Assembly (NCBI RefSeq): GCF_000686845.1
Contig: NZ_JMLS01000029.1
Location: 1-64,000 of the forward strand
DNA: 64,000 nt
Reading direction: 5' to 3'
Source: Paenibacillus sp. UNC451MF
GTDB taxonomy: Bacteria; Bacillota; Bacilli; Paenibacillales; NBRC-103111
In this document: positions 1 to 64,000 of the stretch, one piece after another
Position numbering within the stretch: the stretch's first letter is position 1
How the letters are laid out: each line of letters starts with the position of its first letter
Notes under the pieces: generated by a model
Databases searched by the model: none
What the model was told of the DNA's origin: nothing
What the model saw: the letters and a program-made list of their open reading frames with translations, nothing else
Program-made: the position numbers and the translations under genes

Positions 1-57
1 TAAGGATGGATATTTTCTCGCAGCGATTTCGAAGAAGCAAAGCTTCGAAAAATCCCG

Positions 58-174
58 TTTGGTGATGATGGCGGAAGGGAACCACGCGTACCCATACCGA
101 ACACGAACGTTAAGCCTTCCAGCGTCGATGGTACTTGGACCGCAGGGTCCTGGGAGAGTAGAACGTCGCCAAGC
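58..174 (+). rRNA. rrf: 5S ribosomal RNA
   Basis: The stretch has the conserved 5S core (AACCACGCGTACCCATACCG, the CCGAACACGAA loop and the GGGAGAGTAG segment), and its ends pair as a TTGGYG/CGCCAA-type terminal stem. Bases 1-57 are the end of the 23S-5S spacer, including a small TTCGAAG/CTTCGAA-type hairpin, so the window opens at the tail of an rRNA operon transcribed rightwards. No tRNA follows. Ends are estimated to within a few bases. Confidence 0.95.
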
Positions 175-180
175 AAATCA

Positions 181-212
181 AAAAACACTCACTTTGTGGG
201 TGTTTTTTTCTT
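181..212 (+). terminator. rRNA operon terminator
   Basis: AAAACACTCAC and GTGGGTGTTTT pair around a TTT loop and run into seven T residues, six bases after the 5S gene. Confidence 0.85.
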
Positions 213-241
213 TAGCTACAAACCCGCAAGAATGATCAAAA

Positions 242-281
242 TAAAATCCATCCTGGTCAACAAAAGACCAGGATGGATTTG
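242..281 (-). terminator. terminator of the helicase pair
   Basis: A perfect 15-bp inverted repeat (AAATCCATCCTGGTC and its complement) encloses a short loop. Read leftwards it ends in a T-rich tract, as expected for the leftward genes ending at 310. Confidence 0.8.
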
Positions 282-309
282 TAATATCCTTTATTCAAAT
301 CAATTCAGA

Positions 310-3249
310 TCACCACGATTGACGAAGCGTGAACAAATCGCGAAGCTCATCATTGGATAGCTCTGTAATCCAATTCTCTGAAGTAGAGATCACGTTCTCA
401 CTCAGGCTCATTTTGCTCTCCAGCATCTCGTCGATTTTCTCCTCCAGAGTGCCGAGGGATATGAATTTATGCACTTGCACGTTGCGTTTTTGCCCCATCC
501 GATAGGCACGGTCGGTAGCCTGATTCTCCACGGCAGGGTTCCACCAGCGGTCGAAATGAAATACATGGTTGGCCGCCGTCAGGTTGAGGCCGACACCACC
601 GGCTTTCAACGACAAAATAAAGATGCCGGGGCCCGATCCGTCTGGTGCCTGGAACGTATCGATCATTTTGTCGCGATCAGCCTTGGATGTGCTGCCGTTC
701 AAATACAGAACGGGCTCATTTCGATGCTTCCCTAGCACGTCGGCTAGCATGCGTCCCATGCCTACATACTGGGTAAAAATCAGGCAGGAATCCCCTTCGT
801 CCCGGAGCTCATCAACCATGGCGACAAGCCGTTCCAGCTTTGCGGACCGTGTGATGAACGATTCTCGCCGCTCCTCAGACAGAAGCACTTCCTCGGACAA
901 CGCATCTTCCTTGGTCAACAGCACGGGATGGTCACATAGCTGCTTGAGACGGGTCAAGGCACCAAGGATGGCTCCCTTTCTTTCAATACCCTCCAAATTC
1001 TTCATACGGTCCATCAGATCTTTGACCGCTTGCTCGTATAGAGCTCCTTGCTCAGCGGTGAGGTTGATATACACCTTCATCTCCAGCTTATCCGGCAGAT
1101 CCAGCTGGATTGCAGGATCCTTCTTTTTACGGCGCAGCATAAAAGGTTTGACCAGCTTTTGCAGCTGTAGGGTCCGTTCCTCGTCATGATGCTTTTCGAT
1201 AGGATTGGCAAATCGATGCTGAAAGCCGCGTGAGTTTCCCAAATAACCGGGATTGAGAAAATCGTAGATCGACCACAGCTCTGATAAGCGATTCTCAATC
1301 GGTGTTCCTGTCAATGCGATACGGTGCCGCGCTTTCAGGGAACGGACAGCGGCAGATTGTTTGTTTTGCGCGTTCTTGATGTTCTGCGCTTCATCCAGAC
1401 CGAGAGAGCTCCATTGGATATCCCGTAGTGTCTCTTGATCCAGAAGAGCCGTCGTATAAGAGGTGAGTACAATGTCCGTATCCTGTAGTACAGTATGAAA
1501 CGCCTCACCGTTTAACCTTCCTTTCCCATAATGCACCCACACCTTTAAATCAGGAGCAAAGCGGGCAATTTCCTTCTGCCAATTACCCAGCACAGATATT
1601 GGGCAAATGAGCAGAGCTGGCGATTCGGACTCTTCTTTGTGGTGAAGCAAATAGGTGATGAACTGAACGGTTTTACCGAGCCCCATGTCATCCGCTAAAC
1701 AGGCACCGAGCCCAAGCTTTCTAAGAAAACTTAACCATGTGAAGCCTTCGCGTTGATAGCCGCGCAGCTCTGCCCGCAGACCATTGGGGACGGCAAGCTC
1801 CTTTAACTCAGTAGGCTGTCCGAGCTGACGGAGCAGCGCTAATAGATGGGAGTTCAGTTCAACCTCCAGCTTGATCCGTTCTTCCTCGTTCTCATCATCT
1901 ATCTCTGTACTCCGTCGCCCTTCAGCTGAAGGCTTCTCCTGCTCCAGCTCGCTTAACAGGTGCAGCTGAAGAACATCCTGTAGGGATAAGCCTTCTTCCG
2001 GATTCATGCTTTCCATTAGTCTTCGGATCTGTTCCAGCAGGGCAGGGTCCAAGTAGACCCATTCGCCACGGAAGCGGATAAGCCGTTCTTTGCGGCTCAG
2101 CAGCTCGGCGAATTCGGCTTCATTCAAATCCGAGTTGCCGATGGCAATGCGCCAGTCGAAGTCGACAAGGGCATTGAGCCCGAAGAGCGACTGGCTTTTG
2201 CCGCCAGCCTCGGACGTGACTTGCGCGCGCAGCCGAGGCTTGCGCTTTGAAGCAGCTTCCCACCAGCCGGGAAGCATAACATTCCAGCCGTCGCTCAGCA
2301 ATTCGCGGCTGTCTGTGGTTAGAAATCGCCAAGCGGCTTCATCACTCAGCGGCTCAGCAAAGAGCTCACCGCCATTATTAGCGCTTGGAAGTGCCGCGGC
2401 CAGCCTTGCCGTCCATCCGGGAGAACGCTCCCGGATATAAGGGCTCCACTCGCTGGTCCATGTTCCGAATGCTTGCCCATCCGCAGCCAGGCGGATGGGC
2501 ACAAGCACGGTATTATCGTTCTTATCCTGCAGCACCAGCCGGAGGCGCCAATCGTACTGCTCTTCGTCTGGCTCCAGAAGCTGCAAAGCAGGGCGAAAGG
2601 GTGCCATATCCGGCTTCCAGCCCAAGGATGCAAGCCACTCTTCCTCCGTAAAAGCGCCAGCCGAAGCGGATGCTGCGGACTCACGCCCTTTAAACAACGC
2701 GGGATAATCCCTTCTAAGATCGGACATGGCGGCCTCGCTACCATAGTGCTGTCTTGTTACCGTCGCGGAAAACGCGGAACGAAGACCTGACAGCTCCTCC
2801 TCTGAGACGTCGAGACTTTTTAATGAATCCCAATCCAGCGTTTCCAATGTTTCAGATCCAGACACCCAAGTCCACTGCAGCTTTCCACTGCGAAAAGAGC
2901 TGTAGCTAGGCACATAATGGCCTTCAATTGCTTCTTTGAGTAGAAGGGGAGCGGCTTTAAGCAATCCATTAACCGCTTCATTTCCACTTTCCCACCGGAT
3001 GATGTCGATGAAATTCGGCTCAGCGAAGAAGGGAAGCACCATTTCAGCAGGGAGAACCGTTACCGTCAGCTCACCAGCCTGTTGCAGCTCTAGAGTAGTT
3101 CCGTAGTAGGAAGGCTCGTGCCAAGCAAACAATAACTTCCGGAATTTGTCGCCGGGAACGTCATGTCCATTCTGCTGCCCCCATAGCAAGGCATCCCCGC
3201 TGTCTGTTAAAATGACGTGCAAAGTCATGTCATACCATTGTGTGATCAT
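310..3249 (-). CDS. ywqA: SNF2-family DEAD/DEAH helicase (YwqA-like)
   Basis: The 979-residue protein has a long N-terminal region of the type found in bacterial SNF2 proteins, then a two-lobed SNF2 ATPase. Visible motifs are Walker A DDMGLGKT near residue 520, the DEAQ Walker B box, TGTPIENRLSELWS, and late motifs including LKAGGVGLNLTAANHVFHFD and DRAYRMGQ. Such proteins translocate on duplex DNA and remodel bound proteins; the bacterial role is not settled. Its start overlaps the stop of the upstream SWIM gene by 4 bp, so the two are translationally coupled. The same pairing exists in Bacillus subtilis as ywqA/ywqB. No key motif appears missing. Confidence 0.9.
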   Translation of the reverse strand: MITQWYDMTLHVILTDSGDALLWGQQNGHDVPGDKFRKLLFAWHEPSYYGTTLELQQAGELTVTVLPAEMVLPFFAEPNFIDIIRWESGNEAVNGLLKAAPLLLKEAIEGHYVPSYSSFRSGKLQWTWVSGSETLETLDWDSLKSLDVSEEELSGLRSAFSATVTRQHYGSEAAMSDLRRDYPALFKGRESAASASAGAFTEEEWLASLGWKPDMAPFRPALQLLEPDEEQYDWRLRLVLQDKNDNTVLVPIRLAADGQAFGTWTSEWSPYIRERSPGWTARLAAALPSANNGGELFAEPLSDEAAWRFLTTDSRELLSDGWNVMLPGWWEAASKRKPRLRAQVTSEAGGKSQSLFGLNALVDFDWRIAIGNSDLNEAEFAELLSRKERLIRFRGEWVYLDPALLEQIRRLMESMNPEEGLSLQDVLQLHLLSELEQEKPSAEGRRSTEIDDENEEERIKLEVELNSHLLALLRQLGQPTELKELAVPNGLRAELRGYQREGFTWLSFLRKLGLGACLADDMGLGKTVQFITYLLHHKEESESPALLICPISVLGNWQKEIARFAPDLKVWVHYGKGRLNGEAFHTVLQDTDIVLTSYTTALLDQETLRDIQWSSLGLDEAQNIKNAQNKQSAAVRSLKARHRIALTGTPIENRLSELWSIYDFLNPGYLGNSRGFQHRFANPIEKHHDEERTLQLQKLVKPFMLRRKKKDPAIQLDLPDKLEMKVYINLTAEQGALYEQAVKDLMDRMKNLEGIERKGAILGALTRLKQLCDHPVLLTKEDALSEEVLLSEERRESFITRSAKLERLVAMVDELRDEGDSCLIFTQYVGMGRMLADVLGKHRNEPVLYLNGSTSKADRDKMIDTFQAPDGSGPGIFILSLKAGGVGLNLTAANHVFHFDRWWNPAVENQATDRAYRMGQKRNVQVHKFISLGTLEEKIDEMLESKMSLSENVISTSENWITELSNDELRDLFTLRQSW

Positions 3250-4799
3250 TCCAATAGCTTTCCTTTCTTCATTTCCTCTTGCAGCGCCCTCAATCGGCTA
3301 TGCCGTTCTATAAACCCAGCAAAGAATCGGTCCCACCGCTCGACCTGCTTCATTTTTTTGTACACCTTATCCAATCGCTTCAAAAGCTTGACTGCTAGTT
3401 TGTAATCGTGGCGATTTTTAAGGGAGACATATTGCTCTATGGCTTGATGATAGAACGGGAGAAGAAGCTCAGGAGCTTCTTTCTCAATCGGCTGTAGAAC
3501 GCTGACCTTATGGGAGTGGGGATCATGTCCCTGGATAATTTGCAGCTCAAGCCAAGGCTTCCATCTCCGCTGTTCGTACAGCACATCTTCCATAATCGGG
3601 ATAGAATGAGGCAGCATCCCTTCTAGAGCAGTCCATAAATGGTTTTCCGCTTCCGGAACATGGGAAATGGCTGCTTTCCAATAGCCCATATAGGCATCAA
3701 GCTCTTTGTTTTTTTGACCGTAGAAACAATTAGCGGTCTTTATTAACCAGTCCACTAGCTCATCCCAATTGTGAGAATCCATAATACGATTCAAGAAAGG
3801 GAAGAAGAGACTCGCCGGTGCTTTTAGTAATGAGTTGCTTTCTTGTAAAGTCTCCCATGCCTTTTTATTTTTGGATTGATATAGATATAAGTAAGCCTTA
3901 GCCGCTAACAGAGAAGCCGATTGGGAATCGGACGTTTGCTTCTCTAATTCCGTAATCTCTTGAGTCACCCAATGCCCTAGTTCGGGGGAATGAGCTATTC
4001 CATGCTCCCATAGTGCTGTATATAGTCCGAAATCCAAATACTTATGATTGGTTTCATCCAGCATTTGCTGTCTTAAATAATCTAATGTTTCTTCAAGACG
4101 TTCTGCATGGAGAGAGAAATCGACTAAGGCGGATTGATGCTGCAGCCAGTCCTGAATTTTATCTGACAAACGGTACAAAGCAAAAGAAGTGTAATAATTA
4201 ACGCTGTTTTGAGCCGAGTGCTCTTTCATTTTTCGCAAAATAAATAGCTCTTGATGCAGCTCGAAAAAGATTCGGTCCATATCAGAGAAATTTATAGAGT
4301 CTTTACGAATTGTTTGCAGCTGATTTCTCAGTGCGTCTGAATACATTCCGAGATCATAAGACGGTGTAACACGGGATGTATATTGTTTCATAACATCATG
4401 CCAGCCTGAAATCTTCATGCTCGGCAACTGATTAAGCGACGTTTCTGGGGAAGGTGTGATCCGTTTAAGGTGATGCTTGGCGTTCACAATCTGGGAGGCA
4501 GGATAGCCCAGCCTGTCGGCAAGCTCCATCATAACGGCTGCTTGATGCTTGCAGTTGGTTTGGACCGGACAGTTACAAGAGTTAGACTTAAAATGATTTA
4601 AATGCAGTGTAACCTTGTACTCTTCCGAGCCAGTCACCCATGCTTGAATAACCCGGTCCTCAGAAGCGACCAGTCTGACTACGCGCTGCTGTTTAAAATA
4701 ATTAAACCCTCGGCTCAGGGTGACTTCATTAAAAGTTCCTGCTACTTGTTCAAGCAGCTGTAACCATTGCTCATCGTTTAAGGTAGAAAACAAACTCAT
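3246..4799 (-). CDS. ywqB: SWIM zinc-finger protein (YwqB-like)
   Basis: 517 residues. A SWIM finger sits near residues 74-92 (SCNCPVQTNCKHQAAV, pattern CxC...CxH), which chelates zinc and is associated with DNA or protein binding. The rest is helical and otherwise unrecognised. An AAGGAG site lies just upstream of the ATG. The 4-bp overlap with the SNF2 gene indicates an operon, and I infer that the two proteins work together on DNA. The biochemical role is unknown. Confidence 0.8.
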   Translation of the reverse strand: MSLFSTLNDEQWLQLLEQVAGTFNEVTLSRGFNYFKQQRVVRLVASEDRVIQAWVTGSEEYKVTLHLNHFKSNSCNCPVQTNCKHQAAVMMELADRLGYPASQIVNAKHHLKRITPSPETSLNQLPSMKISGWHDVMKQYTSRVTPSYDLGMYSDALRNQLQTIRKDSINFSDMDRIFFELHQELFILRKMKEHSAQNSVNYYTSFALYRLSDKIQDWLQHQSALVDFSLHAERLEETLDYLRQQMLDETNHKYLDFGLYTALWEHGIAHSPELGHWVTQEITELEKQTSDSQSASLLAAKAYLYLYQSKNKKAWETLQESNSLLKAPASLFFPFLNRIMDSHNWDELVDWLIKTANCFYGQKNKELDAYMGYWKAAISHVPEAENHLWTALEGMLPHSIPIMEDVLYEQRRWKPWLELQIIQGHDPHSHKVSVLQPIEKEAPELLLPFYHQAIEQYVSLKNRHDYKLAVKLLKRLDKVYKKMKQVERWDRFFAGFIERHSRLRALQEEMKKGKLLE

Positions 4800-4956
4800 A
4801 GCAAAGCTCCTTGCTATTAAAATAAAAAGTTATATTCATCTATTATAGAACGACGTGGGGATAAATACGATATGTACATGATTGGGCCGCAAAAAAGAGT
4901 CGGTTGAACATGACGATTTTACCATAATCATGTTGCTTGCTGGGGCTATATTCTAA

Positions 4957-4991
4957 CAAAACAAACAGCCCTCACAATAATTTGTGAGGGC
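4957..4991 (-). terminator. terminator of hxlAB
   Basis: GCCCTCACAA pairs with TTGTGAGGGC around a 4-base loop. Leftwards the hairpin is followed by TGTTTGTTTTG. It begins just after the hxlB stop codon. Confidence 0.8.
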
Positions 4992-4997
4992 CACTTT

Positions 4998-5564
4998 CTA
5001 CTCCAGATTGGCGTGACGGCCAAACATGGTACCAGAGTTCAAGCCTTGCTTTTCCATAATTTTTAGGATAACGGCGTCGAAGTATATTAATAGGGTTTGC
5101 TCAAATAATGCACCCATCGGTTGAATGGTTTGGGCGATATTACTGGATTGATCCTTCGGTGCGCCAGGCAGTTTCACGGCAAGCGCTGCTATTGTTCCAA
5201 GAGTGGATTCTGGAAAAATGGTTACAACGGCGACGGATCCGCCTAAGCCTTTAGCTTTTTCGGCCATTGGGACCAAGCTTCTAGTTTCCCCAGAGCCGGA
5301 TCCGATAATTAACATATCCTCGGTTTCCATGTTCGGGGTGACTGTTTCTCCTACGACATACGCTTCGATTCCCATTTGCATCATCCGCATGGCGAAGGCC
5401 CGTACCATCAAACCGGATCGGCCAGCGCCCGCAACAAATACTTTTTTCGATCGAAGGATGCGATCCGCCAATTGCTCCACCTGTTCTTCAGAGATCAAGT
5501 CGACTGAGCGGCTTAATTCTTTGCTTATGGTGTCTAAATAAGGCGCTGTCTGCATCATAGACAT
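4998..5564 (-). CDS. hxlB: 6-phospho-3-hexuloisomerase
   Basis: 188 residues, the usual size for HxlB, with one SIS sugar-isomerase domain (KVFVAGAGRSGLMVRAFAMR near residues 38-57 and the GSGSGETRS phosphosugar loop). It converts 3-hexulose 6-phosphate to fructose 6-phosphate, the second step of ribulose monophosphate formaldehyde fixation. The C-terminal segment around QTLLIYFDAVI is typical. Its ATG overlaps the hxlA stop by one base (TAATG), so the genes are coupled. A terminator follows directly. Confidence 0.93.
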   Translation of the reverse strand: MSMMQTAPYLDTISKELSRSVDLISEEQVEQLADRILRSKKVFVAGAGRSGLMVRAFAMRMMQMGIEAYVVGETVTPNMETEDMLIIGSGSGETRSLVPMAEKAKGLGGSVAVVTIFPESTLGTIAALAVKLPGAPKDQSSNIAQTIQPMGALFEQTLLIYFDAVILKIMEKQGLNSGTMFGRHANLE

Positions 5565-6196
5565 TAACCTTGTTTGATCAGCTTTTGCATTTCAGCTGCA
5601 ACGGCTTGTTTATTTTCTTCACCTGTAATTCCGCCGCCTACAATGACTAGATCCGGCTGCGCTTTAATGACTTCCGGCAGCGTGCTTAATTTAATGCCAC
5701 CAGCGACAGCTGTTTTCGCATTTTTGACGACGCTTTTAATGGTCAGCAAATCTTCAAAGGAGTTTTTCCCGACTGCTTGAAGATCATAGCCTGTGTGAAC
5801 GCAGATGTAGTCTACGCCGAACGCATCGACTTCTTTTGCTCGCTGTGCCAGATCCTTCACGCTGATCATGTCGATCAGAATTTTTTTGCCTTGCTTTTTG
5901 GCTTCTTCTACGGCACCCTTGATCGTCATATCTTCCGCAGCTCCAAGAATAGTGATAATGTCCGCGCCTGCTTCGGATGCTTTCATGACTTCGTAACCAG
6001 CTGCATCCATGACTTTTAGATCCGCCAGTACTTTCAAATGAGGAAATGCTTCTTTGATTTCTTTTACAGCCTTGAGTCCTTCATTTATAACAACGGGTGT
6101 GCCGATTTCTACGATATCGATGTAAGGCTCAACTTCCTTCACCAGTTCTTTCGCTTGCGGAATGTTAACCAAGTCCAACGCTAATTGCAGTTCCAT
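5564..6196 (-). CDS. hxlA: 3-hexulose-6-phosphate synthase
   Basis: 210 residues, a TIM-barrel of the orotidine phosphate decarboxylase suprafamily. The LADLKVMDAAGYE segment carries the characteristic DxKxxD metal and catalytic residues, and VAGGI...VIVGGGIT forms the phosphate-binding end. It condenses formaldehyde with ribulose 5-phosphate. A GGAGGG site precedes the ATG. It is the first gene of hxlAB and is divergent from hxlR, the arrangement known from Bacillus subtilis, where formaldehyde induces the operon through HxlR. Confidence 0.95.
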   Translation of the reverse strand: MELQLALDLVNIPQAKELVKEVEPYIDIVEIGTPVVINEGLKAVKEIKEAFPHLKVLADLKVMDAAGYEVMKASEAGADIITILGAAEDMTIKGAVEEAKKQGKKILIDMISVKDLAQRAKEVDAFGVDYICVHTGYDLQAVGKNSFEDLLTIKSVVKNAKTAVAGGIKLSTLPEVIKAQPDLVIVGGGITGEENKQAVAAEMQKLIKQG

Positions 6197-6463
6197 AGTA
6201 TTATGCCCTCCGGATAATGTTTTTTAATAAAAAGCTTTTCTGGTATAATTTGATTTCCCTTACCTGGCTTCATCTCATTGTCTCTAAGAAGCGTTTATCC
6301 TCTATATCAAGCTATTAATGAGCATGAACATGGTAAAGCACCTCTCTATGAAATGGATTGATTAAGACAAAATACATCTTAACCCTTATGGAGAGATTAA
6401 AGAAGAATGCACTTTTTTGTGCGGTGGTACCAAAAAAGTAACTTGAAAGCGTGGGAGAGAATC

Positions 6464-6850
6464 ATGTCGGACCTCAGGCAAGAAATACTAGATAAGATCA
6501 AGAACGGAGATTTTAACTGCGAGAAAGAATTGACCCTAGCCATGATCAGCGGAAAGTGGAAGATTGTCATTCTGTGGCATTTGGGTACGGAGGGGACCCG
6601 CCGGTTCAGCGAGCTTCAGCGCTTGTTTCCCAAAATCACACATAAAATGCTTACAAGTCAACTAAAAGAATTGATGGACGACGGGATCGTGCACAGGGAA
6701 GTCATTCCCGAGGTGCCCCCGAAAGTCGAATATTCCATAACGGAGCTTGGAAAGACGCTGCTGCCGATTGTCGAAATGATGTACGAATGGGGTAAAAAGA
6801 GAATCGCGGATATTAAAGAAAATGAAGGAATCAGCATGCAGGACTCATGA
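6464..6850 (+). CDS. hxlR: HxlR-type transcriptional activator
   Basis: 128 residues from the ATG at 6464. An upstream ATG at 6407 would add 19 residues unlike the family; 6464 has a GGGAGAG site and gives the usual length. The core [20 protein letters not shown] and the winged helix [19 protein letters not shown] are strongly HxlR-like. Cys26 (FNCEKEL) matches the conserved N-terminal cysteine proposed to sense formaldehyde in this family. It is divergent from hxlAB and likely activates it; the 266-bp gap holds the promoters, but I could not identify the HxlR sites with confidence. Confidence 0.93.
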
Positions 6851-6973
6851 ATGCTTACTTTACCAACGAAATGAGAGCGGGAGCCGATACGGCCTCTCGT
6901 TTAAGATTCACCCACCGGGGAGAATCGTTTTATCCAATATGGCACATCTCAAAGCTTACCAAAATGTGGTACG

Positions 6974-6991
6974 ATAACTAGAACTAGTTAT
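6974..6991. promoter_or_regulatory. palindromic operator candidate
   Basis: ATAACTAG, two bases, then CTAGTTAT form a perfect 18-bp inverted repeat about 25 bp before the start of the ATP-grasp pseudogene. This is the size and place of a repressor operator. The cognate protein is unknown. Confidence 0.4.
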
Positions 6992-7015
6992 GATCAAAGT
7001 GAGGTGCCACCAACA

Positions 7016-7400
7016 ATGAGAGTATTGTTTTGCTCGGATCCGTTAAACGATAAGCGGGTTGATCCGGATTATGAGATGGAATATAAGGCTGCAGTCGAAT
7101 TAGGCATAGAAGTGGAGCTCTTTTCATTGGAAAGCTTACTGGAAGGAAATCTATCTAAGGCCTTAAAGCGTATCTCCAATGCCGAAACTAAGGAAACCAT
7201 TGTGTACTGTGGATGGATGATGAAGCCGGAAGTATATAAAAAGTAATTTTTTTACAATAGACATTGCCAAGAAGGCAAGCGGGGACTGGATCATTATCGA
7301 AGTAGGGGACGGTCAGGTATCAGGACTCCCAAGTCATACTCAGGTAGAGGGATTTTACCTTGCCATAAGGACCATGCTATCCTCTGAAAAAGAAAAGTAG
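7016..7400 (+). pseudogene. ATP-grasp protein, internally deleted and frameshifted
   Basis: The first frame (ATG at 7016 with GAGGTG upstream) encodes an N-terminal segment beginning MRVLFCSDPLNDK and ending GWMMKPEVYKK, then stops at 7246. Directly afterwards, in another frame (7254-7400), comes a segment containing TIDIAKKASGDWIIIEVGDG and VSGLPSHTQVEGFY, which looks like the C-terminal catalytic part of the same ATP-grasp family. From my memory of full-length relatives about 150-180 central codons, including the ATP site, are gone. The gene cannot make an active enzyme. Confidence 0.75.
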
Positions 7401-7443
7401 AACATCCTCTCATTCTATTCTGTACGGTTATAGGAGGACCACC

Positions 7444-7809
7444 ATGCATAAACGCTACCGCCAAACGATGATCATGCTGATGCTGCTATCTATATTCCAG
7501 GCCTATATATCCGCCTACACGGTGCTTTTTGATAGGGGTTCTACTATTCAAACTATCTCAAGCATAGGTTTGCTGCTGCAAAGCTTAACGGTATTAACCG
7601 TAACTTTGCTGGAATGGAGCTTTTCCGAGAGCCGTTGGTTTCACAGGGCTTACAAGGCTGCGACCTATATTGCGGTTATAGGGTTGGGTTTATGCACCAG
7701 CATTTTTATACAGCAAGGACTTTTCTCCATTGATAGTGTGGAAGTGCTTTTGTCAGTAATAACGACGGTTATATTAATACAAAAATATAATCTCCTTTAC
7801 AAGGAATAA
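7444..7809 (+). CDS. small membrane protein, unknown function
   Basis: 121 residues with four predicted hydrophobic helices (about 7-27, 36-57, 68-89 and 95-114) and short charged loops. A strong AGGAGG site lies 6 bases before the ATG. I recognise no family. It stands alone between the ATP-grasp pseudogene and a probable terminator. Confidence 0.65.
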   Translation: MHKRYRQTMIMLMLLSIFQAYISAYTVLFDRGSTIQTISSIGLLLQSLTVLTVTLLEWSFSESRWFHRAYKAATYIAVIGLGLCTSIFIQQGLFSIDSVEVLLSVITTVILIQKYNLLYKE

Positions 7810-7840
7810 ATGATAGAGCCAGCAGAACAAAAACTAGGGC

Positions 7841-7880
7841 AACAATCGACCTCTCAGAAGGTCCGAGGGTTGGTTTTTTT
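7841..7880 (+). terminator. probable terminator
   Basis: AATCGACCTCT and GAGGGTTGGTT form an imperfect stem with some mismatches and wobble pairs, ending in seven T residues. It closes the 7444 gene. Confidence 0.5.
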
Positions 7881-8014
7881 ATCTATTTACTTATGTTCAG
7901 CTCCTAGAGAGCAATTAGACCAATTATTAACAATTCTTAAGTAAACAGGCAATGGAAATGGTGTACAATAGGTGGGGCTAATGACCTAAAATGAGCAAGG
8001 GGCTGCCATAAGAA

Positions 8015-8680
8015 ATGAAATATACGGGACGTATCGTATCTCTCCTCATCGTCATGATCAGCTCGTTGGGGTTAATTGTATATAACTACATATTTCATGG
8101 TTTATTGGATGTGATTCATGTTACGGTTTCGGCTTTCTACTTGTTTTGTGGCTGGTGGCTCGGCAAGCAGTACGACAAGATCAAGTATTTGTCCGAAAAG
8201 GATTTATTGACGGAATGCTACACCCGCCGTTTCGTCATGGACAAGTTCCCGAAGCTAAAAAGCATATCGGATAGAAAAGGGCAGCAGCTGATTCTTTTTC
8301 TCATAGATGTAAATAACTTCAAATCAATTAACGATCAGCATGATCATGCTATGGGTGATCGGGTGCTGCAGCTTATTGCGAATACGCTCAAAAGCATTTT
8401 TAGAAAATCGGATTATGTGGTTCGATGGGGTGGCGATGAATTCCTGATCCTTCTTCCCTGTACGGACGAAGCGAGAATGCAAGAGCAGCAAAGCTATCTG
8501 CACCATGAATTGCAAGCACTGTCTGGTCTTGTTCCCATGACGGTTACTGTATCCGCAGGGTATGCGGTGTATCCGAATGAAGGTATAGGCTTGGATGATT
8601 TAATAAAGATCGCAGATAAGAAAATGTACACCAACAAGTATGGTAATCAAGCAAACAAGGAGCGCAGAATGAGCTTATGA
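8015..8680 (+). CDS. membrane diguanylate cyclase (GGDEF)
   Basis: 221 residues. Two membrane helices (about 8-27 and 33-50) lead straight into a GGDEF domain. The active site RWGGDEFLIL near residue 136 is intact, and an RKSD sequence five residues before it forms the inhibitory I-site, so the enzyme should make c-di-GMP and be product-inhibited. There is no extracellular sensor. It overlaps the following cheY-like gene by 4 bp, and an HD-GYP phosphodiesterase gene follows, so synthesis, signalling and breakdown share one transcript. The upstream region contains TTAACA and TTAAGT hexamers and a TACAAT -10, but the regulator is unclear. Confidence 0.92.
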   Translation: MKYTGRIVSLLIVMISSLGLIVYNYIFHGLLDVIHVTVSAFYLFCGWWLGKQYDKIKYLSEKDLLTECYTRRFVMDKFPKLKSISDRKGQQLILFLIDVNNFKSINDQHDHAMGDRVLQLIANTLKSIFRKSDYVVRWGGDEFLILLPCTDEARMQEQQSYLHHELQALSGLVPMTVTVSAGYAVYPNEGIGLDDLIKIADKKMYTNKYGNQANKERRMSL

Positions 8681-9039
8681 CGAAAATTATGGTAGTTGAC
8701 GACGCAGCTTTTATGAGACAAATGTTAAAGGATATGCTGAGCTCGAGCGGTTTTGAGATTGCAGGAGAAGCAGCCAATGGTGAAGAAGCGGTTCAAATGT
8801 ATAAAAAGGTAAAGCCGGATCTGGTGACGATGGACATCACGATGCCTGAGATGGATGGAATTGAGGCTCTGACCGAAATCAAAAAGCATGACCCGTACGC
8901 CAAAGTGATTATGTGCTCCGCAATGGGGCAGCAGGGAATGGTGGTTAACGCTATTAAGGCCGGTGCAAAAGACTTCATTGTTAAGCCGTTCCAAAAAGAG
9001 CGGGTATTGGAGGCCATTAGCAAGGTGCTGGTCAACTAA
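8677..9039 (+). CDS. CheY-like single-domain response regulator
   Basis: 120 residues, receiver domain only. The acidic pocket (VVDDAAFMR), the phosphorylation-site segment VTMDITMPEMDGIEAL, the switch segment IIMCSAMGQ-type and the final KPF lysine are all present. It closely resembles the receiver at 49471. The start codon lies inside the stop of the GGDEF gene (ATGA), so translation is coupled. It has no output domain; in this operon it may link a kinase to the c-di-GMP enzymes or to the flagellar motor. Which applies is inference. Confidence 0.9.
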   Translation: MTKIMVVDDAAFMRQMLKDMLSSSGFEIAGEAANGEEAVQMYKKVKPDLVTMDITMPEMDGIEALTEIKKHDPYAKVIMCSAMGQQGMVVNAIKAGAKDFIVKPFQKERVLEAISKVLVN

Positions 9040-9065
9040 TAATACGGCGGTATGGGAGGAAATGC

Positions 9066-10064
9066 ATGGATAGATATCTCGGGAGAAAAGTGAAAAATGA
9101 CATTACCAACTCGTATGGGATGACCCTCGTACCTGCGGGAACCACACTGATTGATCTTCATGTTGAGTTATTGAGAAATCATAACGTTGATCCCCTATCC
9201 ATAATTCTCGTATCCGAAGTTGAGGATGTATACAAGCATTCTGTTGACAAAGCGGTCCAAACCTCCGAGGAGCTGTTTCAATCGATCGGAAAATCGAATA
9301 AGATCCCGCTGATAGAAATACAAGAGGAGCTTCTCCCAGTCATTCAGCAGGTATCGGAGCATTCCAATATTTTTCGTCTGTTCCAGGTCGTAAGGGCGAC
9401 GGATGAGTATACGTACCAGCACAATATTGGGGTCGGGATCTTATCTACATTAATAGGAAAATGGTTAAAACTGCCGGAGCCGGATCTATCTACGCTATCG
9501 CTGGCTGCTACATTGCATGACGTCGGTAAAGTGAATGTGCCGATTGATATTTTGAATAAACCAGGCAAACTGACAAAGGAAGAGTATGAGCTTATTAAAA
9601 AGCATACGATTTACGGTTACGAACTTCTGAAAAATACAGAAGGCCTAAATCGACGCATTCCACTTGTAGCGTTACAGCATCATGAGCGCAATGACGGCAA
9701 AGGTTATCCTTTGGGCCTTAAGCATAACCAGGTCGATTATTTCAGTAAAATCGTAGCGGTTGCCGATATATTTCACGCTATGTCATCCAAACGGCCCTAC
9801 CACGATCCAATCCCATTCCATGAAATTGTAAGTCGTATGAGAACCGGGCTATTCGGGGAGCTTGATCCGAACATCGTATCCGTGTTTCTTGATAATATGA
9901 TAAACCGATTGATCGGCGAGACGGTTTCTTTATCAGATGGGAGAGAGGGAGAGGTTGTGTATTTGAATCCTCACAGCAGAGAGACTCCATTAGTCAAGGT
10001 CAATGAGGAGTTCGTTGATTTAAGTAAAAGATACGATATACGCATCCAAGAAGTTAACGTGTAA
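9066..10064 (+). CDS. HD-GYP c-di-GMP phosphodiesterase
   Basis: 332 residues. The HD-GYP core has LHDVGKVNVP near residue 150, HTIYGYELL, LQHHERNDGKGYPLG near 205-215 and VADIFHAMSSKRPYHD, so metal ligands and the GYP motif are intact. A short C-terminal module (GREGEVVYLNP) follows, as in many Paenibacillus and Bacillus HD-GYP proteins. There are no membrane segments. It lies 26 bp after the cheY-like gene behind a GGAGG site. It is clearly paralogous to the protein at 32580 through its whole length. Confidence 0.93.
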   Translation: MDRYLGRKVKNDITNSYGMTLVPAGTTLIDLHVELLRNHNVDPLSIILVSEVEDVYKHSVDKAVQTSEELFQSIGKSNKIPLIEIQEELLPVIQQVSEHSNIFRLFQVVRATDEYTYQHNIGVGILSTLIGKWLKLPEPDLSTLSLAATLHDVGKVNVPIDILNKPGKLTKEEYELIKKHTIYGYELLKNTEGLNRRIPLVALQHHERNDGKGYPLGLKHNQVDYFSKIVAVADIFHAMSSKRPYHDPIPFHEIVSRMRTGLFGELDPNIVSVFLDNMINRLIGETVSLSDGREGEVVYLNPHSRETPLVKVNEEFVDLSKRYDIRIQEVNV

Positions 10065-10148
10065 GAGGGCAAAAGTTTCTTGAGCTGCTCAGCATGAATA
10101 CGTTACTGCGCAGTACAATAGTAGTCTGATAGATTCAAGCAGTTCTAG

Positions 10149-10186
10149 GCATCCCATTGTGCTTTGGCAAGGGGTGCTTTTTTTTG
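10149..10186 (+). terminator. terminator of the GGDEF-CheY-HD-GYP operon
   Basis: GCATCCC and GGGGTGC pair and are followed by nine T residues. Confidence 0.85.
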
Positions 10187-10297
10187 TGTGTAGTTAACTT
10201 AAGTTAATATCCAATAGAAAATGGTTTTGGTACTATAGTACCATTCGTAAGTCGATTGAGCGGCTTGTCGCTCTGATGTATAAGGAGGAATAACCAG

Positions 10298-13200
10298 TTG
10301 ATACAAAAAATGCTGCGCGGACTGTTCTTGCTCGCGGTTTTTGTCGTTTGTTGGCTTGCAGGCTGGGATCGGATGGCTCATGCAGCCGTGATGATAGAGC
10401 AGCTGCCGACTTCCGCTAATTTGCCTGAAGTGCTGCCGGGTGCTTCGGCTAGCACGCTCTCAGGTCAAGAGATTTTACTGACCGGAGGAGAGGATGCAAG
10501 TAAATTCAAGTATCCACAGCACTCCTACGTATTCAATACGGTTAGTCAGACGTGGTCCTCTTACGCTCCTCCATTGAACCTGGCTTTTCATATCCAATCC
10601 AAGCTTCAGGATGGCAAGGTGCTAGTAACCGGTGGGAACAATTTCACAAGCGGAGTCGGGTATACCTATAATAACCTTGCACGGATATACAATACCGGCT
10701 CGAACACCTGGACCAATGCGGCGAGTTTACCTCATGACTCTCTGGGCCACACCCAAAGTACGCTGTTGGATGGTAGAGTGCTCGTTGTGGGGGGAGCCAA
10801 TGAGATTTATTCTCCCGGGAGCAGTACATTATACAATAATGCTTACATATACAGTCCAACAGCCAATCGATGGGATGAAGCGGCTCCTAGTCCAATCGGA
10901 TTGTATGGTGCCGCACAAAGCACGCTCAAAGACGGCCGTGTGTTGGTGACAGGGGGACTGAGCGGATATGTTTATTCTTTTAATACTTATATATACGATC
11001 CTTCAAACAATACATGGACTAAAATGGCAAGCTTGCCTTTTTCGGATAGGGATATATTTTTTAGACATAATCAGGTGACGCTGCCTAACGGCAAGGTGTT
11101 GGTCATGGGCAATTATAATTTTTACCTGTACGATCCAGATACGAATACTTGGACACAGGACAAGCCGAATCCGAATTACTTGATCAATTCGAGTTTGATG
11201 CTGATAGGAAATGATGTATATATCATGGGTGGCTACAACGATTTGGATTATACTAACAATTCTGCAGTCTATAAGCTGACATTTGATTTTACACCTCCGA
11301 CTGCGCCTGTCATTTCCGGAGCCCAAGCCGATTGGAAGGCTTCTGACGTTAATTTGACCATTGCACAGGGAACGGATGCGGAATCCGGTGTCACTCGAAC
11401 AGAATACAGCTTGTCAGGGGCAACAGTGCAGGAGTGGACTCCGTATACGAATGGTTCTACGATTACCATCACCAATTCCGGCCAAACCACCATAAGTGCA
11501 AGGACAGTGGACAATGCCGGAAATACAAGCACTCTAGCAACAGCTGTTGTCAAAATTGATCGGAGTCCACCGACAGCCCCTGTTATTAACCGGTCATCTG
11601 CTTCCTGGACCAATGCTAATGTCACGTTCACGCTAGCGGGGGCAACGGATACCGGCGGTTCGGGAGTGAACCGACTGGAATTCAGCTTGTCGGGAGCCAC
11701 GACGCTGGATTGGACAACCTACACGGGAACCGTAACCATTGCTACTGAGGGACAAACAACGGTCAAATCCAGAACCGTGGACAATGTAGGCAATATCAGT
11801 ACCGAAAGCACAGCAGACATTTATATGGATAAAACATTGCCGACAGCACCAACTGTCGCTCCTGCAACCACAGCTTGGAGTAAATCAGACGTCTCAGTTA
11901 CGGTTACTCCAGGCACGGATGATGCTTCAGGGGTGAGCAGGACGGAGTATAAGTTATCAGGGGTGACGACGTCAGGCTGGACGACCTATAGCGGAGCGAT
12001 TACGATTAATGCCGAAGGTCAAACGACTATTGATGCTCGAACAATAGATATTGCAGGCAATATTAGCATAATAGGGACGGCGGTGGTCAAGCTGGATAAG
12101 ACGCTGCCGACCACACCTACAGTGAGTCCTGCGACAACGGCATGGTCGAAAGGTGCAAATGTCCAAGCTACGATAACAGGAGGGGCGGATAACGCATCCG
12201 GAGTTAACCGAACGGAGTACAGCTTAAGCGGAGCGACCATATTGGGCTGGACGACGTATACGGTACCTGTCGTGATCAATAAGGAAGGACAGACAACTGT
12301 AACGGCCCGAACCGTAGACAATGCGGGGAATGTAAGCAGCACGGCCTCTACGGTGGTCAAAATAGATCGGACAGAACCAACGGCACCAACCGTAACACCG
12401 TCCGTTACGACATGGACGTCAGCGAACGTGAACGTTGCATTAACTGCAGGAACGGACACCGGAGGCTCCGGGGTAACCCGTACCGAGTATAGCTTATCGG
12501 GGGCTACGAATTTAAGCTGGAGTACCTACACCGGAGCGTTCGTCGTTTCAGCAGAGGGTCAAACAACGATTACAGCAAGAACAATAGACAATGCCGGGAA
12601 CACCAGTGCCGTTGCTTCAGGTAACGTATTCATAGATAAAACGGCCCCGACGGCTCCAGCCATAGCAGCAACTGCTGGTTGGACATCAGTGTCTAGCATA
12701 CCCGTCGCGATAACGGCTGGAGCAGACGCTAGCGGTTCAGGAGTACAAAGGGTGGAATACAGTCTGAGCGGAGCTACAACAGCAGGCTGGACGATTTATA
12801 CTGCAGAGTTATCCATATCAGCGGAAGGACAGACAACAATCAGTGCGAGAACGGTAGATAAGGCCAACAACATGAGTACGGTTCAGACAGTAGTCATATC
12901 GATCGATCGGACGGCCCCGACGGCTCCGGTAGTGACACCGGAAACAATCGGCTGGACGTCGGCTGCAGCTGTACCCGTTACCATAACGGCAGGAACGGAT
13001 AGCGGCGGTTCCGGTGTGAACCGGACCGAATACAGCTTATCGGGTGCAAGTACTTTGAATTGGACGACTTATAGCAGTGTGTTATCTATTACTGCTGAAG
13101 GACAGACCACGATTAGTGCGAGATCGATCGATAAGGCCGGTAATGTAGGGGCAGTATCAACGGCATTGGTGCAAATCGACCGTACGGCACCGCCAACTCC

Positions 13201-16200
13201 TGTTGTTATCTCACCGGAACAAGGGACGGTAACCAACAATAACAAGCCTGTAATTCAAGGCACGGCAGAAGCAGGGGCGGTGATCAAGCTATCCATCGAT
13301 GACAACGCAAAGCTGCCGGTAACTGCCGATGCCAGTGGACAGTGGTCCTACACAGTATCTTCCGTATTAGCCGACTCCGTGTACAGGATAACCGTTGTCG
13401 CTATGGATGCGGCTGGAAATATTAGCAAGTCTGCTGCTAATCTCGTCATGACGATTGATACTGCGGCACCGGCTGCGCCGGTCATCCTGACTCCAGAGCA
13501 GGGAGCTGTGCTGGGCAATGCTAAACCGATCATTGACGGAACGGCGGAAGCCCGTTCCACGGTTAGGCTATATGCAGATACGCTTTCGGTCGGGACGATA
13601 ATGGCCGATGTAGACGGGGAATGGACGTATGCATTGCCATCTTCTTTAGCGGATGGATTTCACAGGATGACTGCTACGGCAACTGATGAAGCGGGCAATA
13701 TTAGTGCGGTATCGACGTCAGTCACTTGGACGGTGGATACACAAGCACCGTTGGCGCCCGTAGTTCTAACACCGGCGAATGGGATCATCCATGGAGATAA
13801 CAAACCTGTAATCTCCGGTACAGCCGAAGCGGGTGCGGAGGTTGAGATAAGCTTGGACGGCAGTCATGCGGGGATCGGGATGGCTGACGGCACCGGCAAG
13901 TGGATGTATACACCGATTGGGGCACTCACCGACGGGGCTCATACGATTCAAGCTGTGGCCAAGGACGCGGCCGGCAATGTTAGCCCGGCGTCCATCGAGG
14001 TTGTGTGGACGATAGACACGCAAGCTCCTCCGGCACCTGTGATTGAAGCTCCGCTAGAAGGAGCGATTCTGAATACAGGGCTGCCTGCCGTTCGAGGCCG
14101 AGCAGAAGCCAATGCCTCCATCCGCATTACTTGGGATGGAGGTGCGGATTCTTCAGCTACGGCCGATGGGAGCGGGAACTGGGGATTTACGCCTAGCACG
14201 GTATTGAGCGAGGGCGTACATTCCGTGAAGACTCAAGCGACGGATGCGGCGGGCAATGTCAGTCCGGCGTCGACCGAAGTTTTCTTTACTGTGGATACAG
14301 TATCACCTCAAGTCCCTGTCGTTCTCCAGCCAACGGACGGAAGCATAACGAATCAAATGAAACCGGTCATTTCAGGAACCTCGGAAGCTAGCGTAACGGT
14401 AAGCGTATATGTGGATGGGGCCATAGCGGCTGATGTGAAAGCAGACAGCAGCGGCGGCTGGAGCTACATCCCTGTCGTCGGACTTACTGTAGGCGAACAC
14501 TCGGTTCAAGCACAGGCGACCGATGCCGCAAGCAATGAGAGTGCGGTGTCCACGGAGCACCGTTTTACCGTTGTCTCGGATAATGCAGGACTTCGTACGT
14601 TAGAACTAAGCGGCATTACCTTGAACGAAACGGTAACAGGTACGACCTATCGATATACGGCCCAGGTTCCGTATGACATGGCGAGCACTGCGATTACGGC
14701 TGTCCCAACGGATGCGAATGCATCTGTACAAATTTTACAAGACGGTCAGTCTGTAGCTAATCCAATAATCCTTCAAGTCGGAATCCAAACGTTCACGATC
14801 CAGGTTACGGCTCAGGATGGGATAACCGTTCAACCGTATACGGTCACGGTTTCCAGAGGCTATTCAAGTGAAGTGAGTTTAAGTGACCTAAGTGTGAGCC
14901 CTGCGATTCTAACCCCGAACTTTAGCGAAGGGGTTACGGATTATACGGCAACCGTTACGAATGATGTTTATTCCGTAATGGTAAGGGCAAAGGCTTCCAG
15001 CGCAGAAGCCTCAATTCAGATCAATGGCACCTCATTTATGGAAAATAATGGTATAATATCACTGGAGCTTAAGGTGGGAAGCAATCCGGTTGTGGTGATT
15101 GTTACGGCTCAAGACGGTATTACAACACAATCGTACAGGGTAGATGTAAACCGGAAGCCGAGCTCGAATGTGATACTAAATGGGCTGGAGCTCTCTGTAG
15201 GTGACTTAACCCCTGTATTCAACAGTGGTATCGTCCACTACGAGAAGACAGTGGAGCATGGAACGACAAGTGCAACGGTGACAGCATCCGTGTATGACCG
15301 CACCGCAACCTTGACCGTCAACGGCCGAGCGGTAGCAAGTGGTCGGCCATCTCAGCCGATTGAGCTGCAGGTAGGGTCCAATGCAATTACAGTAACTGTA
15401 ACTGCGCAAGATGGAGTCAGTAAGCAGTCCTACATTATAGATGTCCATCGACAGCCGAGTTCGAATGTTAGCCTTACCGGTCTTTCGTTATCGGCGGGGG
15501 AGTTAACCCCTTCTTTTGACAAAGGAATTACAGCTTATAACATGTATGTCGGCTACGGGGCATTCAACACGACCGTGACGGCTTCGGTCTATGATCCGAA
15601 AGCACAAGTAACCTTAAATGGCAAGGTGGCTGCCAATGGGCAAGCATCAGAAACGATTCCTCTGGAAGTAGGGAGCAATGCAATTGAAATCATAGTGACC
15701 GCACCGGATCAAAAGACCAAGCTGCTGTACACAGTTGTCATTCATCGTGCATCTCCTTCGAGTACGAGGGGAGGCTCTTCCGGTTCTTCCTCGGGAGCCA
15801 TTGTGCCTCCTCAAGAAGTTCCGAAACCATTGGAGGAGCCGAAGCAGCCTGTGAAGCCCCCAGGCGGGAGTTCTCAGCGTTGTTTAACAGCGTTATCTAC
15901 ACATTTTGCCGATATGCAGGGACATTGGGCAGAGCGAGAAGTAACCGAAGCTTCAGGCTGTGGGATCGTGAGCGGGTTCGAGGACGGCACGTTCCGACCT
16001 GATGAACCGGTGACGCGCGCACAATTCGTAGTGATGCTCATGCAGACACTTGAACAGGACAACGTACAGCAAGGGGCGTCAGCAATCCATTTTACCGATG
16101 CGGCTGTAATCCCTGCATGGGCTGCTCAAGCGGTATCATGGGCAGAACAGAATGGCATCGTAAATGGATACGAGGACGGAACGTTCCGGTCCAATGTACA

Positions 16201-16441
16201 GGTAAGCCGAGCAGAGATGATTACTATGGCAGCCAAAGCCTTCAAGCTTCCCTCAGCTTCACCTGGAGCGGTAGACAGTTTGTTCTCGGATGCGACCGAT
16301 ATTCCGGCTTGGGCCAAGGGCTATGCTGCTTCTGCACAGCAGAAGGGCTTCGTGAAGGGAAGAGAGAATGGGAAGTTCGCTCCGAACGACCATACGACGC
16401 GTGCGGAAGCCATTACTTTGCTGCTTCGTATGCTTAAATAG
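10298..16441 (+). CDS. giant SLH-anchored surface protein with kelch and Ig-like repeats
   Basis: 2047 residues. TTG start at 10298, chosen because AAGGAGGAA ends 7 bases upstream; the next ATG (10310) is too far. A signal peptide (about 1-30, ending MAHAA) is followed by kelch-like blades (about 40-330, repeated VLVTGG and NTWT motifs), about seven 90-residue OmpL47-like Ig repeats (about 330-960, each with RTEYSLSGAT and EGQTTI.ART.DNAGN), five 93-residue Ig repeats (about 960-1425, GTAEAGA and DAAGN motifs), four cadherin-like beta-sandwich repeats (about 1430-1820), a Ser/Pro linker and three SLH domains (about 1865-2045) that bind cell-wall polysaccharide. Probably an adhesin or matrix protein. 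It is monocistronic, between two terminators. Confidence 0.9.
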   Translation: MIQKMLRGLFLLAVFVVCWLAGWDRMAHAAVMIEQLPTSANLPEVLPGASASTLSGQEILLTGGEDASKFKYPQHSYVFNTVSQTWSSYAPPLNLAFHIQSKLQDGKVLVTGGNNFTSGVGYTYNNLARIYNTGSNTWTNAASLPHDSLGHTQSTLLDGRVLVVGGANEIYSPGSSTLYNNAYIYSPTANRWDEAAPSPIGLYGAAQSTLKDGRVLVTGGLSGYVYSFNTYIYDPSNNTWTKMASLPFSDRDIFFRHNQVTLPNGKVLVMGNYNFYLYDPDTNTWTQDKPNPNYLINSSLMLIGNDVYIMGGYNDLDYTNNSAVYKLTFDFTPPTAPVISGAQADWKASDVNLTIAQGTDAESGVTRTEYSLSGATVQEWTPYTNGSTITITNSGQTTISARTVDNAGNTSTLATAVVKIDRSPPTAPVINRSSASWTNANVTFTLAGATDTGGSGVNRLEFSLSGATTLDWTTYTGTVTIATEGQTTVKSRTVDNVGNISTESTADIYMDKTLPTAPTVAPATTAWSKSDVSVTVTPGTDDASGVSRTEYKLSGVTTSGWTTYSGAITINAEGQTTIDARTIDIAGNISIIGTAVVKLDKTLPTTPTVSPATTAWSKGANVQATITGGADNASGVNRTEYSLSGATILGWTTYTVPVVINKEGQTTVTARTVDNAGNVSSTASTVVKIDRTEPTAPTVTPSVTTWTSANVNVALTAGTDTGGSGVTRTEYSLSGATNLSWSTYTGAFVVSAEGQTTITARTIDNAGNTSAVASGNVFIDKTAPTAPAIAATAGWTSVSSIPVAITAGADASGSGVQRVEYSLSGATTAGWTIYTAELSISAEGQTTISARTVDKANNMSTVQTVVISIDRTAPTAPVVTPETIGWTSAAAVPVTITAGTDSGGSGVNRTEYSLSGASTLNWTTYSSVLSITAEGQTTISARSIDKAGNVGAVSTALVQIDRTAPPTPVVISPEQGTVTNNNKPVIQGTAEAGAVIKLSIDDNAKLPVTADASGQWSYTVSSVLADSVYRITVVAMDAAGNISKSAANLVMTIDTAAPAAPVILTPEQGAVLGNAKPIIDGTAEARSTVRLYADTLSVGTIMADVDGEWTYALPSSLADGFHRMTATATDEAGNISAVSTSVTWTVDTQAPLAPVVLTPANGIIHGDNKPVISGTAEAGAEVEISLDGSHAGIGMADGTGKWMYTPIGALTDGAHTIQAVAKDAAGNVSPASIEVVWTIDTQAPPAPVIEAPLEGAILNTGLPAVRGRAEANASIRITWDGGADSSATADGSGNWGFTPSTVLSEGVHSVKTQATDAAGNVSPASTEVFFTVDTVSPQVPVVLQPTDGSITNQMKPVISGTSEASVTVSVYVDGAIAADVKADSSGGWSYIPVVGLTVGEHSVQAQATDAASNESAVSTEHRFTVVSDNAGLRTLELSGITLNETVTGTTYRYTAQVPYDMASTAITAVPTDANASVQILQDGQSVANPIILQVGIQTFTIQVTAQDGITVQPYTVTVSRGYSSEVSLSDLSVSPAILTPNFSEGVTDYTATVTNDVYSVMVRAKASSAEASIQINGTSFMENNGIISLELKVGSNPVVVIVTAQDGITTQSYRVDVNRKPSSNVILNGLELSVGDLTPVFNSGIVHYEKTVEHGTTSATVTASVYDRTATLTVNGRAVASGRPSQPIELQVGSNAITVTVTAQDGVSKQSYIIDVHRQPSSNVSLTGLSLSAGELTPSFDKGITAYNMYVGYGAFNTTVTASVYDPKAQVTLNGKVAANGQASETIPLEVGSNAIEIIVTAPDQKTKLLYTVVIHRASPSSTRGGSSGSSSGAIVPPQEVPKPLEEPKQPVKPPGGSSQRCLTALSTHFADMQGHWAEREVTEASGCGIVSGFEDGTFRPDEPVTRAQFVVMLMQTLEQDNVQQGASAIHFTDAAVIPAWAAQAVSWAEQNGIVNGYEDGTFRSNVQVSRAEMITMAAKAFKLPSASPGAVDSLFSDATDIPAWAKGYAASAQQKGFVKGRENGKFAPNDHTTRAEAITLLLRMLK
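11284..13180 (+). repeat. coding tandem repeat, about 7 units of about 270 bp
   Basis: Units start near 11284, 11559, 11828, 12094, 12365, 12635 and 12904. Each encodes D(R/K)TxPTAPxV, a variable strand, RTEYSLSGAT and EGQTT. A second set of five units of about 280 bp follows from 13176 to 14575. Such arrays can gain or lose units by recombination. Confidence 0.85.
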
Positions 16442-16445
16442 AAAT

Positions 16446-16521
16446 AGCTGGCTGTTTGTTTCAGCCAGCTTCAAAGTTGATTAGCGCGGAAAGGGCTTTG
16501 TCGCCCTGACCGCGTTATTTT
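16446..16521 (+). terminator. two hairpins after the SLH gene
   Basis: AGCTGGCTG/CAGCCAGCT (16446-16470) lies just after the stop codon. A second nested stem, CGCGG..GGGC/CGCCC..CCGCG (16485-16514), is followed by TTATTTT and is the likelier terminator. Confidence 0.65.
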
Positions 16522-16533
16522 GTGTACCGCCTA

Positions 16534-16672
16534 TTATTTTTCACGAAACGACATGCTCTCAAGGATTTCCTGAAATTGCTGCTTGGAGCTTTTGTAAGTT
16601 ATTTCGTAGGAAGAGTTCAAGATATGATAGAAATGGGAGTCCGTTTCAAACACGATCAGCGTGTCGATTCGT
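16534..16672 (-). pseudogene. C-terminal gene remnant, family unknown
   Basis: Leftward frame containing FDTLIVFETDSHFYHILNSS and ending SMSFREK, then a stop at 16534. It reads like the C-terminal 44 residues of a secreted or lipoprotein-type domain, but has no start or ribosome binding site and upstream sequence breaks the frame. Remnant of a lost gene; no function can be given. Confidence 0.4.
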
Positions 16673-16674
16673 AA

Positions 16675-17302
16675 GACATGGAATAATGAAACTAATCATC
16701 CTGAGCCTACGAATGGTGTGCGCGTATTTATGGGACAGCCGGCGTTTGCCGGTAAGCCTGCATCAGGCCATAACACCCAATATGAAAATATGGAGTTTGG
16801 TCTGCAAGGGGTCGATGCTGCCATTACTGCTTTGTCAAAATGACAGCTCAGACGGTGAGGTATCCCCCTCCGGCCGCTATCGCTCCTTCAGGGGATACAA
16901 ACTGTGCATTACAATTCAATTGCAATGTTCATGTTCCCGATGGTCATTGTTTTTGCCGTCATCTTATTAAGGTATAGATGGATTGTTGGCATTCATAATA
17001 TTGTGAATCAAGCGTTTGATGAAGTTACTAAGGACAAAATATAGTTCTGCTTCACCCGGTAAGCCTTTATAAAAGTTTTGCTTTTTTATTGAGTAGCAAA
17101 CAAATACACATTAATACTTACAATGATAGAAAGTAATTATTGAAATACCATTAAAAAAAGAACTCCCGGCTGGGAGTTCTTTCAAGAGATACGTATATAG
17201 TTCTTGCAGCCCACATATATCGTTAAAACAAAACGAATGGATCGAAGATGAATCCGAGAATATTGAGCTAGACTGGGTAAAAGAACAGATACAGCAAAGC
17301 TA
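16675..17302 (+). other. stretch of decayed coding fragments
   Basis: This gene-poor stretch holds three short rightward pieces without plausible start signals: one ending near 16843 (contains VFMGQPAFAGKPASG), one at 16925-17044 (a hydrophobic helix, MFMFPMVIVFAVILLRYR, then a charged tail) and one ending near 17302 (contains EWIEDESENIELDWVKEQIQ). They look like C-terminal ends of former genes. I recognise none of them and see no RNA gene here. Confidence 0.35.
17151..17182 (-). terminator. leftward terminator-like hairpin
   Basis: AAAGAACTCCC and GGGAGTTCTTT pair around GGCT. Only the leftward direction ends in a T-run (seven A residues on the + strand). It could end transcription of the 17316-17483 remnant. 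Confidence 0.6.
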
Positions 17303-17315
17303 GGATTTTCAAAAG

Positions 17316-17483
17316 CTAGATTCTTGTCCTCGCCACATACGGATAAATCGGATCTTTTAATTCGAAGTCGTACGTTTCTCCATTCACAATTCCAACAACT
17401 TTCTCGCCATCGTAAAGATCTAACATAAATCCAGCCATTTCTTTTGCAGTAGTCAGTTTATTTAAGAAGCTTTGGAAGTTCAC
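17316..17483 (-). pseudogene. 55-codon leftward remnant
   Basis: Leftward frame with KEMAGFMLDLYDGEKVVGIV and ETYDFELKDPIYPYVARTRI before a stop at 17316. Codon pattern and a following terminator suggest a real protein end. There is a stop upstream in frame and no good ribosome binding site, so it is probably a truncated gene. Family not recognised. Confidence 0.4.
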
Positions 17484-17490
17484 ATATAAA

Positions 17491-18141
17491 TTGAATGATC
17501 AGGAATGTGAGGAAAATAGGGATGTAAATGCCCTAGCGATTGAATTAATTAATAGAGCTTACCCTGATTTAGTCATTCAGTGTTTGACGAATGACCCAGC
17601 GTACTATAGTCAGGTTTCACTGGATAAAGAACAGCTAGATAAGTTGATTAATTTGTTTAATCAATCTCCGCGGCTATTCAACCTTCTTGATGCTGATTTA
17701 CAGAAACAGATAGAAACAGAGATTAAGGGAGCCCCATCATCACGTTATGTCCGTTCATGGTTCCTTAGTGGGGATCCAGGGGATCATCTTGTTAGTGTAA
17801 AACAATACTTTCGTGCCCGCCCTTTTAATCATTTAGCTCTTCAGAAATTCGAAGAACTTGCAGAGCAGGTAAATAAGATGGATGACTATTTGGATATGGT
17901 CATTAATTATTTCTCAAAATCCGGCAGTTACCAAGATGCCTATTCGCGATTCGAGCTAGTCTCACGGAAATTAAACCATTTCAATGAGGGACAGCTTAAA
18001 ACATTGCTGGACGTGATGAATTCTAACTGGAAAATATATAAAGCACATGGATGCTCGGGAATGATAGATGAGATCCAAGAGGCAGCAGAAAACAAGCTAG
18101 GTGATAAGCTAGATTTAGCTCCTTATTCAAATCTTAGTTAA
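17491..18141 (+). CDS. hypothetical protein, possibly 5'-truncated
   Basis: 216-codon open frame with good protein-like composition but no ribosome binding site before its first possible start (TTG at 17491), so the N-terminus may be missing. The protein is soluble and mainly helical, with acidic patches; no motif I recognise. It begins next to the leftward remnant at 17316-17483, so a deletion or insertion junction probably lies near 17485. The 108-bp repeat R1 begins 30 bp after its stop. Confidence 0.45.
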   Translation: MNDQECEENRDVNALAIELINRAYPDLVIQCLTNDPAYYSQVSLDKEQLDKLINLFNQSPRLFNLLDADLQKQIETEIKGAPSSRYVRSWFLSGDPGDHLVSVKQYFRARPFNHLALQKFEELAEQVNKMDDYLDMVINYFSKSGSYQDAYSRFELVSRKLNHFNEGQLKTLLDVMNSNWKIYKAHGCSGMIDEIQEAAENKLGDKLDLAPYSNLS

Positions 18142-18170
18142 TAAGGCAGTTCCTAAAGAAAATAGCATTG

Positions 18171-18278
18171 TCGGATCCCCTAGCTCGTCCGGACCGGAAG
18201 TCCAAGCGACTGACCGGCTCTAAGGCGCAAAATGCCTAAGACCCGGTAGCATTCCATTGGGCTTCTGATCGGTCCTTG
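18171..18278. repeat. 108-bp dispersed repeat, copy R1
   Basis: Same length and orientation as R2 at 20627-20734, differing at 5 positions by my count. Contains GAAGTCCAA pairing with a TTGGGCTTC arm and an inner hairpin around ACCGG..CTAAGGCG/TGCCTAAG..CCGGT. Several R1/R2 differences fall in the stems and often keep Watson-Crick or G-U pairing. Confidence 0.85.
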
Positions 18279-18322
18279 TTGATCGATCATTTCATATGCG
18301 TTTAGAAGAACTTATATCCTTA

Positions 18323-18490
18323 CTATTTATTCGGATGATCGAACAAGTACGCACCGGCAATCAGATGGAAATTATTGAGGATATTGTCAAACGATTTACT
18401 TACAACTGATGCGAAGGAATGAAAGTCATGAAGCGCAGGCTGATATTTGTCTTTTAGATTCTTGCCAGCTTCGATAAACTTAATATTCAT
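18323..18490 (-). CDS. small hypothetical protein, 55 residues
   Basis: Leftward ORF from ATG at 18490 with AAAAGG five bases upstream. Starts MNIKFIEAGKNLK and ends LIAGAYLFDHPNK. Plausible small gene by start signal and composition; no family recognised. It lies inside the segment bracketed by R1 and R2. The rest of the 18279-18627 gap holds only an imperfect GCGC-stem hairpin near 18526-18556. Confidence 0.5.
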   Translation of the reverse strand: MNIKFIEAGKNLKDKYQPALHDFHSFASVVSKSFDNILNNFHLIAGAYLFDHPNK

Positions 18491-18627
18491 GTTACCTTTT
18501 CATCAATATTAATAATAGAAAGATAAAGAGCGCTGGATCAGCGATGGCGCCCTTTCTCGTCAAGGACCAGATCAAGGTCAAAAGCGCAAACGGACTTCGC
18601 CTTTGGGTAACAAAAATCCCCTTGGAT

Positions 18628-19212
18628 TCAACCGCGGGGATTTTCAGTAGGAGTAGGATCTGTCGTTTCTAGAAAATGTACAATATCTTTGAGAACAGCT
18701 TCATGTTCTTTCACAATATCCTCGGAAGAAATGCTTGAGGATGCTAAACGTGTAAGCTGTACATGAATCAGGATGTTTTTATATGAAAGGATCGAATTAA
18801 AGTCTCCTGTATTCCCTTGAACATCTGGCTTGAAATAAAGCAGGTTATTTCCCTGATTAACATCGGTATAAATCCATCCTGTAATCAGCTTATACCCATT
18901 TTTAACATCTTCGTAAGTTAAAAAATACTGCGTTGAATCCTTGAAATCATTACGTAAAGTTAAATTTTCCTTTTTACCAAAAGTCATCTCTTTATTAGTT
19001 ATAATAATGGTCGGATTTTTCAGTGTCGAATCGGTTAGCTTCATTGGAGCACTTGAAAATTGTAATTTGTCTTGTATAGAATTCACTACTTTTACGTATT
19101 GATCGTAGGAAAGAACATCTTGTGTGTTCTTCTTATCAGTGCTTTTAGTATTGCAGGCAGTTAGCGTAAGGATTATTGCTAAAATAATAATGGGATACCG
19201 GATTATTCTCAT
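18628..19212 (-). CDS. secreted lipoprotein, unknown function
   Basis: 194 residues from the ATG at 19212, which has GGAGG 8 bases upstream; a longer frame from 19242 lacks one. The signal peptide ends in a lipobox (LTAC), so Cys22 or so should be lipidated. The mature part (about 22-194) is a mixed domain with a gapped PsbP-like feel (YFLTYEDVKNGYKLITGWIY), which I do not assign. It follows the secreted pore-former-like gene in the same direction, separated by a long inverted repeat. Confidence 0.7.
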   Translation of the reverse strand: MRIIRYPIIILAIILTLTACNTKSTDKKNTQDVLSYDQYVKVVNSIQDKLQFSSAPMKLTDSTLKNPTIIITNKEMTFGKKENLTLRNDFKDSTQYFLTYEDVKNGYKLITGWIYTDVNQGNNLLYFKPDVQGNTGDFNSILSYKNILIHVQLTRLASSSISSEDIVKEHEAVLKDIVHFLETTDPTPTENPRG

Positions 19213-19233
19213 TGCAAGCCTCCAGTTTAATAT

Positions 19234-19298
19234 AAGTAACACTAATGGAATGAATATGATGTTTTACATCAAATTCATTCCATTAGTGTATTTACTTA
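19234..19298. repeat. long inverted repeat between two leftward genes
   Basis: Arms with core CACTAATGGAATGAAT and ATTCATTCCATTAGTG, extended outward by TAAGTA/TTACTTA and inward by TGATG/CATC, surround a TTTTA loop. The stem exceeds 20 bp. There is no clear T-run, so it may be a weak terminator or an RNA-stabilising hairpin. Confidence 0.75.
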
Positions 19299-19311
19299 CC
19301 TTATTATAACA

Positions 19312-20121
19312 TCAATACTCTCCCGAGGTGAAATTCAAAACGGATGTACTGGAATTAGCTAAAGGAGACCATCCGCCTTCATTCGAATTTGTGACTGTAT
19401 TCCCGGTAGAAGTAAACGTTCCTGTGGCCGAAAAATACAAATATTCTTTATAACTTGCAGTCCCATTTGAATAGGCACCTGGCAAAGCAGCGTCAATATA
19501 ACCTGTTTTTCCAGGAGACACGTCAATTTGGTAAAGGATTGTAGAAGTAGAAGTGGTAGTATTACTTGAGGTATACGAACCTCCAAAAGTAAGACCTAGC
19601 TTTTGTAAATAATTAGCTTTTATTTCTGCAGTAGAGCTAACTTGAGCGGTAACTGACCACTGTGAAGTAACGGCCGATGCTTGTGAGTAACTTAGTTTTG
19701 CAGTACCTCCGGTACCGTTGTAAGCTTGTGTATGACCAACATTATAGTGATAATCATCTTTAAAACCGTAATCCATTACATAACTGTTAGGGATATATTC
19801 GTAATAATAAACACCATCCCAATAGTTGTAAGTACCGACTTCACCGTTCGCACCTTTCATACCTTTCGCTGTCGCTGAAGAAATAATATTATTCCCAGTA
19901 AATGGAGAAACATCCAACACAGTTTTATTTCCAGCTTCATCAGTTTTATAGCCTTTGAACGTTGCGATAGGATCTTGGGTTACTTCCCCTCTCGACCAAG
20001 TTCCTTTTAATTCTGGTGAATTATCTTTTGCTGCAAAGGTTGGCACACTTAAACTAAATGTTAGTACCGAAATGGCGAGAAGTGAGCACGTTTTTTTGAA
20101 CATAGAATTTCCTTTTTTCAA
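19312..20121 (-). CDS. secreted protein, possibly ETX/MTX2-type beta-pore former
   Basis: 269 residues. TTG start at 20121, with AAGGAGAGG suitably placed; an internal ATG at 20103 is an alternative. A classic signal peptide ends VPTFAA (about residue 30). The mature protein has a Tyr-rich front part, then a long Ser/Thr-alternating stretch (about 140-200, e.g. SSTAEIKANYLQKLGLTFGG and SYTSSNTTTSTSTILYQIDV) followed by SPGKTGYI. This arrangement recalls the insertion hairpin and PPG-type turn of ETX/MTX2 aerolysin-like toxins, but I could not align the whole domain. Other secreted beta proteins remain possible. Confidence 0.5.
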   Translation of the reverse strand: MKKGNSMFKKTCSLLAISVLTFSLSVPTFAAKDNSPELKGTWSRGEVTQDPIATFKGYKTDEAGNKTVLDVSPFTGNNIISSATAKGMKGANGEVGTYNYWDGVYYYEYIPNSYVMDYGFKDDYHYNVGHTQAYNGTGGTAKLSYSQASAVTSQWSVTAQVSSTAEIKANYLQKLGLTFGGSYTSSNTTTSTSTILYQIDVSPGKTGYIDAALPGAYSNGTASYKEYLYFSATGTFTSTGNTVTNSNEGGWSPLANSSTSVLNFTSGEY

Positions 20122-20626
20122 ATTAATCCTCTCCTTAAATAAAATTATGAATAATTAAGTTAGAAGTCAATTATTATTGACATACTAACTTTTGAAAATA
20201 AACCAACTTCCTTACAATCCCAAAATTGTAATAAATTTGATTTATCCCTGCTAGAATATACCATAAATAAAATGTTAGAAAAATAGTTTACAAGATAAAT
20301 GATTACATATACCTAAATAGGACGTAAGTACACTGTCGAATGAAGTCAGTTATTGTTTAGCGTTTGACAAATTGCGCCATACTATATCAACTTTCTTCCA
20401 GTTCCGACCGCCCCCTGATGATTGCAGGATGTACACTGAACGAGTGTACCCATGATTTTTCCTCCCTTCTTATTACTTTGAAACGAAAAAAGGTCCCGAA
20501 TGGGTTTGTCCCACACAGAACCTTCTTCAACCAGTGCTTCCGGATTTTGTAGTCAAACTATATCACTATCACTACTTAACCTTACTCGTCAATGTCTTTA
20601 ACCCCATTTAAAAACTATAACATCAA
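20122..20626. other. upstream region of the secreted protein; no confident gene
   Basis: AT-rich promoter region for the leftward gene. Near 20382-20453 a leftward 23-codon ORF (contains CTSCNH) has a good GGGAGG site and is preceded by a terminator-like hairpin (20485-20525, arms AAGGT/ACCTT). It may be a truncated zinc-ribbon gene. I do not call it. Confidence 0.4.
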
Positions 20627-20734
20627 TCGGATCCCCTAGCTCGTCCGGCCCGGAAGTCCAAGCGACTGACCGGTTCTAAGGCGCAAAGCGCCTAAGACCC
20701 GGTAGCATTCCATTGGACTTCTGATCGGTCCTTG
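20627..20734. repeat. 108-bp dispersed repeat, copy R2
   Basis: Direct copy of R1. Outer arms GAAGTCCAA/TTGGACTTC are perfect here, and the inner hairpin AGGCGC AAA GCGCCT is perfect. Between R2 and the small ORF at 21072 I see a 19-bp hairpin (CGCTTCCGG/CCGGAAGCG, near 20777) and no convincing gene. Confidence 0.85.
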
Positions 20735-21071
20735 CGTTCCGAAGCCTTTATGAAAGAAATGCTGAAGAAGAAGGTTCGCTTCCGGTCCCCGGAAGCGTGC
20801 GGCATTGGTTGGCTTTTGCCACCCTTTGCAATGCTATCATACCCGCTGAATCATTCAAGGGTTTTCCCGGCATATCCTCCCTACGGTCGGTATTCCAGTT
20901 TGCCCCTTGACTGATCCAGTTCTTCCACTCCGGCAGCGCGTAGCCGCGCTTTGCGAAGCCTCCGGAAGAACTAGCGGGGAAGCTTAATCGATGATGTTTT
21001 TTCGATATGATATCTATCGCCAAGTGGCAAACCTAGTAGCCGCAATTGAAATCTTCTAAGGAGAACAAGGC

Positions 21072-21230
21072 ATGAAAACCAAGCTAAAACCGAATGATCT
21101 AAACATTTTCATTATGGTATTGATGATGGAAAGTAAGCCTTATGACAAGATTGGTCAAATTGTCATTAACGATGGCAAAAAGTATCTATTTGACGATTTG
21201 GGTTGCCTGGTCAGTGTGGTTTCTGAATAA
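21072..21230 (+). CDS. small hypothetical protein, 52 residues
   Basis: ATG with AAGGAGAAC upstream. Starts MKTKLKPNDLNIF, ends DDLGCLVSVVSE. The start signal and composition look genuine. Family not recognised. Confidence 0.5.
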   Translation: MKTKLKPNDLNIFIMVLMMESKPYDKIGQIVINDGKKYLFDDLGCLVSVVSE

Positions 21231-21278
21231 CACCTACAAATTAATTAATACCCCTATATCAAAGGAGCGTCGATAGAC

Positions 21279-21380
21279 ATGGAAGCAAATTGTACAACTA
21301 TGGTTTATGTATGGGAAAAATTAATGGAGCAAATTGACCCGGATTGTCGAACGGGGGAACGCTTAAATTTACCAATATAA
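21279..21380 (+). CDS. small ORF, 33 residues
   Basis: ATG with AAAGGAG 11 bases upstream. Begins MEANCTTMVYVWEK and ends GERLNLPI. It may be a genuine small protein or a truncated gene. It lies 48 bp after the 52-codon ORF in the same direction. Confidence 0.35.
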   Translation: MEANCTTMVYVWEKLMEQIDPDCRTGERLNLPI

Positions 21381-21404
21381 TATTCCGACTTTTGGAATAA
21401 GAGG

Positions 21405-21434
21405 TTGACATTAAAAATTAGGATATGGTATATA
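21405..21434 (+). promoter_or_regulatory. htpG promoter
   Basis: TTGACA (21405-21410), an 18-bp spacer and TATATA (21429-21434): a housekeeping sigma-A type promoter whose start site would fall in or next to the CIRCE box. Confidence 0.75.
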
Positions 21435-21444
21435 AAAGGAGGAG

Positions 21445-21471
21445 TTAGCACTCAAGTGAAACGAGTGCTAA
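21445..21471. promoter_or_regulatory. CIRCE operator (HrcA binding site)
   Basis: TTAGCACTC, nine bases, GAGTGCTAA: an exact match to the CIRCE consensus. It sits 10 bp after the -10 box and 82 bp before the htpG start, so HrcA binding would block the promoter until heat or misfolding inactivates HrcA. Confidence 0.95.
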
Positions 21472-21552
21472 AACTTATAGCAGTTGAATTCGTGTCATCT
21501 GCGCAGCAACCTAACTACTTTGACGATGTTTATTTTGAAAGGAGATCTTTTC

Positions 21553-23433
21553 GTGGCCAAACAACAGTTTAAAGCAGAATCCAAAAGATTGCTGGAAATG
21601 ATGATTAACTCCATCTACACGCAGCGTGAGATTTTTTTAAGAGAGCTTATTTCTAATGCAAGCGATGCTATCGACAAAATATACTACAAGGCATTAACTG
21701 ATGAGCAATTGGTGTTCAATCAAGACAATTATTTCATTAAAGTCACTGCGGATAAAGCAAACCGTACGCTGACGATCTCCGACACCGGTATCGGGATGAC
21801 AAGGGACGAGCTTGAGAATAACCTGGGCGTAATTGCCAAGAGCGGCTCGTTGGCTTTCAAAAAAGAGAATGAAGCAAAAGACGGTCACAACATTATCGGC
21901 CAATTCGGCGTTGGTTTCTATGCCGCTTTCATGGTAGCTGATGTGGTAACCGTCACTAGTAAAGCTTTGGGCAGCGAAGAGGCCTATAAATGGGAATCCG
22001 AGGGAGCTGACGGGTACACGATTGTTCCTTGCGAGAAGGATTCCGTAGGTACGGAAATCGTTTTGCAAATTAAGCAAAACACCGAGGATGACCAATACGA
22101 CGAGTATTTGGACGAGTATCGACTGAAGGCGATTATTAAGAAATACTCCGATTTCATCCGCTATCCAATTAAGATGGATGTAAAAGGGCAGCGTCCGAAA
22201 GAAGAAAACGCTGAAGAGCTTGAGGAATACACCGAGGAACAAACGGTCAATAGTATGGTTCCGATCTGGCGCAAAAACAAAAGCGAGCTGACGCAGGAAG
22301 ACTACGATCAGTTTTATTTTGAGAAGCGTTACGGCTTTGATAAGCCGCTCAAGCACATCCATATTAGCGCAGACGGCGCCGCGGTATACAATGCAATTCT
22401 TTTTATCCCGGAGAACACTCCGTTCGACTACTACACGAAGGAATATGAGAAAGGGCTTGAGCTGTACTCCAATGGCGTGCTGATCATGAACAAGTGCTCT
22501 GACCTGCTTCCTGACTATTTTAGCTTCGTGAAAGGGATGGTTGATTCCGAGGATTTATCCCTCAACATTTCCCGAGAAATGCTGCAGCATGACAGACAGC
22601 TGACGCTAATCGCCAAAAACATTAAGAACAAGATCAAAAGCCAATTGCAAAGCTTGTTGAAGGATGAAAGAGACAAGTATGAGCAATTCTATAAATCATT
22701 CGGCAGACAGCTGAAGTTCGGTGTATACAGCGATTACGGCGCAAACAAGGACGTACTTCAGGACCTTCTTCTGTTCTACTCCTCCAAGGAGAAGAAGCTA
22801 GTCACTTTGGATGAGTACGTATCGAGAATGCCGGAAGATCAGAAGTACATTTACTATGCTGCCGGAGAATCGATTGAAAGAATCGAGAAGCTTCCGCAGA
22901 CCGAGATGGTATCGGATAAAGGCTATGAAATCCTATACTTCACCGATGATATCGATGAGTTCGCGATCAAAATGATCATGAACTATAAAGAAAAAGAGTT
23001 CAAATCTGTATCGAGCGGAGATTTGGGAATTGAATCCGATGCTAATGACAATACGGCTGAGAACGAGGAGAGCGGCACCAAGGAGCTCTTCGATTCCATG
23101 CAATCGCTGTTGACGAATAGAGTGACCAAGGTTAAAGCGTCCAAACGCTTGAAAACTCATCCGGTCTGCTTGTCTACAGAAGGTGAAGTCACGATTGAGA
23201 TGGAAAAAATATTAAAAGCGATGCCGAACAGCCAAGATGTAAAAGCGGACAAGGTGCTTGAAATCAACGTAAACCACGAGGTATTCCAATCGCTGAAGGA
23301 TGCTTACGGCAAAGATAAAGAGAAGTTCAATCTTTATACTCAATTGCTCTACAACCAGGCACTTCTGATTGAAGGGCTGCCGATTCAAGATCCTGTTGAA
23401 TTCACGAACGATATTTGCAAAATTATGGTGTAA
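21553..23433 (+). CDS. htpG: molecular chaperone HtpG (Hsp90)
   Basis: 626 residues from GTG at 21553, which has AAAGGAG upstream and gives the usual N-terminus ([20 protein letters not shown]); a longer frame from 21484 lies in the leader. The GHKL ATPase motifs are present: [27 protein letters not shown], and the lid/[13 protein letters not shown] segment. The middle-domain arginine segment [11 protein letters not shown] and the C-terminal dimerisation domain follow. Bacterial Hsp90 refolds client proteins with DnaK. It is monocistronic and controlled by CIRCE. A linker rich in E/D near 535-560 is typical. Confidence 0.97.
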
Positions 23434-23451
23434 TAGGCATCACCCTATACG

Positions 23452-23493
23452 GAAACCCGACGCTGGCATGGCCAGACTTGTCGGGTTTCTTTG
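23452..23493 (+). terminator. htpG terminator
   Basis: GAAACCCGAC and GTCGGGTTTC pair perfectly, followed by a short T-rich tail. Confidence 0.8.
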
Positions 23494-23521
23494 TGTTGTG
23501 TGGAACACACTATCGGTAACG

Positions 23522-23576
23522 TTAAGAAACTCTTAAGAATTGTTTCTACAATCTGTTAAGATTCGGGAGCTATACT
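23522..23576 (+). promoter_or_regulatory. promoter with 11-bp periodic TTAAGA repeats
   Basis: TTAAGA, AACTC, TTAAGA, ATTGT, TTCTAC, then TTAAGA, followed 10 bases after TTAAG by the -10 box TATACT (23571-23576). The spacing is that of OmpR/PhoP-family boxes. A near copy of this promoter lies at 55170-55224. Confidence 0.65.
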
Positions 23577-23620
23577 AATACCCATAGCGAGTCAAATGAC
23601 ATGTTAGAAAGTGGTCTTGG

Positions 23621-23858
23621 CAATCCTTAGGGATTTTATGGATGTTGAGAAATCTATTTTCTGGAAATTTGCTATATAGGGAGGTGGGGGATGCCTCGGA
23701 GGAGTTTACGTCCGCCTTTGAAATCCGTGAATATACCGCTAGTTTTTATTCAAATTCACGGGTTTCAACAGCGGCTGGAGGGGTATATCCCACTGGAGTA
23801 TAGTGGCAACATTTCAAGTTCCTTAGGTTTCTAGACTGACTCACAATCCTTAGGGATT
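23621..23858. repeat. 15-bp direct repeats flanking element E1
   Basis: CAATCCTTAGGGATT occurs at 23621-23635 and 23844-23858, either side of E1. The right copy directly abuts the end of sequence shared with E2. Possible target-site duplication. Confidence 0.55.
23680..23818 (+). ncRNA. structured element E1, unknown RNA or MITE-like
   Basis: P1 is GTGGGGGATGCC (23684-23695) with GGTATATCCCAC (23782-23793). P2 is GGAGGA/TCCGCC with one mismatch. P3 is GAAATCCGTGAAT (23720-23732) with ATTCACGGGTTTC (23754-23766). The P3 loop carries CCGCT (23736-23740), which can pair with AGCGG (23770-23774) outside P3, a possible pseudoknot. The same layout occurs in E2 at 28242-28388 with different stem sequences. 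E1 lies in the leader between the 23571 -10 box and the 23970 gene. Confidence 0.65.
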
Positions 23859-23969
23859 GTAATTCTCCACCCAAATTGTTACGTTTATGGATATGCGTGT
23901 AATAAGAAGAGCGTCCTCTCATAATGGATATAACTGAAATACAAACCTTAACAGGAGGGTATCCGCACG

Positions 23970-25850
23970 ATGGCACAATCAACGATACTCCTAGTCGATG
24001 ACGAGAAAGAAATCATTGATATGCTGGAAATCTATTTAAAAAACGAAGGTTACAAGCTGCTCCGGGCATCCGATGGCGAACAGGCGCTACAGGTGCTTCA
24101 GAAGGAGGAAGTCGATTTGATCGTTCTTGACATCATGATGCCGAAGATGGACGGGATTGAGGCTTGCCTCAAAATCAGAGAGCAAAAAAATATGCCCATC
24201 ATCATGCTCTCCGCCAAGAGTCAGGACATGGACAAAATTTGGGGGTTATCTTCGGGAGCGGACGATTATTTGAGCAAGCCCTTTAACTCGCTCGAGCTGA
24301 TTGCTCGGATCAAATCCCAGCTGCGCCGCTATACCCGTCTGAATGTTCCCCATGTGAACAAGGAGCATGAAATTGAAGTAGACGATCTGATGATCAATAC
24401 TTTGACGCATGAGGTCAAGGTACAAGGTCAGGAAGTGAAGCTTACACCGCGGGAGTTCGCCATTCTGGAGCTTCTGGCTCGTAATCGGGGAATGGTGTGG
24501 AACATCGAGAAAATATACGAAGCCGTCTGGAAGGAAGCGTACTTTGATAGTGAGGCTCACAATCTTGCCCGGGAATTAGATCCCCCGTATCTCCATTCTG
24601 GAGACGTGCCTGAGGAGGACAGGCCTACGCCCGCCTCGAGGCAAGCTGACTTTGAAGAGCATGTGAAACGGATTGCCCAAAACCAGAGGTACAAGGTTCT
24701 CATCACGGATTTGGAAGGGAGAGTTATTTTCCGAAGCAGCAACGCGGCGGAAACGAATGTCGACATTCACAATGTCATTAACAATGCGATGAACGCCCGT
24801 ACTGACAGTGATTATGATAGAAAAGAATTTTCCAGCTTTTATCCCGTTAATTATAAAGGACAAAAATCGTATTTGGTCGTATCCGGCATTCCCCAGCCGC
24901 ACATTACGTATCGCAAAGGGGACAGCCCCATGTCGATTCTCAGCGCAATAGCCATGTTCATCTTCTTGTTCTACTTCTTGACGCAAAGGAAAATGCGTTA
25001 CGTGGAGGAGCTGGCAGGCGGCCTGCGTATTATTGCTACAGGCAATCTGGACTATCGGGTTATCGAGCGCAGCGAGGATGAGCTGGGTTCCTTGGCACGG
25101 GATATGAATCTGATGGTGGAGGATTTACAGCGGAGGATCGAGGAGGAGAGGCGCAATGAGCAGTTGAAAAATGAACTGATTACGAATGTATCGCATGACC
25201 TGCGTACACCGCTCACTCTTATTATGGGCTACCTCCGGCTGCTGCACGATAAGGGGTACGAGACACCGGAACAAGCTGCCGGATATGTAAGTATCGCTTA
25301 CAATAAATCCGAGAAGCTAAAGCTTCTCATCGACGATCTGTTCGAATATACGAAGCTGTCCAATCGCGATGTGCCGCTGTACAAAGAAGGCGTCCCGATC
25401 AATGACGTTTTGGATCAGCTCCTTGAAGAGTTCGTCACGATGGCTGAGGAACAACAGCTAGCGATCATCCGCAATATTCCGAAGGAAAAGCTGCTTGTCC
25501 GGATCGATGTGGATAAGATGATCCGCGTATTCGAGAATCTGCTCACCAATGCGCTCAAATATAGTCTGAAGCCAGGCGCTATCACGGTCAATGTCTCTAG
25601 GGATCACCGGTATGTGACCATCCGGGTCAGCAATCGGTCGGATATGCTGACAGATGAAGAGCTGCAGCAGCTGTTCGAGCGCTTCTACCGGGTTGATGCT
25701 TCTCGTACCTCCAGCACAGGAGGTTCCGGGTTAGGACTGGCTATCGCCAAGAGCATCGTGGATTCACACGATGGTACCATCTGGGCGGAGCAGGATAGCG
25801 GCCAGCTGCATTTCTATGTGAAGCTGAAGCTCGCGGCATTGAGTATATGA
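23970..25850 (+). CDS. response regulator and histidine kinase fused by deletion
   Basis: 626 residues. Residues 1-120 are an intact OmpR-type receiver (LLVDDEKEI, VLDIMMPKMDG, KPFN). Residues 130-197 are the first part of the winged-helix domain, which stops after WKEAYFDSEAHN, before the recognition helix and wing. Directly afterwards begins mid-sensor sequence of a histidine kinase (RELDPPYLHSGDVPEEDRP), then one membrane helix (about 326-344), HAMP (345-405), HisKA with NVSHDLRTPLTL (His near 409) and an intact HATPase (NLLTNALKYS, GGSGLGLAIAKS). The first kinase membrane helix is missing. Normally these would be two adjacent genes, so an in-frame deletion fused them. The DNA-binding output should be dead. 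Confidence 0.85.
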   Translation: MAQSTILLVDDEKEIIDMLEIYLKNEGYKLLRASDGEQALQVLQKEEVDLIVLDIMMPKMDGIEACLKIREQKNMPIIMLSAKSQDMDKIWGLSSGADDYLSKPFNSLELIARIKSQLRRYTRLNVPHVNKEHEIEVDDLMINTLTHEVKVQGQEVKLTPREFAILELLARNRGMVWNIEKIYEAVWKEAYFDSEAHNLARELDPPYLHSGDVPEEDRPTPASRQADFEEHVKRIAQNQRYKVLITDLEGRVIFRSSNAAETNVDIHNVINNAMNARTDSDYDRKEFSSFYPVNYKGQKSYLVVSGIPQPHITYRKGDSPMSILSAIAMFIFLFYFLTQRKMRYVEELAGGLRIIATGNLDYRVIERSEDELGSLARDMNLMVEDLQRRIEEERRNEQLKNELITNVSHDLRTPLTLIMGYLRLLHDKGYETPEQAAGYVSIAYNKSEKLKLLIDDLFEYTKLSNRDVPLYKEGVPINDVLDQLLEEFVTMAEEQQLAIIRNIPKEKLLVRIDVDKMIRVFENLLTNALKYSLKPGAITVNVSRDHRYVTIRVSNRSDMLTDEELQQLFERFYRVDASRTSSTGGSGLGLAIAKSIVDSHDGTIWAEQDSGQLHFYVKLKLAALSI

Positions 25851-25869
25851 CCTTAAACTGAAACGATGT

Positions 25870-25913
25870 AATAACCCGTCACTGGTACAGTCCAGGGCGG
25901 GTTATTTGCTTTT
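25870..25913 (+). terminator. terminator after the fused kinase
   Basis: AATAACCCG pairs with CGGGTTATT, enclosing a CTGG/CCAG inner stem; T-rich sequence follows. The rest of the 330-bp gap to 26181 holds promoter-like sequence (TATGAT near 25984) and an AGCTG/CAGCT hairpin near 26034-26063, but no gene or riboswitch I can name. Confidence 0.75.
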
Positions 25914-26180
25914 ATGAACGCAGATGATAAACAGCCAAGATTCGACAAGAAATGCGATTCTCAAGTTTACAAATCATTACCATATGATAGAATAGCAGAA
26001 GTAGGTCCACGTTCCTAAAATATGGAGTAGGAGAGCTGGCTCACCGGACGGTCATCAGCTGCCTCTATCTATGGTTATGTACAGTACGATTCCCAGCCTT
26101 GTGTGCATTTAGGTATGGGTTATTTATCTATGTCTTAGTTTTTATTTATTAAAGAGACAGCGAGGGCGGAGGGGGCGGCA

Positions 26181-27656
26181 TTGAAATCTCGTTTTAGATT
26201 AAAACTGACGATCACTTTGATCTTGTTTGCTATATTGATTTCATGTAGCATCGCAATAACGGATCATCAAAGACTTAGAGAGCAAGCGATTCATCATAAA
26301 TTGGATCAAGTAGAGCAGAATGAGAAGATGGCTAAATATGCACTTGAGACGATTGAAAAGGCTTACTTCGTGTTCGGTGATCACATAGCGGAGCAATTGA
26401 AAGAAAACTCTATTTATTTGCTAAATAAGTATGACGAGAATCCTTCGTTTGATCAATGGGATTTTGATGCGCTTCATAGGCGGCTCTCCTCCGATATTTA
26501 TATTATTGATGCCGATAATCGAATTATCTACAGCAGCTTTAAAGCAGATCTGGGGCTTGATTTCGGATCATGCTGCAAAAAGCTGGCACAAGTCTTGAGT
26601 GAAAGAAGGATGTCGGGGGAGTTTTTTCATGACGGCATCGATATTGAGCAAAAGACGGGGAAAATCAAAAAATACAGCTACATGGCAACCCGTGACAAGA
26701 AGTATATCATTCAGCTTGGTTACGCTCTTCAAAATGAAAATATTTTTAAAAAATTCAATTTCTTTAAGACGCTCGAAGAGCTGCTGCAAAAATACCCATC
26801 CATGAATGAAATCAACATATTGAATACGGGCGGCTTTTCATTGGGTGAACCGGCCGATGGCCGCAAGCTTTCAGGAGAAAGACGGAAAGCCTTCGACCAG
26901 ACGCTTCAAACCGGACAAACGACGGAATGGAGAGGAGAATGGAGGAACGAGCCTGCTATATACCGTTATGTTCATTATATCTCCGAGTACGATATCGGCA
27001 CGACGAAAAATAAGGTGCTGGAAATCATCTATAAAGACAAGGATTTGCAATCCGTTCTTGACCAAAACAAGAAAACTTTTTTAGTTCAATTATTTATTGT
27101 ATTCATTATTTCCATCGGCCTTTCTTTCATAATATCCAGATGGGTTGCCAGACCTATGTATCTTGCTTTCCATGACAGTCTAACCGGATTGAGCAATAGG
27201 GCGGCTTTTGAGGAGATGCTGGCTATGACCATATCCCAAAACAAAGGAATAACCGCATTACTGATGATTGATCTCGATAACTTTAAACTGGTTAACGATC
27301 GTCTTGGACATGACAAAGGGGATCATTTATTAAAGTGTGTGGCGCAGTGTCTTCGTACTATCGCACGAAAGGAAGACATAGCCATACGATTGGGTGGCGA
27401 TGAATTTGTGATCATTATGCCCTCCGTTACGAGACCTATGATGGAGTCCATGGCGACTCGAATCATTGAAGAGATAGGGAAGTCGACGGCTCGAGAAATA
27501 CAGTTAGATGGGGACAAGGTCACGGTCAGTATCGGCATTTCTCTCTCGCCAGAGCATGGTGTGGACCCAGATGCTTTATGCAAAAGTGCTGACATTGCGT
27601 TATATCGTTCCAAGGAGAAAGGAAAAAACCAGTATCACATTTATACGGAGGATTGA
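26181..27656 (+). CDS. membrane diguanylate cyclase with extracytoplasmic sensor
   Basis: 491 residues. TTG start with GGAGGGGG shortly upstream. Membrane helices at about 8-26 and 298-318 flank a roughly 270-residue outer region that looks like a Cache-type sensor (IIDADNRIIYSS). The C-terminal GGDEF domain is intact (HDSLTGLSNRAAFEEM, RLGGDEFVIIMP near residue 405), and RKED five residues upstream supplies the I-site. It should make c-di-GMP in response to an extracellular signal. A Spo0F-like gene follows after 110 bp. Confidence 0.9.
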   Translation: MKSRFRLKLTITLILFAILISCSIAITDHQRLREQAIHHKLDQVEQNEKMAKYALETIEKAYFVFGDHIAEQLKENSIYLLNKYDENPSFDQWDFDALHRRLSSDIYIIDADNRIIYSSFKADLGLDFGSCCKKLAQVLSERRMSGEFFHDGIDIEQKTGKIKKYSYMATRDKKYIIQLGYALQNENIFKKFNFFKTLEELLQKYPSMNEINILNTGGFSLGEPADGRKLSGERRKAFDQTLQTGQTTEWRGEWRNEPAIYRYVHYISEYDIGTTKNKVLEIIYKDKDLQSVLDQNKKTFLVQLFIVFIISIGLSFIISRWVARPMYLAFHDSLTGLSNRAAFEEMLAMTISQNKGITALLMIDLDNFKLVNDRLGHDKGDHLLKCVAQCLRTIARKEDIAIRLGGDEFVIIMPSVTRPMMESMATRIIEEIGKSTAREIQLDGDKVTVSIGISLSPEHGVDPDALCKSADIALYRSKEKGKNQYHIYTED

Positions 27657-27765
27657 AGTTTTCAATTAGAAAATAGAAAGTGTCTATTAGACCTGAGGGC
27701 GGGCGGGTGCTATATGATACGATAAGGGTATCTTAAGTAGAGAAGAAAGGATTTGCTAAGTACAG

Positions 27766-28140
27766 ATGAGTGTAAAAAAAACCATGCTTGTCATTGATGA
27801 TCAGTACGGAATTAGACTCTTTTTGTCCAAGGTGTTCGCTGAGGAAGGCTTCGAAGTTCACTTGGCTAGACACGGGAGACAAGGAATAGAGCTGTTTAAC
27901 GAGACAGCCCCGGATATCGTATTACTCGATATTAAAATTCCTGGCATGGACGGCATTGAAATTTTGAAGGAGTTGATGATGCTCAATTCCCATGCCAAAG
28001 TCATCATGATGACTTCTTATGAAGACCACTATGACGAATGTATGGAGCTTGGAGCAGCCGATTACCTTCAGAAGCCGTTTGATTTGGAGGATTTAAAGGA
28101 AAGGATATATGCTTCTCTGAGTGTCGCCGAGTTGCAATAA
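27766..28140 (+). CDS. Spo0F-like single-domain response regulator
   Basis: 124 residues. The DDQYGIR acidic pocket and DIVLLDIKIPGMDGIEIL phosphorylation site are strongly like Spo0F, the phosphorelay intermediate of sporulation. The switch segment reads MTSYED where Spo0F has MTAYGE, and the KPFD lysine is present. It lies beside a diguanylate cyclase gene rather than the usual fba/rpmE neighbours of spo0F, so it may be a paralogue wired to the upstream sensor. It is not proven to feed Spo0A. Confidence 0.8.
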   Translation: MSVKKTMLVIDDQYGIRLFLSKVFAEEGFEVHLARHGRQGIELFNETAPDIVLLDIKIPGMDGIEILKELMMLNSHAKVIMMTSYEDHYDECMELGAADYLQKPFDLEDLKERIYASLSVAELQ

Positions 28141-28192
28141 TATCGATGCCCCGCTTTCTGTATCCACTGTAACTAAACAACCTCTATAACTC

Positions 28193-28218
28193 AAAAAGAG
28201 CGCCTGGAACAGGCGCTC
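28193..28218 (-). terminator. leftward terminator, original end of aqpZ transcript
   Basis: GAGCGCCTG, GAA, CAGGCGCTC form a perfect hairpin. Leftwards five T residues follow. It is now 230 bp from the aqpZ stop because element E2 lies between. Confidence 0.75.
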
Positions 28219-28434
28219 AGATTGTCGAAAACCCAAATTATTCAGGTGGGGTATGCCTCGGAGGAGCGAAAGCGTCCGCCTTTGTTATCGGGAAATCCCC
28301 GCTGAAAAGCGATTAAGTTCAAAATTTCCCGGTAACAACAGCGGCAGGAGGGGCATACGCCACCGGAGCATACTAGCAATTTTTCAAGGCTTTATGGGTT
28401 TCTCTTCAATCATAGCCCCTGGAACAGGTGCTCT
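28203..28434. repeat. 16-bp direct repeats flanking element E2
   Basis: CCTGGAACAGGCGCTC (28203-28218) and CCTGGAACAGGTGCTC (28419-28434) differ at one base and lie either side of E2. The repeat is part of the terminator hairpin, consistent with insertion into it. Confidence 0.55.
28242..28388 (+). ncRNA. structured element E2, second copy of E1
   Basis: P1 GTGGGGTATGCC (28246-28257) with GGCATACGCCAC (28352-28363). P2 GGAGGA/TCCGCC closes GCGAAAGC, a GNRA-type tetraloop. P3 GTTATCGGGAAAT (28284-28296) with ATTTCCCGGTAAC (28324-28336). CCGCT (28299-28303) can pair with AGCGG (28340-28344). The P3 arms differ from E1 at several positions on both strands yet still pair. It lies between convergent genes, so it is not the leader of either. 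Confidence 0.65.
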
Positions 28435-28449
28435 TCAAACAGAATGACT

Positions 28450-29130
28450 TCACTTACTTTTGTTAACCAATCGGAACACCAATGCAGCCAATACAGCACC
28501 GACAAGCGGGGCTAAGAGGAATACCCAGACTTGCGATAGGGCCTGCCCTCCAAGCAGCAGTGCAGGTCCTAAGCTTCTAGCAGGGTTGACCGACGTTCCT
28601 GTTAAACCGATGCCGAGAATGTGAACGAAAACAAGCGTGAGACCGATAACCAGCCCTGCGAGCCCGGGATTGCCCTGGGCAGAAGTAACGCCCAGAATGG
28701 TATAAATAAAGACAAATGTTAAGACGACTTCGACGATGACAGCCATCCAAACGGAAATCCCTATCCCATAGCCTGAGCCGAAACCATTCTGTCCAAGACT
28801 GGTTACGGCTTTGCCGGTGGAATCGATAATCGCATAAAGAAGAGCCGAACCGGCAATAGCGCCGGCTATTTGTGCGATGACATACCCTACGAAGTCTTTA
28901 CCGGACAGCTTTTGGCTGAATAGCATCGCTAACGACACTGCTGGATTGATGTGGCAGCCCGAGACGGGACCGATGACGTAGGCCATCGCTACAATCGACA
29001 AGCCGAATGCGAAGGCGATTCCCAGATAACCGAGCTCGCCCCCCGCTGTCGCAGCGCTGCCGCAGCCGAATAGAACAAGTACGAATGTTCCGATGAACTC
29101 GGCTAAATACTTTCTAGAAGATAAACCCAT
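28450..29130 (-). CDS. aqpZ: aquaporin / MIP-family channel
   Basis: 226 residues from ATG at 29130, which follows GGAGGG; a longer frame to 29283 has no support. Six membrane helices and both NPA half-helices are present: GCHINPAVSLAM and TSVNPARSLGPALL. The arginine after the second NPA and the small residues around it are as in AqpZ-type water channels rather than glycerol facilitators (GlpF has an Asp there), but this is a family inference. Monocistronic. Its terminator has apparently been displaced by element E2. Confidence 0.93.
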   Translation of the reverse strand: MGLSSRKYLAEFIGTFVLVLFGCGSAATAGGELGYLGIAFAFGLSIVAMAYVIGPVSGCHINPAVSLAMLFSQKLSGKDFVGYVIAQIAGAIAGSALLYAIIDSTGKAVTSLGQNGFGSGYGIGISVWMAVIVEVVLTFVFIYTILGVTSAQGNPGLAGLVIGLTLVFVHILGIGLTGTSVNPARSLGPALLLGGQALSQVWVFLLAPLVGAVLAALVFRLVNKSK

Positions 29131-29337
29131 AACATCCCTCCATTGAATAAGATTTTTGCATTTTGTAAAACGCAAAGAAGCTCTTCTTGAGAGAAGAATC
29201 CCATTGCCTGAATGAATGGAGGCTCGCACCCTGCAAGAAGAACTCATAATCATCATAATGTATTTCTTTAATAATCGTTTCATGACATCTTTTTAAGTGA
29301 AAGGACAGCCGCAGCGGCTGCCTTTTAGATTTATCAA

Positions 29338-32300
29338 TCATTTGGGAATCTGAAAAGAAACCGTAGTGCCTTGGCCCGAAGTGCTCTCGATAGCCAGGCC
29401 TCTTCCATATATGTTCTTTAAGCGACGATCGGTATTAACGAGTCCGATGCCCCGTTTTTTATCCTTAGGACTGTTCAATAGTTCCGACAGTCTCGTCTCA
29501 TTCATGCCCATGCCGTTATCAGTAATTCGAATTTCCGCATAGTCTTCATGATCTTTTACCTGAATGGCAATCGTTCCGCCTCGCGCGTTCTTGAGAATAC
29601 CGTGATTCAGCGCATTTTCTACGATAGGCTGGATAGATAAAGGAGGAAGCTGAAGCTGAAGCTTGTCGTCGATATCCCACTCGATGCGCATCCTGTCCTC
29701 ATGCCTAACACTTTCAATCGCCAGATAGGAGCGAACGAGCTCAAGCTCGCGATGAAGCGAAACAAGCTGCTCGGAATTTTGGAAATCAAAGCTTTTTTGC
29801 AAATAAGCCGCGAACTCACCAAGCAGCTGCTTCATTTTATCCGTATCGAAATCACTAAGTACAGATATTGAATTGATCGTATTGAAGAAGAAGTGAGGCT
29901 TGATTTGAGCCTGCAGCCATGCGGCTTCCATGCGAAGCCGCTCCTCGACGGACAACTTCAAATCGATCAGCGACCGGACTCTGGCTTTCAGGTCATAAGC
30001 CTCCACAGGCTTAATGACATAGTCGTTGGCACCGGCATGAAATCCGGTCGTAATATCCTCGGGATGGCTGCGTGCCGTCAATAGCAGGATAGGCAGCTCG
30101 GATACTTTGAACTGGGCGCGGATAGTTCGGGTCAGCTCATAGCCTGACATGTACGGCATCATGACATCGGCGATGACCAGGTCCCAAGAACCGTTGTGCA
30201 CCAGCTCCAGCGCCTCTTTGCCAGAATTGGCGGTGACGATATCGTAGCCTTCGGCTGAAAGCATGCCGTTCAATATTTTTAAATTCAAGGGATCGTCGTC
30301 CACGACTAATATTTTGGAGGTCTGTTCGGGAACGCTGGGCATAGATGCAGAGGCCGCAGCCATCATTCCGACAGAGGAAAGTACGAGATCCTTAACGGAT
30401 GCAGATGGCTTGTCTTCTTCAACAGCAGACTGTGCTGGCTGTCCGGCTGGTTCAGCGAGCGGCAGGGAAAAGGTGAACACGCTGCCTTGACCAGGCTTCG
30501 ATGCTGCGTCCAAAGTGCCTCCATGCAGCTCCACCAGCTGCTTACAAATACTCAACCCAAGCCCAATTCCGCCTCCAATGGACGTCATACTGGAATCCGC
30601 TTGCTCGTAGGGCTGGAATACAACTTGTATCATAGCTTCGTCTATACCGACGCCTGTATCCTCGACATCGATATAGGCCATTCCATTCTTTAAACGAGCT
30701 CCGATCGTAATCGTACCTTCATTAGTGAATTTAATTGCATTTTGAATGAGATTGAACAGGATTTGCGTCAGACGATTTTCATCTGCCGATACATTAGGGA
30801 ATGAATCTGAAATATGGAGCCTTATCTTCACGGGCTTGCCGTCCGTCATGAAGCTGAGCATGTCCACAACGCCAGCGGCGACCGATTGAACCTGTACACT
30901 GCTGGTATGGAGCCGTACACGCTTCTCTCTCAGACGGGTTATGTCCAGAAGATCGTTCAGCAGAAACGACATGCGTCGCCCGACGGTAATCAAGAGCTCG
31001 AGATTTTTCTTGTTGCTGTCCGCCATGCTTCTATGTTCATTGTTAAGGACATATTGAGCGATATTGATAATGCCGTGCAGCGGATTTCGCAGTTCATGCG
31101 ATGTGTTGGCGAGAAAGTCATCTTTTAACTTATCTTCCTTTTGAAGCTTTTGCGCTAGAGCAGCGGTCTGCTCAGCCGTACGGAAATATTGCTTGAACCA
31201 GAAGGCGGCAAAAGCCAATAAAGCGGCGATGATATCAAACGGGTAGTACCCGAACTCGACATGCATGATGTTTTTGATACAGCCCCACAAGACGCTCGAC
31301 GTGACGGCGGTAATACCAAGCAGCAGAAAGATCATATCCTGAGTGCTCTTCATGGCCATCTTTAGGATAAGTATTGAGAATATAACACCCGAGAGCAAGA
31401 TCATGCTGATCAGCACATACGATGAGTGCATGACCCAGTAGACCGGAGCCAGTAGGATAAAGGCGAGATAAATCCCGCAAATAAGCTGAAATTGGCTGAA
31501 GACCCGGTAGCTTGAATGTCTGAACCATTGATTGGCAAGCTGAAACAAGGAGAGTGCGATACAGGTGTAGGATGCAAAGAACAGTCTGATCGTCCACTCG
31601 TAATTAAATGGGATCCATGTCAGCAGCGGCTGTTCATCGTCTACAAGGATGGAAACCATGGCGCTGATAGCCAATAGGGAGAACGTAATGGATGCCTTTT
31701 GCCGCGAGCCTATTACATACAGCAGAACAGCATAAATAGCGTGAATCAATAAGATGATACACACAGCCAGCTGCGAACCTATGGAAATCCATGTCCTGAT
31801 GAGTAGGGCGTGCTCCTCCCCGAATTGAATGGGGCGAATGATGCCTCCGTCTCCAACCACCTTCTTATTGGCCGCCTGAATGACGAGTTCAATCTCTCCG
31901 CCGTCCGGCTGGAAATCCGCCGAATACGGAATGTTACGAAAAGCGTAATGCTCTTCCAGCTCCCCGATTTGTCCGACCGCTTCAAGCAATTGCCCGTTTA
32001 CATACAGCTTGGATGCCGATTGAATGTTGGCGACGCGGACGGCGTACGTTAATTTGGAAGCGTCGTTGATAAGGATGCGCAACCGGTACGTTCCATAATA
32101 ATAAGATGCCGATGGATCGCTCGAGAAGGCAGATAGCCAATGTCCCGGCACTTGGAGATAGCTGCTTTGCCCAGAGGCCGCCGCGATACGATTGCTGTCG
32201 GACTGCAGAAAGGTATAGGGGAAAAACTCCCATTGTCCGTCCAGCGTCATGATGGGCTTGGTTTTAAAATCCCAATCCCTTAAATCAAGGACCCCTTGAA

Positions 32301-32415
32301 TAGCTTCAGGATGCTCAGGGATAGCATTGATGCTGTTCCAGAGCAGACGGATCCCTGTCAATATAATTAAAAATACAACGACAATGATCAACGTTTTCGT
32401 TTTGTTGTTCTTCAT
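29338..32415 (-). CDS. giant hybrid kinase: 7TMR-DISM, HisKA, receiver, LytS-type kinase
   Basis: 1025 residues. One N-terminal membrane helix, an extracellular beta domain (about 40-200, DGQWEFFPYT), seven helices (about 210-410), HisKA with NTSHELRNPLHG (His near 439) and HATPase (NLIQNAIKFT, GIGLGLSICKQ), a receiver (about 700-820, IADVMMPYMSG, VIKPVEA), then a second kinase of the LytS type (QIKPHFFFNTINSI, His near 837; IVENALNHGI). Two complete kinase cores in one chain. I infer that the SARP-type regulator at 48184 is its partner. No clear ribosome binding site precedes the ATG. Divergent from the HD-GYP gene at 32580. Confidence 0.88.
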   Translation of the reverse strand: MKNNKTKTLIIVVVFLIILTGIRLLWNSINAIPEHPEAIQGVLDLRDWDFKTKPIMTLDGQWEFFPYTFLQSDSNRIAAASGQSSYLQVPGHWLSAFSSDPSASYYYGTYRLRILINDASKLTYAVRVANIQSASKLYVNGQLLEAVGQIGELEEHYAFRNIPYSADFQPDGGEIELVIQAANKKVVGDGGIIRPIQFGEEHALLIRTWISIGSQLAVCIILLIHAIYAVLLYVIGSRQKASITFSLLAISAMVSILVDDEQPLLTWIPFNYEWTIRLFFASYTCIALSLFQLANQWFRHSSYRVFSQFQLICGIYLAFILLAPVYWVMHSSYVLISMILLSGVIFSILILKMAMKSTQDMIFLLLGITAVTSSVLWGCIKNIMHVEFGYYPFDIIAALLAFAAFWFKQYFRTAEQTAALAQKLQKEDKLKDDFLANTSHELRNPLHGIINIAQYVLNNEHRSMADSNKKNLELLITVGRRMSFLLNDLLDITRLREKRVRLHTSSVQVQSVAAGVVDMLSFMTDGKPVKIRLHISDSFPNVSADENRLTQILFNLIQNAIKFTNEGTITIGARLKNGMAYIDVEDTGVGIDEAMIQVVFQPYEQADSSMTSIGGGIGLGLSICKQLVELHGGTLDAASKPGQGSVFTFSLPLAEPAGQPAQSAVEEDKPSASVKDLVLSSVGMMAAASASMPSVPEQTSKILVVDDDPLNLKILNGMLSAEGYDIVTANSGKEALELVHNGSWDLVIADVMMPYMSGYELTRTIRAQFKVSELPILLLTARSHPEDITTGFHAGANDYVIKPVEAYDLKARVRSLIDLKLSVEERLRMEAAWLQAQIKPHFFFNTINSISVLSDFDTDKMKQLLGEFAAYLQKSFDFQNSEQLVSLHRELELVRSYLAIESVRHEDRMRIEWDIDDKLQLQLPPLSIQPIVENALNHGILKNARGGTIAIQVKDHEDYAEIRITDNGMGMNETRLSELLNSPKDKKRGIGLVNTDRRLKNIYGRGLAIESTSGQGTTVSFQIPK

Positions 32416-32468
32416 AATAGGAGTAGTTTCGACAAAAGCGAGGCGAATCCTCTCTGAATTTGTCGTTA

Positions 32469-32503
32469 TTGTTCAGAATTTGTTTAGTGCCTGTTTATAT
32501 AAT
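32469..32503 (+). promoter_or_regulatory. SARP-type direct-repeat promoter, HD-GYP gene
   Basis: TTGTTCA (32469-32475), GAAT, TTGTTTA (32480-32486), 11 bases, TATAAT (32498-32503). No -35 box at normal spacing apart from the repeats themselves. Confidence 0.7.
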
Positions 32504-32579
32504 TGGGATCTATGACAACAATCACTGTCGTGCTGCTTACGGTAGGCAGGCAAGGACCAACTCAACATGGAGGTTGTTT

Positions 32580-33590
32580 ATGGATCATCTGTTAGGTAGA
32601 AAAGTAAAGCATGATATTATAAACGCCTATGGCGCTACGGTCCTCCCTGCCCGAACCGTCATTACTTCTGACGAGCTAGCCGTGCTAATAAATCACAAAA
32701 TATCTCTTGATTCTATAGTAATCGATTCAACTATTTATGAAGAAGATACGGAATCCATGGCGGTGCTCAAACAAACGGTAGATGCCTCCAAGGAGCTTAT
32801 TGAATCAATCAGGAGCTCCCGCAAAATTCCGGTCATAGAAATTAGAAAAGAAATATTACCGGTTATTCATCATATAGCAATGAAAGACAATATTTTTCAT
32901 TTGTTTGAAATGGTAAGAGCCAAGGATGATTACACTTACCAGCATAATATTGGAGTAGGCGTACTATCGACACTGATCGGCAGATGGATGAACTTTAGTG
33001 AGCCGGAGCTTGCGAATTTGTCTCTTGCAGCTACGCTGCATGATATAGGGAAAGTGAAAATTCCCGATGAAATATTGAACAAGCCTGGCAAATTAACCGA
33101 TGCCGAGTACGAGCTGGTGAAGAAGCATACGATATTCGGATACGAGATGCTAAGAGAAACGCAAGGAATTAGCCATAGAATCGCACTCGTTGCTCTGCAG
33201 CACCATGAACGTGAAGACGGGAAAGGGTATCCGCTTGGCCTCTTGAAGCCTAAGATCGATCCTCTAAGCTCGATTGTCGCCGTTGCCGACATTTTTCACG
33301 CCATGTCTTCCAAGCGCCCCTATCATGATCCGCTTCCATTTCATGAGATCGTCAGCCAAATGCAGCGCGGCCGTTTCGGGGAGCTCGATCCGAGAATTAT
33401 TTCGCTTTTTATTGAAAATATGATTAGAAGATTAATCGGAAAGCAAGTGGTGCTGACCGATGGAAGAGTAGGAGAGGTCGTCTACCTAAATCCTCACCAG
33501 CTGGAAGCGCCTCTAATCAAGCTGGAGGATGAGTTTATAGATTTGAGCAGGGAGAGAAGCTTGCAAATCCGAGAGATTCTAGTTCTGTGA
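32580..33590 (+). CDS. HD-GYP c-di-GMP phosphodiesterase, second copy
   Basis: 336 residues from ATG at 32580 (GGAGG upstream); the longer frame from 32460 reads through the promoter. HD-GYP motifs are complete (LHDIGKVKIP, ALQHHEREDGKGYPLG, VADIFHAMSSKRPYHD), and the C-terminal GRVGEVVYLNPH module matches the paralogue at 9066. Cytoplasmic. It should hydrolyse c-di-GMP next to the exopolysaccharide operon and is under the shared direct-repeat promoter. Confidence 0.93.
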   Translation: MDHLLGRKVKHDIINAYGATVLPARTVITSDELAVLINHKISLDSIVIDSTIYEEDTESMAVLKQTVDASKELIESIRSSRKIPVIEIRKEILPVIHHIAMKDNIFHLFEMVRAKDDYTYQHNIGVGVLSTLIGRWMNFSEPELANLSLAATLHDIGKVKIPDEILNKPGKLTDAEYELVKKHTIFGYEMLRETQGISHRIALVALQHHEREDGKGYPLGLLKPKIDPLSSIVAVADIFHAMSSKRPYHDPLPFHEIVSQMQRGRFGELDPRIISLFIENMIRRLIGKQVVLTDGRVGEVVYLNPHQLEAPLIKLEDEFIDLSRERSLQIREILVL

Positions 33591-33643
33591 GAAATGGATT
33601 CCGCAATCCATTTCCTAGTGGGCAATTGTCACAGGATGTTAAT

Positions 33644-33667
33644 TTGTTCAGTTGGAGCATGTATGAT
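33644..33667 (+). promoter_or_regulatory. half-site promoter of the exopolysaccharide operon
   Basis: TTGTTCA (33644-33650), 11 bases, TATGAT (33662-33667). The upstream heptamer at the expected 11-bp offset is degenerate; an overlapping ATGTTAA sits at 33636-33642. Confidence 0.5.
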
Positions 33668-33792
33668 AGAATTAGGTCTTAAAGCCTATAAATATTACTT
33701 TATATGGAAATAAAGAACTATATTTCGACAATATCTTCATTTTTTTATATACATCTTAAATAGGAAATAAACCGATATTCAGGAGGAAAGCC

Positions 33793-34950
33793 GTGGCATT
33801 GTTAAAAAAGAGTATATGGAGCATGAGCGTCATTGTGGCAGCTATAGCTGCTTACATGCTATTGCCCATCGATAACAAATACAAGGCGGTAACGGATGTG
33901 AATTCCCAAAGCAATGAGGCAGCAGTAGAGCGGGTACGTCTGCTTCCCGGAGAGCAATTCATTCAATCCCATATGATCAATGAGAATGGCACGCTAAGAA
34001 CCTATCTGCTGCCCAAAGAATCCAAAGATCCGCAAACCGCGGCAGGTCATGACGCTTTATCCGAATCGATGGGATTTTGGCTGCAATATGCGCTTGAAAA
34101 AGGCGATCCGGCGCTCTTTCGCCAAAACGCGGAGATCGTTAAAACAAGCTTCATGAAGCCAGATGGCTGGATCGCCTGGAAGGTTGGGCCTACGAATACA
34201 TCGGCAACGACGAATGCGCTTGTCGACGATTTACGAATTGCTTATTCCTTATACAGTGCCGGAGCCAAATGGCAGGATGCGGAATTCAAGAAAACAGCGG
34301 ACTCGATTACGAAAAGTGTGGTAAGCAAGCAGGTCGTTAATGGCACTTTCAGAGACTTCTACGATATGGATAAAAAATGGCCAAGCAATGTTATTACGCT
34401 ATCTTATTTAGATGCGACTGCGCTAACCAGTCTTTACGAACAAAGTAAAATCAGCGAGGGATTGTATCAGAAGACCAAAACATTCATGATCGATCTCCCG
34501 TTGCAAAATGGTTTTTATCCGTTTAACTATCATGTCGATGAGGAACGGTTTGAATTTCATGATCAAGTTAATCTGCTGGACCAGCTGTTTGTGGAATATT
34601 CCCGGGCTAAGTTCGGACAGAAGGATTCAGAGTTTTGGGCTTTTTTGAAGGAAGCTTTTCAAAACGATCACGTGTTATACGGGAAATATGACATAGCGAG
34701 CAAGCAGCGGGCTGTTGAATATGAGTCTCCATCGGTGTACGGGCTAGCGATTCTATGCGCATTGGAACATAACGACAGCGAGCTTGCCAAAGATTTATAT
34801 TATCGCATGATTCGCTTTCAGACATTAAATCCCGCCAGCGAATATTACGGGGGCTACATAGACTACCGGCAAACAGATACTCATATTTTTGATAATCTCG
34901 TTCCCTTGTTAGCAGAAAGGAAGCTTTATAATGCAAGGATTTTACAATAA
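33793..34950 (+). CDS. ydaJ: GH8-like exopolysaccharide protein (YdaJ-like)
   Basis: 385 residues. GTG start preceded by AGGAGG. An N-terminal membrane anchor or signal (about 7-24) is followed by an (alpha/alpha)6-type glycoside-hydrolase family 8-like domain (NALVDDLRIAYSLYSAG, MIDLPLQNGFYPFNYH). It probably trims the polysaccharide made by this operon. Gene order and types match ydaJKLMN of Bacillus subtilis, an operon for an unidentified c-di-GMP-controlled exopolysaccharide. It overlaps ydaK by 20 bp. Confidence 0.82.
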   Translation: MALLKKSIWSMSVIVAAIAAYMLLPIDNKYKAVTDVNSQSNEAAVERVRLLPGEQFIQSHMINENGTLRTYLLPKESKDPQTAAGHDALSESMGFWLQYALEKGDPALFRQNAEIVKTSFMKPDGWIAWKVGPTNTSATTNALVDDLRIAYSLYSAGAKWQDAEFKKTADSITKSVVSKQVVNGTFRDFYDMDKKWPSNVITLSYLDATALTSLYEQSKISEGLYQKTKTFMIDLPLQNGFYPFNYHVDEERFEFHDQVNLLDQLFVEYSRAKFGQKDSEFWAFLKEAFQNDHVLYGKYDIASKQRAVEYESPSVYGLAILCALEHNDSELAKDLYYRMIRFQTLNPASEYYGGYIDYRQTDTHIFDNLVPLLAERKLYNARILQ

Positions 34951-35785
34951 GCAGACAACCTTCTTCATCGTACAAACCTGCTTCTTCTTGTTTGTTATCG
35001 CGCTTTGCCTCTATGTTACCGGCTATAAGCAAATTCCGTGGTCAACCACTTTGTTGTTCTCAAGCGCCCTCATCATTACCCTAGTAAGCTTGCTAGGCGG
35101 ATTGCTGTTCGGACTTGGCCTCAGTCTTGCCGTTATGTTTTTGCTCGGTACGGTACTTATCTGGAATGCGTTTTTTGCTGCGGCCAACACGTTGTCGGTG
35201 AAGGAAATCGTAATCTGGATGGTTGCAATAGGAGCAGCCGCAGTCATAGGAGGCGTTCTCCACCGGTGGACTACGACGGTAACTAACGAGAATAAAGAAA
35301 TGAATGGCAAATTTGATGAACTCGTGACGATTGATGAAGTGACCGGGTTTGATAATAAAAAACGTTTTTATTTTGAGCTGGAGGAAGAATTCAAGCGGTC
35401 GATTCGAACGGGAACGCCATTTACGCTTTTTTTGATCCGGTGCAAATACTTTGCGGAATTTGAACGGCTGTATGGACTCGAAGAAAAGAAATTTTTGGTC
35501 AAGTCCCTATCCGAAGTGTTATGGAAGCAAACGCGGATCAGCGATCGCAAGTTTAGACTTGAGGACGATACGTTTGCGGTCATTTTATTTAATACAGGAG
35601 CGGAGAACGTCCATTTCGTGCTCGACAAAATGGAAGAGCAGCTAAGACATCATAGACTGGCGAACGGGAAAAAAGAAGTGACCATTACGGTTTCATTCGG
35701 CTCGGCCAGCTTTGATCAACAATTGAATGATTACTCGGAGTTGATTCAACTTGCATTCGAAGAGCTTGATGCATATATGCAATAA
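34931..35785 (+). CDS. ydaK: degenerate GGDEF c-di-GMP receptor (YdaK-like)
   Basis: 284 residues. Four membrane helices (about 9-29, 37-56, 58-80, 92-112), then a GGDEF-fold domain (about 130-284). The signature is replaced by EDDTF (FRLEDDTFAVIL), so cyclase activity should be absent. The I-site RISD is kept exactly five residues upstream, as in YdaK of Bacillus subtilis, which binds c-di-GMP and activates the synthase complex. Overlaps both neighbours, so the complex is translated as a unit. Confidence 0.87.
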   Translation: MQGFYNKQTTFFIVQTCFFLFVIALCLYVTGYKQIPWSTTLLFSSALIITLVSLLGGLLFGLGLSLAVMFLLGTVLIWNAFFAAANTLSVKEIVIWMVAIGAAAVIGGVLHRWTTTVTNENKEMNGKFDELVTIDEVTGFDNKKRFYFELEEEFKRSIRTGTPFTLFLIRCKYFAEFERLYGLEEKKFLVKSLSEVLWKQTRISDRKFRLEDDTFAVILFNTGAENVHFVLDKMEEQLRHHRLANGKKEVTITVSFGSASFDQQLNDYSELIQLAFEELDAYMQ

Positions 35786-37535
35786 TTTCATACGCCGTTC
35801 GGTTCTGGTCAGTCTGTTTTTCTTGGTAATACTCCAGCTTGTTCCAGTTACTGCTTTGGCTGATAGTCCGGTTCCTGAAGACAATAAGGTATTAGTCATT
35901 TATTCCACACAATCCGGTTCGATTAACGACTCGGTGAGATTGCTGGATTTGCTGTTAGGGCAATTTGCACGAAGCATAAAGTTTCAGGATGACGAATCCG
36001 TAACGAGCAGCGATCTGAAGGATGTGACTCATCTTGTTTACTACGGCGGCACGAAGAAGAAGCTTCCTGCCGAAGTTATTCAGCTGGTTACGCAATTTAA
36101 GGGGCCGGCATTGGTGGCTGGAGCCAATATAGAGCAGTTCCGTTCGCGATTTTCTTTTATGACGATCCGTGAGAGGGTTTATATCAATCAAGTTTCTAAG
36201 GCAGATCCTTCAACCGATGAACCGATATACCAGTTTCTGGATTCCACTTATCCGATTACCCAAGTCGAGCTGAATCAAGGGAAGGCCCTTTTTGAAGGCT
36301 GGAGAGGCGATGCCTCGTTTCCGTTATTTGCTCAATACGAGAACAGCGCCTATTATGCGGCGGACAACCTGGATGTTCCATTCAATCGATATTTAAGCAG
36401 AGGCTTGGCTGATTTTTTTGGTAGTCAGCTGACTGCCGGGCACACGGCTTATATTCGTCTTGAGGATGTCCACCCTATGTCAGATCCGAAGCTGTTGAAG
36501 CAGACCGGGGATTACTTGGCTGATAAAGGGATTCCGTTCATGATAGCACTCATCCCGATCTATACCAATAATCAGACCAACCAGCAGCTTCATTTGTCCG
36601 ATTCTCCGGCTATCGTCGAGGTGCTGCGGCATCTGCAAGAACGCGGGGCTAGCATTCTACTGCATGGCTATACGCATCAATACAGGTCTTCCGAGACAGG
36701 GGAAGGCTTTGAGTTCTGGGATGTGTTGAATAACACGCCAATATGGGGCCCTTCAGATCAAGAAACCAAGGTGAGAAAACGGCATGAATTTTCCTCCAAA
36801 GAAGAATATGACCGCTACATGCAGCAGCTTCAAGCCTTCGAGAAACAGTATATAGATTCCAGAATCGTGAGCGGTATTCAGGAGCTGACGGATTTGGGTT
36901 TATATCCGCTAGGGTTCGAGGCACCCCACTATGTTATGAGTCAAACCGGGTACGAAATCGTATCGCACTATTTCAATTATGTATTGGGTCAGACTCAGGT
37001 CAGCAACAGCGACTGGGAGCATATGGGGGAATCGCCCTATAGATCAACACCGTCATTTCTGCATGGAATGACCCTGCTTCCTGAGACGATTGGATATTAC
37101 GATGATGTCTCGTCCACGCCGGAGACCGACCTGGATCAAAAAATCGCAGGTATGCAGTTCATTGATGGCGGCATGATGGGGATGTTCTATCACCCTTATC
37201 TGGGTTTGGAGAAATTGAAAACTTTCATCTCTCATGTCGAGCGTGTGCCGAATATAAAATGGCTGGATTTAAAGAAGATGAATGCATCCGTGAAGGCGCC
37301 GGACATTACGATTTTGACGGATTCACAGGGGCAAATCCAGTATACCAATACGGCTCCACGATCAGAGGCCAAGCAGGTTGTCAAGACATTGAAGCAGCTT
37401 GGTGGCGTTCAGCTGATCCTGTGGGGAGTTGCCATCCTTGTGGCTATCATGGTTCTGATGTTTTTCCTTTATACCATCAGCATGAGGATGAATCTGCGTA
37501 AACAATTATTCGAGGAGCGAAACATCAGTGGCTAA
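35769..37535 (+). CDS. ydaL: DUF2334 deacetylase-like protein (YdaL-like)
   Basis: 588 residues from ATG at 35769; a TTG at 35751 is also possible. Signal or anchor helix near the N-terminus (VLVSLFFLVILQLVPVTALA) and a C-terminal membrane helix (about 552-575). The middle is a polysaccharide-deacetylase-like fold: IRLEDVHPMSDP, LHGYTHQY, GFEAPHY and MFYHPYLGL supply the usual Asp/His metal-type residues. Likely modifies the nascent polymer outside the membrane. Overlaps ydaK by 17 bp and ydaM by 8 bp. Confidence 0.82.
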   Translation: MHICNNFIRRSVLVSLFFLVILQLVPVTALADSPVPEDNKVLVIYSTQSGSINDSVRLLDLLLGQFARSIKFQDDESVTSSDLKDVTHLVYYGGTKKKLPAEVIQLVTQFKGPALVAGANIEQFRSRFSFMTIRERVYINQVSKADPSTDEPIYQFLDSTYPITQVELNQGKALFEGWRGDASFPLFAQYENSAYYAADNLDVPFNRYLSRGLADFFGSQLTAGHTAYIRLEDVHPMSDPKLLKQTGDYLADKGIPFMIALIPIYTNNQTNQQLHLSDSPAIVEVLRHLQERGASILLHGYTHQYRSSETGEGFEFWDVLNNTPIWGPSDQETKVRKRHEFSSKEEYDRYMQQLQAFEKQYIDSRIVSGIQELTDLGLYPLGFEAPHYVMSQTGYEIVSHYFNYVLGQTQVSNSDWEHMGESPYRSTPSFLHGMTLLPETIGYYDDVSSTPETDLDQKIAGMQFIDGGMMGMFYHPYLGLEKLKTFISHVERVPNIKWLDLKKMNASVKAPDITILTDSQGQIQYTNTAPRSEAKQVVKTLKQLGGVQLILWGVAILVAIMVLMFFLYTISMRMNLRKQLFEERNISG

Positions 37536-38805
37536 TCTATTGTTTTATACTTCATTAACCGTTATTTGGCTAATGCTGCTATATCACATGTTTCTCATGC
37601 AGGGCGGCTATTTGCATTATCTTCGCTTCCGAAAGCCCGTTCCAGAGTGGGAGAAGAAGGAGTATGTCTGGCCTAAAGTGAGCGTTATGATCCCGGCGCA
37701 TAATGAAGAGGTCGTGATCGAGAGAACGATTAAAGCGATGCTGAAGCTGGAGTATCCGAAGGATCTACTCGAAATCATTGTGATCGACGATAACTCCAAG
37801 GATCGAACGGGAGAGATTGCGGACAGCTATGCGAGCCGGTATGACCGATTGAAGGTTGTACATCTGAGACCCCCCAACATCGGCGGAGGCAAGTCCGGGG
37901 CATTGAACCATGGCTTCAAGCATGCCACAGGTGACGTTATTGTGGTCTATGATGCCGACAATACGCCGGAGCGGAAGGCCGTATACTATCTGGTGCTGGC
38001 GATGCTTAATGATCCGAAGGCCGGAGCTATTGTCGGGAAATTCCGCGTTATCAATGCCGCTCAGACGCTGCTGACACGCTTTATTAATATTGAAACGATT
38101 TGTTTTCAATGGATGGCGCAGGCCGGCCGATTCTTCTGGTTCGGGGTTGCGACGATTCCCGGAACCAACTTTGCCATCAGGCGCAGCATCATAGAGGAGT
38201 TGGGTGGTTGGGATGAGAAAGCGTTGGCGGAGGATACGGAGCTGACGATCCGCGTTTATAACATGGGCTACCATATTCGATTCTTTCCTGCCGCCATTAC
38301 ATGGGAGCAAGAGCCGGAAACGTGGAAGGTATGGTGGAAGCAGCGCACACGATGGGCGCGAGGCAACCAATATGTCGTTCTTAAATTTATGGCCAAGCTG
38401 TTTACGCTGAAACGCAAAAGCATCGTATTTGACTTGATTTATTTTTTCTTCACTTACTTTCTATTCTTTTTCGGCGTCATCGTGTCAGACGGTTTATTCG
38501 TCGTCAATTTGTTCACAGACCTTCATCTCAATGTAGGGATGGTCTCGATCATTCTTTGGATTTTGGCTTACTTCTTATACATTACTGAAGTGATGATAGC
38601 TCTTGGCATTGAGAAAACAGAGCTCAATTCGAAAAACTTTTTTATCGTATCTCTTATGTATTTTACGTATTCGCAATTTTGGATTCTTCTCGTGCTCTAT
38701 GCCTTGTACTTGGAAATGAAGCGGGTCATCTTCAAGCAAGAAACCAAGTGGTACAAGACGGAGCGCTTTCAGAAACCGAAAAAACAAGAAAGTGTTTCAT
38801 CCTGA
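37528..38805 (+). CDS. ydaM: family 2 glycosyltransferase, polymer synthase (YdaM-like)
   Basis: 425 residues. GTG start with GAGGAG upstream. GT2 motifs in order: VSVMIPAHNEE, VIDDNSKDRT, the DxD-type DADNTPE, KALAEDTELTIR and QRTRWARGN, the QxxRW box of processive synthases. One membrane helix at the N-terminus and several after residue 300. It should polymerise the exopolysaccharide and export it through its own channel, with ydaK as the c-di-GMP switch. Confidence 0.88.
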   Translation: MANLLFYTSLTVIWLMLLYHMFLMQGGYLHYLRFRKPVPEWEKKEYVWPKVSVMIPAHNEEVVIERTIKAMLKLEYPKDLLEIIVIDDNSKDRTGEIADSYASRYDRLKVVHLRPPNIGGGKSGALNHGFKHATGDVIVVYDADNTPERKAVYYLVLAMLNDPKAGAIVGKFRVINAAQTLLTRFINIETICFQWMAQAGRFFWFGVATIPGTNFAIRRSIIEELGGWDEKALAEDTELTIRVYNMGYHIRFFPAAITWEQEPETWKVWWKQRTRWARGNQYVVLKFMAKLFTLKRKSIVFDLIYFFFTYFLFFFGVIVSDGLFVVNLFTDLHLNVGMVSIILWILAYFLYITEVMIALGIEKTELNSKNFFIVSLMYFTYSQFWILLVLYALYLEMKRVIFKQETKWYKTERFQKPKKQESVSS

Positions 38806-38837
38806 TTTTTACTATGCTTTGAAAGGTGTTTATACGA

Positions 38838-41081
38838 ATGAAAGCTTATCGCAAGACCGTTCTGTACAGCAGCATCAGTCTTTTAGCTCTGCAGCTTACA
38901 GCTCAACCGATCGTATCCTATGCCGAAACCGGCGGGTCCTCCAAGATCAATATATCTTCATCATATGTTCGTGACGGGGCCCAAGCGACATTCAGCTCCA
39001 ATATTTCTTCTTCAACTCCTGGTTACTTGTCTCATCTCGCGAATGAGAATATATCCATGACAAGGGTGGATAGTACGCAGCAGCTGTATTACAGTGTTCC
39101 CAAGGCGGATGTAGCTGACGGAAGCTATATTGACTTGGATATCAGCTACTCGGAGCTGCTGCTGCCTTCGACGTCTACGATGACCATCTCGATCGACGGT
39201 AGACCGCTCAAAAGCATATTGTTAACCAAGGAAACTAGCTCTCGTCTTGTGAATCGGATTTATCTTGGCAGTGAGGACGTTGCCCCGGGCTTCCATAGCG
39301 TGACGATTGAAAAGCACAGCACCATCTCCAACGATTTATGCGATGATGAGGAGAATCCGGCGAACTGGCTGAAGATCAACCGTTCTTCGGTTGTTTTCCT
39401 GAACACGACAACGTCATTCACGACGGCGGATGCGCTCAGAAGCTATCCGTTTCCTTTCGTAGAGCAGGGCATTCAGGATGAAATGTACGGAGCCGTTATG
39501 GTGCCGGATCATCCCTCTTCAGATGTAATATCTTCGGCGATGCGTCTGGCTGCTTATTTCTCATCCAAGACCGCGACGAAACGGGCAACCCCTGTTATGA
39601 CGGAATCCGAATGGCTGAATAAGGATCTCCTTCTTCCCGCAGCTGCTCTTGGGAGTATCGATTCATGGAGCGGGCCCGTCAAGCAAATGATAGCGGAAAG
39701 TCCGATTCAGGTGAAGGATCGCCAGCTAAGTCTGGATACCTTTGCGGTAAAAAACCAAGCAAGCAATGAAAGCAGACAAGTGCTTCTTGTATCAGCTGCA
39801 GCAGATAAGGTCATCAAAGACCAGATTCATGTACTGACGGAGAAAAAATACGTTGATCAGCTCGCCGGTAACCATTTAGTTATCAATGATCAATCCGCAG
39901 CGCCTGATGCGCAGGATTCTGCGAAGCCTATCACATTCGAATCCATGGGTATTGCCAACATCAAGCTAGATAAGACAAGCACGAGTTCCGATCGGTTGAC
40001 TTACACGATTCCTTCTTTCTGGAGTCTGACCGGAGAAAGCCAATTGCTGTTAAAGGTTCGGGTTTCCCCTTTATTGCAGAATGAGGCTGTCGAGGTTAAC
40101 GACAAGAATAAAAGCAAGAATGTTTCTGCTACGACCGACAGTGCCGGATTAACGGTTGTCATTAATGACATTCCCAAAACATTCGCATTTGCGGATATTA
40201 TGAAATCCAAAAAGGAAGATGACAGCTATCTTCTTCCTATAGCGCTTGGCCCTTATTTGAAGTCGAATCAATCCAATACATTGACCATGACCTTCACTGC
40301 CCACTTGAACGAGGCTCATAACGTGTGCGGTCCAAAATCGGATAACGGCAAATGGATTTTCATAGATAAAAGCAGCACTCTCCAGCTGCCTCATGAGATT
40401 CAAAAAGAAACCAGCTTTAAAAACTGGCCATCCCCATTTGTTGGAGACCAGGGTCTGGACCGTACCGTATTCCTGTTACCAAAGGAAGTCGATGGGGTGC
40501 TTTTAAGTCAATTGGCTGCTATGATCCGGGATATGACGAACGGGTCGTCTGCCAATGCGTCAATCGATATTGTGCAGGATCAGGAGCCAGATCTGGAGCA
40601 AAAGCTTAAAGGACGCAATGTCATTGTCGTCGGAAATCCCGACTCGTTCGAAGCTCTTAATAACTTTAAGGACCAACTGATGATGAGCCCGGGCAGCAGT
40701 CAGTATCCGACCGTTAATTCTAACATTATTAATGAAACGACCGACTATGCGGCATGGATTCAAACATCAGTATGGGATAAAGAGCGTATCATGGCGGTAT
40801 TCCAGGCGGGAGAAAGCAACAAAGCCAAAGATACATTCATGCATGTCAACTTGTTAAAGTTTCTAAACAATGAACAGAAATCCAGTCAGGTTGTTGTCAT
40901 GAGTAAGTCCAACGAAGTTCTGTCCTTTGATCTCAAAGGAATGCAGACCACGACTCCTGCTACGAGTACGGCAAGTGCTTCGGGGTCGAACCGCTCCTTA
41001 ATTTGGATGGCGGCTGCGGTCGGGCTTGTATTCATCATCGGACTCGTTCTGTTTATTCGTCTGCTTCGTCGTCCTAAGTAA
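38838..41081 (+). CDS. ydaN: BcsB-like synthase partner (YdaN-like)
   Basis: 747 residues from ATG at 38838 (GAAAGG upstream; GTG at 38826 less likely). Signal peptide, then a BcsB-type architecture of paired carbohydrate-binding-like beta domains (repeated IDGRPLKSI and GFHSVTIE-type segments, DDEENPANWLKI), and one C-terminal membrane helix before a basic tail (LVLFIRLLRRPK). In cellulose synthase, BcsB anchors the synthase and guides the polymer. Last gene of the operon. Confidence 0.85.
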   Translation: MKAYRKTVLYSSISLLALQLTAQPIVSYAETGGSSKINISSSYVRDGAQATFSSNISSSTPGYLSHLANENISMTRVDSTQQLYYSVPKADVADGSYIDLDISYSELLLPSTSTMTISIDGRPLKSILLTKETSSRLVNRIYLGSEDVAPGFHSVTIEKHSTISNDLCDDEENPANWLKINRSSVVFLNTTTSFTTADALRSYPFPFVEQGIQDEMYGAVMVPDHPSSDVISSAMRLAAYFSSKTATKRATPVMTESEWLNKDLLLPAAALGSIDSWSGPVKQMIAESPIQVKDRQLSLDTFAVKNQASNESRQVLLVSAAADKVIKDQIHVLTEKKYVDQLAGNHLVINDQSAAPDAQDSAKPITFESMGIANIKLDKTSTSSDRLTYTIPSFWSLTGESQLLLKVRVSPLLQNEAVEVNDKNKSKNVSATTDSAGLTVVINDIPKTFAFADIMKSKKEDDSYLLPIALGPYLKSNQSNTLTMTFTAHLNEAHNVCGPKSDNGKWIFIDKSSTLQLPHEIQKETSFKNWPSPFVGDQGLDRTVFLLPKEVDGVLLSQLAAMIRDMTNGSSANASIDIVQDQEPDLEQKLKGRNVIVVGNPDSFEALNNFKDQLMMSPGSSQYPTVNSNIINETTDYAAWIQTSVWDKERIMAVFQAGESNKAKDTFMHVNLLKFLNNEQKSSQVVVMSKSNEVLSFDLKGMQTTTPATSTASASGSNRSLIWMAAAVGLVFIIGLVLFIRLLRRPK

Positions 41082-41107
41082 GTAATCAAACAACAAATGT
41101 TACTCTA

Positions 41108-41150
41108 AAATAACCTGAAACCGGCAAACTGTCGGATCAGGTTATTTGTC
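41108..41150 (+). terminator. terminator of the exopolysaccharide operon
   Basis: AAATAACCTGA and TCAGGTTATTT pair, enclosing a short CCG..CGG inner stem. Confidence 0.75.
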
Positions 41151-41214
41151 ATTTTATCGAAATTAGGCTTGAAGTACTAGTCTTGATGAAGTGAAAGTCG
41201 AATCGTGGTGAATC

Positions 41215-41249
41215 TTGTTCAAAAATTGTTTAGATCGTGCTTGTATAAT
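41215..41249 (+). promoter_or_regulatory. SARP-type direct-repeat promoter, lectin/SLH gene
   Basis: TTGTTCA (41215-41221), AAAA, TTGTTTA (41226-41232), 11 bases, TATAAT (41244-41249). The transcript would have a leader of about 130 nt, in which I see no known riboswitch. Confidence 0.7.
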
Positions 41250-41384
41250 TTGGAACTAGGAATGGTAGCAATGCAGAATTCGTTAATAGAGGGAGGGACG
41301 TGATGGGGGTTTTGAGAGGACGATGTAGTATAGCTAAAGTTTAGAATTACAAGTCACTAGGATATGAAAAGGAGTCAAAAGGAA

Positions 41385-44300
41385 ATGAAACGAAATACAG
41401 CTAAATGGTTGTCATGGGTGATTATGCTGTGTATGCTGGTCACCATGATGCAGCCGTTAACGGTGGGAGCCGCTGCACCGGATAACACGAAATGGGTCAC
41501 TTTTAAAAATGATGATTTTTCGAATGCAAACCAAGTGAATCTTTTCTCGAGAAACGGTACTGCAAAAACTATAACAGATGATAAAAATCGTAAAGTATTA
41601 CGATTAACCGAGAGTACAGGTAACGTTTTTGGAAGTATTTTCAACAAAAAGATGATTACTTCAACAAATAAGTATTCTTTCAGTACGTTCTTTAAATTCC
41701 GTTTGAATGCTAATAATCAAAGCAACAGCCCGGCTGACGGAATTACATTCACCATCCAAGCCCAGTCCAATAATGCCGGAGCGGTTGGTCAAGGCATAGG
41801 GTACGGCGGAATTAAACCTAGCTTTGCAGTGAAGTATGATACCTATGAAAACACTGCTCTTGGCGACCCATCGGCGAACTATATCGGACTTGCAGTTAAT
41901 GGCGACGTTAACAACAAAGCAGGCTGGTATACAACGAATATTAATTCGGTAAACCTCTCTAATGGTAACGATTATTATTCGTGGATTGATTATGATGGTG
42001 CCACTAATAATGTGAAGGTCTATATCGGCAGTTCGCCTACACGACCAAATACACCTGTATTAAATGTTACGGGTATTGATTTGGAAAGCATCTTCCAAGG
42101 CAAGCCGGGCGTTTACGCAGGCTTCACTGCAGCAACAGGTGGCGCTATGGAGACGCATGATATCCTGTCCTGGTATTTTGTAAACGAATTGGATCCGATC
42201 GATACGACCCAATATCAATACAAGCAAGCTCCAACGGAAGTTAAAATTAACGCAGTGCCGACAGGAGAGCCAGGAAAATATAACGTTATCGCAACGCTAT
42301 ATGATGTAGATGGCAACCCTGTGGCCGGTGCTCCGGTTAGCTTGAATACTTCCCAAGGAACGATCCCGATGCAATCGGACGGTAACGGCCAAGCCAGTAC
42401 TGTAGTGGATTTCGGAAGTAATCCACCTAGCGACATTACGGCCATAGCTGTCGGCGGCGCTTATGCTACCGTGAAAGTTCCACCTGCACCGACGAACCTG
42501 TCTACAGGAACAACGGCACAGACAGCCAACAAGCTGACATGGAATACAGTAAGTACTGCAACCTACTACAATGTGTATAAAGATGGAGCTTTGTACGCTA
42601 CGAATGTGACGGGCGCTACTTACAATGTGACCGGACTTACGCCAGGAGAATTCGCTACATTTACCGTTACGGCAGTAACGAACAATGCGGAGGGTACGGC
42701 TGAATCGCTTCCTTCCAATAGCGTGAAGCTCCCGATCCCATTGGATCTGGCTATAGATAGCCCGAGCTATACACTGCCAGTAGGTTCTACACATCAAACG
42801 GTAGTATCCTCCGTCTATTCGGATGGAAGCAAGGTTGAGGTAACGAATAAAACGAACTTTACTTCGACAAACTCTACCGTCGCAACAGTAGACCCAGATG
42901 GTCTTGTTACGGCGATTGGAGCGGGAACAACCGTAATTGAAGCTGTTTATAACGGCAAGAAAGTTCAAGCTACGGTTACGGTACCTATTGCAGCACCGAC
43001 TGGAGTTGCAACGAAAGATGTGACATCAACGGAAGCGACTGTGAGCTGGAATGCAGTTCCAGGTGCTCAGTCCTACAATATTTACGATAACGGTAAATTG
43101 ATTGCCTCTGGTGTTACAGGTACTCAGTACACTGTAACAGGACTTACACCTGGTACGGAGCATAGCTTCACAGTAAGTGCTGTTAGCAATGGAATTGTAT
43201 CACAGGCTTCGGGTGTAGCAGGGGCAACCACAACAACATTGCGTGACCTGCTAGTAGATCCGGCTAATGCTACGCTGGTAACAGGAGCTGCTCAACAAAC
43301 CCAAACAAGTGCAGTTTACTTGGATGAGAGTGTTAAGGATGTAACGAAACAGGCATCGTACATTTCCTCTAATCCTGCTATCGTTACTGTGGATGCTAAT
43401 GGTCTTTTAACAGCCAAAGCTCCAGGAACAGCGACGATTACAGTAACCTTCGATGGCAAGACAACAACGCAAACGATTGTTGTGCAAGATCAAGCTCCAC
43501 AGTTTAGCTTAACCTTCAGCACATCGCCTGAGACGGTTGTAGGGGACGGTCATTCCAAGGTGACCTTGAGCGCCAAAGCAACTTCACCGAATGGTGGACC
43601 GGTTGCTGGAGTACCGGTTACATTCCATTTTGGCAATAACTCTGCCGACGATGTCACTGTTATTACAAATGAGCAAGGAATTGCTTCCACAGAGTATACG
43701 GTGCCAGCTCTTCAAGGCATTATCCCTGTAAGTGAAGTTATTACTGCAACAGCAACTGATACGAAATCCGGATTGTCCCAACAGCAAAGTGTAGCGATGA
43801 CGTACATGCCTGCTGCAGTGTATGGGATCATCATGGATCAAGTGACTGGAAAGCCAGCTTCCGGAGCAACCGTTTCGGTTACAGCTGATTTTGACGGGGA
43901 CGGCGTTATTGATTTTAATTCCACGATAACGACAGGACCGGACGGTTCTTACCAAATCCCGGTACCTCGCGGTAACTTCACGTACACGATGAATATTCAA
44001 ACACCGGTACAAATCGGGAATCAAACGGTAACCTTAAAGCAAACGCAAACAGCAACTGTAGGTCAATTGAGCGGCGTAGGCCAGAAAATTGATTCTACCA
44101 ATAAAATTAGCGGCTCGCTGTTCATTGCTTCTTCTGCAGATTCACAGCCTACGGTAGGCAGCATGTTCGGAAACGGAAATGTGAGTGCACAGATCCAAGG
44201 CATGAATGGAAATACATTCACTTCGACGCTTCCGCTTGATGCTGAAGGGAATTTTGAATTAGCTAATGTACCTCAGGGTGAGTATAAAATTACGTATCAA

Positions 44301-45833
44301 ATTAAAGCACCGGATGGAACGATATTGGCAGGACCATCGACAACGGTGAAGGTAAATCAGAACGGGGAATTGGGCGTTGTATATTCCTTGATCGATCCTT
44401 ATGGTGTTGTTACTGATGCTTACACAGGACAAGTACTTGAAGGAGTAACTACACAGCTGTACTGGGCTGATACGGAGCTGAACAGACAAAATGGCCGTAA
44501 GCCTAATACACTGGTCACTTTGCCGGAGCTGTCTGACTTTGCACCGAATCAAAACCATAACCCGCAAATAACGGATGCATTCGGGCAATATGCTTGGATG
44601 GTATACCCAGATGGAGATTACTACATTGTCGCAACCAAGCCGGGTTACATTAATTACAGCACCTTGGATGCGAAGCCGAACGTGCCTGCAGCCAATGGCT
44701 CGAGCAGCTATATTAAAGACGGCATTATTCACGTAGGACAAGATGTGGTAGGGTTGGATTTCTCCATGCGCAGAATTCCTTCATCCGATCGCCATAGCTC
44801 AGGAGGTGGCTCCAGCTATGTAGCGCCTGCTGCACAGCCATCATTGAATTTGACTGTAGACAAGAACCTGGTCAAAGAAGGCGACCAATCAACGATTACG
44901 CTTGATTACAAAAATACATCTGCTTCTTCGATGGGAGCTGGGGTTATCACCTTCAACATTCCTCAAGGAGCTGAAGTAGTGAGTGCCGACGGCGGTACGG
45001 TTAATGGCAATACGATTACATGGAATATTGCGGATTTGCCTGCCGGACAAGCAGGAAGCTTCAAGGTTGTTTTGAAATGGGATCTTCTAACGGCAGTTGA
45101 TGCTCAGTTTGACATTTCAGGTCAATTTGCAGTTAACGGTGGAACCGATAATGCTGTGAAAGCCGATTCTACTGTAAAAATTAAAGTGTTCTCCGATCGT
45201 TTCGGACAGCTCAAGCATCAACGTTATATTCTCGGATACCCGGATGGTAAGTTCCACCCGGATAACACGCTAACTCGTGCTGAGCTGGCGGCTATCGTTG
45301 CCAGATTGACGGAGAATGTTACGGTAAATGACGCTATTACCTATACGGATGTTAAAGAAAACCATTGGGCGGCTAATTACATTAAGATTGCTACGAAGCA
45401 TGGCTATTTCAGCGGCTTCGAGGACGGAAGCTTCCGTCCGGAGGCTCAAGTTTCTAGAGGTGAGCTGGCATCCGTTATGGCGCGCTTCTTGAAACAGAAT
45501 GTCACTGCACCGGCAGCGTATCACTTCCAGGATACCGAAGGTCACTGGGCTGCTGATGCTATTGAACAATTGTACCGCGGCAAATTCCTTGCAGGGTACC
45601 AAGATGGAACCTTCAAGCCGGATGATAGTATCCGCCGAGTTGAGGCAGTGACGATGATTAATCGGATGCTGTATCGCGGTCCTCTTAAAGGTACGGATGT
45701 GGTGTTCCCTGATGTTCCCGAGAGCCATTGGGGCTTTGGGGACGTGCAGGAAGCAACAGTTTCCCACGAATCGACCCGCAATCAAGATGGAAGCGAAGCT
45801 TGGAAGAACCAGCTTGCTGACGAAGTGCAATAA
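41385..45833 (+). CDS. lectin-like, Ig-repeat SLH surface protein
   Basis: 1482 residues from ATG at 41385 (AAAAGGAG 10 bases upstream); an ATG at 41364 overlaps that site. Signal peptide ends TVGAAA. Residues about 30-265 form an L-type (legume-like) lectin domain (DGITFTIQAQSN, GYGGIKPSFAVKYDTYEN). Then two fibronectin-III domains, two Big_2-type Ig domains (VATVDPDGLVTAIGAGTTVI), an Ig-like, carboxypeptidase-regulatory-like repeats (GVVTDAYTGQVLEGVTT) and a DUF11-type domain, then three SLH domains (about 1280-1460). Probably a wall-bound protein that binds matrix sugar. Placed right after the exopolysaccharide operon and sharing its promoter type. Confidence 0.87.
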   Translation: MKRNTAKWLSWVIMLCMLVTMMQPLTVGAAAPDNTKWVTFKNDDFSNANQVNLFSRNGTAKTITDDKNRKVLRLTESTGNVFGSIFNKKMITSTNKYSFSTFFKFRLNANNQSNSPADGITFTIQAQSNNAGAVGQGIGYGGIKPSFAVKYDTYENTALGDPSANYIGLAVNGDVNNKAGWYTTNINSVNLSNGNDYYSWIDYDGATNNVKVYIGSSPTRPNTPVLNVTGIDLESIFQGKPGVYAGFTAATGGAMETHDILSWYFVNELDPIDTTQYQYKQAPTEVKINAVPTGEPGKYNVIATLYDVDGNPVAGAPVSLNTSQGTIPMQSDGNGQASTVVDFGSNPPSDITAIAVGGAYATVKVPPAPTNLSTGTTAQTANKLTWNTVSTATYYNVYKDGALYATNVTGATYNVTGLTPGEFATFTVTAVTNNAEGTAESLPSNSVKLPIPLDLAIDSPSYTLPVGSTHQTVVSSVYSDGSKVEVTNKTNFTSTNSTVATVDPDGLVTAIGAGTTVIEAVYNGKKVQATVTVPIAAPTGVATKDVTSTEATVSWNAVPGAQSYNIYDNGKLIASGVTGTQYTVTGLTPGTEHSFTVSAVSNGIVSQASGVAGATTTTLRDLLVDPANATLVTGAAQQTQTSAVYLDESVKDVTKQASYISSNPAIVTVDANGLLTAKAPGTATITVTFDGKTTTQTIVVQDQAPQFSLTFSTSPETVVGDGHSKVTLSAKATSPNGGPVAGVPVTFHFGNNSADDVTVITNEQGIASTEYTVPALQGIIPVSEVITATATDTKSGLSQQQSVAMTYMPAAVYGIIMDQVTGKPASGATVSVTADFDGDGVIDFNSTITTGPDGSYQIPVPRGNFTYTMNIQTPVQIGNQTVTLKQTQTATVGQLSGVGQKIDSTNKISGSLFIASSADSQPTVGSMFGNGNVSAQIQGMNGNTFTSTLPLDAEGNFELANVPQGEYKITYQIKAPDGTILAGPSTTVKVNQNGELGVVYSLIDPYGVVTDAYTGQVLEGVTTQLYWADTELNRQNGRKPNTLVTLPELSDFAPNQNHNPQITDAFGQYAWMVYPDGDYYIVATKPGYINYSTLDAKPNVPAANGSSSYIKDGIIHVGQDVVGLDFSMRRIPSSDRHSSGGGSSYVAPAAQPSLNLTVDKNLVKEGDQSTITLDYKNTSASSMGAGVITFNIPQGAEVVSADGGTVNGNTITWNIADLPAGQAGSFKVVLKWDLLTAVDAQFDISGQFAVNGGTDNAVKADSTVKIKVFSDRFGQLKHQRYILGYPDGKFHPDNTLTRAELAAIVARLTENVTVNDAITYTDVKENHWAANYIKIATKHGYFSGFEDGSFRPEAQVSRGELASVMARFLKQNVTAPAAYHFQDTEGHWAADAIEQLYRGKFLAGYQDGTFKPDDSIRRVEAVTMINRMLYRGPLKGTDVVFPDVPESHWGFGDVQEATVSHESTRNQDGSEAWKNQLADEVQ

Positions 45834-45844
45834 AGACAAACAAG

Positions 45845-45882
45845 AAACCGACCATGCGAATTCACTGCGTGGTCGGTTTTTT
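45845..45882 (+). terminator. terminator of the lectin/SLH gene
   Basis: AAACCGACCATGCG pairs with CTGCGTGGTCGGTTT with small imperfections, then a T-run. It may work both ways, since the next gene converges. Confidence 0.8.
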
Positions 45883-45908
45883 GGTACATGTATGTATGAG
45901 ATCTACTC

Positions 45909-47948
45909 TTACTGTAAAGATTTCGCTTGGCCGGAGATCGAACAGTTCTTCATTTGTAACCATGCCTCTATCTCTTCACGGGCCATCGGCTTGCTGTAAT
46001 AATAGCCTTGTATGACTTTACAGCCTAATTCCTTGAGCAGCTCGAGGTGCTCCTTACTCTCTACTCCCTCAGCTATGACATCCAGCTGTAAGCTTTCGGC
46101 CATTAGTATGATGGCATTAATAATGGCTCTTTTACTCGGAGTATGCAGGTCGTTGGTGAACAGCCTGTCCAGCTTCAGTGCGTCGATGGGGATTTGATCC
46201 AACAGCCCGATAGACGAATATCCGGTACCAAAATCATCCATCGACACCCGTACACCCAAGTCGCGAACAAGCTTTAATTGTCTCACGATATCATTCACAT
46301 CATAGAGAATCATGGATTCTGTTATTTCAAGCTCCAGCAAATGCGGGGTTGCACCTGTTTTTGACAATACGGATTGAATCATCTCCAGCAAGCTGTCACT
46401 TTTGAATAGCCGAATGGATACATTGACAGATAGCGGTTGACGGATCCCTTTCTGCTGCAGGATGACGCATTGTCGGCAAGCCTCTTCTAAGACCCAGCGT
46501 GTCATAGGGATGATTAAGCCGGTCTCCTCGGCTATGGGGATGAATTCAATCGGCGAGACGACGCCTAAGCGCGGGTGATTCCAACGAACAAGCGCCTCAA
46601 AGCCATAAGGCTGGTTGGTTGCAACATTCCATTTGGGCTGATAGACGACGAAGAATTCCTGATGGTCAAACGCTCTGCGCAGGTCTTTCTCGAGCTCCAT
46701 TCGGCGTACGGCAGCATGACCTATTTCTTCGTTGTAGACGAAGTATTGATTTTTGCCCAGACCTTTGGCTTTATACATAGCGGTATCGGCCTTCTTGAGT
46801 AGAATCGAACGGTCCTTATGTTCAATCGGTCCGATGCCGATTCCTATGCTTGCGGTTATATACAGCTCGTTGGCCTCGAGATAGTAGGGCATTTTAATGC
46901 TGTGGAGTATTTGGTCGGCCAGCAGCTCGCATTGCTCTTGATGGCAGTTCCGGACAATGACGAGAAACTCATCCCCGCCGATCCGGAAAACCTGCTGTCG
47001 AGCTGATATGAAGCTCCTCAGGCGGATTCCCATCTCTTGAATGAGTCTATCTCCGATAGGATGTCCCAGCGTATCATTAATGACTTTGAATTGGTCCAGA
47101 TCCAGAAACAATACTCCGAGGCTATCTTCTCCCATATAAGTATCGAAGAAGCGGTTCATTTCATTACGATTAGGCAGACCGGTTATCGAATCGGTGTAAG
47201 CCATCTTTTCTAGCACATGCCGGTCCAAAAGAACTGTTACCCAGGATACAAGCAAAATAACGCAGACACTCAAGGTGACTCCACCTAGCAACAGAGGATC
47301 TACACTCAACAAGCCATTGTCGATAACCGGATCCAAATAGCGGGAATCTCCCCGGAATACAGCGGCCTTCATTCCCGTATAATGCATGCCGCAAACAGCG
47401 ATACCCATGACGATGGCGGATAACCATTTGTGTGCGCAGGAAGCGGGATAATCCCGGAAGCGAAGCAACAATAATAAGGCTACATAGGATACGACTAAAG
47501 CGATCAGAGCAGACAATATCCAGTAAAAAAGGTCATATTCCAGCTCAAGCGGCATTCGCATGGCAGCCATACCAGTATAGTGCATGACAATAATATCGCT
47601 TCCCATAAAAAAACCGCCTAGGGCGATCTTGTTCAAGCTTCGGTTTTTAGGTATGGTAGTATAGAAGGCTACAAATGCAGCTGCGACACTGGCAGCCATA
47701 GATAATAGAGTCAAAGTGGTATCGTAATTGACCTGAACGTGCAGATGAAAACCAAGCATACCGATAAAATGCATGGACCAAATGCCGCTTCCCATTACAA
47801 GCGCTCCTGAAAATAACCAGAACCACTGTACTTTACCTTTTGCAAGAGAAAGCTTGGACATCATATTGAATGCCGAATAAGAGGCAAGAATAGCTATGGC
47901 TATAGAGAGTGCTACGATATGGTAGTTATAGTATCCTTCGACTGGCAT
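45909..47948 (-). CDS. MHYT-GGDEF-EAL c-di-GMP enzyme
   Basis: 679 residues from the ATG at 47948, eight bases after AAGGAG. Seven membrane helices form an MHYT sensor (WSMHFIGM, IVMHYTGM, CGMHYTGM), thought to bind copper and sense a gas or redox signal. GGDEF is intact (FRIGGDEFLVIV) but the I-site arginine-aspartate pair is absent. The EAL domain is also complete (YGFEALVRW, LELEITESM, MDDFGTGYSS, KLDRLFTND). Either activity could dominate. The promoter carries the shared direct repeats and is divergent from the SARP-type regulator gene. Confidence 0.9.
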   Translation of the reverse strand: MPVEGYYNYHIVALSIAIAILASYSAFNMMSKLSLAKGKVQWFWLFSGALVMGSGIWSMHFIGMLGFHLHVQVNYDTTLTLLSMAASVAAAFVAFYTTIPKNRSLNKIALGGFFMGSDIIVMHYTGMAAMRMPLELEYDLFYWILSALIALVVSYVALLLLLRFRDYPASCAHKWLSAIVMGIAVCGMHYTGMKAAVFRGDSRYLDPVIDNGLLSVDPLLLGGVTLSVCVILLVSWVTVLLDRHVLEKMAYTDSITGLPNRNEMNRFFDTYMGEDSLGVLFLDLDQFKVINDTLGHPIGDRLIQEMGIRLRSFISARQQVFRIGGDEFLVIVRNCHQEQCELLADQILHSIKMPYYLEANELYITASIGIGIGPIEHKDRSILLKKADTAMYKAKGLGKNQYFVYNEEIGHAAVRRMELEKDLRRAFDHQEFFVVYQPKWNVATNQPYGFEALVRWNHPRLGVVSPIEFIPIAEETGLIIPMTRWVLEEACRQCVILQQKGIRQPLSVNVSIRLFKSDSLLEMIQSVLSKTGATPHLLELEITESMILYDVNDIVRQLKLVRDLGVRVSMDDFGTGYSSIGLLDQIPIDALKLDRLFTNDLHTPSKRAIINAIILMAESLQLDVIAEGVESKEHLELLKELGCKVIQGYYYSKPMAREEIEAWLQMKNCSISGQAKSLQ

Positions 47949-48063
47949 GACAACCACTCCTTACGAATCGATAAAGGCCTTAGATGACATGGAGAGTGAA
48001 GCCGTGGAATGGAGCGATACGATGAAACCCAAGCACACTAAAGCCGTTATATATTAAAATAGT

Positions 48064-48098
48064 ATTGTACCTTTTTATACTAAACAATTTCTGAACAT
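48064..48098 (-). promoter_or_regulatory. SARP-type direct-repeat promoter, GGDEF-EAL gene
   Basis: Read leftwards: ATGTTCA, GAAA, TTGTTTA, 11 bases, TACAAT (48069-48064). It lies in the gap shared with the regulator gene, so it could also affect that gene. Confidence 0.65.
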
Positions 48099-48183
48099 GT
48101 ACATTTCATAAAAGTCAGACTGTATATCCAACGACAACGATAAGGAAATGGAACAGGCTCCACAAGGAGGTAAGAGGATAACG

Positions 48184-49335
48184 ATGAAGGCTATGCTGGT
48201 GGATGATGAACGGCTTGCTTTAATGCAGCTGGATAAGTTACTGAAGGAAATACCAGGAATTGAAATCATCGGGACTTATTTGGAACCGAGTCAAGCTATT
48301 GAGGCGGTAGGTACGCTGCAGCCCGATGTAGTATTCTTGGACATCCATATGCCGGAGATATATGGTCTGAAGGCCGCTGAGCTTATGCAGGAGGCATGCC
48401 CGTCGGTGGAAATTGTGTTCGTCACCGCATATGACGAATATGCCGTCCAAGCCTTTGAATTGAATGCGTTGGATTATGTAATGAAGCCTATACAGAGGGA
48501 GCGCCTGGTCAGAACCGTTCAGCGGCTACAACAATCCTTAGTTGACAATCCCAAGCAAGCGGTTCAAAGCAGTTCCTTGCTCATTCGATGCCTGCAGACG
48601 ATGCAGATCGAATTGCCCGGCAATGAGCCTGTCACGCTGAAATGGCGTACAGCCAAAGCGCAGGAGCTGTTCGCCTTTTTACTCCATCATAGAGGACAGC
48701 TGGTTCGTAAAGGAGACCTGTTCGAAATGTTGTGGCCGGATTTTCCATTGGAAAAAGCGACGACGCATTTGTATACGACAATATACCAGGTTCGTCAGGA
48801 CTTAAAGCGGATGGGAGCGGATATCGAAATCCGCAGCTTGAGTATCAAAGAAGGATATGTGCTGGATGCCTCCAGAGTGCGTATCGATGTGGAGGAATGG
48901 GAGCAGGCCCTTCGTCGATTGGGTGTTGTAACGGCTGATAATCTGCATGAGCAACAACAGCTTGTGGATAGGTATTCGGGGGATTATCTGGCCGACTGCG
49001 ATTATTTATGGGCCGAGAACGAGCGTCAGCGTCTGCGGACACTATGGCTGCAGCAGGTGCTGCTGCTGGGGGATTATTATACCCGGCAAGGGATGATCTC
49101 CGAAGCGATGCGGGTCTATCATCGGATGCAGCAGCAGTATCCGTACTATGAGGAGAGCTATTTTGCTTTAATGCAGCTGTACAGCATCTTAAATGAGCGG
49201 ACAGCAGTGGAAGAGCAGTACAAGCAGCTTACCTCGATAATGCAGGAGCTGGACGTTCTTCCTAACGAGAAAATTGTTATATGGTATGAGCAGTGGAAAG
49301 GGTTTGGCGCAAGCTTAGCTAGGCCGGCTCAATAA
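48184..49335 (+). CDS. response regulator with SARP/BTAD output domain
   Basis: 383 residues from ATG at 48184 (AGGAGG and AGAGGA upstream); an ATG at 48148 is possible. Receiver 1-115 with LVDDERLAL, VVFLDIHMPEI, VTAYDEYAV and MKPIQRE. Residues about 150-240 form an OmpR-like winged helix (AQELFAFLLHHRGQLVRKGD) and 245-375 the BTAD helical repeats, the layout of SARP activators. SARPs bind 7-bp direct repeats spaced 11 bp, just upstream of the -10, which is the geometry seen at four promoters here. I infer it controls them. Confidence 0.87.
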   Translation: MKAMLVDDERLALMQLDKLLKEIPGIEIIGTYLEPSQAIEAVGTLQPDVVFLDIHMPEIYGLKAAELMQEACPSVEIVFVTAYDEYAVQAFELNALDYVMKPIQRERLVRTVQRLQQSLVDNPKQAVQSSSLLIRCLQTMQIELPGNEPVTLKWRTAKAQELFAFLLHHRGQLVRKGDLFEMLWPDFPLEKATTHLYTTIYQVRQDLKRMGADIEIRSLSIKEGYVLDASRVRIDVEEWEQALRRLGVVTADNLHEQQQLVDRYSGDYLADCDYLWAENERQRLRTLWLQQVLLLGDYYTRQGMISEAMRVYHRMQQQYPYYEESYFALMQLYSILNERTAVEEQYKQLTSIMQELDVLPNEKIVIWYEQWKGFGASLARPAQ

Positions 49336-49345
49336 AAATATAAAA

Positions 49346-49383
49346 TAAGGCAGCACTCGTTAAGGGTGTCTGTCTTTTTTATT
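49346..49383 (+). terminator. terminator of the regulator gene
   Basis: AGGCAGCACTC and GGGTGTCTGTCT form a stem with one bulge, followed by a T-run. Confidence 0.7.
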
Positions 49384-49399
49384 GGCGAACGCTCACCAT

Positions 49400-49434
49400 T
49401 TGTTCAATTTTTGTTCAGGGCGATTTGATTAAAT
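49400..49434 (+). promoter_or_regulatory. SARP-type direct-repeat promoter, cheY-like gene
   Basis: TTGTTCA (49400-49406), ATTT, TTGTTCA (49411-49417), 11 bases, TTAAAT (49429-49434). Confidence 0.6.
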
Positions 49435-49470
49435 AAAAGTAAACATGTAGTGGAAGGGCGAGGTAGACAG

Positions 49471-49830
49471 ATGACAGCAGTTATGGTTGTGGATGATACG
49501 GCATTTATGAGAATGGTCATGCGCGGAATACTGGAGGATATGGGGATGAGCGTGGTGGCGGAAGCCCGTAATGGGAGGGAAGCTGTGGAGCTGTACGATA
49601 AGGTGAAGCCTGACTTGGTCACTATGGACATTACGATGCCCGAGATGGACGGCATTGAGGCCTTAAAGGAAATTAAAGGGCGCCATCCCAAGGCGAAGAT
49701 CATTATGTGCTCCGCTATGGGCCAAAGAGACATGGTGCTTGAAGCGATCCGAAGCGGGGCGGCTGACTTCGTTGTTAAACCTATTCAGAGAGATCGTATT
49801 GAAGAAGCTGTCGGTAAAATCATTATGTAG
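49471..49830 (+). CDS. CheY-like single-domain response regulator
   Basis: 119 residues from ATG at 49471 (GAGG upstream); a GTG at 49450 would add seven residues before the family start. All receiver residues are present (VVDDTAFMR, MDITMPEMDGIEAL, CSAMGQ, VKPIQ). Closely similar to the receiver at 8677, including KPDLVTMDITMPEMDGIEAL. No output domain. Possibly a shuttle for the same kinase network; its own promoter has the shared repeats. Confidence 0.88.
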   Translation: MTAVMVVDDTAFMRMVMRGILEDMGMSVVAEARNGREAVELYDKVKPDLVTMDITMPEMDGIEALKEIKGRHPKAKIIMCSAMGQRDMVLEAIRSGAADFVVKPIQRDRIEEAVGKIIM

Positions 49831-49878
49831 CACTTAGAATTTGAGCTGGAGATAGACTATAGATTCGGGGTGAAGCAC

Positions 49879-50334
49879 ATGACCGGAAGAGATTCCATCA
49901 ATCCCAGTTCCGTTCAAGCTGCCGTGTTTGTAGATGGGATAAGGGCTGCTCTGAAGGAAGACCCGCTGTTTTTTGTCTTCAAGTACCATATCTCCTTGAT
50001 TCGTGAGCTGACAGAGGGACTTGATGATGAGCTCGGAAACGAACTCATTAAGGAGTGCGTATCCATCATTCAGGAAGCTTGTCAAGATAACGTGAAATGC
50101 CCGAAATGCCGGGATACTCTAAATTTCAGGCACTGTCAAAACCCCGGTACGGAGCAAAAAATAGTTCATGTCGTCGAGCTGGCCTGTACAAGGTGCGGTG
50201 ATGTATTTACATTAGCTGAAAACCGGGATCGGATATCTTACTTTCATCCTCGCTTTTATAAAAATAGAGCCAATGGACGCAAGGAAGGACGCAGGCTGTC
50301 TCCCTCCCCAAGCCCATCCCAAAATATTTTTTGA
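49879..50334 (+). CDS. zinc-ribbon-like hypothetical protein
   Basis: 151 residues from ATG at 49879 (GGGGTGA upstream). The N-terminal half is helical. Two CxxC pairs (VKCPKCRDTLNF near 70-81 and LACTRCGDVF near 105-114) form a probable zinc ribbon. The C-terminal tail is basic and Ser/Pro-rich. It lies 48 bp after the cheY-like gene and is likely co-transcribed. Role unknown; binding of RNA or protein is plausible. Confidence 0.65.
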   Translation: MTGRDSINPSSVQAAVFVDGIRAALKEDPLFFVFKYHISLIRELTEGLDDELGNELIKECVSIIQEACQDNVKCPKCRDTLNFRHCQNPGTEQKIVHVVELACTRCGDVFTLAENRDRISYFHPRFYKNRANGRKEGRRLSPSPSPSQNIF

Positions 50335-50423
50335 AACGAATAAGATTCTCTCTTCGTAATGACATGATATAGTAGAGGTATTATTTTCCTCTTTTTAAAG
50401 CATAGGGAAGGGATGGGTCCAGC

Positions 50424-50987
50424 ATGGATTTGCGTCGGCTTCATCACTGCATCTTACATCAGCAGTTAGATGATGCAGAGGTGGTCACCTTTGTTAAAGA
50501 CTGGCTGCCGAGGGTCGTAGAACATCAAGCCAGGCAAGAGGCAATCGGACAATATCGGTCCATGGGAAGGAGTGATTACGAGGAAATAACAGATAAAGTA
50601 CGAGATCTTGTTTTTCAGAAAATCGAATGCATCGAGCCGGACAAGCTCCGGGCGTGGATCTGCCAAGCGGCGAGTTTTGTCACCAAGAATCATTTAAGGA
50701 AAAGGCGGCCGATCTTATACGGTACCGTAGAGGATGGAATTCTGAACCTGACAGTCCAAGTGGATAGGTCCATTCTGACCGAGACGCAGCAGGATAGGAT
50801 GGAAGAGGCTATTCGCCTTTTGCCGTTGCAGCAGAGAAAAGCATTTATTATGAAATACATAGAAGGCTATTCCGCTAGAGAAATAGCAGAGATACTTCAA
50901 AGTAATGAGAACCAGGTTAATCAATGGTGCTTCAAAGCGAGGAAAAACTTAAACGAAAGGTTAGCGCAAACATTTCAAAGAGCATAA
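50424..50987 (+). CDS. sigma-70-like (ECF-type) factor
   Basis: 187 residues. The C-terminal part (about 120-185) is a sigma region 4 helix-turn-helix: LLPLQQRKAFIMKYIEGYSA then REIAEILQSNENQVNQWCFK. The N-terminal part fits a diverged region 2 (ITDKVRDLVFQKIECIEPDK), but the -10 recognition segment is not clear. No anti-sigma factor with a membrane helix follows; an AT-rich HTH-like gene lies 149 bp downstream. ECF-like is the best call. Confidence 0.7.
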   Translation: MDLRRLHHCILHQQLDDAEVVTFVKDWLPRVVEHQARQEAIGQYRSMGRSDYEEITDKVRDLVFQKIECIEPDKLRAWICQAASFVTKNHLRKRRPILYGTVEDGILNLTVQVDRSILTETQQDRMEEAIRLLPLQQRKAFIMKYIEGYSAREIAEILQSNENQVNQWCFKARKNLNERLAQTFQRA

Positions 50988-51135
50988 GCCATCCTAATTT
51001 ATTAATAACAACTAAACTTAGAAAAATATCAGACGGGCAGGTTAGAACAAAGGAAATAAGTTTTAACCTGTTCCAGATGATTTATATAAATATGACTATA
51101 GAATTAGATAATTTAATATTTTGGAGAGTTGATGT

Positions 51136-51633
51136 ATGAATAAATTAAAATCAAATAACATCGATTCCGTTAGCTGCTTTCATTATTTTTTAGAAGATGA
51201 AAAAGATGAGGATTTACCTGAGTTTCATAGACTTGAATCCTATACCTTGGATTGTATATTGCTTATTCAGTTTGCATTAGAAGATCAAAATATTAATATA
51301 AATGAACTTTCAAATCATTTAGAAATATTAGAAGACTCTATTTATCAATTATTAAATAATTCAATTATGCCGTGGGAATTACCTGAATCCTCATTTATTA
51401 GATTAGTTCAATATTTACATTTAGAAGTTAATGAAGTCATAGAAGGATTAAAACTATTAAATATTCCGTCTGCGCCTATTCCATGGAATCAATTAAAAGA
51501 TGTTCAAGTTCAATTTAAACAAGCTGCGGGAATGAAATTACAAGAACCTTTATCTCCTTATGCCCGAAATTATAGAGAACAACATGTGAAAAGAAGAGAT
51601 CGACTTATTCAAGAGCTTCAATTATTGAGATAA
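51136..51633 (+). CDS. AT-rich HTH-like hypothetical protein
   Basis: 165 residues. A helix-turn-helix of the XRE kind is possible around 57-98 (ELSNHLEILEDSIYQLLNNS followed by MPWELPESSFIRLVQYLHLE), with a coiled C-terminal tail ending in basic residues. Codons are far more A/T-rich than neighbouring genes. GGAGAG precedes the ATG. It follows the sigma-like gene and might modulate it. No family assigned. Confidence 0.5.
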   Translation: MNKLKSNNIDSVSCFHYFLEDEKDEDLPEFHRLESYTLDCILLIQFALEDQNININELSNHLEILEDSIYQLLNNSIMPWELPESSFIRLVQYLHLEVNEVIEGLKLLNIPSAPIPWNQLKDVQVQFKQAAGMKLQEPLSPYARNYREQHVKRRDRLIQELQLLR

Positions 51634-51640
51634 ATGGGAA

Positions 51641-51672
51641 GAGAAAGCCACTGTATTCAGTGGTTTTCTTTA
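51641..51672 (+). terminator. terminator
   Basis: AGAAAGCCACTG and CAGTGGTTTTCT pair with one mismatch; T-rich tail. Confidence 0.7.
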
Positions 51673-51758
51673 TGTTGATATTAAGATTTAAATAAATAAA
51701 AGACATTAATAATTAGAAATATTGAAGATGATTAGATATCAAAGGAGAGGAAGCAGGG

Positions 51759-51893
51759 ATGTTCGCCGTATTTTATGGAAAAAAAAGATTGACCCGGATA
51801 GGGTCTGAATATGAGGCTCGAATGGAGTTGTTTCGGCTCCAGGATTACTTCCTGAACCTGAAGATCAAAGAGTGTACACGCAGACATTTATGA
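51759..51893 (+). CDS. small hypothetical protein, 44 residues
   Basis: ATG with AAAGGAGAGG upstream. Begins MFAVFYGKKRLTRIGSEYEA and ends KIKECTRRHL. Basic, soluble. Good start signals; family not recognised. A small CCACC/GGTGG hairpin with T-rich tail follows (51906-51930). Confidence 0.5.
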   Translation: MFAVFYGKKRLTRIGSEYEARMELFRLQDYFLNLKIKECTRRHL

Positions 51894-51978
51894 TGTTCCA
51901 AAGTCCACCTTTATTGGTGGTATTTTCTATTTAGATCCAGGAAATGATAAAGATTGCACATAGAGAAGAGGCAGAAGA

Positions 51979-52635
51979 GTGAGTGTTAAGATAGAAGAAG
52001 CATTATTAAAAGAATTGAAAATGTTAACGAACAAAGTGTACGAGGTTGAAGCGAACCAGCGCAATATGATGAAGCTGCTTGTTGAAATGAACGATAAATG
52101 GTCTCAAATAGGGGCGTCTCAACCATCTCAACATACTCAAGTATCTCAACCATTGCGTCCATCCGAATCACCAAAAATAAACGCCATGGCTTCGGAAATT
52201 CAAGGATTAAAGTTCGCTCTTAGCAATTTGGATAATAGCCCCAAGCCGACCATTTCACGTGCAAGCCTTGATCCAGAGTCTATAGATGAAGAAAAAAGGG
52301 TTATTCGACTACTGGATTTTTTATGTGTTCCGGACCATATAAAAGGGTTCCAGTATTTAAAAGACGCGATTCTAATAGTTATAAACGATCCAGATGCTAC
52401 CTCGGCGATAACTCGATCCGTTTATCCGGTCATTGCTGAGAAATATCGAACGACGCCAAGCCGCGTGGAGCGGGCTATTCGTCATGCCGTGGATGTATGC
52501 TGGGGGCGGGTAGATAAAGAAGCCATTAGGGAAGTTTTTGGGAACACGAGTATATTGAAAAAGTCTGTGCCGACCAACCTGGATCTTATAACGATGTCAG
52601 CAAATTGGTGCAAAATAATGAAGATGAAGCAGTAA
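51979..52635 (+). CDS. Spo0A C-terminal-domain protein without receiver
   Basis: 218 residues. GTG start with AGAGG upstream. Residues 1-35 are a coiled coil (EEALLKELKMLTNKVYEVEA), then a Ser/Pro/Gln linker, then a Spo0A-type effector domain (about 105-210: IKGFQYLKDAILIVINDPDA, the TPSRVERAIRHAVDVCW recognition helix region, TSILKKSVPTN). Spo0A has a receiver in place of the coiled coil, so this version should not be phosphorylated directly. It may compete at or share 0A boxes. Sure of the domain, unsure of the role. Confidence 0.85.
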   Translation: MSVKIEEALLKELKMLTNKVYEVEANQRNMMKLLVEMNDKWSQIGASQPSQHTQVSQPLRPSESPKINAMASEIQGLKFALSNLDNSPKPTISRASLDPESIDEEKRVIRLLDFLCVPDHIKGFQYLKDAILIVINDPDATSAITRSVYPVIAEKYRTTPSRVERAIRHAVDVCWGRVDKEAIREVFGNTSILKKSVPTNLDLITMSANWCKIMKMKQ

Positions 52636-52647
52636 ATGAGGTAACTA

Positions 52648-52676
52648 TTTACAAAAAATAGGTGACCCGTTATAAT
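52648..52676 (+). promoter_or_regulatory. promoter of the his leader and hisD-like gene
   Basis: TTTACA (52648-52653), 17-bp spacer, TATAAT (52671-52676). Confidence 0.8.
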
Positions 52677-52706
52677 AAACAAAAATGGCTGAGGAGGATC
52701 ATCATA

Positions 52707-52763
52707 ATGAACTATAATCTTTGCACTTATATGATTGAATCCTACAGTCATCATCATAGTTAA
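52707..52763 (+). CDS. His-rich leader peptide, 18 residues
   Basis: ATG nine bases after GAGGAGG. Peptide MNYNLCTYMIESYSHHHS, with three consecutive His codons just before the end. It sits between a strong promoter and an intrinsic terminator ahead of a hisD-like gene, as expected of an attenuation leader: scarcity of charged tRNA-His would stall the ribosome at CATCATCAT (52749-52757 region). Confidence 0.8.
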   Translation: MNYNLCTYMIESYSHHHS

Positions 52764-52773
52764 GCGTTTGTAA

Positions 52774-52879
52774 TACGGATCAATGAGTCCGTAGGTACAA
52801 GCGCTTATTGGCGTTATACCTACGGACTTGAAACATAAGAGTCATGTGGGTATTTTTTTATCCCGCATGGCTCTTTTTT
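52774..52879 (+). promoter_or_regulatory. transcription attenuator of the hisD-like gene
   Basis: Mutually exclusive pairings: segment 1 TACGGA (52774-52779) with TCCGTA (52788-52793); segment 2 AGTCCGTAGGTA (52786-52797) with TACCTACGGACT (52817-52828); that strand can instead pair with AGTC and GTGGGTA (52840-52852); and the terminator AAGAGTCATGTGGG/CCCGCATGGCTCTT (52837-52875) with T-run to 52879. A ribosome that finishes the leader covers segment 1 and favours termination; one stalled at His codons leaves it free and favours read-through. Confidence 0.75.
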
Positions 52880-52909
52880 GTTTACCACATTATTGGAGGT
52901 CGATTACAG

Positions 52910-54226
52910 ATGGAGAAGATTATGTATTCAATACCGCAGGACAACGAGCTGCTTACAAGGAGGCTTGCACCGCACAAAACGCTTTTTAGCCGGGAAGTAT
53001 TAACCGGGGTGCTGCAAATTTTTGACGAGGTAGCGGCTCAGGGGGATGAAGCAGTCCGCAGTCTGACGCTGAAGTTTGACGACACAGTATTAGAACAGCT
53101 AGTGCTTACTCAAGACTATGTTAATGAGTGCATCGCTTCCTTAGCTCCTTCTTTACGTGCAGCGGTGGAACATGCCTTACGCAATGTGCGGGAAGTCAAT
53201 CTTGCCTTACTCCCCCAATCGTGGGAGCAAGAGATCAGGCCGGGAACGATCGTTGGTGAAAAGGTGACTCCGCTGGATCGGGTTGGTATATGGATACCGG
53301 CAAGGAAGGGGCCGCTCGTGTCCACTTCTATTATGCTGGTCGCCGCGGCGAAAGCAGCGGGTGTTCCTGAGATAGTAGTCGGAATGCCTCCGCTAAAGGA
53401 CGGTTCAGCAGATCCCGGGACTGTAGCGGCCGCGAAGCTTGTAGGTGCTGATCGATTTGTCATAGGTAACGGCGTAGCCGTCATTGCAGCCTTTGCTCAA
53501 GGGACGGAATCCATTCCGGAGATGGATGGCATCTTTGGCCCTGGGCCAGGCGGCATTGCAGCGGCTATGAGCATAGGTATGACCTATGGCAAAAAGAGCG
53601 CGTTAGGCATCGGTCCCACGGAAAGTGTGATTGTGGCTGATGAGACGGCTGATCCTCTGCAAACTGCCCATGATCTCATCAACGAAGCAGAGCATGGCCC
53701 TGATTCCACTTCGATTCTGATGACAACTTCTGTAGACTTCGCTGCCCAAGTAGAGAGGCTGCTCTGGAAATGTATTGAAGAGGTCGTGGGAATAAGGAAG
53801 ACCTATTTGGACCAAGTGTTTGGCCCCGAGGGGAAAGGAGCTATTATTGTTGCATCGGATATCGAACAGGCTTGTGAATTTATTAATGGTTTTGCCCCGG
53901 AGCATTTAATGATTGTTTGTGAAGAAGAGCAGGAGAAGAGGGTAATGGAGCTGGTACGTCATGCAGGGGAAATTCTGATCGGCGGCAGTACGCCGTTCTC
54001 TGCTGCCAACTATGGGATAGGCATTACGGCCGTGCTGCCTACGAATCATTTTGCCAAAGCGTTTTCAGGGGTGACTTCTAGAGATATGGTGAAGGTTTCG
54101 ACAATAGGGAGGCTGAGCCAAGAGGCACTGCAAAGCCTGTATCCGATTATTCAAGAAATGGGGGCTTACGAGCAGCTTCCTTGTCACGTAAGGGCGGCTG
54201 AAGTCAGGGTTGCTGAATGCGAGTGA
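52910..54226 (+). CDS. hisD: divergent histidinol dehydrogenase (HisD family)
   Basis: 438 residues from ATG at 52910 (GGAGGT upstream). HisD-family signatures are present: KAAGVPEIVVGMPP, GTESIPEMDGIFGPG, EAEHGPDST, GFAPEHL (the catalytic Glu-His pair) and the late CHVRAAEVR histidine. HisD oxidises histidinol to histidine in two NAD-dependent steps. From memory of the E. coli enzyme, the zinc ligand Gln259 is Glu here (NEAEH) and Asp360 is Asn (AANYGIG), so it is a divergent branch and may use another substrate. No other his gene is adjacent, yet the leader suggests control by histidine. Confidence 0.75.
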   Translation: MEKIMYSIPQDNELLTRRLAPHKTLFSREVLTGVLQIFDEVAAQGDEAVRSLTLKFDDTVLEQLVLTQDYVNECIASLAPSLRAAVEHALRNVREVNLALLPQSWEQEIRPGTIVGEKVTPLDRVGIWIPARKGPLVSTSIMLVAAAKAAGVPEIVVGMPPLKDGSADPGTVAAAKLVGADRFVIGNGVAVIAAFAQGTESIPEMDGIFGPGPGGIAAAMSIGMTYGKKSALGIGPTESVIVADETADPLQTAHDLINEAEHGPDSTSILMTTSVDFAAQVERLLWKCIEEVVGIRKTYLDQVFGPEGKGAIIVASDIEQACEFINGFAPEHLMIVCEEEQEKRVMELVRHAGEILIGGSTPFSAANYGIGITAVLPTNHFAKAFSGVTSRDMVKVSTIGRLSQEALQSLYPIIQEMGAYEQLPCHVRAAEVRVAECE

Positions 54227-54460
54227 ACTAGGGACGGCTAATCAGAAAAAGCAAGGAAGACGTGAAGTAACCCATTATTCAACAATTTTGGAGAATGGAA
54301 GAAGGGCTCGGTACCCTTTTTGGAATGGAGTACTAACCGTCTGTTGATAGCATGAAGTTAGCTGAAGTAAACGGATTGATGTTGCCCTCGAGCCACTGTA
54401 CAGATGCCCTATCGGCAGTATATTCTTAATATAGGACGCTCTTGGAGGGAGGAACCCTTG

Positions 54461-55093
54461 ATGCAGCTTATTGCCATGCTGACCATGCTCATCGACCACA
54501 TCGGTTTGGTGTTCTTTCAAGATCAAGCGATATGGAGGATGGTCGGTCGGATTGCTTTTCCCATCTATGCCTACTTTATTGTCGTTGGATATACGCGTAC
54601 AAGGAATTTAAAGCTGTATATGGTTCGGCTTTTCATCATCGCTCTACTTTCCCAAGTTCCCTTCATGCTGGCATTAGGTGCAAGAGGAGTGAATGCGGTA
54701 GGAACCCTGCTGATGTGCGTGATCATCTTATATCTCATCGAAAATACGGCAAAATCCGTCTGGCTCCCCGCGGTAATTGCTATGTCGGTGGCTATGGAGG
54801 CCCTCAGCTTCGATTACGGTTTGTACGGCGTATTGCTGGTGCTGATCTATAAGTATACGAAAAGTCATTACATGGTACTATGTCATTTCGCTTTGAATGT
54901 TTTGTTTCTTTTTCTCAAGGGTTGGGTGATCGAGGCCTATAGCATCATCACAACGGTAGCCATTGTGTATGCTCCGACCGTATGGAAGCAGGTTGAAAGC
55001 ATTCGGATGCCTAGATGGTTATGGAGGAGCTTTTATCCGGTTCACTTGACGGCTATCGCGATTCTTGAATTTATGCTGTCCTTGAAACCATAA
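54461..55093 (+). CDS. TraX-family membrane protein
   Basis: 210 residues from ATG at 54461 (GGAGGGAGG upstream); a longer frame from 54404 has no ribosome binding site. About six membrane helices with the family pattern LTMLIDHIGLVFF, RMVGRIAFPIYAYFI and the closing FYPVHL. TraX of F plasmid acetylates pilin; chromosomal copies in Firmicutes are of unknown role. Transcribed alone after a weak AAGGG/CCCTT hairpin near 54303 and before a clear terminator. Confidence 0.85.
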   Translation: MQLIAMLTMLIDHIGLVFFQDQAIWRMVGRIAFPIYAYFIVVGYTRTRNLKLYMVRLFIIALLSQVPFMLALGARGVNAVGTLLMCVIILYLIENTAKSVWLPAVIAMSVAMEALSFDYGLYGVLLVLIYKYTKSHYMVLCHFALNVLFLFLKGWVIEAYSIITTVAIVYAPTVWKQVESIRMPRWLWRSFYPVHLTAIAILEFMLSLKP

Positions 55094-55110
55094 AGATTGT
55101 ACTATTTCTA

Positions 55111-55147
55111 AAGCCGACGCGGGCACTGATGCCTGGTCGGTTTTTTG
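55111..55147 (+). terminator. terminator of the TraX-like gene
   Basis: AGCCGAC and GTCGGTT with an inner CGGGCA/TGCCTG stem, then six T residues. Confidence 0.8.
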
Positions 55148-55169
55148 CTGTAGGCGGGAATTGGCATCG

Positions 55170-55224
55170 TTAAGAAACTAATAAGAATTCACCTTACAAT
55201 CTGTTAAGTTTTGGAAGGTATACT
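55170..55224 (+). promoter_or_regulatory. promoter with 11-bp periodic TTAAGA repeats, second copy
   Basis: TTAAGA (55170-55175), AACTA, ATAAGA (55181-55186), then CCTTAC, then TTAAGT at 55204, and TATACT (55219-55224) ten bases after TTAAG. Closely resembles 23522-23576 across the whole length. Confidence 0.65.
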
Positions 55225-55318
55225 GGTACCATAGCACATGAACGGCAAGATATGAGTAAGTGAGCGTTTGTGAATTCGAACAGGGCTATACCATTCCAAA
55301 AAGTAAGGGGTAATGATA

Positions 55319-55684
55319 ATGAAACGATGGTTGGTTTGTCTAATCTTGCTGGGCCTATTCATACTGGCAGGCTGTTCACGACCCATTGAATTTAACGGAA
55401 AAAGCGAGTTCTGGAACGTCGATTGTTCAGTTGATCCGTCTGCTAATGTAAAGTCTTATGCTATCAAGAATATCGGTATAGAAGGTCAGCCTATATCGAA
55501 AGTTTATTATGCTTTTGAGAACAGCAAAAATTTCAACAGTGAAGGGAGGAGTGATTCACAATCAACCAACCTCACTATAACAGGAAAATCAACGCTCGAT
55601 AAGCCATATGCGGATGAAACCAGCTTTACTCTTCGTATCCAATGGGATGGGAAAGAAGAGAAGATTGCTGTGGTGAAAAAATAG
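55319..55684 (+). CDS. small lipoprotein, unknown function
   Basis: 121 residues from ATG at 55319, eight bases after AAGGGG; an ATG at 55313 is also possible. The signal peptide ends in the lipobox LAGC. The mature part is a small beta-rich domain (WNVDCSVDPSANVKSYAIKN, FTLRIQWDGKEEKIAVVKK), perhaps Ig-like. It is preceded by the OmpR/PhoP-type repeat promoter, so it is probably induced by an envelope or nutrient signal. No family assigned. Confidence 0.7.
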   Translation: MKRWLVCLILLGLFILAGCSRPIEFNGKSEFWNVDCSVDPSANVKSYAIKNIGIEGQPISKVYYAFENSKNFNSEGRSDSQSTNLTITGKSTLDKPYADETSFTLRIQWDGKEEKIAVVKK

Positions 55685-55849
55685 CTTGGCCTATACTCCA
55701 AGAACACACAGCCGATTAGCACCTTGATAGTTAGGTCGAATCGGCTTCATTACTATGCCCATTTTTGCTGATGTAGGGGTTTAAAGCCGCGTTGTTTTTT
55801 AAAGATTTGGAACTGCTAAGAAGCAAGTAGGGGGAGGTATAGGAGCTTG

Positions 55850-56164
55850 ATGAAATTAACCGATTTTTCGATGAAGAACGTGTCGGCTGTCTTTATTATT
55901 ATGCTGCTGACGATCGGGGGAGTTATTCCGCGACCGCGCTCAAAGTAGAAAGTATGCCTATGTTTCTTTTCCCAATCTTATTATCATAACGGATTATACG
56001 GCTCCTCCCAACATACTATACTTCCGGGCTTTGAAGGCATCCGAGGTATGGATCATATTGATTCCTATGGAAATCAGGAAGTTGTGCTCACCATCAAGCT
56101 GGATGCTTGGGCAATTAGCAGTTATGGTTTAAATGAGGATGGGCTGCTTATGGATACAAGCTAA
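55850..56164 (+). pseudogene. RND efflux pump gene remnant
   Basis: Starts with a good ribosome binding site and MKLTDFSMKNVSAVFIIMLL, the usual N-terminus of Gram-positive RND (SwrC/AcrB-like) pumps, stops at 55948, continues in another frame (KVESMPMFLFPNLIII), and ends with a porter-domain-like piece (DSYGNQEVVLTIKLDAWAIS). Almost all of the expected 1000 residues are missing, and at least one frameshift is present. Nonfunctional. The preceding 55685-55849 stretch holds an AGCCGATT/AATCGGCT hairpin. Confidence 0.7.
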
Positions 56165-58491
56165 TCTTTTTTTGTGACAACTCCCATACTGCCATTTACA
56201 ACGACGATATCACCTGTTTTAAATTCCGTTGTGGCGTTACCGCACCCTACAACAGCAGGGATGCCAAATTCCCTTGCAACTATTGCGGCGTGGGACAAAG
56301 GAGCGCCCAAATCCGTGACTATCGCGGCGGCTTTTGGGAAAAGCGGCGTCCAGCCGATATTTGTAAGAGGGGTAACCAATATTTCCCCTTTTTGAAATTC
56401 GGCTGCTTGCTCAAAGCTGTGCAGGACGCGGACTTTTCCCTCCACCGTTCCGGGTGCGCCCGCGAAGCCTTTTACCGCACTACCGCTTATCGCCGGCATT
56501 TGATTATTGGGGTCATAATATAATTGGCTTCTTCCTGGTGAGTTAATCCACTCCCGCGGATTGAATCGACCCCTGATCCACTGCGGGAAAACTGGCAAGC
56601 TTTGATACTCCTCAAAATTTGCGCGACGCAAGGGCAGCTTATCTATCATTGAAACATCGCCCTGCAAAAATTTCGGAACCTCAAAGCAGTACATCATGAA
56701 CACATCTTCACCAATTCCCGTGACCTCTCCGATTTTTAGAAGCAAATGCCTCATGACCCGAAATACCTTTATAAACTCGTTTCGGAGAGATTCGCGGGTA
56801 TTTGCATCTCTCGAAACAGTTTCAAGCTTTTTCTCCAACCATTTTTGCTTGTTCGGATATTTCCGCGCGAAGTGCCGCTTCGCTTTTTCAAACTCCGCCT
56901 GCTGTTTTTTCAAAAGTGCGGTCGGGTCAATGTCTAGATTCCGGTATTCTTTGATCTGATGATCTATATAATCAGGGTCGTCGGCGGGGTAGGGGTAATA
57001 GACGTCAAACTCATGAGGGCTTCTGTGGCCATATAACTCAATGTATTTTTCTCGGGTTAAAGAGCCGGTTATAACCTGTCCTATACCCAGAACCGGCTGC
57101 ATGCTGACAAGCACTCCGCTGCCACTGAAATTTGAACACAAAAGGTTGGCCTGCTCCTCCCCGACAAGGTTAACAAGTTTCTTCCTCAGCGTGGTCAACG
57201 TCGTGCTGCCCGCGCCGCCGAACCAGATATACCATAACGCGGATAAAAACGGCCGCACATCGGATGTCCAAAGGTTATGCAGATCCTGCTTAGAATGTAC
57301 GCTTTCAATTTTTTTAAGGGTCTGGACATACCACACGGGGGTATGTTCCAAATAATAGGCTTTTTGCTTTTTTGAGTCGTTTATGCGTTTGAGATTTTTT
57401 TTCGAGCGGATAAACATTTCTTTAAACAATTCAAATGCCTTGAACGGGTACATAGGTACTTCGATATTTTCCGGCATTTGGCCGAATACATCGCCTATCA
57501 GTTTCTTAACCCGCGGTACGTTGAATCCGTAGACCTTGAGCGAGGAAAAGATTAAGCTTACGTTCGTATACGTCCTACCGCAAATGTTTCCGAACATATA
57601 GTATCCCGGCACCTTCTGGCATTCCAGGTCCATTTCCCGAAGCAGGCTCCAGGTGAACGGGCTCATAACATCAGGCACCGCCTCACCCACGTTGTTGCTG
57701 GTCCACAGCGCGTCGGTATCAAGGCTTTGGTTGATTTCATAGGTATCGAGATTGATCGTCTCAAGGGTTGTAATCGGGCGCGCCTGAACGATATAGAGTG
57801 TGCGGTCCTTTATGACCCATTCTATATCCATTTTTCGCCCAAAAATATCCTCAATCCTTATCGCGGCTTTGTGCATCGCTTTCGCGTAAGGCTCAAACGC
57901 CTTGTCGCCCTTATATTTCGTACCGATTCTCGATAGGGTAAAAGGAAAGGCGTTGTTTTCGCCTGACACAAGCTGCTCGCCCGCACCGAACACAAAGTTA
58001 CCAACCATATTAACGTGGCTGCCCATAATCGGGTCGGCGGAAAACAATACGCCGGATATCTCCGTTTGTATCATGATTTGAACAACGACTGCGATTTTAT
58101 GTTCTTTATCGGCACCATGCGCCTTGCTGTATTCACTCACCCGCTCTGAGGAGACGGAGGCGGCGACCGTGGCTATCGCACCGTACACATCTGCTTTTGG
58201 CACATCCAGCACAGACTCAAATTCGCCGGCATATGAGGTTTTAGCGCTGTCTTCGGAGAGAGCGGAGGAGCGTACCGCCAAAGGCACATCTGGCAGCAGG
58301 ATTAAACATTTGTCAATATCAGCTTTTGCCTCCGGTTTCAACGTATTATTCTCAAATGCAGAAGATAAAATGACAAACCCATCCGGAACAAGAAGCCCCG
58401 CCTGGTACATCCTGCAAAGAGACGCACCCTTCCCGCCCGCAAAAGCAAACGATTCATCGGTCGCTTCGCGAAAATTGTATGCGTAATTCAT
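56161..58491 (-). CDS. PEP-synthase / rifampin-phosphotransferase-like enzyme
   Basis: 776 residues. N-terminal ATP-grasp domain of the PPDK type (GGKGASLCRMYQAGLLVPDG, AVRSSALSEDSAKTSYAGEF, GVLFSADPIMG, EWVIKDRTLYIVQARPI), a middle helical region and a C-terminal phosphohistidine domain (GAPLSHAAIVAREFGIPAVV, His near 730). Rifampin phosphotransferases have this order and the middle GHR..FD signature seen here as YGHRSPHEFD. It is somewhat shorter than typical family members, and the antibiotic site cannot be judged, so the substrate may differ. AGAGAGG precedes the ATG. Convergent with the RND remnant, overlapping by 4 bp. Confidence 0.75.
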   Translation of the reverse strand: MNYAYNFREATDESFAFAGGKGASLCRMYQAGLLVPDGFVILSSAFENNTLKPEAKADIDKCLILLPDVPLAVRSSALSEDSAKTSYAGEFESVLDVPKADVYGAIATVAASVSSERVSEYSKAHGADKEHKIAVVVQIMIQTEISGVLFSADPIMGSHVNMVGNFVFGAGEQLVSGENNAFPFTLSRIGTKYKGDKAFEPYAKAMHKAAIRIEDIFGRKMDIEWVIKDRTLYIVQARPITTLETINLDTYEINQSLDTDALWTSNNVGEAVPDVMSPFTWSLLREMDLECQKVPGYYMFGNICGRTYTNVSLIFSSLKVYGFNVPRVKKLIGDVFGQMPENIEVPMYPFKAFELFKEMFIRSKKNLKRINDSKKQKAYYLEHTPVWYVQTLKKIESVHSKQDLHNLWTSDVRPFLSALWYIWFGGAGSTTLTTLRKKLVNLVGEEQANLLCSNFSGSGVLVSMQPVLGIGQVITGSLTREKYIELYGHRSPHEFDVYYPYPADDPDYIDHQIKEYRNLDIDPTALLKKQQAEFEKAKRHFARKYPNKQKWLEKKLETVSRDANTRESLRNEFIKVFRVMRHLLLKIGEVTGIGEDVFMMYCFEVPKFLQGDVSMIDKLPLRRANFEEYQSLPVFPQWIRGRFNPREWINSPGRSQLYYDPNNQMPAISGSAVKGFAGAPGTVEGKVRVLHSFEQAAEFQKGEILVTPLTNIGWTPLFPKAAAIVTDLGAPLSHAAIVAREFGIPAVVGCGNATTEFKTGDIVVVNGSMGVVTKKD

Positions 58492-58740
58492 TTTTATCTA
58501 TCCTCTCTATAAAATACAAAGCTCAGCGCTCGTTATTTTCTTAATAATCTTACCCCTTTTGAAGGAGTGACCAATCGATCAGCTTTACTATAATTTATGC
58601 TGCCATGTGGTCAATATACAAGTTGAGTTTCCTTGTGTTCGAGTCTCAACTCAGGATCAAGCAAGCTCAATATCTGCCTACTATTTCGACTGTAAAAATA
58701 TTCTTGACACATCCACCCATAGTGATTACTATGAAGTTGT
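58492..58740. other. gap between two divergent genes; no gene seen
   Basis: Holds the leftward promoter of the PEP-synthase-like gene and the rightward one of gntR. I see no further gene or RNA. There is no recognisable rifampin-associated element. Confidence 0.5.
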
Positions 58741-58765
58741 GGATAATTGGGTGATCCAATTATCC
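58741..58765. promoter_or_regulatory. GntR operator O1
   Basis: GGATAATTGG, GTGAT, CCAATTATCC: a perfect palindrome 35 bp before the gntR start. A close copy, inverted, is O2. Confidence 0.8.
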
Positions 58766-58799
58766 TGTGAGTCATCACGACATAGAAAGGTTTATGACA

Positions 58800-59504
58800 A
58801 TGACGATTAAGAAGATCAAATATCATCGGGTGTACGAGGATGTCATTGAGCAGATCGAAAGCTTAATTCTTGAGGGCAACCTGGCTCCAGGCGATGTGCT
58901 GCCTACGGAGAGGGAGCTGGCTCAAGCGTTCGGCATTAGCAGAGGGACTCTGCGAGAAGCATTCCGCATATTGGAGAGAGAAGGGCTGATCGAGACCCGT
59001 CCCGGCGGTGGCCGTTACCTTAGCAAAAATCTCAGCAAAGCGGAAGATCAGAAACGAATTATCGAGAATATCGAGCGGGCTACGATTATCGAACTGTTGG
59101 AAGCTCGGGAAATATTCGAGACCGGTATTGTGGAGCTGGCGGCGAAGCGGGCGACCGAGCAAGATATTCAGGAAATTGAAAGCGCTCTTGAAAGATGGGG
59201 AACCATCGACAGCGACTCAGACGATCCAATGAGTCCTGATCAGGCGTTTCATCTATCCATTGCCAAGGCTACGCATAACGTGGTTCTGGTGAATCTGATT
59301 GAGCTGCATATGGATCTTTTGCAAAAGACAGCAACGAAGACCGTCGACATTCCAGGCCGCAAAACGGAAGTATATAAAGAGCATTTCCAAATTCTCCAGG
59401 CCATTAAAGAGAAAGACCCTCAGAAGGCGAAGGAAGCGCTCCTGTACCATATCAGCCAAGTGAAGCAAAATATTATGTTGAATAAAGTGGGATCAAACGG
59501 ATGA
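58800..59504 (+). CDS. GntR-family (FadR subfamily) regulator
   Basis: 234 residues from ATG at 58800, nine bases after AAAGG; ATG at 58794 and GTG at 58767 are alternatives. Winged helix 1-72 (EGNLAPGDVLPTERELAQAF, ISRGTLREAFRILEREGLIE), then the all-helical FCD effector domain (about 95-220) with Asp/His residues that often hold a metal (EAREIFETGIVELAAKRA, FHLSIAKATHN). Operator copies before this gene and before the AtuA-like gene suggest self-repression and control of the cluster. The inducer is probably a carboxylic acid, which is inference. Confidence 0.88.
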   Translation: MTIKKIKYHRVYEDVIEQIESLILEGNLAPGDVLPTERELAQAFGISRGTLREAFRILEREGLIETRPGGGRYLSKNLSKAEDQKRIIENIERATIIELLEAREIFETGIVELAAKRATEQDIQEIESALERWGTIDSDSDDPMSPDQAFHLSIAKATHNVVLVNLIELHMDLLQKTATKTVDIPGRKTEVYKEHFQILQAIKEKDPQKAKEALLYHISQVKQNIMLNKVGSNG

Positions 59505-59525
59505 AACGCATCCTTTTGATAACTT

Positions 59526-59546
59526 AATTGGATCACCCAATTATCC
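59526..59546. promoter_or_regulatory. GntR operator O2
   Basis: AATTGG, ATCAC, CCAATTATCC: inverse copy of the O1 core, 150 bp before the AtuA-like gene. Confidence 0.75.
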
Positions 59547-59696
59547 AAATCTAATTCTTAAAGTGATAAATAGAAGCTTCAGTAAGAGACTTCACTCATT
59601 ACAGCTTCTTCCAAACGATTTGCAATCGGTTACAAATTAGCGAGCTGTTAAATAACAGCACCAATAAGACGACGCTTGGACAAGTGGAGGGTGCAT

Positions 59697-61070
59697 ATGA
59701 CAAAACAACAATTCAAGATACTAGCCCCCTGCGGCATGCTAGGGTACGGTTTTCCCAAAGCGTCCTTCATGAAAGGCATGGCTCATGAGCCGGATGCAAT
59801 CGTAGTAGACGCCGGTTCTACCGACGCAGGGCCTCATAAATTAGGCGCAGGCACGGCGATTGTAAGCAGGCAAGCCTGCAAGAAGGACTTGGAGATTATC
59901 ATCACCGAAGGCGTTAAGGCAGGCATCCCGGTCATCATCGGGTCGGCTGGAGGAAGCGGGGCGAAGGTCCATGTGGAATGGACGCAGTCGATCATCATGG
60001 AGATCCTGCAAGATCATGGGATCGGCGGAGTCAAGCTCGCCACCATATGGGCAGATATCCCTCATGAAGTGGTGGAAGCGAAGCTGCAAGCAGGCGAATG
60101 CGAGCCGCTAGGCTTGACGGTTGCCCTGCTGACGCAGGAAAGGCTGGAAGCGACAAGCCGCATCGTCGCCCAGATGGGCCATGAACCGATCATCGAAGCT
60201 CTCGCAGCGGGCACGGATATCATCGTCTGCGGACGTGCTTATGATCCATCGCCTTTTGCAGCGGTCGCTATGTTCCGCGGGTTCGATACGGCGCTTGCGT
60301 ACCACCTGGGCAAAATCCTGGAGTGCGCCGCCTTATCGGCAGAGCCGGGGACGACCAAGGACAGCATGCTCGGCACACTCAAGCAGGATTCCTTCATCGT
60401 CCAGCCTTTGAGCGATGCCCGCAAATGTACGGCCGTATCGGTGGCTGCCCATACGTTCTACGAGAAGGATCACCCGTACATTTTGCACGGACCCGGGATG
60501 GTGCTTAATCTCGAGCAGTGTACTTTCACCGAGCTTGGAGACGGAAGCGTTGAAGTCACTGGAAGCCGAATCGAAGAAACGCCGGTGTACAAGATCAAGC
60601 TGGAAGGCGCCATGAAGGTGGCTTACCGGACGTTCGTCGTCGCAGGTGTGCGCGATCCGCTGCTGATCTCCCGCATCGAAGAAGTGGAAGAGCTGGTGAA
60701 ACAGCAGGTACGAGATTATTACAGTGAAGTTGCGCCAGAAGATTACAGCATTCATTTTATCAATTATGGATTGAACGGTGTATTAGGCGAGCTGGAGCCA
60801 CAGCGTGTCCCTGCTCATGAGTTGGGCGTTGTATTCGAAGTCGTGGCGAAGACGCAGGAGCTGGCGAATGCTATCTGCAGCTCAGTGAGATCGACCTTCC
60901 TGCATTACGGCTATGAAGGTCGTAAAGCGACAGCTGGCAATCTGGCGTTTCCTTTTGCCCCGAGTGATGTGCCGTTCGGCGCCGTGTACGAATTTTCCGT
61001 CTATCACTTGATGGAGGTCTCTGATGGGCTGGAGATGTTCCCAATCGAATATACCGAGGTGCAGCCATGA
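59697..61070 (+). CDS. AtuA-like (DUF1446) protein
   Basis: 457 residues from ATG at 59697 (GGAGGG upstream). The AtuA domain covers most of it: GCMLGYGFPKASFMKG, VVDAGSTDAGPHKLGAGTAI, IIGSAGGSGAK, IIVCGRAYDPSPFAAVAM. AtuA-type proteins occur in acyclic terpene and other acid catabolic operons; the reaction is not established. Its stop overlaps the DUF4387 gene by 4 bp. The same pair is often found together, so they likely form one enzyme or act in one pathway. Confidence 0.85.
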   Translation: MTKQQFKILAPCGMLGYGFPKASFMKGMAHEPDAIVVDAGSTDAGPHKLGAGTAIVSRQACKKDLEIIITEGVKAGIPVIIGSAGGSGAKVHVEWTQSIIMEILQDHGIGGVKLATIWADIPHEVVEAKLQAGECEPLGLTVALLTQERLEATSRIVAQMGHEPIIEALAAGTDIIVCGRAYDPSPFAAVAMFRGFDTALAYHLGKILECAALSAEPGTTKDSMLGTLKQDSFIVQPLSDARKCTAVSVAAHTFYEKDHPYILHGPGMVLNLEQCTFTELGDGSVEVTGSRIEETPVYKIKLEGAMKVAYRTFVVAGVRDPLLISRIEEVEELVKQQVRDYYSEVAPEDYSIHFINYGLNGVLGELEPQRVPAHELGVVFEVVAKTQELANAICSSVRSTFLHYGYEGRKATAGNLAFPFAPSDVPFGAVYEFSVYHLMEVSDGLEMFPIEYTEVQP

Positions 61071-61378
61071 AGCTATATGACGCAGCAGCCGTTTTACGCA
61101 GCAAGAACAGCGGGCCTTTTGAAATCACGGTCGATGTGCTGTTCACCGATCCTGCGATCTACTACAGAGTCAAGGAGCTTGAGCTGATTAATAAAGAGCT
61201 CGTATCCCGGCTCTACAGCATTCCGGAAGAGAGCATTACGCATATCGTGTTTTTTGATCAGGCGCTTGGGTTCAAGATTACGTTCTCCCGCAAAGTGTCG
61301 TCAGGTACGTTCCTCGACCGCGACGTCTACGGAGCCCAGCAGCATGCGCCGTTAATGGAACTGGAAGTGAACCTATGA
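61067..61378 (+). CDS. DUF4387 family protein
   Basis: 103 residues, the usual size. LYDAAAVLRSKNSGPFEITV and VLFTDPAIYYRVK are typical of DUF4387. Coupled at both ends by ATGA overlaps (AtuA-like upstream, AraC downstream). Probably the small partner of the AtuA-like protein; function unknown. Confidence 0.85.
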   Translation: MKLYDAAAVLRSKNSGPFEITVDVLFTDPAIYYRVKELELINKELVSRLYSIPEESITHIVFFDQALGFKITFSRKVSSGTFLDRDVYGAQQHAPLMELEVNL

Positions 61379-62277
61379 ACGAGGCAGCGGGTCCATCTGT
61401 TAGCCCGAGCGCTGTCGCACCTGGATTTATAGTGAAGCGAGATTATAACTTCAATAAAAATGTTCCCATTCATATTTCACGCTGGATGCCAAGTATCTTT
61501 CTTGAGCCATTCCATTGGCACACTTCTTTTGAGGTTGGATATTGCCTTGAGGGAAAGGGACTCTTTTACTTTGAGGACAAGAGGTATGAGATCAATACAG
61601 GCGATGTGTTCGTTGTTAGTCATATGGAAAAGCATCGGGCGCAATCCGACCCCTTGAAGCCATGCCAGTTTCACTTTTTAAAATTTGATGGTTCTTTGAT
61701 AGATGGAGGGGAGAATGAGTTATTGGCCCCGTTTTTTATGAAGTCAAAGTATTTCGTGAATAAAATCAATGGAAATCTGCAAGCAGCTGCACAGATCGGA
61801 GCCCTTCTTCGAGACATTTGGAATGAAATCCAGGAGCAGGATCGGGCGTACACGAGCATGATTCGAGGATTGTTGATGCAAGTATGCACCTACCTTTTTC
61901 GCCATTATGCCAAAGAAATTCCAGTGGAAGAGTGGAACCGCTCGTTACAGGCCTATAAGAAATTGCAGCCGGCTCTCGGGTTGATTCACCATCAATATCA
62001 TGAAAATATTCAGCTTAAGGAGATGGCTGCAAGTTTATCCTTGAGCACCTCACGGGCTTATCATTTATTTAAAGAAACGATGGGAGAAGGCTTTAAAGAA
62101 TATTTAACCAAAATCCGCATTCACGAGTCGAAAAAGAAATTGAGCGATCCCAATGTATCGATTACCGAGGTGTATCTGTCTTGCGGCTTTCAAGGCCATG
62201 CTTCATTCTATAGGTCCTTTAAACAAATTGTAGGAATGACCCCTAAAGAATTCAGAAAATACATGATCACTTCGTAA
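61375..62277 (+). CDS. AraC-family regulator
   Basis: 300 residues. N-terminal cupin (about 40-125: FHWHTSFEVGYCLEGKGLFY, INTGDVFVVSHMEKHRA), C-terminal double HTH (about 195-298: IQLKEMAASLSLSTSRAYHL, ITEVYLSCGFQGHASFYRSF). Translated with the DUF4387 gene. It probably activates the ABC transporter genes that follow after a 180-bp gap. Confidence 0.9.
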   Translation: MNEAAGPSVSPSAVAPGFIVKRDYNFNKNVPIHISRWMPSIFLEPFHWHTSFEVGYCLEGKGLFYFEDKRYEINTGDVFVVSHMEKHRAQSDPLKPCQFHFLKFDGSLIDGGENELLAPFFMKSKYFVNKINGNLQAAAQIGALLRDIWNEIQEQDRAYTSMIRGLLMQVCTYLFRHYAKEIPVEEWNRSLQAYKKLQPALGLIHHQYHENIQLKEMAASLSLSTSRAYHLFKETMGEGFKEYLTKIRIHESKKKLSDPNVSITEVYLSCGFQGHASFYRSFKQIVGMTPKEFRKYMITS

Positions 62278-62457
62278 GAATAGCTATTTTTGAGAAGAAA
62301 TGAAGTGAATTGAAGAGGACTCATCCCTTAGAATTCATTACAATTTAATGTGTAGAAATACTGCATAACTATTTACTATTAAGCGCTTTCATGTTGAGCG
62401 TTAAGGCAGCTTAACAATCAACTTAGAATTTACTAGACAAGAGGTGAGAGTGAACAA

Positions 62458-63354
62458 GTGTACACTACAATGAAGCGAATGTGGGCAGATAAAATCCTGT
62501 ATTTCATGCTGCTACCCTGCATCGTTTATTTCGTTCTTTTTCATGTGTGGCCCATTATCGGCATGAAGCTGGCCTTCTACGATTATCGCATTCTCGGCGA
62601 TCACGAGTACGTGGGACTCAAATATTTTAAGGAGCTGTTCAGTACTCCGGTCTTCGCCAATGTTTTGCAAAACACATTAATTATTAGCGCCATGAAAATG
62701 TTCCTTATTTTCCCTATCCCGATTTTGTTCGCCTTGATGCTGAACGAGTTCGCCAACGGGAAATTCCGTAAAGCGGTACAGGTCGTGTCGTATTTGCCGC
62801 ATTTTTTATCGTGGGTCGTTATTGCAGGCATTTGGTTTGAATTTCTGTCTCCCTCGACCGGGGCGGTCAATGAATTCGTGAAGGCGCTCGGTATGCCGGC
62901 CAAAGATTTTCTGACGGACAAAGACAGCATCCGCTGGGTACTGTTAGCAAGTGAAGCTTGGCGCAGTATCGGTTGGGATTCCATTATTTTCCTTGCAGCC
63001 ATAATGGGCGTTAGCCCAAGTCTGTACGAAGCTGCTTATGTCGATGGAGCAAGCCGTTGGCATATTGTAACACGAATTGTGCTTCCGCATTTGTACGTGC
63101 CGATGGTGACCATTTTTATTCTGAATGTCGGCTTCATTATGAACGCTGGACTGGATCAGGTGCTTAACTTCACGAATGATTCCGTCAACAGCCACATCGA
63201 TATTATCGATACGTACGTATATCGCGTCGGTCTGATCAACGGGCAATATTCGTTTGCGACGGCAGCCAACCTGTTCAAAAGCATGATCGGCGTCGTGCTC
63301 GTGCTGTCCACGCATTTTATCTCGAAGAAATTAACCTCAAAAGGCGCATGGTAA
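62458..63354 (+). CDS. ABC transporter permease (LplB-like)
   Basis: 298 residues. GTG start with GAGGTGAG upstream. Six membrane helices and the EAA loop (EAAYVDGASRWHIVTRIVLP). LplB/YtcP-type permeases usually import oligosaccharides or their uronate derivatives with a lipoprotein partner, which is not in the window. The next permease begins 16 bp later. Confidence 0.9.
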   Translation: MYTTMKRMWADKILYFMLLPCIVYFVLFHVWPIIGMKLAFYDYRILGDHEYVGLKYFKELFSTPVFANVLQNTLIISAMKMFLIFPIPILFALMLNEFANGKFRKAVQVVSYLPHFLSWVVIAGIWFEFLSPSTGAVNEFVKALGMPAKDFLTDKDSIRWVLLASEAWRSIGWDSIIFLAAIMGVSPSLYEAAYVDGASRWHIVTRIVLPHLYVPMVTIFILNVGFIMNAGLDQVLNFTNDSVNSHIDIIDTYVYRVGLINGQYSFATAANLFKSMIGVVLVLSTHFISKKLTSKGAW

Positions 63355-63369
63355 GGAGGTGGATGTATC

Positions 63370-64000
63370 ATGCTGGAAAGAAGACTTACCGTATCCAAAG
63401 TGATGATAGCGCTTATATTAACGCTGATTACTTTAACAATGTTTGTACCGATCATGAACTTGCTTGCGAGAGCCTTATCTCACCCTACCAAGGTGTATCT
63501 ACTTCATGGGTATGAAATATGGCCGAGGGGCCTCTCCTTCATTAACTTTCAAGTCGTTCTCAGCAATCCGATTGTCGGAAAAGCGCTGCTTAATTCGGTG
63601 TTCATTACGGTGGTCGGCACGTGCTTGAGCATCTTTTTTACAACGCTTGCCGCCTATGTATTGACCCGCAAAAATCTGGCTTTCAAAACGCCGATCATGA
63701 TCTTCCTCATCATCATTATGATTTTCGAACCGGGGATCGTGCAGGAATACATGGTTATCAAGGACCTGCATTTGCTGGATAGTCTGTGGGCGATGGTGCT
63801 GTACCGGATGATTAACGTCTATTACTTGATCATCATGATGCGGTTTCTGGAGGAAATTCCGGATTCCTTGATCGAAGCAGCCAAAATCGACGGAGCGGGT
63901 CATATGACCTTGTTCATAAGAATCGTCATGCCGCTTGCGCGTATTCCGCTATTAACGATTGGGATGTTCTATGCGATTGCGAAGTGGAACGAGTTTTTCA
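63370..64000 (+). CDS. ABC transporter permease (LplC/YtcP-like), cut by the window end
   Basis: ATG with AAGGAGGT upstream. 210 residues are visible, with an N-terminal helix (VMIALILTLITLTMFVPIMN), further membrane helices and the EAA loop (EAAKIDGAGHMTLFIRIVMP). Pairs with the previous gene as the second channel half. It is open at base 64000. The solute-binding protein gene is expected just outside. Confidence 0.9.
   Translation, partial: MLERRLTVSKVMIALILTLITLTMFVPIMNLLARALSHPTKVYLLHGYEIWPRGLSFINFQVVLSNPIVGKALLNSVFITVVGTCLSIFFTTLAAYVLTRKNLAFKTPIMIFLIIIMIFEPGIVQEYMVIKDLHLLDSLWAMVLYRMINVYYLIIMMRFLEEIPDSLIEAAKIDGAGHMTLFIRIVMPLARIPLLTIGMFYAIAKWNEFF

Follow-up and report, generated by a model that had tools for sequence, protein, structure and literature searches.

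The window, which is the whole 64,000-nucleotide stretch analysed here, contains two structured elements, E1 and E2, found where the preliminary description had placed them (23680-23818 and 28242-28388). In both, stem P3 reads as had been claimed and contains one T·G, in a matching position. The shared core layout also stands, but the size given earlier was too small: from TIR to TIR the elements occupy 23643-23837 and 28223-28408, and both are bracketed by a repeated hairpin. The sole reading frame of at least 70 aa touching E1 lies on the minus strand (23746-23982) and extends beyond the element, and there is none for E2. The features are:

16849-16910, minus strand: third copy in the window, degenerate and without P3
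23622-23635, no strand: left copy of the repeated palindromic target of E1, AATCCTTAGGGATT
23643-23837, plus strand: element E1, TIR to TIR, 195 bp, ends TGTTGAGAAATC and GGTTTCTAGACT
23683-23697, plus strand: E1, 5' arm of the variable stem P1
23701-23713, plus strand: E1, region of the small hairpin P2 (AG..TTTA..CGT), the final CC being also part of P2b
23712-23715, plus strand: E1, 5' strand of P2b, CCGC, with its partner GCGG at 23771-23774
23717-23732, plus strand: E1, 5' strand of P3
23736-23740, plus strand: E1, CCGCT of the P3 loop, one half of the pseudoknot proposed earlier (not supported)
23754-23768, plus strand: E1, 3' strand of P3
23771-23774, plus strand: E1, 3' strand of P2b, GCGG, the partner in the proposed pseudoknot
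23778-23794, plus strand: E1, 3' arm of P1
23845-23858, no strand: right copy of the repeated target of E1, AATCCTTAGGGATT
28198-28218, no strand: left copy of the repeated hairpin of E2, GAGCGCCTGGAACAGGCGCTC
28223-28408, plus strand: element E2, TIR to TIR, 186 bp
28245-28259, plus strand: E2, 5' arm of P1
28263-28277, plus strand: E2, region of the small hairpin P2 (AGC..GAAA..GCGT)
28281-28296, plus strand: E2, 5' strand of P3
28324-28338, plus strand: E2, 3' strand of P3
28341-28344, plus strand: E2, 3' strand of P2b, GCGG
28348-28364, plus strand: E2, 3' arm of P1
28414-28433, no strand: right copy of the repeated hairpin of E2, AGCCCCTGGAACAGGTGCTC

The target of E1 is a 14-bp palindrome, the A/T tails of which are not clear. 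In folding, the plus strands of E1 and E2 gave z values of -2.9 and -5.3 relative to their own shuffles, none of 200 being as good, and the minus strands were weaker (z -2.0 with 7 of 200 shuffles as good, and z -3.6 with none of 200).

The element had been regarded as present in two copies, which is far too few, as 74 places in the genome match one model (R1), E1 and E2 among them. These were merged from 89 rows at E<=0.01 and include ten short places (59-84 bases), which are copies with the core deleted; blastn with E1 as query gave 41 matches in the genome. E1 and E2 belong to a large family of small mobile elements in Paenibacillus and its relatives. Both ends were recognised in 22 of 38 extracted copies, which could thus be tested for target duplication, and 21 of these measured 186-206 bp, the remaining one, a core-deleted copy, 168 bp. 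The same, often terminator-like, hairpin stood on both flanks in 16 of the 22, including E1 and E2, as judged by a threshold set at the 99th percentile of 462 mismatched flank pairs, which the other six missed. The repeated flank hairpin is read as a duplication of the entire stem-loop target.

Inverted ends of the TGTCGAGAAACC type are common to the MITE copies and to an insertion sequence of the IS1182 family, and the end pattern CAGATTGT(C/A)GAGAAACC is present in both, while the pattern alone was not enriched over a reversed control (41 and 32 vs 37 and 35). Five IS ends located at contig ends carry CAGATTGTAGAGAAACC right after terminator-like hairpins; four of them are alike across 302 bases and the fifth across its available 154, and the transposase end found there is DDE_Tnp_1_6. 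An IS in a relative (L257) likewise has a TGTCGAGAAACC end and a hairpin repeated on either side, and its transposase, lying in two frames, is of the IS1182 family (NF033551), the frames searched apart scoring 270.3 bits for the C-terminal part (cut-off 270) and 198.8 for the N-terminal part. Nine IS loci were scanned and six had both ends seen, with hairpins alike in three and unlike in three. None of ten IS1182-type loci examined had the core. Because the fold sits inside a MITE with IS1182-type ends and hairpin targets, the match to a known IS end, which the preliminary description had named as evidence against its own reading, exists in part for the outer arms, but not for the core.

The core is made up of the variable outer stem P1, the small hairpin P2, the helix P2b (YCGC/GCGR) and the long variable stem P3. 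Conserved letters are found at its junctions and in its loops (GGAGCG..AGCG, CGCCTTTG, ACC within the P3 loop, and CAACAGCG), and several unpaired ones are near-invariant. The earlier claim of a selected, strand-specific fold with pair-preserving changes is borne out both by 29 copies from the genome itself and, for P2b and P3, by 117 loci chosen by the core pattern alone, without a pairing filter. Among the 29 copies, 97.6% of 983 cells were paired and two-sided change was seen in 26 of 34 pairs, and none of 500 shuffles was as high on any measure. At P3 positions 1-12 of the 117 loci, 93.1% of 1404 cells paired, compared with 27.5-60.4% when slid. The outer pair of P2b, both letters of which had been left free in the core pattern, was C-G in 63 loci, T-A in 50, T-G in 4 and C-A in none.

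On the plus strand, G·U exceeded A·C by 103 to 13 at P3 positions 1-12 of 191 inserts (summed from the per-position table) and by 48 to 11 with position 6 left out; the ratio was 82 to 12 in the 117 loci and 67 to 8 in set A2. Beyond position 12, at the stem ends, A·C was the more frequent (36 vs 5, summed in the same way). The covariation and the G·U excess together show that the core is selected as a plus-strand fold, and it is conserved beyond copying. The fold is largely retained at orthologous sites: five purC-purS loci keep the core with changes mainly in the loops. In certain orthologous copies P3 pairs are broken (3 of 12 for L161 vs L236, for example). The 29 copies, 191 inserts and 117 loci supply the unfiltered pairing counts. 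Two further sets, one of 48 rows pre-selected for 7 of the first 8 P3 pairs and one of 205 cores selected for 8 or more standard pairs among the first 9 of P3, were filtered on P3, and because of such filters the 48-row result and model R2 lean towards pairing; in the 48 rows the number of pairs with two-sided change was not clearly above shuffles (32 of 500). The loci from the genome-contig scan, taken from among the matches listed, lean to the consensus because exact core letters were required.

The preliminary description had also proposed a conserved pseudoknot between CCGCT and AGCGG. This pairing can form in E1 and in E2, but CCGCT does not track AGCGG: it was present in the loop of 27 of 67 loci with AGCGG and of 25 of 50 with AGCGA, and TCGCT, which pairing with AGCGA would need, occurred in none of those 50 loops, the 205 cores showing the same pattern. 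We therefore reject the pseudoknot as a conserved feature, its AGCGG being the 3' strand of the better supported P2b. Single copies may look compensated for the pseudoknot (L042).

In line with the preliminary description, which could not match the element to a known riboswitch or ncRNA class, no Rfam 15 family reached the gathering threshold for E1 or E2, which led us to reject a known riboswitch or ncRNA. A scan of the window at gathering returned 5S rRNA only, and searches up to E=10 with E1 and one F2 core gave four matches far below gathering (E 0.47-7.8). Nor do the copies occupy a fixed place upstream of one gene class, as a riboswitch would; they are dispersed, and 41 of 137 lie between convergent genes. 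Among the other neighbourhoods, 14 were divergent, 54 codirectional in sense and 28 codirectional in antisense orientation, from crude longest-frame gene calls with 21 locus-edge copies dropped and 15 copies inside a called frame. Codirectional copies outside the own genome were 51 sense to 20 antisense, while the own genome runs opposite (3 sense, 8 antisense).

Throughout the bacterial order, this core is also found in MITEs of another family, whose CTATATAG ends are unrelated, and downstream of IS91-type transposase operons (the transposase of L109 is NF033538). Of 11 loci with the C-terminus of IS91 ORF2, 10 carry a core 41-101 nt downstream of it, on the same strand. Where ends and P1 have been exchanged, the core remains similar. 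Its presence in MITEs with unrelated ends and in IS91-family 3' regions shows that it is a separable accessory module. Its absence in the class and phylum searches is a soft result, because only 11 candidates per genome were scored. In three genomes we looked for a partner of the CTATATAG-ended family that carries a gene; none was among 30 fetched loci, in which the end pairs lay 163-319 bp apart with up to 2.5 kb allowed; one further end pair of this family is spaced 510 bp. The idea that inverted cores might bound an autonomous composite (L177, L202) was rejected, as ordinary genes lie between them (lipB; purC).

Several known systems are comparable in some respects. The repeats bcr1-bcr3 of the Bacillus cereus group are interspersed, 100-400 bp long, likened to MITEs and often located in UTRs or intercistronic regions, according to the available portions of two papers (PMC3446304, PMC6542083). 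Those portions tie their mobility to a TTTAT motif, whereas the E1/E2 family is associated with terminator hairpins, and they describe neither a core common to unlike ends nor a link to IS91, both of which are found here. The IS1182 family (IS1272, TnSha1), which has the same transposase family as the partner IS (NF033551), takes hairpins and terminators as targets in the available part of its description (PMC4923244). For IS1272, insertion is reportedly blunt (PMC4923244) and accompanied by a deletion, the target not being duplicated, whereas here the whole hairpin is repeated, and unlike these IS the present elements are about 200 bp long and gene-less. Bacterial MITEs such as RUP, SPRITE, BOX and QMITE are short, gene-less and intergenic, with inverted repeats and stable transcripts; the accessible text (PMC10969869) describes for them no core conserved across exchanged terminal repeats, unlike here. 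IS91-family elements share the core of E1 and E2 in the 3' region of their operons, but E1 and E2 lack a Y2 gene and have inverted ends and a repeated target.

Taken together, our data are best explained by a MITE that is mobilised by IS1182 and brings with it a widespread structured RNA module acting in cis in mRNA, a reading to which we give a probability of about 0.7. On this reading E1 and E2 are non-autonomous MITE-type copies with IS1182-family ends, and an IS1182-family transposase, presumably supplied in trans, would insert the element at palindromes, in many cases the hairpins of intrinsic terminators, leaving the entire stem-loop duplicated on either side. Of the mobility part, the shared ends, the shared target type and the repeated hairpins are shown. 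The core itself most likely works as RNA in 3' or intercistronic untranslated mRNA, judging from its position, and is predicted to be co-transcribed, with the element, with the neighbouring gene. Our best guess, for which the odds are well short of even, is a role in controlling the decay of the message or in separating its segments; the host could then tolerate insertions and would at times profit from them.

It is unlikely that we are dealing with an ordinary MITE, whose transcript folds via its inverted repeats, whose covariation comes from subfamilies, palindrome correction or template switching between arms, and whose RNA has no role. P1 does continue into the inverted repeats, core-deleted copies occur, and stem-loop-forming MITE transcripts are commonplace in the accessible part of one account (PMC10969869). 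However, the core stays similar where ends and P1 differ, P2b changes as a unit, several unpaired letters are near-invariant, the fold is mostly kept at orthologous sites, and the excess of G·U over A·C lies on a single strand, which strand-symmetric palindrome correction would not produce. About equally unlikely is a self-cleaving or protein-binding RNA, a putative new catalytic or regulatory class riding on mobile elements; several helices surround near-invariant unpaired letters while the stems vary freely, a layout typical of ribozymes or aptamers, but no Rfam ribozyme was matched.

A little less likely again is a single-stranded DNA fold, for example one that the HUH (Y2) transposase of IS91-type elements recognises or that transposition requires. 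A strand-specific fold is equally expected in that case, and the position 3' of IS91 ORF2 is in line with it, but the E1/E2 family has IS1182-type ends and repeated hairpins, whereas IS91 elements are not known to duplicate their target. The many 3' and intercistronic regions of host genes in which cores stand alone, together with the sense bias outside the own genome, also speak against it, as does G000, in which cores are present but a search with the IS91 transposase gave no match at E<=1e-60. We consider it very improbable that the core is a guide RNA (omega/HEARO-like, or a TnpB reRNA) serving an RNA-guided nuclease in trans, although an accessory module common to unlike transposons, as tnpB is to IS605 and IS607, with invariant scaffold letters and variable stems would suit it: RRXRR, the IscB/IsrB domain, passed the cut-off in none of 59 genomes (one sub-threshold match, G058), TnpB (PF07282) was found in 20 of the 59 and is absent from G000 and from the core-rich G009, G010, G011, G051 and G057, G026 has 14 TnpB matches and no core, and no Rfam guide family was matched. 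These nucleases are largely rejected as general partners, with room left only for a new nuclease class.

Returning to the IS1182-mobilised MITE with its cis-acting RNA module, the IS1182-type elements are flanked by two full terminator stem-loops, so that the gene's terminator would keep working, which may explain the tolerance of so many copies. It is tempting to go further, with somewhat less than an even chance of being right, and to see in the core a new structured RNA class that is a non-coding accessory module of mobile elements, captured separately throughout one order by elements of unrelated chemistry (IS1182-type DDE MITEs, IS91-type HUH elements and CTATATAG-ended MITEs), without an RNA-guided nuclease, and retained by hosts in mRNA untranslated regions. 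To our knowledge, accessory modules common to unlike transposons have so far been mainly protein-plus-guide systems. If true, this would be a purely non-coding module, naturally present in dozens of copies per genome and in a large number of variant families, and would offer a direct handle on the roles of RNA folds for mobile DNA and on their adoption by the host.

The places in the window that matter here are the following.

23643 to 23837, + strand: E1, a MITE-like element from inverted end to inverted end
28223 to 28408, + strand: E2, a second element of the same kind
16849 to 16910, - strand: a degenerate third copy, lacking P3, in which P2 passes directly into the closing strand
23970 to 25850, + strand: a response regulator fused in one frame to a sensor kinase

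E1 and E2 were located as described in the preliminary description, and folding of their + strands beats shuffled sequence (0 of 200 shuffles equal for each). Rather than a two-copy element, as had been thought, they represent a large family with dispersed copies: E1 as blastn query gave 41 matches in its own genome, and a covariance model (E ≤ 0.01; 150 of 2581 candidates scored) gave at least 89 rows, merging into at least 74 places. Ten of these places hold short copies of 59-84 bases each, which perhaps originated by slippage between AGCG repeats.

The core consists of a variable outer stem (P1), a small hairpin (P2), a YCGC/GCGR helix (P2b) and a long variable stem (P3). The selected fold that was proposed earlier is borne out by pair-preserving change in own copies and in unfiltered loci, and the covariance-model search suggested at the time yielded further copies in the own genome and the order. 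Across the 29 own copies that were aligned, pairing held in 97.6% of 983 cells (40-48% with slid partners), two-sided change occurred at 26 of 34 pairs, and 0 of 500 shuffles reached any of five measures. In 117 loci fetched by core pattern, with no pairing filter, P3 positions 1-12 were paired in 1307 of 1404 cells (93.1%), and in 27.5-60.4% when P3 was slid by 1 to 3. The outer P2b pair, neither letter of which was constrained by the search pattern, was C-G in 63 of these loci, T-A in 50, T-G in 4 and C-A in none. A wider set of 205 cores, prefiltered for P3 pairing, had CCGC/GCGG in 102, TCGC/GCGA in 85, TCGC/GCGG in 4 and CCGC/GCGA in none, with all four P2b pairs formed in 201. In 48 cores selected for dissimilarity, likewise prefiltered, 92.8% of 1200 cells were paired versus 34-45% slid, covariation was 0.587 versus 0.074-0.213, and P1, P2 and P2b likewise had two-sided changes at their closing pairs; the number of pairs with two-sided change was matched by 32 of 500 shuffles.

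The conserved pseudoknot proposed between CCGCT in the P3 loop and AGCGG outside it is not supported, since it competes for the GCGG of P2b and its loop half does not follow the change of partner. Of the 117 loci, 67 have AGCGG, and 27 of these carry CCGCT in the loop; the other 50 have AGCGA, and 25 of them carry CCGCT, a combination that would mismatch. The compensating TCGCT occurs in 0 of 50 AGCGA loci and 1 of 67 AGCGG loci; the 205-core set repeats this pattern. The loop letters are thus kept for another reason, or paired locally.

The pairing is not equivalent on the two strands. Over P3 positions 1-12, G·U outnumbers A·C by 103 to 13 in 191 distinct inserts (summed from the per-position table; 48 to 11 with position 6 excluded), by 82 to 12 in the 117 loci (36 to 10), and by 67 to 8 for P3 in the own-genome alignment; past position 12, where most stems stop, A·C is 36 versus 5 for G·U in the 191 inserts. 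This excess counts against a strand-symmetric correction of palindromes as the source of the pairing, and points to the + strand, whether RNA or single-stranded DNA, as the working single strand of the core.

The elements have the anatomy of mobile elements, as seen in 38 copies extracted with flanks. The extents first given (23680-23818 and 28242-28388) captured the middle part and missed the outer inverted ends, of TGTCGAGAAACC type. Both ends were recognisable in 22 copies, 21 of them 186-206 bp long and the remaining one, core-deleted, 168 bp. In 16 of the 22, E1 and E2 included, a flank repeat common to both sides exceeded the 99th percentile obtained from 462 mismatched pairs. In clear cases, C1_307787r and C43_16795r among them, the A-run of a terminator is retained by the left hairpin and the T-run by the right one, the pattern expected from duplication of an entire stem-loop target. 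Strings of imperfect CTTCGTAAGCATT / AGTTTTGAC repeats adjoin some copies (own-genome flanks C21:112453 and C3:119183).

The partner is of IS1182 type. The end-sequence pattern by itself is unspecific, as its matches (41 and 32) about equal those of the reversed control (37 and 35); five IS ends at contig ends were traced from this search, each immediately following a terminator-like hairpin, four identical across 302 bases and the fifth across its available 154, with a DDE_Tnp_1_6 transposase fragment. Related transposases are present in 7 of 40 genomes, own genome counted. Among nine loci bearing them that were scanned, both ends were seen in six, with the same hairpin on both sides in three (L257, L262, L267) and unlike hairpins in three (L259, L264, L270). 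The terminator hairpin on the right of L264 is identical to the one on the left of L270, both IS1182-type copies in one genome, which hints at recombination between the two. L257, whose transposase belongs to the IS1182 family, and L259 both begin or finish with TGTCGAGAAACC, the opposite end being TGTCGAGAAAGTC; the IS copies of another genome (G015) have a related but distinct end pair. No core was found in the 10 IS1182-type loci that were inspected out of 15 fetched. The element would transpose in trans. IS1272 of this family is reported to target hairpins, terminators included, and to insert blunt, with deletion and without duplication (PMC4923244), points in which the present elements differ from it.

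Model R1 matched 42 of 59 genomes sampled from the order (own genome counted); in the class it matched 26 of 299 genomes, every one in the same order. A second model, R2, matched 6 of 299 phylum genomes, five within the order, the sixth, outside it, with a weak 79-base match that is probably chance. The core pattern occurs in at least 115 stretches of named genomes, every title among the 80 listed being Paenibacillus, and inside two viral contigs (L254, L255). The core is a module shared by unlike elements, several families of outer arms surrounding it as judged by eye. One, F2, with ends CTATATA(A/G)ATTGAACTT, has about 18 distinct end pairs in three genomes. Eight of them match the core pattern, at lengths of 216-220 bp apart from one of 163, and seven further ones have an altered core by eye; no hairpin repeat was evident in the displayed flanks. 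A 258-259 bp subtype of the CTATATAG-ended family (L271, L274, L285, L286) has extra hairpins replacing the core TTTG. The core also lies in the 3' region of IS91-family elements, 41-101 nt downstream of the ORF2 C-terminus and on the same strand, in 10 of 11 loci having that C-terminus (the exception is L303). Among such loci found via transposase alone, 4 of 5 have the core; L306, L097 and L229 look like one IS91-type locus.

Of 137 copies flanked by a gene on either side (another 21, at edges, were dropped), 41 lie between convergent neighbours and 14 between divergent ones. Between codirectional genes, 54 cores are in sense and 28 in antisense orientation (p 0.005); outside the own genome the counts are 51 and 20, within it 3 and 8. 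The element is kept in the purC-purS gap (names established for L202) in five loci, four from different named species. In 6 of 10 pairings compared there, no more than 2 of the 12 P3 pairs (0-2) have changed and every changed pair still pairs, with variation in the loops. Elsewhere, orthologous sets include two-sided changes: L147 and L183 differ at position 9 (G-C to T-A), L190 and L231 at 2 pairs, and 3-4 pairs are changed towards L209. Such sets also contain broken pairs, at most 3 of 12, so that constraint on the core in place is likely, short of proof. In L148 the core likewise precedes purS, as in L154, L184, L202, L208 and L243, with completely different outer arms, either a rewritten P1 or a second hit at the same site. 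In the fused frame at 23970-25850 the regulator's DNA-binding domain covers only 43 of 77 profile positions, and the best matches are VanR- and VanS-type models, both under cut-off.

In agreement with the earlier failure to assign a riboswitch or ncRNA class, the only Rfam 15 family to reach its gathering score in the window was 5S rRNA, at another place in it; looser thresholds were applied to E1 and one F2 core. A guide RNA with IscB/IsrB or TnpB as general partner is excluded, because these proteins are missing from core-bearing genomes. No description of these elements was found in the literature searched, largely outside subscription journals. Borrelia may offer a parallel, with conserved RNA motifs in the intergenic regions of its plasmids (PMC2674063). 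For a decay role, bcr3 of Bacillus cereus is by analogy no strong precedent; of the repeats bcr1 to bcr3, a correlation with decay is reported for bcr3 only (PMC3446304). The core would be transcribed and would function as RNA in cis, and our best guess is that it may act in message decay or segmentation.
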